Shown: positions 1-46,254 of the stretch, in pieces | Layout: every line of letters begins with the position of its first letter | Numbering within the stretch: the stretch's first letter is position 1 | Origin: Chrysochromulina tobinii | Taxonomy: Eukaryota; Haptophyta; Prymnesiales; Chrysochromulinaceae | Assembly (NCBI GenBank): GCA_001275005.1 | Contig: JWZX01003119.1 | Coordinates: forward strand, 1 to 46,254 | Direction: 5' to 3' | Length of the DNA stretch: 46,254 nucleotides | The notes under the pieces: model-generated | What the model was told of the DNA's origin: nothing | Database searches by the model: none | What the model saw: only the letters and a program-made list of their open reading frames with translations | Translations under genes and position numbers: made by a program

Positions 1-275
1 CCGGCAGCGACGCAGAACGGGGCCAGAACGGTGCGCATGAAAAAGTTGGTTAGTGGACCCCGGAACGCTCACAGAACGGACGTTGTGATACCGCGAGATA
101 GACGGGCCAGCACCGGGCGCCCATTCAACTGTATCCGACAGTCTCCGGTGAGCCCCGCCAGATTTTGCACGTGGATGAGATGGATCTTCCGCCTCTCGCA
201 CCCGCACCTCTCGCGGCCAACGCCTGACGCGACGCTCGTCCTCGCAGTCCTCGCGCAATTGAGGCACGCGTTGGT

Positions 276-1319
276 CTACGCTTTCACGACGCGGTAGTAC
301 GTGGTGCCTTCGCTCATGAAGCTCTTATCGTCAGTGTACACGTACGTATCGGTTGTGGCCGCGAACGTGATCTTCTTGTACTCGTTCGTGTACGTGAACG
401 CCTCTTTGACCGAGTCCCATCGATAGATGTCATATGTGGCACCCGGGGTCAGTTCATAGGCCGTGAGCGTGCCAGCGAGCGGTTCGGGCTTCTCACCGCT
501 GCGCGTGTCAGGCTCGCGCTCCCACGGTTGGATCTTCAGCGCCGCTAGCTGGTAGGGCTTGGGATCCTGGGTGAACCCCTTGGCCGCCCAACCAAATCCG
601 TAAGGGTTGCCCACACCGTACGAGTACTCGCCGCAGTCAGCGGGCTTGCCCATGCCGGCCCACTTACACGGGAGGGTGGAGATGGGCCGATGGACGGTGT
701 TGACGCCGCCATCGGTGAAGTGGACCACCACGTCGTCATCGTAGACGGTCGTGTCGTTGAGCGGGTGGTTTGACTGGATGCCAATGACGGGCTCGACGTG
801 GCCATACATACCCGCCGGCGGCACGAGATTGTAGATGGGATAATCCTGGCCGCTCCACATAATCATCCACGCAACCACGTGGCCCTGCACGAGCTGCGCC
901 TTGAGCCACTTGGCATACGCGGCAGTCTGCGGAACTGGCTCTTTGTTAAAATCAAAGGCGTCGTACTCGATCTTCAGGTTCTTCCAAGCCTCATCAATAT
1001 TGCAGGACAGGATCTCGCTATCGTGCCCACCGCAGTTGTGAGTATGGTCGCGGACCTGCTGCTGCGAGATCCAGGCACCTTTTGACAGGACGGCGCGCTG
1101 CGTCGCCCAGGAGCCGCAGTAGCCGCCCGCGTCATTCCATTGATAGCCGGGCTGAATATCTGCAATCCGCTCATACATCGAGTTGGGCTTGTTGCATTGG
1201 CCGTTCGCGCAAAGGGTGGTCTCGTTGATCCACGACGGAAACGGCATCGCGACCGCGCCGCAGAGCAGCGTGAGGTACACTGGCAACATCATCATCAATC
1301 CAGTTGGTCCTTTGTCCAA
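276..1319 (-). CDS. Secreted papain/C39-fold cysteine peptidase-like protein
   Basis: A 347-residue protein, probably secreted. Residues 9-25 form a hydrophobic signal peptide after a short N-terminus (Met9 is an alternative start), with a likely cut near the Ala-Val-Ala before MPFPSW. Residues 65-72 (GGYCGSWA) resemble the papain active-site block, making Cys68 the candidate nucleophile. GHVEPVIGI around His174 resembles the conserved His strand of papain and C39 peptidases. The oxyanion Gln normally 6 residues before the Cys is not obvious. Several further Cys in the mature part fit extracellular disulfides. The C-terminal ~80 residues (AGTLTAYELTPGATYDIYRWDS onward) look like a small beta domain. 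It lies head-to-head with the coiled-coil gene, 280 bp away. The peptidase fold is inferred from two motifs only; activity and substrate are unknown. Confidence 0.6.
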   Translation of the reverse strand: MDKGPTGLMMMLPVYLTLLCGAVAMPFPSWINETTLCANGQCNKPNSMYERIADIQPGYQWNDAGGYCGSWATQRAVLSKGAWISQQQVRDHTHNCGGHDSEILSCNIDEAWKNLKIEYDAFDFNKEPVPQTAAYAKWLKAQLVQGHVVAWMIMWSGQDYPIYNLVPPAGMYGHVEPVIGIQSNHPLNDTTVYDDDVVVHFTDGGVNTVHRPISTLPCKWAGMGKPADCGEYSYGVGNPYGFGWAAKGFTQDPKPYQLAALKIQPWEREPDTRSGEKPEPLAGTLTAYELTPGATYDIYRWDSVKEAFTYTNEYKKITFAATTDTYVYTDDKSFMSEGTTYYRVVKA

Positions 1320-1599
1320 CTCTTTGTCCCCCTGACACTATAGCCGCGCGTCGGAAGCGCCGACGAGACCGACTTCTGTGAATTGGAAAAGCGCCCCGTC
1401 CGAGGCGCGGCGCCTGGGTCGTCCTTGCCTCAAACAGCCTCGAGGCCTGCAGCCTGTTTGGGTTAAGGGGTGAAGCGTCTCTGGCGCGCTGTGTTGTCAA
1501 GTATTGTCGCCCCGCGGTTCGAGTTCAGCAAGCCCCGCCTTTCCTTCTTGGGTCTCGTGTTTTTATTGCTGATTCTCGCGTCTCCCTCTGCACTCGACA

Positions 1600-3268
1600 A
1601 TGAGCGACCGGAGGAGCGGAAAAAGCGTGCAACAGCTCTGGCTGTCGAAGCAACTTCATAGCACGATGCTGCAGAGCGATCTGTCAACAGACAGTGTCAG
1701 CGAGACAAACGATACTAGTATAGTTTTGGAGCCTGTCAAGGAGCATGCGCGATCGCTGATGGGGCGCACACTGAGCAGTCTCACCTTTCGTCGAGTCGCA
1801 GTCTCATCTTTCGGCTTTGCCAGCAACGACCCCGAGCATCCACCTGGGGATACTGATCCCGAACGATTACATCGGTCGATTTCCATGCCGCTGGCTGGAC
1901 TGCGACTCTCGCTGCGTGCCTCGCCAGCCAGGAGTCCCATGCCAACGAATTCGGCGCCCTCGAGCGTCGGCGGCGAGTTCGGCGGCAAAACTGTGCCCCC
2001 GAAGCTGTCCCCTAAGATCGGGGGCGCATTCGATGTGACGCAGGCGATGCTGCTGCGGGAGGCACAGGAAGCGCGCCAGCGCGCCGAGATGGAGCACGAG
2101 GCAGGCCTGCACGCCATTGCCGAGCTCGATGCGGAGCTCGAGGCGATGCACGCACGGCTGAAGGCCGAGCGTGAGGCGGCCGGGGCCGAGCTTGAAGCGA
2201 CACGCAAGGCGAGCGCGGCGCAGCTCGCGGCGGAGAGGAGCGGCACGAGACTGACGGCCGAGCAGAACGCTGCCAGTCACGAGCAGCTCAAGGCAAAAGT
2301 GGCGGAGCTCCAGAGGGCTCTAGAGCGGACCGCCCGGGCGGAGGCGGCCAAAGTGAAGGAATTGGAAGCCACCGATCGAGACGATGCGGCGTGGGAAGCT
2401 GAACGCTGAGAGGGAGGCGATGAAATGCGAGGCGGTCCTGGCCGCGGAGGTGGCCAGACACAAGGACCGGGTGGCGGAGCTGCAAAAGGCTTTCGAGGCC
2501 GCCCGGGCGGAGGCGACCAAGGTGGAACACTTGGAGGCCACCATCGAGGCGATGCGGCAGAAGAGATTTAGCGTGGAGATGGAGGCCATGAAACGCGAGG
2601 CAGCCGCTGCCGCAGAGGTGACCGCCCTTATTAAGAGCAAGGAGCTGGCCGATAACATGTACATGAACTCGCTGCGCGAGATTATGCGCACGTCCGCCAA
2701 CGAGGCGCAGCGCGACAAGGATGCTGCCATCGCAAGCCTGCGCATCGAGTACGAAAAGAAGTTCAATTTACTCAAGACGCGCGTGCGGACGATGATGCAT
2801 CAGCGCGAGGTGGGCTCAGCAGGTTCTTATCGGGGAAGCAGCAGCCCCTTTTCGTCGAGAACGTCGACGATCGCCGACGAAGATGATCTGTTCCTCATGT
2901 TGGAGGAGGAGGCGCCCTCTGCCGCCCAGCCCTCCGCCGCCGAATCCTCCGTCGCCCAGCCCTCCGCACGGTGGCAACATGGGTGGCCCTCCGCTGCCCA
3001 GCCCTCCGCCACCCACGAGCCCTCAGCCACCCAGCCCTCAACCCAGCCGAACATTCAGGTGTGGGCAGGCAGCTTCGTCCCCGGGATGCCACGCCCTATT
3101 GTGCAGGAGATGAATGAGCGCGGGGAGCTGGAGCATCCCCCACGTGGGCTTGCCCACGAGGAGGAGTCCGCCTCTGCGTCCTCAGGTTCGAGCCCGGCCG
3201 CCGCCTTCTTCTATTCGCTCGGCGTGCCGGGACTATCCAGACCCTCGCTCGGGCTTACCGGCTTATAG
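1600..3268 (+). CDS. Coiled-coil protein, reading frame broken by one base
   Basis: Two overlapping frames (1600-2409 and 2384-3268) make one protein of about 555 residues if one base is skipped. The first part has a Ser/Pro-rich head, then a long Glu/Ala/Lys/Arg heptad-rich coiled coil (from about residue 145) that continues in the second frame. An internal duplication locates the break: the segment around 2361-2390 aligns with 2530-2556, except for an extra G at 2374 (ACCGATCGAG against ACCATCGAG). Skipping that G gives TIETMRR matching TIEAMRQ in the second copy, and AEREAMK matching VEMEAMK further on. After the coil comes a low-complexity Pro/Ser/Ala/Gln segment (about 2920-3050) and an acidic tail. 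No catalytic domain is recognised. The break may be an assembly error, a real lesion or recoding. Function unknown; a cytoskeletal role is only a guess. Confidence 0.6.
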
Positions 3269-3788
3269 CATGCTTGAGACCAGCATATCATCATCATGCG
3301 GTATCAGCATGCCATCACAAGGGCTTCAACTTGTGAATTAGTGATGCGTGCGGCTGCAGGACAGTTTGGACAATCACACAAGCTTGACCGATTCGCATCC
3401 TTGGAACATTGCACAATCTCGCTGAATAGGGACCCGCAGTAGGGAGTAGCAGTAGGCAACAGCCGGTCCATTGCGGCGGTCAGACGTCAGTCGACTCCGA
3501 GGTACACAAGGAGCAGCAGCAGGAGAGGGAGGAGTGTCCATAGAGTCCAACACGGAGAGTCCATTACGGGAGTTTAGTGCTTACATTGCGCCGATCAGAT
3601 ACAACGTGTTTTAGATCGAGGACGCAGCGGGGCGGAGGCCAAAAAATCGTTCGATTCGAAATCATACAAATGCGCTTAGCGGTATACTTTGAGTAGGATC
3701 GATTTCATAAGTAATTCCCAGTAATTCCTCAAAGAATGGTGAGCTGCTGAGAAACTCTCTGTGTCTGAGCTCGAACAGAAACCTCGCG
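3269..3788. other. Intergenic, no gene seen
   Basis: This is the 3' flank of the coiled-coil gene and the 5' flank of the plastid gene. No ORF with homology, RNA gene or clear repeat was seen. Its 3' part is more AT-rich (3590-3720) and probably holds the promoter of the plastid gene. Confidence 0.5.
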
Positions 3789-4435
3789 ATGCTTCGATGT
3801 GCAATTCTTGTTGCCGCCGTGCTGCCTCTGGCCGAGGCGTTCGCGCCCGCGGCCCGTGCGCCGCTCCGCCTCGCGCGCGCCCGGTCGGCAGCCGCCTCTT
3901 CGAAACCGCTCATTTCGATGAACGACTCGGGTGAGGGTGCGGGCTTCTCGCTGCCCTTCTTTGGTGGCAAGCGGCAGGCTGGTGAGAAGGAGGTGGCAGG
4001 CTGCGGAGGAGGAGAAGATGACGATCGAGAAGGTGGCCTCGTTCGGCATCGCTGGTGTGCTGTCGATCGCCGTCGCCGAAACGGTCTTCTGGGTGCTGTC
4101 CTTCCCGACCTCTGAGCTGCTATACTATTCGTCCACTGGCGAATGGATTGATCTTCTGACGCAGGAGGGCCAGATAAAATTCCTCGCTTTCACGGTGCGC
4201 TCAGCGCCGTGCACGAGCACGCCCACGTGCCATCGCGCCACTCCTCTGCATGCAAACACTCACGCGCTGCGTGTCTGCCAAGTGGACGCAGGCGGGCTGG
4301 GGTGCACTCGGCGGTGTCATTGCGCAATATCGCACCGTGCTCACCGCCGCGGCGATGACGCCCTGGATGGACAGGGTCGTGGTGCAGCCATACATAAAGC
4401 CGGCGCTCGACAAGATGAAGAACAAGGATGCGTGA
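3789..4435 (+). CDS. Small plastid-targeted membrane protein, unknown function
   Basis: The N-terminus (MLRCAILVAAVLPLAEAFAP) is a textbook bipartite plastid leader of a secondary red plastid: a signal peptide, then A-FAP and an Arg/Ser/Ala-rich transit part. The mature part has a hydrophobic segment (FGIAGVLSIAVAETVFWVL), then STGEWIDLL and, after an intron, a second conserved stretch ending MTPWMDRVVVQPYIKP. About 185 residues in all. Exon 1 is 3789-4194, intron 4195-4282 (GT-AG, phase 0), exon 2 4283-4435. Within exon 1 the frame moves by one base somewhere in 3983-4017: the leader is in one frame and the AEEEKMTIEKV stretch in the next. No GT-AG intron of the right length fits there, so this is an indel, recoding or an unusual splice. 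The family name is not recognised. Confidence 0.6.
4195..4282 (+). other. Spliceosomal intron with a possible diverged introner-like 3' end
   Basis: An 88-bp GT-AG intron joins FLAFT to WTQAGWG in phase 0. The last 37 bases start CTGCATGCAA and then CTCAC. This resembles, at a similar distance from the splice site, the 3' module seen in introns at 36726, 40677, 41659 and 42128. The pyrimidine tract is weak. Confidence 0.5.
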
Positions 4436-4621
4436 GAGCGCGTGTGCACCCGGCCGCATGCGAGGAGAGGTTTGCATGGTGCATCGCCTATCGGCGCCCG
4501 TCTCTCAACCCTCCAAAGAGCCGCCACAGGATGTGCGTCTCCAGTAGGGACACGCCTAGTAGGATGGGGGTGTTTGTACTGTCCGAATCGTTGCGCAAAA
4601 ACGCTCGAGACGGCGTTTTGC

Positions 4622-6673
4622 ATGCCGCGATCGCATTCGTGGACACCCGTGGCGTGGCTCTTGCCGTTGGCGGCTTTGGGGCTTATTGCGTCGGCGAGCG
4701 CGCAATTCACCGTGCAAGTATTGATCGAGCCCACCATCGATGCGTCCAGGGTGCAAGCCGCCGTTGTTACGCTTTCCGGTCCGGGCTCCGACCCTATGAT
4801 GAAGTGGCCCACGGGTGAGCGCTTTCGCGACGGTTTCATCGACGGGTCCAAGGGGCTCGTGCGCTTCAACCGGCCGCTCGGCATCGCCTCCGGACCAGGG
4901 GGTGTGTACGTGGCCGACTCGCGCAATCATGCGATTCGTCAGGTGTTCGACAGCGGCAGCACCAAGACCATAGCTGGCGGCCGAGGTGCCGGCTTTGCCG
5001 ACGGTTTGGGCGAGAATGCGAAATTCTTCAACCCGTGCGGTATCGCCGTGGGCCCGATCGGCGAGATTTACGTGGCCGACACGGGCAATAACGCTATTCG
5101 GAGAATCTACCGCGGCAGAGTGACGACGCTGTACAGGGGCGTGACAGGTTACGGGGTTGAGAGCGGCTCGGAGGTGCTCTCTGCGGGAGCGGAGTCCCGG
5201 GCGGTGCACGTGAACGGGTTGGCCGCAGCGACGTCTCCCCCACCCACGTCGTACACGTATGGAGATCCGACCTCATTCGGCGAGCCCAGCACGCCGCCGC
5301 CGCCGCCGCCGCCGCCGTTGCCTGATGAGCGTCCTCAGGGGCTCTGGAATCCGCAGGGGGTCGCCGTGTGGCCGCAGAGTGCGCACGGCGACGTGGTCTT
5401 GCTGGTGGCCGACACGGACAACCACCGGGTGGTCGCGCTCACGCCACCGCGCGGGTGTGTGGCCGAATCACCCTTTTGCATTCACAGTGAATGGTCTGCG
5501 TCTCTCTTTGCTGGCAGTGGCTCCGCGGGATTTGCAGACGGCATGGGGCCGGCGGCGCAGTTCCGCTACCCCAAGGGCATCGCCCTGTGCCCGTTCGAGG
5601 GGCAGTATCAGCTGCTCGTGGCCGACTCAGGCAACAACGCCATCCGTGTGGCGACAATGCCCTCGTCGACCGTGTATGACTTTGACCAGTTCCTAGGACC
5701 GCCCCCGCCCTCGCCTCCGCCGCCGCCAGTCTCGTCGCCCCCACCGCCGCCCAGTCCGCCGCCGGTGGCAGTGGTGTTTTGCCTGCCGCTCTTCACCGCG
5801 AACGGGACCTTCCTCAACCTGACCGTAGCGTACGCGAACCTCTACGCACTGCGAGCCGCAGCTCAGCGAGGCAACCGCACTGTGCAGACAGCCCTTTTGA
5901 GTGAGATCGAAGCTGCCGGCCCGCGAGGGGCTCGCTTCACTTTCGTCAACGGCACCGAGCTGTTCCGGCTCAACTTCTGCAACAACGGCACTGGCACCAT
6001 CTGCACCAACGTCAACGGCAGGCCCGTCTGCTCTGTGCTTCCGCGGCCGAATGTAACGGTCGTGCCGCCGATGCGGCCGCCGTCCATGCCGCCGCCACCG
6101 CCACCACCGCCGGAGCCTTCTCCGCCGCCGCCGCCGCCGCCGGCCAGTGTGGGTACCGTGCGCACCCTCTCGGGAGATGGCGCCCCTGGCGACCTCGACT
6201 CACGCACTCGGCGCGAGAAGCCCCGGGCTTCGTTGCTTCTCGTGACGCGCCTCGCCGCGCGCTTTGCTCTACCCAGTGGCGTCGCGTGTGACGCGGGCTA
6301 TGGCGGGGCGATCGTCGCCGATTACGCCAACCATCGCATACGGCAAGTGAATCGAGAGGGAGTCACTGTGACTGTGGCAGGCTACCGAGCCGAGGGTGAA
6401 TCCGACGGGCGTGGCGCAGGTGCACGCTTCCGCGGCCCCGCAGCCATCACGCGACATGCTGGCAAGTACCTCGTGGTTGAGGCGGAAAACGCCGACATTC
6501 GACTCGTGTCGCTTCAAGAAGGCGAGCTCCGCGAAGGCCAAGCATCGACCACCACGTCCGTAGACGTGGGCATGATCACCGGGAACATCATCTGGCCGCT
6601 TTTGCTCATCGGTCTGCTCGCGTACGCCTATCTACGCTACGCTGCGTGGAGGAAGGCGAGGTGGGACTTGTAA
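4622..6673 (+). CDS. NHL-repeat type I membrane protein with proline-rich spacers
   Basis: Met at 4622 is chosen because it begins a clear signal peptide (WTPVAWLLPLAALGLIASASA) ending near A-QF; the upstream in-frame ATG-less extension to 4442 has no such logic. The 683-residue product has about six NHL-type repeats, with signatures such as GVYVADSRNHAIRQV, EIYVADTGNNAIRRI, LLVADTDNHRVVAL, LLVADSGNNAIRVA and AIVADYANHRIRQV. These normally build a beta-propeller for protein or ligand contact. Three proline-rich spacers (about 5290-5330, 5700-5765, 6060-6150; PPPSPPPP type) interrupt the propeller and resemble hydroxyproline-rich linkers of algal surface proteins. A single transmembrane helix (NIIWPLLLIGLLAYAYL) lies near the C-terminus, followed by a short basic tail. 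Most of the protein would be extracellular or lumenal. Ligand unknown. Confidence 0.75.
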   Translation: MPRSHSWTPVAWLLPLAALGLIASASAQFTVQVLIEPTIDASRVQAAVVTLSGPGSDPMMKWPTGERFRDGFIDGSKGLVRFNRPLGIASGPGGVYVADSRNHAIRQVFDSGSTKTIAGGRGAGFADGLGENAKFFNPCGIAVGPIGEIYVADTGNNAIRRIYRGRVTTLYRGVTGYGVESGSEVLSAGAESRAVHVNGLAAATSPPPTSYTYGDPTSFGEPSTPPPPPPPPLPDERPQGLWNPQGVAVWPQSAHGDVVLLVADTDNHRVVALTPPRGCVAESPFCIHSEWSASLFAGSGSAGFADGMGPAAQFRYPKGIALCPFEGQYQLLVADSGNNAIRVATMPSSTVYDFDQFLGPPPPSPPPPPVSSPPPPPSPPPVAVVFCLPLFTANGTFLNLTVAYANLYALRAAAQRGNRTVQTALLSEIEAAGPRGARFTFVNGTELFRLNFCNNGTGTICTNVNGRPVCSVLPRPNVTVVPPMRPPSMPPPPPPPPEPSPPPPPPPASVGTVRTLSGDGAPGDLDSRTRREKPRASLLLVTRLAARFALPSGVACDAGYGGAIVADYANHRIRQVNREGVTVTVAGYRAEGESDGRGAGARFRGPAAITRHAGKYLVVEAENADIRLVSLQEGELREGQASTTTSVDVGMITGNIIWPLLLIGLLAYAYLRYAAWRKARWDL

Positions 6674-6988
6674 CATACGCTCGAGGCTAACCTCTGTCTC
6701 CTCTCCTTCTCCTCCTCGGCTAGGCCATGGGCTGTGGGCGCATACCTCCTCCAATCCTCCACCACTTCGCGGTTGATCTCCGTCTCTGTGCTCAACGAGA
6801 AGAACGCAGCGCCACACCGAGAACTTAGTTAATAGTCGTTACGCAATTCAAAATGGCGATTTCAAAATTGTAGACCGAACGATTGTTCAGGTTCGGTTGG
6901 GTGACGTCAAGTTTCATCACCACCCCCGGACCCCTTCGAGAGCTTAGCCCCACACCGCCGAGCCCAAGTGTGCACAGCACAACGGCCA
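6674..6988. other. Intergenic between convergent genes
   Basis: 3' ends of the NHL gene (+) and the ALKBH7-like gene (-) face each other here. A short inverted repeat (CCGAAC, 10-base loop, GTTCGG) lies near 6875-6897, and a palindromic TGACGTCA at 6902-6909. Neither can be given a function. Confidence 0.4.
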
Positions 6989-7666
6989 TCACGCGTTCCC
7001 AGCAGTCCCACTCTGTTTGTCAGGCGGAAGATCGCGGAAAATGACGGCGAGCCTCCGCCCCGCTCGCACAGGCACCGCTGCTCTGCTGTCCGCTGGCCAC
7101 CACTCCGCTGCATCCCGTGGTATGGCGTGCGCCCATTCATACCGTGCCTCCCCATGCAAGACGTACAGCGATCGCCGCGGCAGCCAGAGCGGCAACCACA
7201 CCTGCTGCTCCTGATCCTTCTCCCAGTGCAGAGTCATAACCGCGTCACTGAGCAGAGACAGCCCGACGATGTACGCGCCTGAATACTCAATGTGGTCCAC
7301 GTGTCGCCGAATGAAGCCCGTGGGCGCGAGATCAAGCAGGTGCGCTGGCTGCAGCGTGCAGTCCGCGGGGAAAATGGCGGCCGTCAGGCGCTGCAGTGCC
7401 GTACGTGACGTTTCCGAAAAGGAGCTCAGAGACTTTTGCATCTCGCGATAGCCCACAATCACGTTGTCAAAATGGCCTTCCTCAAAGGCCTTCCGCTTGA
7501 AGAAGCGATCTGCATCCGCTACGAGTGCCGCCTCCTCATCGGTGGTCACGGCGTCGCGATACACACGCAATGGCGGCGCTTGCCGCACACCGAGCGGGCG
7601 AACCGCACCGATCAACGAGGCGTCAGGCTGGGCGGTGACAGTGAATCGGCGCACACGCTGCCGCAT
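6989..7666 (-). CDS. ALKBH7: ALKBH7-like 2-oxoglutarate/Fe(II) dioxygenase
   Basis: AlkB-type double-stranded beta-helix dioxygenase of the ALKBH7 branch. Counting from the ATG at 7666 (225 aa), the Fe(II) ligands are His122 and Asp124 (RRHVDHIEYSG) and His180 (YEWAHAI). RRLAVIFR supplies the 2-oxoglutarate-binding Arg. IVGLSLLSDAVMTL and PRRSLYVLHGEARY match the ALKBH7 pattern (SIEYSG, GLSLLS, GSLYILxGxARY). Family members are mitochondrial and act on mitochondrial RNA and in alkylation-induced necrosis. MRQRVRRFTVTA is Arg-rich and free of acids like a mitochondrial presequence, which favours 7666. An upstream in-frame Met at 7798 would add 44 residues and cut the gap to the divergent FCP gene to 52 bp. 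No intron. Confidence 0.85.
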   Translation of the reverse strand: MRQRVRRFTVTAQPDASLIGAVRPLGVRQAPPLRVYRDAVTTDEEAALVADADRFFKRKAFEEGHFDNVIVGYREMQKSLSSFSETSRTALQRLTAAIFPADCTLQPAHLLDLAPTGFIRRHVDHIEYSGAYIVGLSLLSDAVMTLHWEKDQEQQVWLPLWLPRRSLYVLHGEARYEWAHAIPRDAAEWWPADSRAAVPVRAGRRLAVIFRDLPPDKQSGTAGNA

Positions 7667-7850
7667 GCCCGGGCCGACGCTACGCGTTTTGTAGTACTGT
7701 TTTGTAGTGTGAAAAGGTGTACTTTTGACAGCATCTTTTTGTGTGTTTGAGTCACATCCTCCAGCTGACCGTTTGGTGTGCGCAAAAACGCCTACCACGA
7801 CGCGCCACCTAAATTGACTCTGAGCTCATTTACGCAGATTCGCCCCGATA
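7667..7850. promoter_or_regulatory. Probable shared promoter, ALKBH7-like / FCP
   Basis: The 184 bp between two divergent starts must hold both promoters. It is clearly more AT-rich than the flanking coding sequence. No specific element is claimed. Confidence 0.45.
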
Positions 7851-8444
7851 ATGCTTGCGCTCTCTACTTCTGCCTTCGCCTTCCAGGCGCCGATGCTGCA
7901 GCCGACACGCGCGATGCGTGCCGCTGTCACGATGGGCGTGGCCGATTTGCCGGGTATCTCGACCGAGACCGGCAACAAGTTGTGGGACCCGCTGAAGCTC
8001 TCGGAGAAGATGGATGAGTCGAACCTCAAACTCGTGCGCGCTGCAGAGCTCAAGCACTGCCGTGTCGCGATGCTCGCGACGGTCGGCTGGGCGTGGACGG
8101 CGACGGGCACCCACTTCGAGGGCATGCTCTCGTTCAACCCGCCCGTTTCCTTCGCCGACGCTGCCGCTGCTGGCAACCCGCTGCTCGCGGCTGCCATGGT
8201 GCCTGGCTTTGGCATCTGGCAGATGATCCTCGCCATCGGCGGGCTGGAGATCTATTGGGAGAAGAAGTACCCCGCGACCGAGTTCGGTGGCAACTTTGGC
8301 GTGCCCGCCGTTACGCAGGACCCGAAGAAGCTCAAGTTCTTCCAGGACGCCGAGCTCAAGAACGGTCGGCTGGCGATGATCGGCATCATCTCGTTTGCTA
8401 CCGCGGTGGCCGTACCGGGCTCCGTTCCGTTCTACCCCTTCTAG
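7851..8444 (+). CDS. Fucoxanthin-chlorophyll a/c light-harvesting protein
   Basis: LHC-superfamily antenna protein of the thylakoid, 197 residues, binding chlorophyll a/c and fucoxanthin-type carotenoids. The short leader (MLALSTSAFAF|QAP) has the Phe expected for import across a four-membrane plastid, and the mature protein probably begins near VTMGVADLPG. Helix B carries RAAELKHCRVAMLA (Glu66 and Arg71, the inter-helix ion-pair and chlorophyll-ligand pair). The C-terminal helix carries DAELKNGRLAMIG (Glu168, Arg173). The middle helix is MVPGFGIWQMILAIGGLEIYW. Length and the WDPLKLSE segment are usual for haptophyte and diatom FCPs. Intronless. Confidence 0.93.
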   Translation: MLALSTSAFAFQAPMLQPTRAMRAAVTMGVADLPGISTETGNKLWDPLKLSEKMDESNLKLVRAAELKHCRVAMLATVGWAWTATGTHFEGMLSFNPPVSFADAAAAGNPLLAAAMVPGFGIWQMILAIGGLEIYWEKKYPATEFGGNFGVPAVTQDPKKLKFFQDAELKNGRLAMIGIISFATAVAVPGSVPFYPF

Positions 8445-9019
8445 ATCACAGGCTCGTGACGATGGGTGCTCGCCACGACCGATAGGAAATGATGACTCAC
8501 CCCCATGCATGGGGGCTGAGAGCCCACCGTCGGCCCTCGGGGCTCGAGGATGGTCGCGTCCGAGGCGGTCCATATCTGGGCCTGGCGAGTGCCGACCGGT
8601 GCGTGTACTGTTGCGCAGCGTGCGCTGGCCTCACGTACTGATGTCTTTCTCATGCAACGCATACTAACAAAAGTCAAAACCGCGCGGCGGCATTTAATGT
8701 CGGCCGCGCTCAGAGTGCCGTAACCGCTCCAGCACGAGGGACCGGACTGGGACAGGAGCAGGACCGTTCGAGGTTCGTCTCCGCTCCACGAGGGACCGGA
8801 CAGAACAGGACCGATCGTCTCGACGAGGGGATAGCAGAGCGCGGTTCGCGGTCAGGCCGAGCCGAAAGAGCGCGGCGTCCCGAACGAGAAAGCCGCATCC
8901 AGGCTCCCTAGGCCGAGTAGTGCCAGGCGCACTGCCCGCACGAGCCCGGGGGGATAGGGGGGGTGGGGGTATGCCACTTGTCGAGTTTGTGTGTCAGTTG
9001 CTCATCTCACGCGATCTCA
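8445..9019. other. Intergenic with an imperfect 54-bp-spaced direct repeat
   Basis: Tail-to-tail space between the FCP gene (+) and the SPATA17 gene (-). The 15-mer CACGAGGGACCGGAC occurs at 8733-8747 and again at 8787-8801, inside longer imperfectly repeated flanks. No coding or RNA gene is recognised. Confidence 0.5.
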
Positions 9020-10066
9020 TCAACGTGCCTCCATCTGACGCGTCATCGCGAGCTTCTGCTCGTATTTGTCGGCGGCGGGGTCGTGGAGAGCCTTCGTGCC
9101 CAGCATCTTGCCCGTGGGCACCGCCGACTTGAAAGTCTGATCGGAGATCCATTTCTCCCGGTCGACTTCGCGGTCGAGCGACGCGGGTGGCGGGTGGTAA
9201 CCGACGCCGCCTGTGTGGACGGAGCCAGGGTAAACGAGGGGCCGCTTGCCAGTGGCGGTCACAAAGTCCTCTTGGGCCATGCGCGTCGTCTTCGAGAGCC
9301 ACTTCTCCTGCCGCTCCTCCTGCTGCATCTCGGGATATGTGGCCTCGTGCATGTTTCGCGGCTTAATGGGCGGTAACGAGCCGACGGGCACGAGCTTCTT
9401 CTTGCGCAGCTCCGTCTTGATGAGCGGGCGCACGGCGTTGCGCAAATGGTCCTCGACGGGTACGCCGAAGGCCGTCGGGTGGTAGCCGACGTGGTAGGGC
9501 GAGTTGTAGATGCCCGCGCACGAGGCTGTCGAGCGCAGGTGGTGCAACCGCGTGGCGAGTCGGGTGACCGTCTCGCGCCCTTTGGTCTCCTGCTGCTGCG
9601 TGATCTCTGCGACCTGCTGCTCGAGGGAACGCTGCAGCTGCCCCTTGAGCGATTCGCCTTTACGCAAGACCGCGTCCACGTACGCCTTGCGCGCGTAGAA
9701 ATTGTGCAAGTACTTTCGCGAGTGAAACCCTCGGAAGCGCAGCTGGATGGTGGTGGCGAAGGAGTCGAAGAACTCGCGCTGCAGCTGCGTGTCGCGCTCG
9801 ATGCGCAACCGCCGCGCACGCTGCCGCCCAAGGTGCCCCCGCGCTATCCGCTCGACGATGAGCCCATGGTGCGCCCAGTAAGCGATGAGCACCCGCGTCA
9901 TGCGGCCGCGCCACGCAGACTGCAGGCGCGTGCACGCGGCCGACTCGCGCGGCCGCATGGACTCCGCCAATGCCGTCTTCACGTAGAAGGCTTCGCTCAG
10001 CTCCGCCTCCGCTCCCGACCGCTTTGCCCGCATCCACGCGGCAAAAGTGCTCGAGGCGGCCGCCAT
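9020..10066 (-). CDS. SPATA17: SPATA17-like IQ-motif ciliary protein
   Basis: A calmodulin-binding IQ protein of the SPATA17 family, found in ciliated or flagellated lineages and linked to axonemes. From Met at 10066 it has 348 residues. IQ motifs are seen at ACTRLQSAWRGRMTRVLI and ATTIQLRFRGFHSRKYL, with a further degenerate one between them. They are followed by the family block that includes LHHLRSTASCAGIYNSPY (SPATA17 proteins share a LLSTKQIPGIYNSP-like stretch), and then Tyr/Pro-containing segments (GYHPTAFG, GGVGYHPPPA). An in-frame Met at 10156 would add 30 residues and reach closer to Raptor; 10066 is preferred because MAAASSTFAAW looks like a normal start. It diverges from Raptor. 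Confidence 0.82.
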   Translation of the reverse strand: MAAASSTFAAWMRAKRSGAEAELSEAFYVKTALAESMRPRESAACTRLQSAWRGRMTRVLIAYWAHHGLIVERIARGHLGRQRARRLRIERDTQLQREFFDSFATTIQLRFRGFHSRKYLHNFYARKAYVDAVLRKGESLKGQLQRSLEQQVAEITQQQETKGRETVTRLATRLHHLRSTASCAGIYNSPYHVGYHPTAFGVPVEDHLRNAVRPLIKTELRKKKLVPVGSLPPIKPRNMHEATYPEMQQEERQEKWLSKTTRMAQEDFVTATGKRPLVYPGSVHTGGVGYHPPPASLDREVDREKWISDQTFKSAVPTGKMLGTKALHDPAADKYEQKLAMTRQMEAR

Positions 10067-10244
10067 AGAACAGCGCCTCCCTAACAACTCCTGCCCGTCC
10101 TGTGGGGAAATATGAAACCGACAAAAGATCGCTACGGAGCTGATTCGAGATCCCATTCCCTCTTACATGTATTTGCGTGGGCAGGGAGTGTGGTTTCTGA
10201 TGCGGTTTTGCTTGTTTTCGTAACGTGAAGTCGCGGCGCCGCGC
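10067..10244. promoter_or_regulatory. Probable shared promoter, SPATA17 / Raptor
   Basis: Only 178 bp separate the two divergent start codons, so both promoters and 5' UTRs must lie here. The middle is less GC-rich than both genes. Confidence 0.45.
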
Positions 10245-13200
10245 ATGGCTACAAGTAGCTCGCGGGGTATTCAGCGCGCCGGAGCGGAGCGCCTCTTCAG
10301 TCGTGCGCTGCACGACCTGCTGCTGCTGCCCGATGGCGTCGGCGGCTGGCACGAGCTCACGCCAGTGCAGGCGTGGCGGCTGCGCGACCGGCTCAAGACA
10401 GTGGCAGCCGCACTCGTGCTCTGCCTCAACGTGGGCGTCGACCCGCCAGATGTGATCAAGCCCGACCCGTGCGCGCGCCTCGAGTGCTGGCTCGACCCCG
10501 CATCGATGCCCGCGCAGAAGGCGCTCGAGGCCATCGGAAAGGCGCTGCAGGCACAGTACGAGTGCTGGCAGCCGCGCGCGTCCTACCGGCTGTGTGCCGA
10601 CCCGACGCTCGAGGAGCTGCGTAAGGTGTGCGTCGGGCTACGGCGCAATCACGGTGGCCGCGAGGAGCGGCTGCTTCTGCACTTCAACGGGCATGGCGTG
10701 CCGCGCCCATCGGTCAACGGCGAGCTGTGGGTCTTCAACCGATCGTTCACGCAGTACATCCCTGTGTCGGCGTACGATCTGCAGCTGTGGCTGGGCTCGC
10801 CGTGCATCCTGGTGCTCGACTGCTCGAACGCGGCGCGGGTCATCGAGGCGCTCGGCACCATGATGGCCGCGCCCGCCGCGGGCGGTGCCTCGGCTGGCGG
10901 CGCGGCTGGCGGCGCGAGCGGCGGTGCGAGCGGCGCATCGCCTGCCGATGGCGCTGGCGCAGGGGTCGGCGGCACAGCCAGAGGCGTGACAGGCGCGGGT
11001 GGTGGCAGCGGCGCTGGCGCGGCGGGCAGCGGCGGCGCGCTCGGAGCCGGCGGCGACGGCACCACCGGAGCAAAGGGCCCCGCCGTGGGCTCTCCCGGTG
11101 AGGGCGGGGCGGTGCTCGGCAAGGACGTGATTGTGCTCGGTGCTTGCGACTCGACGGCGCAGCTGCCGACGAACCCGGAGTTTCCAGCGGACGTCTTCAC
11201 GTGCTGCCTCACCACGCCGCTGCGCATGGCGCTGCGCTTCGCCTGCCGCAACACGCTGCTCTACCTTCCCTCTGGTCCGATCGATACGCTTCCGGGTGCA
11301 CTGGGCGACCGTCGCTCGCCTCTCGGGGAGCTGAACTGGATCTTCACGGCGATCACGGACTCGATCGCGTGGGACGTGCTGCCGCGTGAGCTCTTCCGCC
11401 GCCTCTTCCGCCAAGACCTGCTTCTCGCCTCTCTGCTACGCAACTTTCTGCTCGCGCAGCGCATCCTCTCGCGCGCGGGCCTCTACCCCGTCTCCGCACC
11501 CGCGCTGCCGCCCATGCACCACCACCCACTGTGGGAGTCGTTCGACCTCGTGATCGAGGCGGCCATCTGCGACGCGAACGCGCGGCGCGGGCGCGAGGCG
11601 CCGCCGCCGCCGCCCTCGCCCTTCTTCTCAGACCAGCTCACCGCATTCGAAGTTTGGCTGCGGCTCGGCTCGCGTGGCACGCGCCGTCCGCCCGAGCAGC
11701 TGCCCATCCTATTGCAGGTGCTGCTCTCGCCCACTGATGGCCGCTGATTGCTACTGATGGCTTCTGACTGATTGCTACTGATCGATTGCCACTGATTGCC
11801 ACTGATTCGGGCAGATGCTGCTCTCGCCCGATCTTGACGAACCTTTGATTGCCTCCCTCATCAGGTGCTGCTCTCGCCCACGCATCGGCTGCGCGCGCTG
11901 CTGCTGCTTGGCCGCTTCGTGACGCTCGGCGCGTGGGCGGTCAGCGAGATGCTCTCGGTCGGCATCTTTCCCTACATTCTCAAGCTCCTCCTCTCGGCCG
12001 CTTCCGAGCTGCGCCCACCCTTGCTCTTCATTTGGGCCAGAGTGCTCCTGCATGACTCGTCGTGTCAGGCCGACCTTCAGCGTGACGCGGCGCACGCCTT
12101 TTTCATCGACATCCTGCGCCCGTCGGCCACTGCTGAGACGACGCGCTCGGGGCAGACGCCGTCGTATGGGTGGGTCGAAGGGATGGGCGCACCGACACCC
12201 CCCGTGCCACACTGCCTACTGGCCCTCTTTGTACTTGCCGCCGTGTGCCGTCAGCAGCCGGAGGGGCGCGCCGCGTGCCTGCGCCAGAACCTGCCCGAGT
12301 TGCTCGCTCAGCAGCTCGATCTCGCCCTCGATCTCGATCTCGACGGCGATTGCGACGGCGGCGGCGACGGCGGCGGCGATGGCGGCGATGGCGGCGGCGA
12401 TGGCGGCGGCGATGGCGGCGGCGATGAGCGACGCGAAGCAGCGGCAGAGGTGGCGGCCCGCTGTGGGCTGGACAGCACGGTCGGCTCGCTGCGCTCCCAG
12501 TGGATCGTGTGGATCTGCCTGTGCACCTCCCAGCTCTGTGAAGAGGACCAAGCCGCTCAGGATGCCGTGCATGCATGCCGCCTTGACCAACGGCTGCTGC
12601 GGGTGCTCCAAGAGGTGGAGCCCGAGGCGCGCGCGGCCGCACTGTACGCGCTCACGGCCGTGTGCTCGAGCATGGCTTCCTCGGGCGCGCCCTCAGCGCC
12701 CACGACAACGCCAGCCTCGGGCGCGCCCTCAGCGCCCACGACGACGCCAGCCTCGGGCGCGCCCTCGGCGCCCACGACGACGCCAGCCTCGGGCGCGCCC
12801 TCAGCGCCCACGACGACGCCAGCAGAAGCAGCGTGTCCGGTACCAGTGGGCGCTGTCGTGGGCGCGTCTGTGGCTTCGCCACCCTCCGCCGCCGAGGACT
12901 GGCGGCTCGAGCTCGGAGCCGAGGCAGTGCTCACGATCGCGGACGGCTCTCCCATCGTGCGTGCGCAGCTCTGTCGCCTGCTGCTCACGCTCACGCGTCG
13001 GCACCCAGGCCGGTGTGCCGATGGGTGCCATCAGCTGCTCTGGCTCCGCGCGCAGTCGATGAGCACTTTGGGCTCCGTGCACGGCGGCGGCGGCTTGAGC
13101 AGCGGTGGGATGCTGCCCTTTTCATCCAGTGCGCTCGGAGCAGGCGTCTACACCACTGGAGGGGGGGGCGAGCTCGCGAGGGGAAGCGCCGCGCCGCAGC

Positions 13201-16200
13201 TGGCTGGACGCCCTCCCCTCCCCGGCGCATCAGATCTGTCGCAAGGGTACACGCGCCATCTACTCTCGCAAGGGTACATGCAGGAGGCGCCCGGCGCGGG
13301 CGGCGCCGGCGCCGGCGCCGGCGCCGGCTCGAGGAACAGCAGCAACAGCAGCCTGGATGCATGCGGCTCACCCGGCGGAGTTTCGATGGGTGGGGCGGCC
13401 GTGGGCACTGTCATGGGCGCTGTCGTGGGCACTGGCGGGGGTGAGGGCGTTGTCGTGGGCACTGGCGGGGGTGAGGGCGTGGGCAGCACCGGCGCGGAGA
13501 GCGTCGAGGGCATCGAGAGCCGCGTATCGCTCACTTCGCTCACTGGTCTGCCAAGGGGTATGAGCACGAGCGCCGGTATGGGCTCGAGCTCGCGCGAGCT
13601 CGACACGACGACCGTCGTATCGGGGCTGACCCCGACCCTCGGCCTCGGAGAAGCGTTTGCGAGCCATGCGATCATGATGAAGCATGCCATGGTGCTCGAG
13701 CCACGGATGATTGGACACTCTCTGGCGACCGCCGCTGAGCTCTCTGCGACCCTCTTTGCAGCGGCCATGAGGGTGACGGCCTCGGCCGCGAGCATGGCGA
13801 CGCCCACGGCGACGCCCAAGCTGTCGGCGGCGCATGGTGGCCAAGAGCAGCCGCCCCTGCGCGCCCGCGCCGTGCTGAGCGCTGTCCACGGAGGCAGCGC
13901 CCCCCGCCCCGCTGTCAAAGCGCCGCCTTCGCCACTGCGCGGTCAAAGCCTCTCGCCACTGCGCGGTCCAAGCATCGTCAATGAGGCGTTACAGATCGCC
14001 GAGCGTGTCACGGCCGCAGCGCGCGATGTCGCCGCCGCCGAGAGCGATGCCGCGGATGCGGCGGCCGCGATGCTGGCCGTCGAGGGCGGCGCCGTGGCGG
14101 CGGCGACAATTAAGCTGTGTGCGGCACTGATCCTGATCGCCCGGGACTCGGTGCCGCGCATCGCCACGCGCGCGCAGCAACAGTTGCGTGCCCTCGTGCC
14201 ACTCGCGTCCCTATCCTCGCCGATGCATCCCACCGCCACACCTCTATTGCCGCGCGCCGCCCCCACGCCTGAGATGTCGCGGCGCGCCGGCGCGAGCGGC
14301 GGCGGGGCTGGGTGTGTGCCCACGTCGGGCAGTGAGGACAGCGGCGCCGAGCGCAGCGGAGCTTTTTTTGGAGCGCGGCTGCAGCGGCCGATGGCGCTGG
14401 CGCTGGGGTCGGCGGCCGGTGGTGCCGGCAGTGCTGGCGCCGAGAATCTCGACGAAACGAGTCATCCGGGCATACCGCCATACACGGGAGCCATTCACAC
14501 GGGAGCCATTCACACGGGAGCCATTCACACGGGAGCCATTCACACGGGAGCCATTCACACGGGAGCCATGGCCATGCCACGTGGCGCTGTGCCGGCGCGT
14601 TCACTCACTACGACGCCGTTTCGAGATGGTACGCCGCCGGTGGCGCTGACCCCGGAGCCTCCTATGGGAGGGATTGCGAACGGTGCGGACGCGTTCGCTC
14701 AGCTGATGCCACGCGCCGAGCTGAGCGCCGAGTTGCCCCCTCCGCTCGAGCTGGGCGGCGACATGTACGAGTGGGCCACCCAGCAGCTCCACAGGGGCTT
14801 TCCTACCATCAGCGATCGCGGCGAGATCCAACCTCCCCGCGGGCAAGAGAGGCGTGCCCACCCATTTTTGGCTGTCGCGGCGGCCCTTGTCGACCCCGCC
14901 GTCGCGGCGGCGGCGGCGGCGGTGGCCGATGCCGCCAACGGCGGCGCGGGCGCCATATCGAGCGCCAACGGGGGCGCGGGCACCGGCGACGCCGGCGTCT
15001 CGACGCCGAGCACACTGGAGCGCCCCGCCAGACCCACGAAGAGCTATACGATGGCTTTTGGGGGGCTACGCATCGGCGGCGGCGACGACCGTGAACGGCA
15101 GCAGGCGGTGAGCCTCAAGTGTGAAGACCAGCTAGCAACCCTTGACAGCGGCTCCCCGCGCTGCTCGTCGCTAGCGCTCCATGCGAGTGAGCCGCTCCTG
15201 GTCGCCGCCTCGGCACGTGAGGAGGTCTCTGTGTGGAACTACAAGACGAAGCAGCGCATCAATGCCTTTGCCAACGCGAACCCGGCCGGCTCTCGCTGCA
15301 CCTCGATGCACCTGCTCGAATCGGCTGGAAGTCTCGTCAATGGGCATGCGTCCGGCTTACTCCTCGTCGGCTCCAGTGAAGGCGCCGTGCGTATCTGGCG
15401 TCAATGGGCGTTGCCTGGCGAGCAGCAGATGGTGGGCTCCTTTTTGGCAGCGGACCGGTCCGCTGCTGCCACCGAAGCAGCGAGTCTGCACGACAGTCGA
15501 CTGTTCACTGCGTACCAGCCTCAGGGTGCGCTCCTCAGCGTCGCGGCGAGCACCTCGAATGTCATCCGCCAGTGGGACCTGGTCGCCGAACGGTGCGCGC
15601 GCCAGCTCACAGTCGACGTGGCCGACGCCTTCTCCGTGCGCGCTCTCGCCTCGGACCAGCATTCATCGCTTCTCGTCGTGGGGGGTACCGACGGCGCGAC
15701 ACGTATTATCGACCCGCGACTTCCCTCCGCGGATTGCACCGTGGCCACGGTCGGCGCTTTCGCGTCGCGCGCGCACATCGCGCAGCTGACCCTGCAGACC
15801 TCCGATCGTCCCTGGGTCGCTATCGCCACGCATCTGGGCGACATGGGCGTGTGGGACCTGCGCCGCGCCGTATCGAGCGCTTCGGCCCTTCCCCACAGCT
15901 CATCGTCGGCCGCGCCACTCGTGCACACCATCACCTCGCACAAGTCTGGCCTCTCGGCCCTCTCGCTGCACGACCACCTGCCTCTGCTCGCCTCGGGCTC
16001 TCGCAATCAATTCATCAAGCTCTTCGACCTGACCGCGCTCCGCGACAACGCCGGCCCCGCACGTGAGCTCTCGACGATCCGTTACTTTGACGGCTTCCTT
16101 GGAGCCCGTATCGGGCCCGTCACGTGCCTCGCCTTCCACCCGACCAAGCCCCTCCTCGCCGTCGGCGCGACTGACTCCGTCGTCAGCATCTACTCATCGT

Positions 16201-16202
16201 GA
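10245..16202 (+). CDS. RPTOR: Raptor, regulatory-associated protein of TOR (TORC1 subunit)
   Basis: TORC1 scaffold that recruits substrates to TOR kinase. Exon 1 is 10245-11717 (491 aa), intron 11718-11864, exon 2 11865-16202; 1936 residues in total. The N-terminal Raptor/caspase-like domain is unmistakable: LLLHFNGHGVPRPSVNGE with His150, TQYIPVSAYDLQLWLGSP, LVLDCSNAA with Cys193, then GACDSTAQLPTNPEFPADVF. Exon 2 opens in the HEAT region (HRLRALLLLGRFV, WAVSEMLSVGIFPYILKLL, ELRPPLLFIWARVL). From about residue 1570 a seven-bladed WD40 domain follows (EEVSVWNYKTKQRINAF, GAVRIWRQW, VIRQWDL, DGATRIIDPR, DSVVSIYSS). The protein is far longer than animal Raptor (~1335 aa) because of Gly/Ala-, Ser- and Thr-rich inserts: one inside the caspase-like domain (about 10860-11125) and much of 12660-15060. 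Confidence 0.95.
11718..11864 (+). other. Raptor intron holding extra copies of the exon 2 start
   Basis: 147-bp GT-AG phase 0 intron joining PILLQ to VLLSPTHRL. The 16-mer GTGCTGCTCTCGCCCA begins the intron (11718-11733) and also begins exon 2 (11865-11880). A third copy (TGCTGCTCTCGCCC) lies at 11816-11829 behind a potential acceptor GGGCAG. Between them are CACTGATTGC-type units. Confidence 0.85.
12678..12821 (+). repeat. Four 36-bp tandem repeats coding SGAPSAPTTTPA
   Basis: In-frame minisatellite inside Raptor exon 2; units at 12678, 12714, 12750 and 12786 are nearly identical. It encodes a flexible Ser/Pro/Thr-rich linker and is likely to vary in copy number. Confidence 0.9.
14484..14573 (+). 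repeat. Six 15-bp tandem repeats coding TGAIH/TGAM
   Basis: In-frame repeat ACGGGAGCCATTCAC in Raptor exon 2, five perfect units and a sixth that changes to ACGGGAGCCATGGCC. Near-identity points to recent expansion. Confidence 0.9.
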
Positions 16203-16657
16203 GGGCGTGTGTCGCCCCGCGACGCGTGGCTTCGCATCAAGAGCGTCTCCAATTATAAGTGGCTGCCGCGAGCGGGGCTCGTGAGGCGCGTAATACTAGT
16301 AGAGAAACAAATGGCAGTACGCACGGATGTTTCTCTTTTAACCTAGTGCTGCATGGACACTGTGACACCCAACTCCCAAGGCGCGGAAACGTCGTACCCC
16401 CGTCCGTGCCGTGGCCCGTGCCGGTTCCCTGCCGGACGAGCGCACCCCGACCCCGGGCGCCGGAGCCGGAGGGGCGTTACTTAGTACATAGTAGTACGCT
16501 AGTACCGTGGTTCTATTTAAATAAAATGACAGTCGCACTCTGTCAGCACTCTGTGGTGTGACGTTGACGCATTGCGTGGAAACGAAGTTTCGTCAGACGA
16601 AAACCACCATCATATTCATCTAAAACTCCGCCACGCTTTTATTTTATATTTAGGTTT
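16203..16657. other. Intergenic between convergent Raptor and E2 genes
   Basis: No gene seen. An AATAAA lies at 16520-16525 on the Raptor strand, and another on the opposite strand at 16638-16643 just past the E2 stop. Either could be a polyadenylation signal, but usage is unknown. Confidence 0.45.
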
Positions 16658-17536
16658 TTAGCAGTGGTCGTCGTGGAATTCCCACTGCATGTTGCGCGTC
16701 TTCTGCCCCTGCGACATCACTACGGTCGAGTCGTTATCTGGCGGGCGCTTCTTCGCCTTTGCGGAGGAGAGCATCGAGAGCAGCGACAGCGACAGCGACT
16801 TGACATCGGTCTTCGGGTCCCAGTCATTGTAAAGGATGTTGAGGCAGATCTTGCCGTCTGAATAGATGTGCTCGTGCACGGGCGCGGGGCGCATGAAGGT
16901 GACCGTGGGCGGCTGGGTAGGGTAGTCGGCGTGGAAGCGCACGCGCAGCCGGTAGATCTCGCCCTCGTAGATCGTGCCCGGCGCTCCCACCATCTTGACG
17001 ACCCAATCCGTGATGCATTCACAGTCCTCAACCTCGATGCCAATCTCGGGACCGTCGCGCTTCATGATGCGAAGGTCCTTGAGGACGCGCATACGCGAGC
17101 CCGCCTGCAGCTCTTCCTCGTTGAGCTTCTTGCGCTGCGTGCGCCAGCTCTCGTCGTCCGGCGCGAACCCGCACATCTTGCTGCTGTCGCCAAGGATGTC
17201 CTTCTTCGCCTCGTTCTTGGCGTAAGAGTACGAGGGCGACAGCAGCGAGAGCAGCATCTTCCAGAGCTTCACGAGGCCGCTAAAGCACGTTGGCTGAGCT
17301 AACGCCGAGCTTCCGTCCTCGGGTGACGGCAGCGTGTCGCTCGCTCCTGCTGCTGCTGGCGGCACGCTGGCCGGCAGCGTATCGCCGTCGACTCCCGCGC
17401 CGCCACGAAGCGCGAGGAGCGCCGATCGCCGCCCGGACGGCCGTGGTATGATGCGCACGGCGTCGGTAGCAGCGCTTAGCAGCAGCAGCAGCAGCAGTGG
17501 CGACGTGGGCAGGCGCAATCGTGCGTCTTCACGCAT
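16658..17536 (-). CDS. UBE2W-like ubiquitin-conjugating enzyme with a secretory/plastid-type leader
   Basis: A 292-residue E2. The UBC fold spans about residues 146-275, with catalytic Cys231 in SDGKICLNILYNDWDP. In place of the usual HPN triad it has HEH (PVHEHIYSDG), like UBE2W, which has HPH. The C-terminus WEFHDDHC matches the UBE2W ending WWYHDDTC, and SLLSMLSSAKAKKRPPDN matches its SMLSSCKEKRRPPDN. UBE2W attaches ubiquitin to protein N-termini. Unlike cytosolic or nuclear UBE2W (about 150 aa), this protein begins with a strong signal peptide (SPLLLLLLLSAATDA) and an Arg-rich stretch (PRPSGRRSALLALRGG), then ~90 more residues before the UBC fold. There is no Phe after the cut site. This fits the ER lumen or the periplastid compartment better than the stroma. 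Intronless. Confidence 0.8.
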   Translation of the reverse strand: MREDARLRLPTSPLLLLLLLSAATDAVRIIPRPSGRRSALLALRGGAGVDGDTLPASVPPAAAGASDTLPSPEDGSSALAQPTCFSGLVKLWKMLLSLLSPSYSYAKNEAKKDILGDSSKMCGFAPDDESWRTQRKKLNEEELQAGSRMRVLKDLRIMKRDGPEIGIEVEDCECITDWVVKMVGAPGTIYEGEIYRLRVRFHADYPTQPPTVTFMRPAPVHEHIYSDGKICLNILYNDWDPKTDVKSLSLSLLSMLSSAKAKKRPPDNDSTVVMSQGQKTRNMQWEFHDDHC

Positions 17537-18057
17537 GATGCAAGCGCCACCTCAGCTCGAGAGTCCAATGCTCGTCCTCAGCTCGAGTGTTCAAAACAAC
17601 GCGTACGAAGCCTCATACACCGTACTCTACGGACTCCCGTGCACAGGAGCCACTATCACTATGGGCGGAGATGTGGCCAACACAACCTGTTTGAACATAG
17701 GCCGTTAATCGGCAATGCGTGGGGGTCAGAGAAAGCCGGCATGCCGGCTAAACAGCGATCAGCGCTGTACTTTTCTCGGTGTAGTCTGCCTCTCTGGACT
17801 CAGAAAGGGGATGCACCTGGGATGACACATGGTTAGTGACATGGGACTGGGGTCTGGGGACCATGCACTCGAGTATTACTGCTGCGCACCTACACGCTGC
17901 TCTGTACGACTGACGACTGTATCGGTATGAGGACTCGCACCTATGTGCGATAGAGGGGGGCATTCCCCTCCATCGCCCCCACCATCCCCTGGACGGGAGC
18001 ATGGCCGCATGCCCCTGTCCTCCCGCGAGAGCACTCCGAGGAGACATGCGAGGCAAC
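17537..18057. other. Intergenic, no gene seen
   Basis: Lies upstream of the E2 gene and downstream of the unknown minus-strand gene. Short open frames here look random; no repeat or RNA gene was recognised. Confidence 0.4.
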
Positions 18058-18738
18058 CTAATCCATGATGAGTGATGGCGATGTGTTTGTCTGGGAGTTG
18101 GAGTTGAACATGAGCGCCGCCGGGGAGCCAACGCGCGAGCTGCTTCTGCTGTTCATGCTGCTTCTGCTGTTCACAATCGTGACCGGCGAGCCAGGGCGCG
18201 AGTCGCTGCTAAAGAAGGACCTCGTGCCGAAGTCGGGATCAAGCGTGTCATCGACCTTGTATGCGCCCCGCTGGAGCACGTTATCCAGGTGTCCGGGCGT
18301 CCATTGGACCGGCGATGAACGGCCGGTGTGGCTCGTCACAGGCCTGAACGAGAGCCGGGAGGACGAGCGGCTGGGCTCATACCGCCACCCAGGCTGCCGC
18401 GGCTCCTTGTATGCCCATGGCGGTGGAAGGGGCGTGAGCATAAAAGCCTTCGCCGTGTACGTGTGCGGCTCGGGAAAGCGATTCCTGACCGGCGAGCCGA
18501 ATTTCGGGCCAAACTTGGTGCCACACCCGCCGCGCGAGGCGGGCCGATATTTTTCCGCAGGCGGGACGTCGTAGTGCTTGGCTGCACCGTCAGGCAGGGC
18601 CCCTAGCGGAAGTCGGATCGAGCAGCTGCCGGTGCCTGGACCCCTGAGAGGACCGAGCGTTGGTGAGGAGAATGAACGCTCGAAGCCAGAAATGCCGCCG
18701 CCGTTGCGTGGGAGCGAATTTTGCGGCATCGTCGTCAA
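18058..18738 (-). CDS. Unknown Pro/Ser/Arg-rich protein
   Basis: A 226-residue basic protein with no recognised domain. Scattered Pro-Gly and aromatic motifs (GTKFGPKFGSP, LPPPWAYKEPRQPGWRYEPS, VQWTPGHLDNVL) recall small microtubule-associated axonemal proteins, but this is weak. The C-terminal third is Ser/Asn-rich (SRSSMNSRSSSRVGSP). A competing plus-strand frame (18065-18574, 169 aa) has a leucine-rich stretch. The minus frame is preferred for its length and its ordered motifs, but either may be spurious. Confidence 0.4.
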   Translation of the reverse strand: MTTMPQNSLPRNGGGISGFERSFSSPTLGPLRGPGTGSCSIRLPLGALPDGAAKHYDVPPAEKYRPASRGGCGTKFGPKFGSPVRNRFPEPHTYTAKAFMLTPLPPPWAYKEPRQPGWRYEPSRSSSRLSFRPVTSHTGRSSPVQWTPGHLDNVLQRGAYKVDDTLDPDFGTRSFFSSDSRPGSPVTIVNSRSSMNSRSSSRVGSPAALMFNSNSQTNTSPSLIMD

Positions 18739-19009
18739 TCAGATGGCGGCGGCTTCCTGGGAGCAGCTCGACGAGGTAGAGGGCGATCCCGAACCCGAAC
18801 TGCGATGAACGTCAGTGATGATTCCAAATTGATGCAACTTCTTTACATGTACATCTCGTTTTGATGACAGTGCCACATGACAGTGCTCGAGTCGATGGGT
18901 ACGTCGAGGACCCTGGGAGGTGCGCGTGATTATTGTTTGCTACCTTCCTCCCTAAAAAGGGCTCCCAATTAATTGGCATCAGGATTCTTTCATTTTCTGT
19001 GCGACTTCG

Positions 19010-20606
19010 ATGAAATCAGCCGACGGCGGACGGATGCCTATGGAAGCCGCATCCTGCACTGCGATGGACGCCATCACGGCGCCGACCCAACTTCTCGATC
19101 TCACCATGGAGTTGCGGCCGCTCACCTTCGTGGGTCTCACTCATGCCGATTTGGCACGCGTCGCCAGGGTGTGCTGGGCGCTCTGCACAGCCGTGGGAGA
19201 GGCGCGGTGTTCTTGTGGGCAATTGAGCATCGAAGACGTTGGCCAGCCAGCGATCCACTTGTCATCGTCGAGAGGGGCGGCTGCGAGCCTTCGCGGGTCG
19301 GATGGGTCGTTCGATTGTGCGGGCACGTCGCAACACGAGACAGTGCTGATGAGCGTGGCTCGAATCGCAGGAACAGACGATCCTTGGGATCATGTACCGC
19401 GGATAGTTTTCCGCGCCCTTCTCTCTCTGCCGAATCTGCTCGAGCTGCGCCTGAGCGGCCTCGTGGGTCTGACGGACACGTGCGTTTCGTCCGCCCTCAC
19501 ACCAGCGCTCACGCACTTGCCACGTCTGAGCGTGCTTGATCTCAGCCTCCACGGCTGTCGGCACGCTTGGCGTGCTCAGCCTGCGTACATTGGCGCGCCT
19601 CGAGGAGCTTCACCTCGTCTACTGTGCTCTGGTCTCATACGCTGCGGTGCTCTGCCTGCGCACCGCATGCCCGAGGCTCCGGCTCATCCGCCGGCTGCCG
19701 GCGTGGGCCTGCGGCACCTTCGAGACGCCGTGGGGTGAAGAGCATACGTATTGGCCTTGCGGCGCCTTCAGCTTCCGCCGCACGCTCCAGTCCCGTGGCT
19801 TTGTGGCGCAGCTGCGAGTGCGCCAGGGCACTGGCATGCTCGAGGAGTACGTCGAGGATCGACTCGTCTTCGTCGACCTCGAGCCGGATGAAGTCGCCCT
19901 CAACGGTCGCATCGGCGTGTGCCTGCGCCCGCTGGGCGTGCCTTCTATCCACACGGCGCCCGACACGGCGCGGGGCGTGCCTTCTATCCACACGGCGCCC
20001 GACACGGCGCGGGGCGTGCCTTCTATCCACACGGCGCCCGACACGGCGCGGGGCGTGCCTTCGAGCCACATGGCGCCCGACACGGCGCTGTTCATGGGCA
20101 AGGCGCCCAGTGTGCTCGTGTGGCAAGACCGCCATCTGCCGCAGGAGATTTTGGGTCCGCGCCTGGGCCCGAACATCCCGCCGCAGCTCGCCTCGGGATA
20201 TGCGGTGCCGGCGCCTGGCCAGTCGGTGCAGTTGGGCCCCTTCCTCGTGTCCACCATGATGGTCCGCCCACTCCTGGATTCAGGCCACGCCCACGACAGC
20301 GCCGCGCCGCCTGCCGAGCTCGACGCGCGGCTTCGTCACTTTTGCCTCGAGTCCGCCGACCCACACCCTCCGGTGCATCCGCCGGGGGCCGTACCGATAA
20401 GTGTGCTCACGCGGGGCCATGCGGAGTCGGTCGCGTTCTGGTCCATTCAGGGCGAGGCCGCGATCCTACGGAATATTTCGGACGATGAGCTCATCGTGCT
20501 CAGGGCGACCAAGGACCGTGAGCTCAAGGAGACGCTCGAGCGCCGAGTCGAGCAGTGCTTCAAGAGCGCCGTGGTGGGCGATTATTTCGATGATGTCTCA
20601 CGATGA
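19010..20606 (+). CDS. Leucine-rich-repeat protein with a frameshift and tandem repeat
   Basis: Two frames (19010 to about 19555, and about 19550-20606) form one product of ~531 residues if one base is skipped near 19550. The first gives LPNLLELRLSGLVGLTD and LPRLSVLDLSLHGC; the second continues GTLGVLSLRTLARLEELHLVYC and CPRLRLIRR. Together these form consecutive LRR units of the AMN1/F-box-LRR type. The N-terminal region (LLDLTMELRPLTFVGLTHADLARVARVCWAL) resembles an F-box. After the LRRs come a segment with four 13-residue repeats (GVPSIHTAPDTAR) and an unrecognised C-terminal domain ending FKSAVVGDYFDDVSR. It could be an SCF substrate adaptor; this rests on a weak F-box. Confidence 0.55.
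19934..20089 (+). repeat. Four 39-bp tandem repeats in the LRR gene
   Basis: Units start at 19934, 19973, 20012 and 20051, the first three almost identical and the fourth diverged. In-frame, so the protein gains 13 residues per unit. Confidence 0.9.
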
Positions 20607-20950
20607 TACGGAGCGCATCTGCGGGTGAAATGTCTCTAGAACGTCGAGGTTGTGGAAATACCCGGTGTCTATGTGTCGAACTTTCACCTTGGGCTGTGAA
20701 CACGCGCGAGATCGTTGTGGGAAGCAATTCCGTGAAACGCGCCGTCACTTTCGTTGACGCTCTTTGAAAAACTTATGAAAAACGCGTCAAAGAAGAGGCC
20801 ACGTGCAGTCTCGCTGTTGCCGTGCGGTATTGAGTTTTCTCATGGGGTTTTCCAGGTGTTAAAAAACAATGGATGTGAAATCACACTGTGTGTCTTCATA
20901 TGAACACGCCTCCTGTTTGCGTTCAGTCAGACGATTCAAAAATTGCGAAC
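20607..20950. other. Intergenic, probable kinesin promoter/5' UTR
   Basis: AT-richer than its surroundings, especially 20760-20880. It sits between two plus-strand genes. An ATG at 20900 is in frame with the kinesin and could extend it by 17 residues. Confidence 0.4.
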
Positions 20951-23900
20951 ATGGCGAACGCGACAGGCGCACGTCCTGCGACCGCCCCTTCCACCACCGA
21001 TGAGGGCGTGACCGTGGCTGTGCGCATCCGGCCGCTGCTCGCCCGCGATAAGGCTGAGGGTGCGCGCGAGTGCCTGCGCAAGGTCGCCGGCGAGCCGCAG
21101 GTGCTCATTGGCGCCGACCGCGCGTTCACCTACAATCACGTGTACGACCTGGCGGCCTCTCAGGAGGCTGTCTTCGACGGCTGCGTCAAGGGGCTCGTGG
21201 AAAGCGTACTCTCGGGCTACAATGCGACCATCTTCGCGTACGGCCAGACTGGCAGCGGCAAGACGCACACGATGGGCTCGAGCTGCTCAGCCGACGCGGA
21301 GATTCCCGAGGACACTGCGCTCACCGAGGACTCTGGGCTGATCCCGCGCGCGATCGCTGCGCTCTTCGCCGGCGCCGCGGCGACCGAGGGCACCGAGTGT
21401 CGCGCGACTGCCGCCTTCATCGAGATCTACTGCGAGGAGGTGCAAGATCTCCTCCAGTGGAATGCGGAGGAGAGCAAGCTCACGACACTTCCCATCCGAG
21501 AGACTCCCGACGGCAGCCTGACGTTGAGCGGCCAGAAGCGGCGCGCCGTGAGCTCGGTGGCCGAGGCGATGCGCGTGCTCGCCGACGGCTCCCGCAACCG
21601 CGCGACCGGCTCCACGGCGATGAATGCGACCTCGTCGCGCTCGCATGCCATCTTCTCTCTCGAGCTCGATCTCAAGGTGCGATGTTGGCCATCGGAGTGA
21701 CATCGGAGTGCCAACGGAGTGACTTCGGAGTGCCATCTGAGTGCCATCTGAGTGTCATCAAGTTCCACTGACGGGCAAGATGATAGTCCGACGTGTGAAA
21801 GGCAAGACCTTCTGAGTATGACCACTGATGGCCACTGATGACCACTGATGTGATGACCACTGATGTGATGACCACTGATGACCACTGATGTGATGACCAC
21901 TGATGACCACTGATGACCACTGATGACCACTGATGACAGGTGAAAGGCAAGACCTTCTCGCCCAAGCTGCACTTTGTCGACCTGGCAGGCTCTGAGCGTG
22001 CGAAGCGGACCGGGGCGAGTGGAGAGCGCCTCAAGGAGGGCATTGAGATTAACAAGGGTCTTCTCGCGCTTGGGAACGTCATCAACGCGCTCTGCGAGAA
22101 GCACTCTCACGTGCCCTACCGCGACAGCAAGCTCACGCGTCTGCTCCAGGTGAGTGCCCCTGATTGCGCCCCAGTGCTCCTGATTGCCACTGATTGCAAC
22201 CGAGTGCCCCTAACTGCAACTTGATTGCTTCTCGTCGAGAGCCGCTGATGGGTACTGATGTGCGCTCGTGCCGGTACTGCAGGATTCACTGGGCGGCAAT
22301 TCGAAGACGCTCATGCTCGCGTGTGTCTCGCCCGGAGATGCCGATCTCGAGGAGACGCTCAATACGCTCAAGTACGCGAACCGCGCGCGCCAAATTAAGA
22401 ACAAGCCGGTTGTCGCGCAGGACCCAATGCAGGCGCGCCTCTCCGAGCTGGTGGAGACGATCAGCACGCTGCAGACGCGCCTGACGCACTACGAGGCGGG
22501 CGGCGCGCCGCTGCCTCCCCTCGCGCAGCTGGGTGCGCTGGGGACGAGTGCCGCGGGCGGTGCGAGCGGCGCGGGCGCGGCCTCAGCCGACCAGGTGACG
22601 GCGTTGATGAAGCGCCACTGATCGCCACTGATTGCCACTGATTATGGCCACCGATGACCACCGATGACCACCGATGACCACTGATGGCCACTGATGGCCA
22701 CCGATGACCACCGATGACCACCGATGACCACTTCCTGATTGGCGCAGGTGAAGGCACTGATGAAGCGTGTGGCGCAGCTCGAGAAGGAGAATTGCATGCT
22801 GCGAGAGCGAATCGCACAGCATGTCGCTCCGCTCAGCGGAGTTGCGGGCGCGGCGGCGGCGGCGGCGACGGGCGAGGTGGGCACGGTGGAGCCAGCCTCG
22901 GAGGCGGCGGAGGGCGACGAGGGCGGCGAGGAGGCGGCGGCATATGCGGCCGAGGCGATGGAGGCGGAGCTCGAATTCCAGACCAAGCAAGGTGATTGGC
23001 GCTGAGTGCCACTGATGATCGCTGAGTCTCACTCTTGATAGTGCCACTGATGAATATGTCCTCTGATGAATATGTCAACTGATGATGGCTGCGTGCCACT
23101 GATGATCGCGAAGTCTCTCTCTTGATGGCGCCACTGATGATGGCGATGAATGTCCACTGATCCTTGCTCCACTCATGGCGCAGGTGAGCTGTCCGAGCAG
23201 CTCGAGACTCTGAATGCGTCCCTCGCCATCAAGCAGGCTCTCCTCGCGGCGCAGCGCGAGCGCGAGGGGCGCGGCAGCTCGGCTACTGAAGGCGGCGAGG
23301 GCGGCGTGGACCTGGCCGGAGGGGAGGGCGGCGTGACGGAGGATGTCAACTCACTGCAGCAGCAGCTCGCGAGCCTCGAAGTGAAGCTCGCCGCCGTCGA
23401 GACCGAGCGCGATGCCTTGGCCATGCGCCAGGTGCGCGCGTCGTCCCGAGCGCACATCACGGCGCTCTGAGAGCGATCTCGAACGAGCTCGATCGAGCTC
23501 GAGCCCGATGCCCGATGGAGATGATGTCGGCAAACATAATCTATCCCACTGACCGACTGAAAAGTCCTCATGATAGACGACCACTGCTCGCCACTGATCC
23601 ATGAAGCACCACCCCTTGCTTCAGCTCCCCACCCCTTCCCCTTTGCCCCAAACCCCTATCCCGTACTCTCACCGCCTTCCCTCACGCTGACCGTGCCGTG
23701 AACGGCGGTGCTGTGCCGGGTGATGCTGTCACGGGTGCAGGCGAGCGGGAAGGCAGCCGACGCGCGTAAGCTCGAGGCCCTCGAGGCGGAGATCGCGAGA
23801 TTGCGCCGGCAGCACGCGCAGCAGGCGACCGTCCTCCAGGTGAGTGCCACTGATGGCCTTTGATGGCCTCGGAGCGCCTTTGATCGCCACCCTTTGGTGC

Positions 23901-26858
23901 TCCAGGCGAAACGCGAGGCGGCGGAGCGCGTGGCGCAGCTGCAGAACGAGATCGAGCTCATCAGGGCCCAAAAGGCCGAAATCGGGCGGAGGCAGCGGGA
24001 GGAGGCCGCGTCGCACCGGGCACACAAGGTGGCGCGCGAGCATGAGTTTCGTCAATTGCAGCGCAAGGAGGAGCGGACGGCGTCGCAGCTCGCGAGGCTC
24101 GAGCTCGAGTACGAGAATGACGCCGTGATTGTGCCGTGATCGTGATTGTGTCGAGATTGTGTCGAGATCGTGATTGTGCCGTGATCGTACAATCCCTCTG
24201 CGGGGTGCCTCTTGATTGCCGCGGATTCCCTCTTGATGACCTTTTGGTTGCCTCTTGATAGCCGCTGATGCGCACTGGCTGGGTGCGCGCAGATACGCGA
24301 AGCAGGCGAGCGTGCTCAAGCGTAAGCAGGAGGAGATCGTCGCCGCGCAGAAGAAGATGCGCTCTCAGGAGGAGATGGCCAAGGCGGCGGCAGCCCGCCG
24401 ACAGGGAGCCCCCAGTGCAGCAACCGCCGGTCCGGGCGGCGGTCAAGGCGGCGGTCCGGGCGGCGGTCCCGGCGGCGGAGGGGGCGTCAACGGCGGCGGC
24501 ACGACTCCACGAATGCCTCTCGGGGGTTCGAACGGCAATGGCGCTCACAACGGCGCCCCGCCGCTCTCGGCACGCGGCACCAAGCCCGGGGGGGGGCTGG
24601 GGGGATCCTCGGGGTCTACCCGCCCGAGCGTCTCGATGGCCACCACGGCTTCGATGCAGGCGAAGCAGGAGGGTAAACGCGCTGATGAGGCCGACAAGGT
24701 GCGCGGGGTGCATCTCTCTGAGGTGGATCCTCTTGAGTGCATCTCTGAGTGCGCCTCTGGGTGTGCCTCTGATGACTTCCCTGATGACCTATCTGATGAC
24801 CTCGGTGAGCATTTTCGCTGAGCTTTTCGCCGTGCTTGCAGGCGGTGTCGGCGATGGCGGCGCGGCCCGCGGCATGGCTCAAGGAGGAGGTGACGGCCGT
24901 TACAGCAGGCCAGCAGCTTCGGGAGCAGGTGAGTGCGATGATTGGCACTGAGTGCTATGGATGGCTTCGGATGGCCACTGAATGCAACCGTTGCGCTGCT
25001 CCAGGTGGCAATGACGATTGAGCTCCGTCGTCAGTGTGCCCTCAAGCTGCAAGCCATCGAGCTGCGGGCGGAGGAGGCGTCACAGGCGATGACAGCCTAT
25101 GAGGGCGGCGACGCGAGCTCATCCGCGGCCGAGGCGGCGGCGGAGATGGCGTCACGCCAGGCGGAGGCAGAGGCCCTTCGCCTCAAGGTCGCTCATTACT
25201 CGTCGGAGCTGGTGAGCTTGCAGACGAAACTCGTTCACCAGGAGTCGTCGGAGACGGCGGTGGCGAAGCTCGAGGCGGTACCCGACCTGAAGCAGGCTAA
25301 GGCGATGCTCAAGGCGGCCTTCCCACAGGTGATTGCGACCGATGGCCTCTCGTCGCACTCATGGCGCTACTGATCCCTACCGATCCCTACCGATGATGGT
25401 CTGATGGGTGCAGATTGCGACTGCTTGCGACTGATTGCGGCTTTGACTCATTTTTCTCTCATTACGACTCATTGCGGCTATGTCCTCCTTGTCATCCATT
25501 CCACAGCTCGTCAACCTGCAGCTGAGCGTGCACAAGCGCGAGCAGCAGCTCGAGGCCAAGGCGCGCGAGGTGAGCGATGCCAGCTGATTGCTCATGATTG
25601 CTCATGATTGCAGCTGGAGGCCAAGGCGCGCAAATGAGCGACGCAGTTGAGCTCGCCTCGTGTGCAGCTGATTGCGATTGACTCGTCTTTCATGCGTTGC
25701 ATGCAGGTGAGCGACGCTGTCGAGCTCGCCTCCTCACTGCGTGTGCAGCTCGTGCGTGAGCGCAAGCAGGCCGACACACGCTCACACGAAGCACACACCG
25801 CGATGGCCCTCGCCGACGAGCGCGCGCGAGCGCTGCAGCGTCAGCTCGAGGCGCTGTCGCGCGCGAACGGGGCTGCCCAGGGCGGCGCGGCACAGGACGC
25901 GAGGGCTGCCGTGGCTTCAGAGATGGAGGCCGTGCCGCCGCTTCCCGCGCTGAAGAGCGATGTGGGCAGCTGTGCAGACCTTGACAAGAGGCTCGCGCAG
26001 ATCAAGGCGAAGCATGCTGCGGCACCGAGCTTTGCACTGCCCATCGCCCCTCCGCCAGCGCCAAAGGGCGCGGCGGAGGCGGCGGCTCTGAAGGCCGCGC
26101 CTGCGGCCGCTTCGTCAAAGCAGGCTGCTCGTCGTCTGTCTATGATCAAGCTCGCACGCAAAGGGGGGGAAGAGGAAGAAGAGGAGGAGGACGAGGAGGG
26201 GAGTGAGGATGAAGAGGACGAGGAAGAGGACGAGGAAGAGGAAGAGGACAGCGATGTCGATTGGGAGGAGACTGAGGAGGCTCAGATGGTCACCTCGAAG
26301 CGAGAGCGTTCCAAGGCGAAGGAGGCCGCCCCTGTACCGGTACTCGAGCTCGGACTTCGCCCGCGCCGTGGCGGGCGCCGCTCCGCCGACCAGGCAGAGG
26401 ACGCGGGGGACAAGCCCGCGCCGCCTGATGAAAAGGGGACGCCCGCGGAGGTTGGGGGGGGTGGCCTGACGAAACTGGAGGCGAGCTCCGCCGCCAATCC
26501 GGGCGCATCACAACCGACGCCGCCGAACGCGCGACCGTTTGCGCAGATGCAGTCCAAGGAGGCGGGAGATGCGGGCGAGATCGAGCTCACGAGCCTTGAG
26601 AACGTCAAGGGTGCCGCCGCCGCCAAGAAGCTGGGCGCGAAGCCGCGTGCGCCCACGACGACGCCTTCCGCCGCCGCCGCCGCCAAGCCGCGCGCCGCCT
26701 TGGGGCGCATCGATGGCAACGCCGCCGGTGCGGATGTTGCGGGTGGGTTCTCGAAGGCGGTGACGAAACCTGCATCGGCCAAGGGCGAGGCGGGTGGCAC
26801 TCGTAAGTTGCTCAACACGACGCAGGTGGTCTCGGTCAACTTGGTTGACAACGAGTGA
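20951..26858 (+). CDS. Kinesin-4 family motor, 12 exons
   Basis: N-terminal motor with Walker A GQTGSGKT, switch I NATSSRSH, switch II DLAGSE and neck [34 protein letters not shown], the Trp-containing PAAWLKEEV and the acidic tail near [11 protein letters not shown] fit the KIF4/KIF21/KIF27 group, which controls microtubule dynamics, spindles and cilia. Exons: 20951-21676, 21940-22149, 22283-22594, 22748-22991, 23184-23431, 23741-23839, 23906-24135, 24293-24698, 24842-24928, 25005-25328, 25507-25569, 25707-26858; 1366 residues. All eleven introns fit GT-AG and keep frame, and most donors are AG|GTG. The exon 7 end (24135) is the least certain. Long coiled coils follow the motor. Exon 8 has a Gly-rich linker and exon 12 an acidic stretch (26170-26280). 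Confidence 0.88.
21677..21939 (+). other. Kinesin intron 1 with a copy of the exon 2 start and a decamer array
   Basis: The 19-mer GTGAAAGGCAAGACCTTCT at 21795-21813 is identical to the first 19 bases of exon 2 (21940-21958). The following 21821-21937 is an array of TGATGACCAC decamers with some 5-bp slips. Confidence 0.9.
22595..22747 (+). other. Kinesin intron 3 beginning with a copy of exon 4
   Basis: The intron's first 20 bases (22595-22614) match the first 20 of exon 4 (22748-22767) at 17 positions. Read through, the intron would code VTALMKRH-stop in place of VKALMKRV. The rest is CCACTGATGA/CCACCGATGA decamers (22615-22730). Confidence 0.9.
25570..25706 (+). other. Kinesin intron 11 with a copy spanning the exon 11-12 junction
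   Basis: 25611-25669 aligns to the end of exon 11 (25546-25569) and runs without interruption into the start of exon 12 (25707-25750). It reads CTGGAGGCCAAGGCGCGC and then TGAGCGACGCAGTTGAGC, where the exons have CTCGAGGCCAAGGCGCGC and GTGAGCGACGCTGTCGAG. The copy has lost its GT at the junction and has small gaps. Confidence 0.85.
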
Positions 26859-27564
26859 GAGAGGTGGCACAAAGACGATGCTGAGGCTGTGGGGGAACTC
26901 AAGGGCTGAGGTGGGTGCGCACGGCACGGGGCATAGGGCTGCGGGAGACGAGCCGCCGCATGGGGCGATGGTAGCTGCGCCTCGAAAGGGGGATTCTCTC
27001 GGATGGATGAGAGTGATAACAATGCCCGCGGCCGCGAGTGGTGGGCCCCGATCGAGTGAGCGCTCCAGTGGCAGTGCCAAAGAATCTGGAACCATGGAGA
27101 TGGATCTTCTGTGCATGAGTAGTGCGCTGACTTCTGCGTTCTGGGTAGGCACCCGTCACTAAGCCCTGTGAGTTGTTCCGGATCGGACGCATGTGCATTG
27201 TGCTGGCCCTTCGCATGAGGTGAGTTACTGAGTGTGTACACTCTGAGTTTGAGTCAAACTGGCAGTTACGATTTTGGAGGTAACGAACGTGGAATTAAGA
27301 TCTAAGACGTCGGAACACGGAAGGGGGGAAGGCGGAAGCTCGGCTGCTCGGGCGTCGGGGGGAAGCGGCGAAGCGGGAGGAACGAACTTGGCAGCGAAAG
27401 GGGCCTCGCTCGCACATGACCTGAATTGACGTTCGTGGTCGACGGTCTGTTTTGAAATCCTGGTACCGGGCTCCGGCCCTTTTCGTGCAAGGTTTTAAGT
27501 TTCGTTATGAACTTTCTTCACAATTATCGCTGAGAAGAAAGGGAAATCGATTCCAGTCAGAGCT
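26859..27564. other. Intergenic, no gene seen
   Basis: 706 bp between two plus-strand genes: the 3' UTR of the kinesin and the 5' flank of the fusion enzyme. Short purine-rich runs lie near 27315-27400. No coding or RNA gene supported. Confidence 0.45.
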
Positions 27565-29796
27565 ATGCAGCGCAGCCTCTCCGACGAGACTGCGCTCGTG
27601 CACACCGAAGGCGAGTGCGTGCCAGCCGCGACCGCGGAGCACGGCCTGCGGAGTCTGGCACACACGGGTCTCGGCAGGTTTCCGCTCGCACCGGATGCCA
27701 CGCGTGCATTGGATGTCGTCGTCGACGAGATCGTCGACAAGGTTCTAGAAGGGGACATGCTTCGCCGTGCTGCGGAGATGGACGAGGATAGCACGTTCTT
27801 TCTGGGTGGCGGCCGTTGGACGTGCACTAATGCTCACATCTCGACCAACATGTGCTACGTCTATGCGGAGAACGAGGAGGCCCTCGCCCTGTTCGACCCA
27901 TTCGCTGACAGTGTCATCCAGTGCCTCGACCCATCCGCGGTCGCGGAGGGCAGGGAGCCACGTCTCAAGCTGTACGGTGCACACTTTGGCGTGGCGGGCC
28001 CGCCGGGCGTGCGTGAGGCCACGCCACATCTCGACTGGGAGGTAGGCCTGCCTCGCGGCGCCGCGTTCTCTCTGATCACACCGCTGCGCCCCTTTTCTTG
28101 CCGGCTTGGTGGTGGTCTCGAGTACTGGCCGACGGGCGGCGTGGATGTGCCATCGCATCGGGAGCCTGGCTGGAGCGTGCGCTATGCAGTCGGAGAGGCC
28201 GTCGTCTTCGACGGCGGTTCCATCGTGCACCGCACCCAACCATTTTATGGAATTCCCGAGTGCGAGTTCCCCGCCTTCGGCTCCGAGGGTCGCCGCCTCC
28301 GCGTGATCGTCCAACTGCTCGTGGCGCTCTCTGAGGAGGGCGGCAGCGGTCGCTGGTGGTCGAGCATCAGGCGTAGCCTCCTCAAGCAGAGTACTGGCTG
28401 GTTCCGGGGTCCACTGCGAGGCGACCAGTGCCAATGCTGGGGCGAGAGCGGAGCGGCCAGCTTGCAACAGTGGGCGCTGCACAGTACTTCGGACCCAGCC
28501 AGCGACGAGTCGTGCCCGGTCTCTGAAGGTCGAGCGAACGGTGCGCCTCCACTGCATCCAGCCGCGGCGCATGCCGATCTGTGCTCGCAGCCTCTGAGCG
28601 GCAGCATCGTGCCCGACACGGCGCCCGCCAAACCCGACGAACCCGAAACCGACGAGTGGCGCCGGTCTCGCCAAGTGGCACTGCAGGCTGACTTTGACTT
28701 GGACGTGCCCGAATTCTCGTCGGAGGAGGAAGCTGAGGACGAGGCGGAGCATGCCGCGGAAGAGCTCGAGCGGGCTCGGTGCGCCGCTGCCGACCCAAGG
28801 CTCCTTGATGAAACCTTGAATTTGGCGCCAGGCAAGGCTTGCACCCTCCTCGTCCCTGTTGGCTGTGGCGAGGAGGCGTGGGACCTGTGGGGGCTCGGCG
28901 AGGTCTTACCGGCTTCTCTCGAGTCGGCCGGCACAGTCGTCTTCTGCGCGCGCTCGGACCCCCGTAATCTCCGCTCGCTCGCCGCATGGGCGCCCGCTGC
29001 GCCGGCCCTCACGCGAGCTCTCGACCACGCGCGCGAAGCCGACGGGTACGTGACGCAAATCTACGCCTCCACGCAGCTCTACGCCTCCTCGCAGGCCCCT
29101 AGCGCGACGGTGCGGCCCACCGCCCGCCCCCTCGCCGTACAAGAGCGGACGGACGGCGAGAGTACGGGCTCGCTCGTCTGGCCAGGCGTCGAGCCGTTGC
29201 GAGCGCTGCTCCCCCTGCTCGACGTGCCGGGACGGCGCGTCCTGGAACTCGGCTCTGGGGTCGGGATCTTGGGGCTCGAGGCGGCGCGACTGGGAGCTCG
29301 GGTTCGGCTCTCGGACACGGCCCGCTACAGCCGGCAGTACCTCAACTTGCAACAGAATGTACAGCGCAATGCCGCCGCGGTTGCGGCGGCAGGTGGCTCA
29401 GCCGAGGTGGTCGACCTCGATTGGGTGGGCACGGCCTTCACACCCGAGCTCGTGGAGGATCTGGCGGCGGAGATTGTGGTGGGCTCTGATGTCCTTCACG
29501 TGGCTTCGTTGGTGCCCGCGCTGCTGGCGACCATCAAGCGATGCATGCGCCCAGACGGCGCGTGCTACCTCTCCTCGCAACATGGACGGGAAGGTAATGA
29601 CTGTGTCCGATCGATGTGCGCTGAATACAACCTCGCACTCTCAGAGGTGATGGTACCGCAGTTGCAAACATCTTGGCAGCTGTTTCGGCAGATGCACGGC
29701 TACTCTGAACTTGATTGTGCTGTGCGCAGCACGTTTGTCTGGAGACTTGTACATGTCGTCGTCCCTGCTCCATCAGCTGCAACACCGATCGGCTAA
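27565..29796 (+). CDS. Fusion: 2OG-Fe(II) oxygenase-like domain plus family-16 lysine methyltransferase
   Basis: 743 residues, one uninterrupted frame. The N-terminal domain (about 1-260) has the double-stranded beta-helix pattern of 2-oxoglutarate oxygenases: TPHLDWEVG (His155, Asp157), a distal SIVHRTQPF (His222) and RRLRVIVQLL for the 2OG-binding Arg. A linker (about 260-400) ends in an acidic run (SSEEEAEDEAEHAAEELE). The C-terminal domain has SLVWPGVEPLRALLPLL, then the SAM motif RRVLELGSGVGILGLEAARLGA, an acidic strand end (RVRLSD) and SDVLHVASLVPALLATIKR, matching METTL21/Methyltransf_16 protein-lysine methyltransferases. The oxygenase substrate is unknown. The two active sites could act on one protein in turn. 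Convergent with the armadillo gene. Confidence 0.75.
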   Translation: MQRSLSDETALVHTEGECVPAATAEHGLRSLAHTGLGRFPLAPDATRALDVVVDEIVDKVLEGDMLRRAAEMDEDSTFFLGGGRWTCTNAHISTNMCYVYAENEEALALFDPFADSVIQCLDPSAVAEGREPRLKLYGAHFGVAGPPGVREATPHLDWEVGLPRGAAFSLITPLRPFSCRLGGGLEYWPTGGVDVPSHREPGWSVRYAVGEAVVFDGGSIVHRTQPFYGIPECEFPAFGSEGRRLRVIVQLLVALSEEGGSGRWWSSIRRSLLKQSTGWFRGPLRGDQCQCWGESGAASLQQWALHSTSDPASDESCPVSEGRANGAPPLHPAAAHADLCSQPLSGSIVPDTAPAKPDEPETDEWRRSRQVALQADFDLDVPEFSSEEEAEDEAEHAAEELERARCAAADPRLLDETLNLAPGKACTLLVPVGCGEEAWDLWGLGEVLPASLESAGTVVFCARSDPRNLRSLAAWAPAAPALTRALDHAREADGYVTQIYASTQLYASSQAPSATVRPTARPLAVQERTDGESTGSLVWPGVEPLRALLPLLDVPGRRVLELGSGVGILGLEAARLGARVRLSDTARYSRQYLNLQQNVQRNAAAVAAAGGSAEVVDLDWVGTAFTPELVEDLAAEIVVGSDVLHVASLVPALLATIKRCMRPDGACYLSSQHGREGNDCVRSMCAEYNLALSEVMVPQLQTSWQLFRQMHGYSELDCAVRSTFVWRLVHVVVPAPSAATPIG

Positions 29797-30067
29797 TCGA
29801 TATGTCTTTGTTTCACCAGCGGTATGTTGAGGTTCTGGGTTTCCTAAAGAAGGATATACAGTCCGCAATCGTGTGGCCTGTGCCACGGCGGACGCGGACT
29901 CGCGGAAACCGTCGGAATCAGGCGCGCACGCCACCACGTCGCCGCGCACGTCCCCGGGGGTCCTCGTGTTCACGTCGTCGTGGGGATGCTCTTGATCATT
30001 CACATTCTGTGACAGGGTGACACATCGTGACGGCTGACACGTCGGACCATAAAAGGGACAAAAGGCG

Positions 30068-33000
30068 CTAACTCCTCCTCCTCGACCTGGCTCCTCGCCT
30101 GTCAGCGCGCTCCTGATCGCCCTCGTCCCCGGTGGCGGCCGCGTCCCCGCCCCCGCCACCCCAGTGCTCGGGCTCCCGCTCGAGCTTCCACACGGCCTTG
30201 ACGGTGTGCACCCGCGCGGGCATGCTCTTGGCGAATCGCTTATGCTCCGGCGTGCCCGGGCGTGTGCCCTCCGAGGCGGCCTTGAGGGCCTTCTCCTGCG
30301 CGCCCGCGTCGGGCAGCCCGAGGGCCTGCAGCGCCATCGCGGCGAGATACGACACCTCGGTCGGCGTATCGGCGCCGTGGTGGGCGTTCTCATCGAGCAG
30401 CGTGGCGAGCGCCGCGACGGCGCCCGCCTTGAAGGCCGCCTCTTTGGACGCCTTGTTGCCTTTGACGAGCGAGGCGAGGCAGAGCGCGGCGTTCTGTCGC
30501 AGCTCGAGCGCATCCGGCGTCTCACTCGGCGCGTCGTCCTCCGCCTGCTGCCGACGCAGCTCGGCCTCCTCCTCCACCTCCGCCTCACTCAGCAGCGGCG
30601 CCGTCGCGGGCGCCTCTGCCGCGAGCTCCGCAACGGCAGCCGAGAGTGCTTGGACTTCGGTCTGCTGGATCTTCTTGAGGGCCTCCGCGCGCTGGGACTG
30701 CTGGGACTGGTGCTTCTGCCAGCGTGCGTCGGCGAACCCCTCCGCCTCGTCATCCACAGATCTCGCAGTGGACGAGATCGCGCGGCTGCCCTTCTTGGCG
30801 CGCGCCGTGGTGGGCGCGGACGCTGCGGCGGACGTGGACTTCGGCCGATCTCGCTCGGGGAGATCACGCTCGGGGTCGTACGGGCGGATCAGGTCGATGA
30901 GCACCTCGAAGACGCCGGCGACGCGCGCCTCGTCCTGCGCTTCGGGCGTGTTCTGCGCGAGCACCTCGAGGCAGCCAATGGCATTGAGGGTGCCAATGTC
31001 CAGGTGCCCAAGCCGCATCAACTTCACTAGACGCGGCACGGCCCCCAGCTTGATGATCTGCTTGCGCGCCGCGTCGCCCGTCCTGGCTAAAGAGTCGAGG
31101 ATGAGCGCCGCGCGGCGGGCGGGCTTGCGCCCGTCGCCCTGCAGTTGGCGCACCAATAGGACCGCACCGTCCTGGGCGTCGCGCATCGAGCTCTCGATCT
31201 CGGCGATGAGCATTTCGTCACCGCGCTGCATGAGCGCGCTCAGGACGGCGTCGGCCGCCACCCCAAGCTTGCGCGTCGCCCCCTTGACGAGGATTGCGAG
31301 CAGGGGCAGTGCGCCGAGCCGTCGCAGCTCCGCGCAGCTCGTCGCGTCGTTCTCCACCGCCGCGGCGAGCGCCTCGCATGCATTCGTCTTGAGCCCATTC
31401 GGTGCGACTTTCGAGGCCAGTAAGCCGACAAGGCTGGTGAGTGCGCCCATCTCACGCAGCTCGGCCGCGAGGGCGGACGAGCCCGTGCAGAGCGCGCCCA
31501 GGCAGTTGCACGCGGCGCTCGCGGTCGCGGCCGTCGCCGCCGAGCCACCGAGTACCCCATCAAGCAATGGGAGCGTCTCCTGCACCGCCTTCGCCTCGAG
31601 TGCGCGCCGTTGGGCGTCCGAGCCCACGAGTGGATCTCGTGTGAGCGAGGCGATCGCCGAGCACGCCGAGTGCGCCGCGAGCGAGTTGGCGCCGCGGCTG
31701 AGGAGCTGCACGAGCAACGGCAGCCCGCCCCCTTCGAGCACCGCGGCGCAGCAGGGCGGCTCGAAACGCACGAGGATCGCAAGTGCCGCCGCCGCCGGCT
31801 CGACGGATGGGGTCGGCATCCCCGGACGCAGGCAGCGCAGCAGTGGCGGGAGCACCCCCGCCTCGCTCACGAACGCGCCGCGGCAGGGCTTGTGGTCCAC
31901 GAGCGAGCGCACCATCTGGAGCGCCGTCCTAGCGAGCTCCGGCTGCGACGAGCCGACGAGCCGTACGAGTCGTTTCGGCCCATTCGCCTGGACGAGCTGG
32001 GTCAGCAGCGCGGGATGATGCATGCGATTCGCGGCGAGCGCCTGCAGGCTGTTCATGACGTCGAGGAGCGAGCGCGTCGCGAAGGAGTCGCGGTCGAGCA
32101 GCGCGACGATGCGTGGGAGCGCACCCACCTCCGCCAGCCGACCACACCGCTCTCCATCACGTGCACACAGGGCGGCAATCTGCAGAGCGGCCTTGACGCA
32201 AACGTCCTCGTGATCGGACAGCAGAAGATCGCTCAGCGGCTCGAGCTCGACGTTCTCGGCGTGCTTGTCGATGCGCTTGAGCTGCGAGGCCTTGGCCTCG
32301 AGCTCCTTGGCTGGTGCCGCCGGTGCCGCCTTACCGGCCGGTGCCGCTCTACCGGCGCCAGCGCCGGCGCCGGCTCCCTGGGCGGAGGCCGTGGGCGCCC
32401 CCTCGGTGCTCAAGATGACGCTGGCGGCGCCGCCACCGCCCGCCGCGGCGCGCAGTACGTCCTCCTCGATGCCAAAGTCGATCTCCTCCTCGGGCTTCTT
32501 CTCCTGCGCCTTTTCGAGCGCGAGTTCGAGACCCTCCGCCTTGGCCTTCCAATGGTTTGCCGCCTTGACGAGCTTGCGCATCGCAAACTGCATCTCTTCC
32601 GCGAGGAGCTCGCGCTCCTCCGCGAAGAAATGATCGCGCACCTCGGCGTCGTCAAGCACGAAGCGCGCGAGATCGTCCTTCTCGAGGACGGTCGCGTCGG
32701 GCGCACCACCGTCCAGGATGAGTCGCAGCCGCTCGCGCTTCTCCTTGCGGCTCATCGTCGAGCTCCGGTGGCGCTCGGCCGACGCGGCGGTGCTTTGGAG
32801 GTCCGCACGCTTGCGACGCACGGGGCGCAGCCCATGGCGCGCGCGCTGGTCGACGTTCCATCGGTAGATTGGCTCGCGGTCGAAGGGCGGCGGCCTGTCC
32901 GAGAGCGAGATCTGCAGCAGCACGCCGAGAAGGCCCTGAAAGTCTTCATCGCTGCGGCACTTTTCGGCGAGCAGCCGCACGTGCGCCCAGAAAGCCTGGT

Positions 33001-33070
33001 CGATCTCGCCATCCTTGCCGCAGGCAATCTCCCACGCGGTGGAGAAGACCTCACCCAACACATCCTGCAT
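30068..33070 (-). CDS. Armadillo-repeat protein
   Basis: 1000 residues, intronless. The N-terminal ~110 residues (VFSTAWEIACGKDGEIDQAFWAHVRLL) are helical and unassigned. A charged coiled-coil part follows (about 110-200), then a Gly/Ala/Pro linker. From about residue 265 to 720 run tandem armadillo units, for example EPLSDLLLSDHEDVCVKAAL, LAEVGALPRIVALLD, LREMGALTSLVGLLAS, LRRLGALPLLAILVK and IIKLGAVPRLVKLMR. Two more lie near the C-terminus (LRQNAALCLASLVKGN, AFKAGAVAALATLLD). The tail is Gly/Arg-rich. ARM arrays are protein-binding scaffolds, and algal members are often ciliary or vesicular; nothing here decides. Confidence 0.8.
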   Translation of the reverse strand: MQDVLGEVFSTAWEIACGKDGEIDQAFWAHVRLLAEKCRSDEDFQGLLGVLLQISLSDRPPPFDREPIYRWNVDQRARHGLRPVRRKRADLQSTAASAERHRSSTMSRKEKRERLRLILDGGAPDATVLEKDDLARFVLDDAEVRDHFFAEERELLAEEMQFAMRKLVKAANHWKAKAEGLELALEKAQEKKPEEEIDFGIEEDVLRAAAGGGGAASVILSTEGAPTASAQGAGAGAGAGRAAPAGKAAPAAPAKELEAKASQLKRIDKHAENVELEPLSDLLLSDHEDVCVKAALQIAALCARDGERCGRLAEVGALPRIVALLDRDSFATRSLLDVMNSLQALAANRMHHPALLTQLVQANGPKRLVRLVGSSQPELARTALQMVRSLVDHKPCRGAFVSEAGVLPPLLRCLRPGMPTPSVEPAAAALAILVRFEPPCCAAVLEGGGLPLLVQLLSRGANSLAAHSACSAIASLTRDPLVGSDAQRRALEAKAVQETLPLLDGVLGGSAATAATASAACNCLGALCTGSSALAAELREMGALTSLVGLLASKVAPNGLKTNACEALAAAVENDATSCAELRRLGALPLLAILVKGATRKLGVAADAVLSALMQRGDEMLIAEIESSMRDAQDGAVLLVRQLQGDGRKPARRAALILDSLARTGDAARKQIIKLGAVPRLVKLMRLGHLDIGTLNAIGCLEVLAQNTPEAQDEARVAGVFEVLIDLIRPYDPERDLPERDRPKSTSAAASAPTTARAKKGSRAISSTARSVDDEAEGFADARWQKHQSQQSQRAEALKKIQQTEVQALSAAVAELAAEAPATAPLLSEAEVEEEAELRRQQAEDDAPSETPDALELRQNAALCLASLVKGNKASKEAAFKAGAVAALATLLDENAHHGADTPTEVSYLAAMALQALGLPDAGAQEKALKAASEGTRPGTPEHKRFAKSMPARVHTVKAVWKLEREPEHWGGGGGDAAATGDEGDQERADRRGARSRRRS

Positions 33071-33328
33071 GTAAACGGTTCACGCGGAATTCGACACCCT
33101 GACTTGTAACCTTTGGCAGATATTCGCGCATTCAGCCCCCATTGAGGGGTATTCTTCTGGAACCAGAGGGACGCTCGATTCCGATTTCCGATAGGCGATC
33201 TCGCCCGGTGTCGTCAACAAGCTCGCCAGGCACTTCATTAGTGTCCTTCGCCCCCGAACAGCAGCCGCCGCGCGGCAGGGTCGCTGCCGACCCGTGATCA
33301 AGGTATTGAAAAGACCGAACGAGCCCCA
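33071..33328. promoter_or_regulatory. Probable shared promoter, armadillo / GT25-like
   Basis: 258 bp between divergent starts. No individual element is claimed. Confidence 0.35.
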
Positions 33329-34606
33329 ATGAGCTCGTCAACACGCCCTGCTTCCGCTTCGCTGCCGCTGCTGTTGAGTCTGACGCTGCCGATGCTCCGT
33401 GGCGCCGCTGCGGCATTCCAGTGCCAGCAGCCTGCCACTACCACCACCGTTGCCCGCCACCTCCACCATCACCAGCAGCAGCAACGCCGGCGCTCTGCGC
33501 CGGTCATGCGCACGGGCTCCGTGTTCGAGCGCCTCGGCCGCGAGGTCTCCACTGAGCTCATGAAGACGCTGTCACATGAGGAGAGGCCGAAGATCGACTG
33601 GTCCTTTCTCGATGCTGTGTTTCTGATCACGTGCCCCAAGCCCGACGGCAGCAATCCGCGGCTGGAGACGGCGCTCAAAAGCCTCAACGAGCTGGGGCTG
33701 GGTGAGCTCTGCGAGGTGCGCAAGTTTGCCACCGACGACCAGGACCGCGTGCGAGGCTGCTACAACTCTCACATCGCGGTGCTCGCCGAGGCGCAGGCGC
33801 GCTTCGCCGACCGCCCGACGTCGGAGCCGCTCAACGTGCTCGTGCTCGAGGACAACCTGTCCGTCTCGCCGCGCATCGCGCAGCCCACGCTCGACGCCAT
33901 CCGCGAGTTCCTGGGCGGCGGCCATCGCGTACTCTGCCCGGGCGGCCGCTCCCCCGACATGGTGCACCTCGCGTACATCATGTATGTGCCCGGTCTGTCG
34001 GTGGAGAGCCTCGGCAAGGATGGCGAGGGCGAGAGCTGGCGCAACTCGATCCTGCGGCTGCGCTGCAACGCCGACAGCGTTCTCGGCACCACCGCGTACG
34101 TCATCTCGCGCTCGGGCCTCGATAGCGTGATGGCGGAGCACCGGCGGACCGGCTACGTCGATGCGATCCCGAATGTGATGGCGCGCCTTTTCCCCACCAG
34201 CCGTTACGCTGCGTTCCCGATGCCGCTGCACCGCGCCGCCACCGTCAAGTCGCTCGTCAACGGCCAGCTCGACACGCTCCGATCAGCCCTGTTCCAGCCA
34301 CAGGTCTACACGTGGTGGGAGCGTCTCCTAGTCAAAACGGGCCTCTCCACCAATATCCTCTTCCCCGCGCTGTGCGCCACGCTCGTCGTCGGCGCGTTTG
34401 CGGGCGGCAGCGAGGCGCTCTCGGCGCTGCAGGCGGCCGCGCGCGGCGAGGACGTCGCCCTCGTGCTACCGGTACTCTCAGCCGCAATCTCATTCAGCTG
34501 CCTTGCCGTCATCGGCTACGGCCTCATGCTGGCCCCGAGTCCGCAGCCAGCGATGCCCGCGGCGCCCGAGCCTCGGCCGGAGCTGGAGACGAGCGGCAGG
34601 TCGTGA
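33329..34606 (+). CDS. GT25-like glycosyltransferase with a plastid-type leader
   Basis: 425 residues. Family-25 (LPS/collagen Gal/Glc-transferase) features: VFLITCPKPDGSNPRLETALKSL at the start of the domain, RGCYNSHIAVLAEA (GC.xSH block), NVLVLEDNLSV (the ED metal-binding strand, here EDN where EDD is usual) and LGTTAYVISRSGL (xAYxISRxGA block). The N-terminus is a signal peptide ending GAAAA-FQ, then a Thr/His/Gln/Arg-rich, acid-poor stretch up to APVMRTG. This is the pattern of a stroma-directed protein in a complex plastid. Two hydrophobic segments near the C-terminus (ILFPALCATLVVGAFAGG, VLPVLSAAISFSCLAVIGYGLML) suggest membrane anchoring. Donor and acceptor sugars unknown. Golgi location is the alternative. 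Confidence 0.7.
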   Translation: MSSSTRPASASLPLLLSLTLPMLRGAAAAFQCQQPATTTTVARHLHHHQQQQRRRSAPVMRTGSVFERLGREVSTELMKTLSHEERPKIDWSFLDAVFLITCPKPDGSNPRLETALKSLNELGLGELCEVRKFATDDQDRVRGCYNSHIAVLAEAQARFADRPTSEPLNVLVLEDNLSVSPRIAQPTLDAIREFLGGGHRVLCPGGRSPDMVHLAYIMYVPGLSVESLGKDGEGESWRNSILRLRCNADSVLGTTAYVISRSGLDSVMAEHRRTGYVDAIPNVMARLFPTSRYAAFPMPLHRAATVKSLVNGQLDTLRSALFQPQVYTWWERLLVKTGLSTNILFPALCATLVVGAFAGGSEALSALQAAARGEDVALVLPVLSAAISFSCLAVIGYGLMLAPSPQPAMPAAPEPRPELETSGRS

Positions 34607-35215
34607 TGAGGGGACCTCGATCTAGCTGCAGCCACCTGGCGTGCAGGCGGCACACGCAGGCGTGTAGGCGTGCCTCCAGGCACACGCTGCGGACGTCGGC
34701 CCAGGGCGAGGCATTTGGCACCTCGATGTGGACTGGATGTCCGTATGGATGTCTCGCGCGCATGCCCTACGATGTGCTGTGTTCCCTGTGTGGTGTGCGC
34801 GACTCCCTCTCCGTGGCAGCTGCCCGGGCGGACGAGATGTGCCGGGTAATCGAATAGCTACTGATTCGTAACTGATTCGCAGTTCGCACAATTTCTGAGT
34901 TCGCAGCTTCGCACTATCCCGCTAATTTGAAACAGACAATTTCGCAATGCGCGACAACCCAATGCGACAACCCAATGCGACAACCGTTGTATGAATGGGG
35001 TTGAAAGTGGGCGATCCGCGCCCACCGCGGGCAAATTTCCCCGCTGACTGTACCTCCGCGCCCTAATGTGATATGAGGGGTGAGGGAGTACGTGCGCGGC
35101 AGACCCATTCACACTCGCTCTGAACCTGTGAAACTCAAACCGGCGTCGCGATTCGCAAACGCATGTCACATTCAGCACAGCCTTCTGCGCCGCTGCGGCG
35201 CCTCGACCCTGAGAA
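34607..35215. other. Intergenic with a short tandem repeat
   Basis: 3' flank of the GT25-like gene and promoter side of the roadblock gene. A 13-bp unit CAACCCAATGCGA repeats at about 34949-34985. No gene supported; short open frames look random. Confidence 0.45.
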
Positions 35216-35950
35216 ATGGAGTTCGGAGACGATGAGGACGCCTTGCCACGCGTGGATCAGACTCCGAACATGGGAGACGAATTCGACGCGCCCCTGACGA
35301 TGCCTGGGATCGGCATCGAGGAGCCTCCGCTGGCAGACACATACGTGTCCGGCACCTACGATGGATTGGCGGATGACGCTGATGCCGATCCGCTCGCTGC
35401 CGGCGGCGACTTCGATGATTTCACGCCGCCTGCGGCTGACGCCAAAGGCTACGGCCACGATGTGCCGTACGACTTCCCGGGCGAGCCTGAGTCGCCCATG
35501 CTCAACCGCTCATCCGCCTCGGTGGGCCTGGGCGCGTCGAGCGGGGTCGTCGACGAGGAGATTGACATTGATACGCACGGGCTGATCGACGAGACGATGC
35601 AGCGCCTCTCGTTCGTGCACGGCGTGTTCGGCGTGCTCATCGTCGACAAGGACGGACTGATCGTGCGCGCGACGATGCCGCTCGAGGAGGCGGCCAAGCT
35701 TGCCGGCCCGACGCTCTCGCTGCTGCAGCGCGCCAAGAGCTGCGCCGCGGTGCACGAGGGTGACGAGCTGCAGATGCTCTGCGTGCGCACGCGCAAGTAT
35801 GAGCTGCTCATGTGCTTGGAGGCAAATGGCGCCTTTGCCATCTGCGTGTTCCAGGACCCGTCGCCCGAGACGGTGACGGATGCGACCGACGCGCCGGTGA
35901 CAAGCGCCGCGCGCTCCGTGCTGCGAGCGGCGGCTGGCACCGTCTTGTGA
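35216..35950 (+). CDS. Roadblock/LC7-domain protein with an acidic N-terminal extension
   Basis: 244 residues. The C-terminal ~110 residues form a roadblock/LC7 fold: LIDETMQRLSFVHGVFGVLIVDKDGLIVRATM, then LSLLQRAKSCAAVHEGDELQMLCVRTRKYELLMCLE and AFAICVFQDP, as in dynein light chains of the DYNLRB type (about 96 aa). The first ~115 residues are acidic and low in complexity (MEFGDDEDALPRV, LADDADADPLAAGGDFDDF) and have no counterpart in ordinary DYNLRB. It could be an axonemal or cytoplasmic dynein light chain, or a Ragulator/GTPase-associated roadblock protein. Intronless. Confidence 0.78.
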   Translation: MEFGDDEDALPRVDQTPNMGDEFDAPLTMPGIGIEEPPLADTYVSGTYDGLADDADADPLAAGGDFDDFTPPAADAKGYGHDVPYDFPGEPESPMLNRSSASVGLGASSGVVDEEIDIDTHGLIDETMQRLSFVHGVFGVLIVDKDGLIVRATMPLEEAAKLAGPTLSLLQRAKSCAAVHEGDELQMLCVRTRKYELLMCLEANGAFAICVFQDPSPETVTDATDAPVTSAARSVLRAAAGTVL

Positions 35951-36305
35951 GCGCGTCCGCGAAAATCGTTGCTTTTTATCTGGAAAAGTCTGTTTGCGAC
36001 CCTGTCTCTTAAAACACGCCCGGGCGACCGCGCGCCGCCGGCGGGGCCCCGCGCGCCGCGGAGCGCTTGCAAGACCGCAGTGCGCAGCTCCGAGTGCGCA
36101 GGCCGCAGTTCCTCTGCTGAGCGTGGAGGCTGCGACTCTGCTCACGGACTCTGCGCGGCGGACGACATCTCGCAAATCGGGCCAAAGGTCGTGCTGCTCA
36201 TGTCGTGTTCGGCTTGCGCAGCAGCTCCAGCACCAGAGCTACGCGGCCGTGTAAGAATAGCCCCGCGGCCTTCGGTGGCCTCGAGTGGTTCCCCTGAGAG
36301 CTTCG
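35951..36305. other. Intergenic between convergent genes
   Basis: 3' flanks of the roadblock gene (+) and the PC-esterase-like gene (-). No gene seen. Confidence 0.4.
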
Positions 36306-39108
36306 TCACTGGAGGCGCGCGGCGGGCGCGAGCAGCCGGATGGCATGGAGCAGAATCTGCGCCATCAGGTAGCGCCCCGCGTTGAGGTAGTGGAATGCCG
36401 AATTCTTGGCAAACTTGATCGCATGCGGCGTCTGCTGGAAGACAGCATCGTAGGTGGCAGGGTAGTTGTCGACGTACACCATACCCGCCTCCTCGACGAG
36501 AGGGCGCATATGGCGCGAAAAGGCCGCCTGCTGCCGGAAGGTGTTGACCGGGTCGAAGTTGAACGCGGGCGAGCGGAAGATGGTGAGCGTGCGTCGGCCG
36601 AGGCATGCATCTGAAGTGCGCAGAGCCGCACGCATGCCGCCGAGCGTGCTCCTCCATGCGGACGCGCCGTGGAAGGCTCCAAACTGCGGTCCAAAGATGA
36701 TGGCGTCGGCGCCGTAGCCGACGGACTGTGGGGAAGGGGGGGGGCGCGCCGTGGTGAGCACTTGCATGCAGGGCTGCTGGGTCCACATTGAGGCCGCCCA
36801 CCTGTGGGCCCCACGTGCGGAAGGTCTCGTCGAGCAGTTCGGATGTCTGCCCATCGTACAAGTAGAGCATCGACATGGATGGGTGGCCTGTGGGGATCCA
36901 ACTTTTGGCGGACTCGAGCGCATCGGCCCATGTGCGTCCAACGCAAAGCATCGCCGTCGCGCGGCACGTCCATGCCTGGTCAACGGGCTCGCGGCACGGA
37001 CGATGGCCCTGGCAGCGCCCCCGGAAGGCCCAGCAGTCGTCGTAAAACGGCGTGAGCTTCGGCCGGCTGATGCCGTACCCGAGCAATTTGCTCTTCTCAC
37101 CCAGGGCTGCTTGGAACGCACGCGCCGCCTCGACCCAAATCGCCGAGCCAGGCGCAAACGGCTTGCACACGTGTCTGCCGCGGCACTCGGGGTGGCGAGC
37201 GCAGGAGGCGATCTTGCCGGTGCACTCACACGCCTTGTCCTCGCAGAAGCCGTTGAAGGACTCGCGCTCGCCGTGATAAGTGGGGAAGTAGAGCCAGGCG
37301 TTGGGCTCCGTCGACGAAAACACCTGCCGGCGGCGCCTGCGTAGGCCGCCGGCAAGGGCGCTAAGGGCGCTACCCACGCTGCCCGCGCCCGCGTCCCCGT
37401 AGCGATCCGCAGGCTCCTCTTCATAGTGGACGGAGACGTTGGCCATCCAATGGCGCGGCTCTCCGAGCTTCTGCTTCCACTCGGGCGTCGAGAAGAAGGC
37501 CTCGAGCTCACGTAAGACGCGCGCGCGCACGCGGGTCGCCAGGCCGCTACCGAGCCCCTCAGCCGCCGTTGCGCCAGCGCCTCCACCGCCTCCACCGCCT
37601 CCGCCGCCTCCACCGCCGCGCCGGCGGCGCCGCCTTTCGGTCGTTCCTGGAGCCGTGCTGGCGAGCAGCGCAGCGCCGCCCGCGATGCCTTCGGCGCCCG
37701 GAGGCACGTACAGGACGCCGTCGGGGTGGGAGCCCGCCCAGGAGAGCGTGCGCAGCCCGCACTGCATTGCCGTCTTGCCTGCGTGCTGCATCTGCATCGC
37801 GGCCAGCTCCTCCGCCGGCACGAGCAGCCGGAAGGAGACTAAGGGGCGCCACTCCCGCCCGGCCCATTTTGTACTACGCCAGTTGCCTAATATGGGCTCG
37901 GAGCCGCCGCCGCCGCCGGGATCGCGCCACTGATGCAGCCGGCCCGGGTTGAAGACCGAGTGCGAGTCCTTGAGCCCACAGATCGGCTCGGTGTGCGGCA
38001 TCGAGAAGCGGTGCTCGCCGGTGGTCAGGTCAACTGTGAAGAGCTGCGACGCGTGGTAGCCGCGGGTCATGTTGTCTTGGTCCCAGATCCACGAGCGCGC
38101 GAGCGCGTTCGCGTCCTTGAAGGTGGGCACCTCGACGTCCGTGAAATTGTTCAGCTGCCGGTGCGCCGCTGGCCCAGCGAGCAGATCGAGCAGGGTGTAC
38201 ATCTGGCGACGTACCACCGAGTTACCGAAGAAGACCAGATTCTTGCTGCCGAGGAGGCAACGGGTCTCTGCGGTGCCGACCCAGCGCCGACCGCACTCGC
38301 TCGCCGACGGGGAGGCGGATGACGAGCCATTGTAGGCCCCGATCCCGGCACCACCGCCCAGCGTGGGCAAGGCACGTGCGCCGTCGAGCTTCGCCGCTGG
38401 ACCTTCGAGCCCCGGCGCAGCGCCGTCGATCGTCGCTGGTGGTGCGTCGACGAGACCCTCCGCGGTCCAGCGCGCGTCACCCGCCCGGCCGAGGCACGTG
38501 CGCGTGCGGAGCGAGAGCTGCGACATGTCCACCTGCCGGAAGGGCGCGCACACCGCGCCCGCTGGCAGCGGCGCCACCGGCAGCTGGAGGTGGCGGCGCA
38601 TCTGAAGGCCGATATCTGAATTGTCGATCATGCTCGACTCCTTCTGGAGGCAGTCGGCCTGCCGGTCGAGCTCCTCCTTGCTCGCGAGGGACGCCTCCTT
38701 AGGCTTCGGGCAGCCGCCCTGGAACTGCTGCAGCTTCGCATTGTCCTCAGCGATCACTGCGAGCTTGTGGTCGCGGTACATCTTGGCGCGCACCTTCTTG
38801 TAGAGCGTCTGCAGCCGGGCGAGCGCGTCCTCGCCCGCACGCGTCGCCGTGAGGATGGCCGCCTCGTGGTTCCGCAGCTCAGGAAGCGTGAGGGACGCGT
38901 CGATAGCCTCCTCGCTCGGCACTTGCGCAGGGATGCTGCCACCTGCCGCGCCGGCCAAGCTGGCCGCTGCGCCGGCAAAGACGGCGCTCCCGGCCATGCC
39001 ACCCGATGATGTCCACTCGGCGTGGCTCGCGCGGCCGCCGCGACCGCGGCCACGGCCGCGGCCACGCCAACCGCGCCCTTTTTTGATGTAGTCGATTGAG
39101 TTCGGCAT
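36306..39108 (-). CDS. PC-esterase/SGNH-like protein, two exons
   Basis: Met at 39108 gives ~908 residues; another in-frame Met lies at 39183. Exon 1 ends at 36802 (TWGPQ) and exon 2 runs 36725-36306 (SVGYGADAIIFGPQFGAF...), with an intron at 36726-36801. A donor 15 bases further on (after GGLN) also keeps frame, but AG|GTG at 36802 fits the local donor rule. SKNLVFFGNSVVRRQMYTLL resembles block I of PC-esterase/Cas1p/NXPE enzymes (GDSxxR, with Asn for Asp). The end carries RPLVEEAGMVYVDNYPATYD and HAIKFAKNSAFHYLNAGRY, in the place where these enzymes have their Asp/His block. Such enzymes O-acylate or deacylate glycans in the secretory pathway. Odd points: an RGRGRGRG run near the start, no clear signal peptide, and long Gly- and Arg-rich inserts. 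Confidence 0.65.
36726..36801 (-). other. Intron ending in the introner-like 3' module (copy A)
   Basis: On the gene strand it ends CCCTGCATGCAAGTGC, then TCACCACGGCGCG, a C/T tract and CCCCACAG (36773 down to 36726). A 28-base run is identical to the module in the CNB gene at 42128-42168. Confidence 0.85.
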
Positions 39109-39264
39109 GGGTTCAATCCGCGTGTGAACCCGTTTTTCCTCACGAAATTTTTCACACCGTTCGCACTCCAAACACAAAAACACTCACGCATGGTATGGTT
39201 TCCGTCCGGGTGTGGACGTGCGGTCGCACCTGCCATCGCGCCGGGACCCGGGATAAAAGATCAT

Positions 39265-42200
39265 TTACGAGCTGCTCATTCCGCCGTCCGCGACGCCGCT
39301 GCCGCTCCCGCCATCCTTGCCGCCGCCGCCGCCGCCCTTCTTATGGCGCTTCTTCGGCTTTCCGCCCTTGCCCTTCCCTTCCGGGATCGGCGAGACCTCA
39401 CTGGCGGGGCTGCTTTCGTGCCCGCCGATTCCCCCGAAGGTGCGCGGCGCGTCGCTCCGGGCACTCGGTGAGGCGGCCAGGAAGCTCTGGTCGGCCGCGT
39501 TGGGCTCGATGTCGGCGAAGAAGGAGTCAATGAGCGCGTTGAAGACCGTGTGTGGCCCCTCGGGCCACGCGAGCATCGAGAACCCCATCTCCGTGAGCTC
39601 CAGAGTGTGCACCTGATGAAGGGGACACTCCGTGTCGATCAGATGCAATCAGATGCAATCTGACGCAATCAGACGCAATCGGACGCAATCAGACGCAATC
39701 AGATGGCCCTGACCTGATGAAGGGTACACTCCGTGTCGACAAGATGCACTCAGACCCAATCAGACGCAATCAGACACAATCACCTACTTGTCGATCAGGT
39801 GCAATCAGACCCAATCAGATGGCAATCAGATGGCCCTCACCTCAGCCTTGCCCGGCCCGGCGCGCGTGATGAGAAGGTCGCATCGAAACGCGACCGTTGG
39901 CTCGGCGCTGCGGCAGCGTAGCCACGTGAGCCAGTGGCGCACGAGCCGGCTCGCCTTTCGCTCCGCATCCTCCATAGCGACGCTATCGTTCGCGAACCAG
40001 GTCGAGATTGCGGCAGATCGCTCGAGCTTTACAAAGTCGCGTAGGTAGCCGTCCGGATCCACCCGCTCGCAGGTGGAATAGATCAGGTGTTCGATGCGCC
40101 CGTTGACCACGAAGCAGCGTAGCTCAAAGTGGTTCTTGCAAAAGTCCTGCACGAGGATTGCGGTGGACTCCACACCCTGGGTGGTGACCAGTCCTTGCAT
40201 AGCCTCGGCGAGCTGTGCTTCCCCCCGGAAGATGCGTACCTAATTAGGGAGGCACTCGCAGGTGCTCAGAGGCCATCAGAGTCCATCAGAGGCCACCAGA
40301 GGCCATCAGAGTCCATCAGAGGCCATCAGAGGCCATCAGAGGCCATCAGAGGCCATCAGAGGCCATCAGAGGCCATCAGAGGCCATCAGAGGCCATCAGA
40401 GGCACTCAGAGGCACTCAGAGGCACTCAGAGGCACTCAGAGGCACTCAGAGGCACTCAGAGGCACTCAGAGGCACTCAGAGGCACTCAGATGGCACTCAA
40501 TGACACTCAGAGGCAATCAACGGCGCTAGAGGCACTCAATAGCAATCACCTCGCCCTCGCGGATCAAGATGAAGGAGACGCCCGGGTCGCCCTCCCGAAA
40601 GAGGAGATCACCCTCGCTGAAGTCGACCGACTGGAAGGCGTTGAGCACCGTCTCACGCTCGGATGAGGAAAGGTACCTGTGGGGGGACACAGCGCCGTCC
40701 TGAGCACTTGCATGCTGGGCCGTTGCACGCTCGGATGAGCGGAGGAGTCCCGAATGAGGGGCGCCGTCCTGAGCGCGCCCTTCATGGAACTTGTAATCGA
40801 GCCATCAGGCCAATCAAGGGCAATTACCGAAAGAGGGGCGCCGTCCTGAGCGTGTCCTTCATGATCTTGTAGTCGAGCTGCAGCTGCAGAGGGCCGAGGA
40901 GCTTGACGAACTCTTCGCGCTCGAGCAGGATGGCCGTGACGCGGCCCAGAGCGATGCAGTCGGCGGCGCGGGGTTCGTCACGGAGCAGCGCGCGCTCCCC
41001 TGATGATGGAGGCAATCAATCATCAGGCGCACACAGCACACAGGCGCCATCAGACGCCAACAGACGCCATCAGTCACGCAGGGTTCGTCACGGAGCCGTT
41101 CGCGCGCGCTCACCAAAGTACTCCGATGGCAATCAGACGCAATCAGACGCAATCAGACCCTCACCAAAGTACTCCGACGGACCATAGGTCTTGACATGCT
41201 TCTGGTTGACGAAACACTGGACCTCGCCCTCCTTGACAATGAAGAAGCTGTGCCCCGGCTCGTTCTGACGGATGATCACCTGGGATCCGGAGGAGGGCCG
41301 TCGAGTTTCGTTACAGCAGCCGTCGAGTTTCGTTACAGTCACAATCACAGGGCCATGCGAGGCTGTGCAGGGCTTTCGAGTTTCGTTACAGCGGCAATCA
41401 CAGGGCCATGCGAGGCTGTGCAGGGCTTTCGAGTTTCGTTACAGTCACAATCACAGGGCCATGCGAGGCTGTGACTATCACAGTGCCATCAGTGCCATCA
41501 GTGCCATCAGTGCCAATGGCAACATAACTCAAATTTGCTCAGAGGCCATCAAGGGCACTCACCTCGCCCGGCTGGTACTCGCGGTGGGTGCACTCCTCCA
41601 AAATCGCCTCCCGTTCATGCTCGCTCAGATGGGACAGGAGCGGTACGTTGCTCAGCACCTGTGTGGGGAAGTGGGCGCGCCGTGGTGAGCGCTCGCATGC
41701 GGGGGGCACAGGAGCGGCACGTTGCGCTCGCGCCGTGGTGAGCACCTCGCGCGTAAAGGACATCTCCACCAACTCGGTCAGCGGGCCGGTGATCTCAATT
41801 AACGTCTTGCGCTCAATCTTGGCGAGCACAACGGGCGTCGTCGCGAGCACGTCGTACGCGCGGGGTTCGTCACTTAAGAGCGAGCGCATGCCGAAGTAGT
41901 CGCAGCGCTGCAAGGTGCCCATCACAACGCCGTCGGGGAGGACCTGCCAAATATGGGAACAAACATATGGTTCATCAGCTCAGCTCGGCGCCCGTTCAGC
42001 TCGCCGTGGATTCATCAGCGTAGCTGCCTAATATGGGATCAAACATATGGTTTCGTCAGCGTACCTGGTTGATGGAGCCCTTGAGGATAATGTAGAGGGC
42101 AGCTCCGATCTCGCCGTGCGAGACCACCTGTGGGGGAAGGGCGCCGTGGTGAGCACTTGCATGCAGGGTACTGTTGAGGGCAGATCCGATCTCGCCGTGC

Positions 42201-43876
42201 GAGATCACCTTTTGGCCTGCCTCGAAGTGCATCTCGACGAAGGCGTCCGCAATCTGGTCGAATCTCGCCTGCGTACAGTCAATCAGTGGCAATCAGTGGC
42301 AATCAGTGGCAATCAGTGGCAATCAGTGGCAATCAGTGGCAATCTGGTCGAATCTCGCCTGCTCGAGCCCCTTGAGGATGCTGATGGCCTTGAGGGCGCG
42401 GCTTATGGCATTGCGCGTATCCATCGCGTCGGTGATCGAGATCTCGCGGTACACCTGACGAGGGAGGCAATCAGAGGTCATCGGAGGTCATCAGAGGCCA
42501 TCGGAGGTCATATGAGGTCATCCTCCGAGGTCATATGAGGTCATCCTCCGAGGTCATCAGAGGTCATCTCCGAGGCCATCCGAGGTCATCAGCGAGGTCA
42601 TCAGCGAGGTCGCGCGAGATGCACACCTTGCGAGGGAGCGCCCATAGCTTCGCCGTGTCCGACGAACACACAACTGATGCCTGGCGCGGCTGATTGTACC
42701 TGATGACGGAGTTCATCACGAACGCCATCAGAGAGGCCATCCACGGCAAATCCGAGAGGCAATCCGAGGTCATCAGAGGTCATCAGCCGCAATCAGCCGC
42801 AATCAGCCGCAATCAGCCGCCATCAGAGAGGCTATCCACGGCAAATCCGAGAGGCAATCCGAGAGGCGATCAGAGGTCATCAGCCGCCATCAGCCGCCAT
42901 CAGCCACCATCAGCCACCATCAGCCACCATCAGCCGCAATCAGCCGCCATCAGCCACCATCAGCCGCAATCAGCCACAATCAGCCGCCATCAGCCACCAC
43001 CATCAGCCGCCATCAGCCGCCATCAGCCTCCATCAGCCTCCATCAGCCGCCATCAGCCGTCTTCACATTCACAGCATACATGAGCCCGAGCTCGCCGAAC
43101 GCGTCGCCCCGCTCACGCATCTGGACGAGCTTCACATGCTCCGAGTCCTCCCACGACGAGAAGCGCGAGACCACCGTCTTCACATTCACAGCCTCGGGGC
43201 GTAGATTCATCTTCGATGCGAGGCTCTCGGAGATTGCGTCGGAGATGGCGGGAGGTTTCCAGCCAACCGCGTGGTTGTTGGCGCGCATGTCGCGGAAGAT
43301 GTGGAAGGTGCCACTGTCCACGACGTAAAAGTTGTCGGTCGCGCCGCCGGAGAGCATCTCGCCTTGCTGGATGACGACCTCATCGCGCGTCGTCTGGACG
43401 GCCACCATCACGTCGATGGTGAGATCTCGCTGGCTCTCGGACATCTCGTTGAACAGGATGCAGCCGTCGATCGCTTTGCGGAGCATCGCGCGTGTGGCTG
43501 GGTCCTTGGCGCCCTGGGACGCTGTGTCCATGAGCACGCGCGTCGACTGGCGGCTCACCATGGCGGACGTATTCTCGCCCACGACGCCCGCGCGGCGCCC
43601 GCGCGAACCTTGACGTTCCAGCAAGCCCTCGATCACCTTGTCGTCGAGCGTCTTCTGGCTGCGCTCGTACGAAAATGTGGTGGTCGTCTGACGCTTGGTC
43701 TTCCTGAAGGAGCTGCTGGAGGAGACGACGGGCCTCTCATCACCCGGAGAGGACAACGGTGCCGCTTTGGCGGGAACGCTGCTTCCGCAGCCCCTGCGCA
43801 CGAGTGTCAGCCAGGGCGATTGAGCAGCGGCAATCGAGGAGCGTGCAACAGGAGCCAGCAGCAGGAGTGCCGACAC
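39265..43876 (-). CDS. Multi-CNB-domain protein (PKG/PKA regulatory type), 12 exons
   Basis: Exons on the minus strand: 43876-43080, 42699-42627, 42454-42359, 42268-42209, 42127-42065, 41943-41746, 41658-41563, 41279-41165, 40999-40828, 40676-40550, 40239-39841, 39612-39265; 847 residues, all phases consistent. CNB1 ends FGELGLMYNQPRQASVV, a full phosphate-binding cassette with Glu and Arg. CNB2 has YFGMRSLLSDEPRAYDV (the Glu is Met). CNB3 has YFGERALLRDEPRAADC (intact). CNB4 is partial (PLFRYLSSSERETVLNAF, FILIREGEVRI). No kinase domain follows. The C-terminal ~240 residues (ELRCFVVNGRIEHLIYS, VAFRCDLLIT, VHTLELTEMGFSMLAW) faintly recall ATP-grasp strands, with a Lys/Gly-rich tail. It probably senses cAMP or cGMP at CNB1 and CNB3. 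Confidence 0.85.
39613..39840 (-). repeat. CNB intron 11: decamer array and duplicated 3' splice region
   Basis: The stretch CCTGATGAAGGG with ACACTCCGTGTCGA (plus strand) at about 39612-39640 recurs at 39713-39742, so the acceptor region is present twice. The rest is GCAATCAGAC-type decamers, the reverse complement of CTGATTGCGT. Confidence 0.85.
40240..40549 (-). repeat. CNB intron 10: long 10-bp tandem array
   Basis: 40263-40499 is almost wholly GAGGCCATCA units, then GAGGCACTCA units (plus strand). On the gene strand these read TGATGGCCTC and TGAGTGCCTC. The two halves differ as blocks, indicating local expansion. The array is not a CRISPR: there are no spacers. Confidence 0.95.
40677..40827 (-). 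other. CNB intron 9: copies of both flanking exons and 3' module D
   Basis: 40756-40802 is a close copy of the end of exon 9 (40833-40878). On the gene strand it runs directly into a copy of the exon 10 start (CTCATCCGAGCGTG, 40726-40740; exon at about 40653-40666). Then comes module D (40677-40719: GCATGCAAGTGCTCAGG, ACGGCGC, CCCCCCACAG). Confidence 0.85.
41000..41164 (-). other. CNB intron 8 with a copy spanning the exon 8-9 junction
   Basis: 41077-41126 contains on the gene strand TCGGAGTACTTTG (end of exon 8) followed at once by GTGAGCGCGCGCG and GCTCCGTGACGAACCC (start of exon 9). Exon 9 matches are at 40966-40999 and exon 8 at 41165-41177. Confidence 0.9.
41301..41472 (-). repeat. 53-bp tandem repeat in CNB intron 7
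   Basis: TCGAGTTTCGTTACAG occurs at 41301, 41323, 41376 and 41429 (plus strand). The last intervals are 53 bp and include GGGCCATGCGAGGCTGTG. The array lies within intron 41280-41562, followed by a CAGTGCCAT decamer run. Confidence 0.9.
41659..41745 (-). other. CNB intron 6, 87 bp, in frame and stop-free, with 3' module C
   Basis: Joins SFTRE to VLSNVPLL. GTGCTCACCACGGCGCG at the intron start recurs as GCGCTCACCACGGCGCG near its end, inside module C (41659-41706, preceded by CGCATGCGA). CAACGTGCCGCTCCTGT inside the intron copies CAACGTACCGCTCCTGT of exon 7. The length is 3 x 29 with no stop, so retention would add 29 residues. Confidence 0.8.
42128..42208 (-). other. CNB intron 4, 81 bp, in frame: exon 5 copy plus 3' module B
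   Basis: The first 40 bases match the first 40 bases of exon 5 at 36 positions (VISHGEIGSAL against VVSHGEIGAAL). The last 41 bases are module B (42128-42168: CCCTGCATGCAAGTGC, TCACCACGGCGC, CCTTCCCCCACAG). No stop in frame, so retention would add 27 residues. Confidence 0.88.
42269..42358 (-). other. CNB intron 3: GC-AG intron flanked by a perfect 23-bp direct repeat
   Basis: The same 23 bases occur at 42250-42272 and 42340-42362 and hold both splice sites. The gene strand reads GAGCAG|GCGAGATTCGACC at the donor and ACGCAG|GCGAGATTCGACC at the acceptor. Splicing restores one copy. The inside is six CAGTGGCAAT decamers. No GT fits the donor position. Confidence 0.8.
42461..42610 (-). repeat. 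CNB intron 2 repeat: GAGGTCATC-type units
   Basis: Degenerate ~10-bp array (plus strand TCAGAGGTCA, TCGGAGGTCA, TATGAGGTCA), with a repeated TATGAGGTCATCCTCCGA. Confidence 0.9.
42721..43060 (-). repeat. CNB intron 1 repeat: GCCGCCATCA decamers
   Basis: About 30 decamers (plus strand GCCGCCATCA, GCCACCATCA, GCCGCAATCA, GCCTCCATCA) inside intron 42700-43079. A ~38-bp block (GAGAGGCCATCCACGGCA, then AATCCGAGAGGCAATCCG) at about 42731 recurs at about 42825. The intron start also repeats GCTGTGAATGTGAAGACGG of exon 1 (43174-43192) at 43058-43076. Confidence 0.93.
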
Positions 43877-44153
43877 CAGGCACAGCGAGCACGGTTGGCG
43901 AGTCCCGGGAATTTCTCGTACATTGAACAGTTTTCTCAGGATCTATGAAGTACAAAACTTCCAAGCGTGAATAACTGGAAAGTGTGAATGTGGACCCTTA
44001 CGAGTGGACTGAACACAAGACCACCTTGTGTTCTCAGGCGCACATGCCTCTTTCGCGCGCGAGCCCGAGCGTCGAGCTCAGCATGTTTGTAGATGAGGAA
44101 GCTCAGCCACTGATGAGACACCCAACGATGAACCCAGACGTGCCAATGCCGAG

Positions 44154-44933
44154 TCAAGCTGCTGGATGCGCACGCAGCCATGTGGCTGCTTCCTCCTTTG
44201 CGTCGTCGGTGAGATCAACGAGCGAGGCGCTCGCCACCATCGAGTAGTAGCGGCGCGCCATCGTCTCGTCCTTCGGGAAGCCCCAGTCGCCATCAGCGTA
44301 TGCGCGCCCCAGGATGTAGCACGCGTATTCACTGCCGCGTCCGGCGGCGTCCATCAGCAGCGTATTGGCACGCATGGGGCACTTTGGCACGCCATCACCA
44401 TGCAAGTAGCACTCGCCAAGGCAGCCAGTCCCACTTGCATCCCCAGCCTCGTGGCTCTTCTTGTACCACTCGAAAGTCTTGGCCTTGTCCTTTGCGAGGC
44501 CCTTCTGACCATGCTTGTACCAAACTCCCAGTATGAACATCGCCACGCCATGACCAGCCTCGGCATCACGCAGCATCTCCGCCACCTCCCCCTCCTCCTC
44601 CAGCTTCAGCTTCCACGCGTCCACCTTGTCGCCCGTGAGAGCGCCCGAGGTGACCATCGTGCGGATCATGTTCTTGACCTGCAGCGCCGGCTGCAGCCTC
44701 GTGCCCATCGCCAAGTTCGTCACCGGGCTCTTGTGCTGCTGCTTGAGCCACTCCTCGATGGCCGAGCGCTCGTACACCTTGCCGTCCTCCGCCGTGACGG
44801 GGTCGACGGGCAGCGAGAAGGTGATGGGGCAGACGAGCTCGGCAAAGGCCTCCTCCGTGGCGCTCTTGTGTCGGCGCAGCTGCACCGTCGCGTCCTCGGC
44901 CACGGTAGCCTCGCGGCCGCGCTTGGGCGGCAT
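44154..44933 (-). CDS. U-box plus Sel1-repeat protein (putative E3 ubiquitin ligase)
   Basis: From Met at 44933 (MPPKRGREATVAED), 259 residues; a Met at 45029 would add 32. The U-box is LVCPITFSLPVDPVTAEDGKVYERSAIEEWL...SPVTNLAMGTRL, with the conserved CPI, D-V, G-x-x-Y-E-R and P-x-T positions, so E2 binding is expected. After a short helical linker, Sel1-type helical repeats follow: VAMFILGVWYKHGQKGLAKD, SGTGCLGECYLHGDGVPK and YACYILGRAYADGDWGFPKD. Sel1 repeats typically hold substrates or partners. A basic RGRE/LRRHK N-terminus could be nuclear. It is head-to-head with the proline-rich gene. Confidence 0.88.
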   Translation of the reverse strand: MPPKRGREATVAEDATVQLRRHKSATEEAFAELVCPITFSLPVDPVTAEDGKVYERSAIEEWLKQQHKSPVTNLAMGTRLQPALQVKNMIRTMVTSGALTGDKVDAWKLKLEEEGEVAEMLRDAEAGHGVAMFILGVWYKHGQKGLAKDKAKTFEWYKKSHEAGDASGTGCLGECYLHGDGVPKCPMRANTLLMDAAGRGSEYACYILGRAYADGDWGFPKDETMARRYYSMVASASLVDLTDDAKEEAATWLRAHPAA

Positions 44934-45056
44934 TTGCTTTCTTGTCGCGGGAACTCTCCTGGCGAACGTAAAGATTTCAAATTTGAGCCATTCTGTAGAG
45001 GAGTGGAAAGCCTCGAGGAACCGCTGCACTTTTGGTGTCTTTATTTCTGATTAATT

Positions 45057-46254
45057 ATGCCCGAAGAGGCGATTTCGGGATGTGTGACCCGACTTCCCTT
45101 CGCCCCGCGACCCCCGACGCCTTCGATGCCATGGGGAACGGCTAAATCCACGCAGGGATCGCCCTCCCTGCCGGCCCTACCGCCGCCAGCAGCGACGAAC
45201 AACCCACGTACTCCGCCGCTGCCACTGCCGTCGACTGGCCCGTACTACGTCTACTCTCCTGGGATGTATGGAGCACCTTCAGCGCCGACGGGCTCTGGAC
45301 GTCGCCAGCTCAGCGGGGTGCTTCCCTCGGGAGCGCGGCTTCGCATCCTCGATCACGAGCACTTTGATTTCGACGTCGTTCAATCTCGTCGCCGTGAGCT
45401 GCAGGGGTCATTCCAGGCTTGTACAGAGGCCGTGAGAATCGTCATCGCCTCGCCCACACCTGCAATCGGCGGCATGGCTGCTACTCACGCTCTCTTGGTG
45501 TTGCTCAACGAGACGATTGCGGCTCTTGCTATTGTATCGTGCCCTGGTTCGACGTTGAGCATGAGCGTCAGCGTCCAAGCTCAGGTTGCCATCGATCCCT
45601 CTGCTGCAGTGCCAGCGGGAATGTCGGTCACGATGTCGCCTCCGCCCTCTCCGCCCTCTCCGCCTCCCTCACCGCCCTCACCGCCCTCTCCGCCCTCTCC
45701 GCCCTCTCCGCCTTCTCCACCTCCGCCCTCTCCGCCTCCGATGCCACCTGCCCTCCCGCCATCGTTGCCGCCGGCGTCGCCGCCACCTTCGGTGCCGCCG
45801 CCCAGCCCTGAGGCTCCTCCTCCTCCAGATCTCCCTCCTCCAGAGCCTTCACGGCCGCCGCCGCCAACGCCAGATCGCCCCCCTCCCACGATCTCCCTCC
45901 TCCAGATCGCCCCCCTCCAGATCTCCCTCCTCCAGATCTCCCCCCTCCGCGTCCACCACCCGGGGCGCCGCCAGCCTCTCCTCCACCGCGGAGCCCACCG
46001 CCTTCTCCCCCGCCACCTCCGCCGCCACCGCCGCCGCCACTGCCGCCTCCGCCGTCGCCACCCCCTCCGTCGCCTCTGTCACCCGAGCCTTCACCTCCCC
46101 CGCCTCCGTCGCCGTCGCCACCTTCGCTCCCGCCAATGTCGCCTCCGCCGCCTCCACCTTCGACTCCCCCACCGCCGTCGCCGCCCCCGCCGTCGCCGCC
46201 GCCGCCGCCCGCTCGCCCGCCTTCGCCTCTACCGCCGTCGCACCCCCCACCATC
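45057..46254 (+). CDS. Proline-rich extracellular-matrix-type protein, partial at the window end
   Basis: An ATG at 45057 opens a frame that runs off the right edge without a stop. Residues 1-190 are mixed: MPEEAISGCVTRLPFAPRPP, TGPYYVYSPGMYGAPSAPTG, a more globular stretch with SGARLRILDHEHFDFDVV and AVRIVIASPTPAIGG, and then MSVSVQAQVAIDPSAAVPAG. From about 45636 it becomes almost pure Pro/Ser (PPPSPPSPPPS), like pherophorin or hydroxyproline-rich wall proteins. Near 45885-45890 the proline-coding register jumps by two bases: beyond it the neighbouring frame is the proline-rich one, while this frame turns His/Arg/Leu-rich. The CCTCCAGATCTCC unit suggests two inserted bases. No signal peptide is seen at this start. 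Confidence 0.6.
   Translation, partial: MPEEAISGCVTRLPFAPRPPTPSMPWGTAKSTQGSPSLPALPPPAATNNPRTPPLPLPSTGPYYVYSPGMYGAPSAPTGSGRRQLSGVLPSGARLRILDHEHFDFDVVQSRRRELQGSFQACTEAVRIVIASPTPAIGGMAATHALLVLLNETIAALAIVSCPGSTLSMSVSVQAQVAIDPSAAVPAGMSVTMSPPPSPPSPPPSPPSPPSPPSPPSPPSPPPPSPPPMPPALPPSLPPASPPPSVPPPSPEAPPPPDLPPPEPSRPPPPTPDRPPPTISLLQIAPLQISLLQISPLRVHHPGRRQPLLHRGAHRLLPRHLRRHRRRHCRLRRRHPLRRLCHPSLHLPRLRRRRHLRSRQCRLRRLHLRLPHRRRRPRRRRRRRPLARLRLYRRRTPHH

Follow-up and report, generated by a model that had tools for sequence, protein, structure and literature searches.

A repeated half-intron module in the alga Chrysochromulina tobin, completed in most sampled copies by duplicated exon sequence

The genome of Chrysochromulina tobin contains a repeated sequence module that is half an intron. 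In most sampled copies of subfamily S1, the donor half of the intron is a duplicated segment of exon, and the module makes up the other half. Subfamily S2 shows the reciprocal arrangement. We consider it reasonably probable that the module belongs to an introner-like family that has expanded, in which it represents the acceptor half, and that S1 and S2 arose by capture at staggered breaks accompanied by exon duplication. The copy number and the duplications suggest that the module is, or was, mobile.

The window, i.e. the whole stretch of DNA analyzed here (46,254 nucleotides), is contig G000:C1960 of the searched assembly, which comprises 53.15 Mb in 2253 contigs. For the C. tobin genome, the sections of PMC4580454 drawn on here give 59 Mb, 63.4% GC, and one intron per gene on average. 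Between 36 and 44 kb of the window, the genes are coded on the minus strand, and four introns carry a 24-nt core on this coding strand. Both the 36726 copy and the 42128 copy have the core as GCATGCAAGTGCTCACCACGGCGC, and it reads GCATGCGAGCGCTCACCACGGCGC at 41659 and GCATGCAAGTGCTCAGGACGGCGC at 40677. A preliminary description of this DNA had proposed a shared 3′-splice-site module in these four introns, and indeed all four possess the core, a variable and mostly C/T stretch downstream of it, and then CACAG. The 28-nt identity that it reported between two copies likewise holds, namely for those at 36726 and 42128 (CCCTGCATGCAAGTGCTCACCACGGCGC). An Rfam scan of the window gave no match.

An exon duplication is found in three of the four module introns of the window (44, 21, and 20 nt), all three located in the CNB gene. 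The intron at 42128..42208 (minus strand, 81 nt, core 42141-42164) is of the S1 type. Here, a 44-nt exon segment is present as a first, intronic and donor-bearing copy (42165..42208, minus strand) and as a second, exonic copy (42084..42127, minus strand); both are assigned to repeat family D10 and are 89% identical. The 21-nt duplication of the intron at 41659..41745 (minus strand, 87 nt, core 41677-41700) starts 7 nt inside the exon, and the 5′ end of this intron features a second, partial core (GTGCTCACCACGGCGC). The intron at 40677..40827 (minus strand, 151 nt, core 40692-40715, repeat family D11) is composite: its 20-nt duplication starts 9 nt inside the downstream exon, and the end of the upstream exon also recurs within it (37 nt, 92%). 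The fourth, putative intron, at 36726..36801 (minus strand, 76 nt, core 36746-36769, borders read from the sequence), lies in a neighboring gene provisionally called PC-esterase-like. No exon duplication was detected for this intron, its duplication score of 7.5 being within background. The unspliced open reading frame of the neighboring gene matched no Pfam family at E 0.001, and its C-terminal piece, spliced and translated by eye, gave only a sub-threshold match to Hen1_N.

The module introns of the CNB gene at 42128, 41659, and 40677 were placed by manual splicing together with homologue alignment. When all 11 introns are removed by hand, a single open frame extends up to the terminal stop, and the resulting protein comprises four cyclic-nucleotide-binding stretches. 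A database search with this protein did not bring up the C. tobin model of the gene itself. Across all three module introns (beginning at 42208, 41745, and 40827), the alignments with the top six homologues are free of gaps in six of six cases; removal of these introns thus restores the reading frame. The lengths of the 11 CNB introns are 3n in five cases, 3n+1 in five, and 3n+2 in one. The first CNB intron (43058-43199) opens with duplicated exon sequence; the exonic counterpart is ∼100 nt upstream and not adjacent to the junction.

The module is highly repetitive in the assembly as a whole. With up to two mismatches, GGTGAGCACTTGCATGC occurs 1200 times on the forward and 1099 times on the reverse strand (backward control, 5 and 5). 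A genome-wide search returned 912 exact matches to the 16-nt core GTGCTCACCACGGCGC (470 and 442 on the two strands), whereas the reversed control gave 0 and 0. In 482 cases, the core is followed within 2-28 nt on the same strand by CCCACAGG (control, 0), whereas a mirror-image acceptor on the strand opposite the core was found once. These counts support the earlier claim that the unit includes the acceptor.

The orientation of the module relative to coding sequence was assessed for 123 distinct copies from 29 loci, most of which were picked for being copy-rich. We used a codon-usage strand caller that was correct on 111 of 119 pieces of 120 nt when scored on its own training genes. An acceptor was recognized by pattern in 88 of the 123 copies, and strong calls for these comprised 48 sense and 2 antisense; the 35 copies without acceptor yielded 16 sense and 1 antisense. 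Overall, 64 strong sense calls stand against 3 antisense among the 123 copies, and all other calls were weak.

Within the core, the motif GCTCA is present in a fraction of 0.99-1.00 of 122 copies, a value biased by the fact that these copies were found by the core; positions C6, C22, and G23 are equally constant. In the S1 introns, GCTCA is situated 22-33 nt upstream of the acceptor, a placement that hints at a branch point. Folding of the RNA of five introns or inserts gave z-scores between -1.24 and 0.62 and no stable fold. The constancy of GCTCA in this core-selected set, together with CCCACAG being a functional signal, could be taken to mean that there is no mobile unit at all, and that the copies share only the common splicing signals (branch point, pyrimidine stretch, and acceptor). 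We give this explanation practically no credence, since all 24 nt are common to the copies and bare cores are found in open coding frames in both orientations.

Read on the coding strand, an S1 intron follows exon 1 with a GT that opens the duplicated segment, a gap of 0-14 nt (sometimes longer), and GCATGCAAGTGCTCACCACGGCGC. Its second half consists of a mostly C/T stretch and CCCCACAG, after which the downstream exon begins with the GT of the other duplicate. Of the 88 acceptor copies, 71 had a duplication score of at least 12, a level reached by 2 of the 88 when each was shuffled a single time. The duplication begins exactly at the exon start in 50 of the 71. To these we added a second set of 20 further copies with core and acceptor, picked blind to their flanks. 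The donor half is the duplicated downstream exon in 16 of the 20, starting exactly at the splice junction in 13; the other 4 are without duplication. A score of 14 was reached by 113 of 166 module copies and by 1 in the inverted control. At random places of the same loci, the same score was reached in 128 of 997 cases because short tandem repeats are common.

The dimensions of the S1 introns were taken from 51 of 106 acceptor copies, which were not part of arrays and had the duplication no more than 2 nt from the exon start. In these 51 introns, the duplication is 17-48 nt long (median 30, sd 7.3) and the intron as a whole 62-99 nt (median 77). The two copies are identical in 12 of the 51, with a median identity of 0.95, and a GC donor is found in 6. 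Duplication and module also occur together as tandem arrays of two to four near-identical units, as seen in L037 (7023-7290, plus strand), L047 (1512-1622, minus strand), L057, and L066.

Introns flanked by duplicated exon segments would also be expected from plain tandem duplication of exon segments containing AGGT, with splice signals converging later, a route of intron gain reviewed in PMC3443670. Convergence would not yield a near-constant 24-nt core, however, and such a core lies between the duplicates and recurs across different genes (reversed control, 0), which renders this explanation highly improbable.

In subfamily S2, the module carries the donor instead. S2 is composed of GTACGTTGATTGCCACTGATGACCTGCCTT and the core (usually ACAGCGC), and 175 copies were found with a 31-mer at up to three mismatches or 195 with a 39-mer (controls, 0). 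In most of the 20 copies that we fetched and examined, the acceptor repeats the final 7-19 nt of exon sequence upstream of the intron. Among the 18 copies with a donor call, 16 have their best repeat ending exactly at that donor; in L053, the scripted call was 4 nt too early. The score taken by itself is a weak signal: at least 9 was reached by 14 of 20 copies and, when the best of 20 shuffles was taken, by 10 of 20. L058 (19 nt) and L061 (17 nt, one mismatch) are clear cases, as are L051, L052, and L065 (15 nt). A 3′ end, GTTCGG(C/T)TCTCGAGGAGCAG, is partly common to the S2 copies L051, L055, L056, L063, and L068 and also to L012 and L035. Judged by eye, the targets of the copies with this end have 4-14 nt in common with it, a hint that microhomology was involved in the 3′ join.

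The borders of the inserts are well defined: most begin at GCATGC or at the donor GTACG, and their ends cluster at (A/G)GCGC or CACAG. Sharp ends and a high copy number are what would be expected if the module were a common introner-type DNA transposon of the non-autonomous kind, with a transposase and a short target duplication of fixed length, as is known for introners elsewhere (PMC9860276, in the sections drawn on here). However, the duplications of 17-48 nt (sd 7.3) contrast with the 3-9 bp of that introner type, and their length and variability tell against cut-and-paste movement by a transposase and favor either fill-in at staggered breaks or target-primed copying. Furthermore, as judged by eye, the ends GCATGCAA and CCCCACAG are not inverted repeats and do not pair, the three kinds of insert have only their middle in common, and some introns devoid of the module show the same layout. 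We therefore regard a DNA transposon of this type as very unlikely.

Introns of this layout without the module were sought as duplications anchored at potential splice junctions (C/T-AG followed by G-T/C) more than 250 nt from any module. The resulting 46 rows form an uncurated list that contains simple repeats and duplicate contigs, and 14 of them look clean by eye. Among the clean examples, the duplication measures 33 nt in L036+1640 and L039+5652 (identical) as well as in L037+542, and 41 nt in L033-7364; another example is 21795-21939 of the window. The inserts of these clean candidate introns are mostly arrays of 10-nt repeats that end in TCATCAG and lack the core. The CNB gene itself contains such an intron (42269..42358, minus strand, repeat family D15) with a 10-nt repeat array, a GC donor, and an identical 24-nt duplication at its flanks (42249-42272 and 42339-42362). 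Two further candidates in the window lie on the plus strand. The one at 21795..21939 consists of a 10-nt array with an identical 19-nt duplication anchored at the predicted splice junctions, and the one at 25634..25706 shows a 26-nt duplication and the acceptor GCATGCAG. The duplication layout hence seems to reflect a process, or else to be common to several element families that are not related to one another.

Tandem repeats of 10 nt (CTGATGACC, CTGATTGCC) make up introns between 39613 and 43079 of the window as well as in L036, L037, L039, L044, and L047. Many of these introns end in TCATCAG, and some have an anchored exon duplication like that of the module introns.

Bare 24-nt cores, placed between duplications and without a typical acceptor, are also found inside coding sequence, some of them antisense. 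L050 (2046-2990) possesses eight antisense cores in a minus-strand frame that is open over all 533 codons read; six translate as RRGEH(L/V)(H/N)A and two as AVVSTCMHG. In L034, two tandem sense copies lie in an open frame (AHASAHHGA), together with one antisense copy. The bare-core units measure 48 and 69 nt in L034 and 60, 60, 60, 45, 54, 60, 51, and 48 nt in L050, so that unit length is a multiple of three in 10 of the 10 readable units of these two loci. An exception is the bare copy L045+5987, whose 58-nt unit is not a multiple of three. Because bare cores lie in frame on either strand, insertion itself is independent of strand and of splicing. Surviving insertions are either cleanly spliced or mostly in frame.

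The antisense cores in the coding frames of L050 and L034 contradict the preliminary description where it called the unit sense-only. It had also named an equal frequency of antisense or intergenic copies as the finding that would speak against an introner-like element. Sense prevails among the strong strand calls, the other calls are weak, and antisense coding copies occur in these two loci. The designation as introner-like is retained for a dispersed, high-copy, and mostly sense element, with the correction that the unit is only half an intron and that its donor half is, in most sampled copies, duplicated exon, a feature absent from the preliminary description.

The reading frame also appears to matter for the S1 introns. 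In 51 non-redundant S1 introns (from the window, L011-L015, L022, L025, L026, L031-L050, and L071-L090), total length is 3n+2 in 30 cases and 3n in 19, and 3n+1 in only 2. When the 5′ and 3′ parts were re-paired at random, 3n+1 occurred with a mean of 16.2, and values of 2 or less were never reached in 20,000 trials. This deficit therefore points to apparent frame-dependent selection on total length, and it looks as if unspliced messages were translated. The 11 introns of the CNB gene lack this skew. Asymmetric nonsense-mediated decay was tried as an explanation for the rarity of 3n+1 and rejected, as both shifts lead to a stop within 150 nt at about equal frequency (27 and 32 of 50 cases).

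We favor the capture of an intron half at a staggered break as the origin of these introns. An S1 insert would consist of the core, a mostly pyrimidine stretch, and CCCCACAG, amounting to ∼40 nt, and its insertion would duplicate 17-48 nt of the adjoining downstream exon. The first copy of the duplication, which usually begins with GT, would become the donor half of the intron, and the module would supply the acceptor and a likely branch point (CTCAC). Splicing of such an intron in the cell would restore the original message. An S2 insert would comprise GTACGTTGATTGCCACTGATGACCTGCCTT and the core with the donor, the acceptor being provided by the duplicated end of the upstream exon. The duplications could stem from the fill-in of staggered breaks with long overhangs, and the insert might be copied from another intron by microhomology-primed synthesis. 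Selection would then retain insertions that splice cleanly, or those that stay in frame when unspliced.

Whether this reflects a process of the host and not one transposon is a more tentative matter. In that case, any intron half that has a branch point and a single splice site could be copied into a staggered break within an exon, and the filled-in overhang of 17-48 nt would form the missing half. The core family, its S2 partner, and the unrelated introns of 10-nt repeats would then all be products of a single process. We regard this as a possible but by no means established extension of the capture model.

The main rival of capture is target-primed reverse transcription, by which an intron RNA, or a short RNA derived from an intron, would be copied into a nicked exon by the enzyme of a retroelement. 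The 3′ end would then be fixed, and the length of the target duplication would vary. The duplications do vary in length, the S1 inserts stop at the 3′ end of the intron, and, as judged by eye, a few bases of the common 3′ end of S2 copies are also present at their targets. Moreover, the genome contains 26 reverse-transcriptase domain matches, 22 of them above the family cut-off. In contrast, the S2 and bare-core inserts end at (A/G)GCGC and not at the intron end, neither a tail nor a source RNA was seen, and no link connects the enzymes with the module. On balance, we consider reverse transcription rather unlikely and retain capture at a staggered break as the preferred origin. A variant in which reverse transcription stops at the lariat branch was rejected, as inserts start at GCATGC, ∼14 nt before the branch-point-like A.

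The open frames that contain the reverse-transcriptase matches are hundreds to thousands of residues long (e.g. G000 C2236:14348-14833). A scan of viral contigs yielded one clear module, near the end of the IMG/VR contig L091. At 4370-4554 of this contig, the module has an acceptor and occurs together with an array of 10-nt repeats and a duplication at the flanks. By eye, the remainder of the contig looks unlike the alga, and it may be a chimera or DNA of a related alga. A further match in a viral contig (L092) has no acceptor, looks like chance, and was discarded.

The origin of spliceosomal introns is an old open question. Many introns of C. tobin keep the join visible, in the form of a half-intron next to duplicated exon, of mirror-image subfamilies, and of in-frame by-products that were never spliced. 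A repeated piece of DNA seems to have made many introns, which may be one way for introns to be born in bulk, and as the alga is culturable, intron birth can be tested in it. The layout further suggests that similarity searches with whole introns would detect only about half of each such intron.

Several known systems resemble the introns described here, as far as the sections of the cited papers drawn on here extend. As in introns from tandem genomic duplication (PMC3443670), a duplicated exon with a proto-splice site becomes an intron; C. tobin differs in having a shared insert between the copies that supplies the acceptor. The neointrons of Daphnia, attributed to staggered double-strand breaks (PMC4202315), likewise have a repeat of the neighboring exon at their opposite end. 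Their repeats of 4-12 bp are shorter than the 17-48 nt of S1 and overlap with the 7-19 nt of S2, and in contrast to C. tobin their inserts apparently are not one common module. Direct repeats near intron borders have also been read as traces of insertion (PMC11782384). In the 213 introns considered there, which comprise all classes, these repeats average 11.4 bp with a maximum of 30 bp, and the sections considered describe no shared half-intron. Of the traits of a SINE-like retroposon, a variable duplication was observed in C. tobin, no 3′ tail was seen, and the Rfam scan of the window gave no match for a source RNA.

The introner elements of Micromonas (PMC4815162) and Amoebophrya (PMC7789003) are high-copy, have common motifs, and use rare donors, as is the case here. 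Unlike the C. tobin introns, the Amoebophrya elements possess inverted repeats (8-20 nt) and short direct repeats (3-5 nt), and for Micromonas the sections considered mention intron-internal motifs but no long duplications of exon. Further parallels come from the introners of Gozashti et al. 2022 (PMC9860276), which are many similar introns in unrelated genes; correspondingly, C. tobin has 482 copies with core and acceptor (control, 0), and an intron of the CNB gene shares 28 nt with one of the neighboring gene. As here, there are introner families in that survey that carry one splice site and obtain the other from the target duplication. One such half-carrying family is from a metagenome-assembled genome of a marine Chrysochromulina sp., with 4-bp duplications. 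C. tobin is absent by name from the main text of the survey, and its family may itself be catalogued in the introner-family supplement. In the searched literature, which covered few subscription papers and left out supplements, no long exon duplications with common half-introns were found for a haptophyte. Introners themselves are thus known. Whereas the duplications of the surveyed introners measure 3-9 bp, those of C. tobin contribute 17-48 nt of exon and hence a large part of the intron, and it is these shared half-introns, with their long exon duplications and two reciprocal subfamilies, that appear to be new relative to the searched literature.
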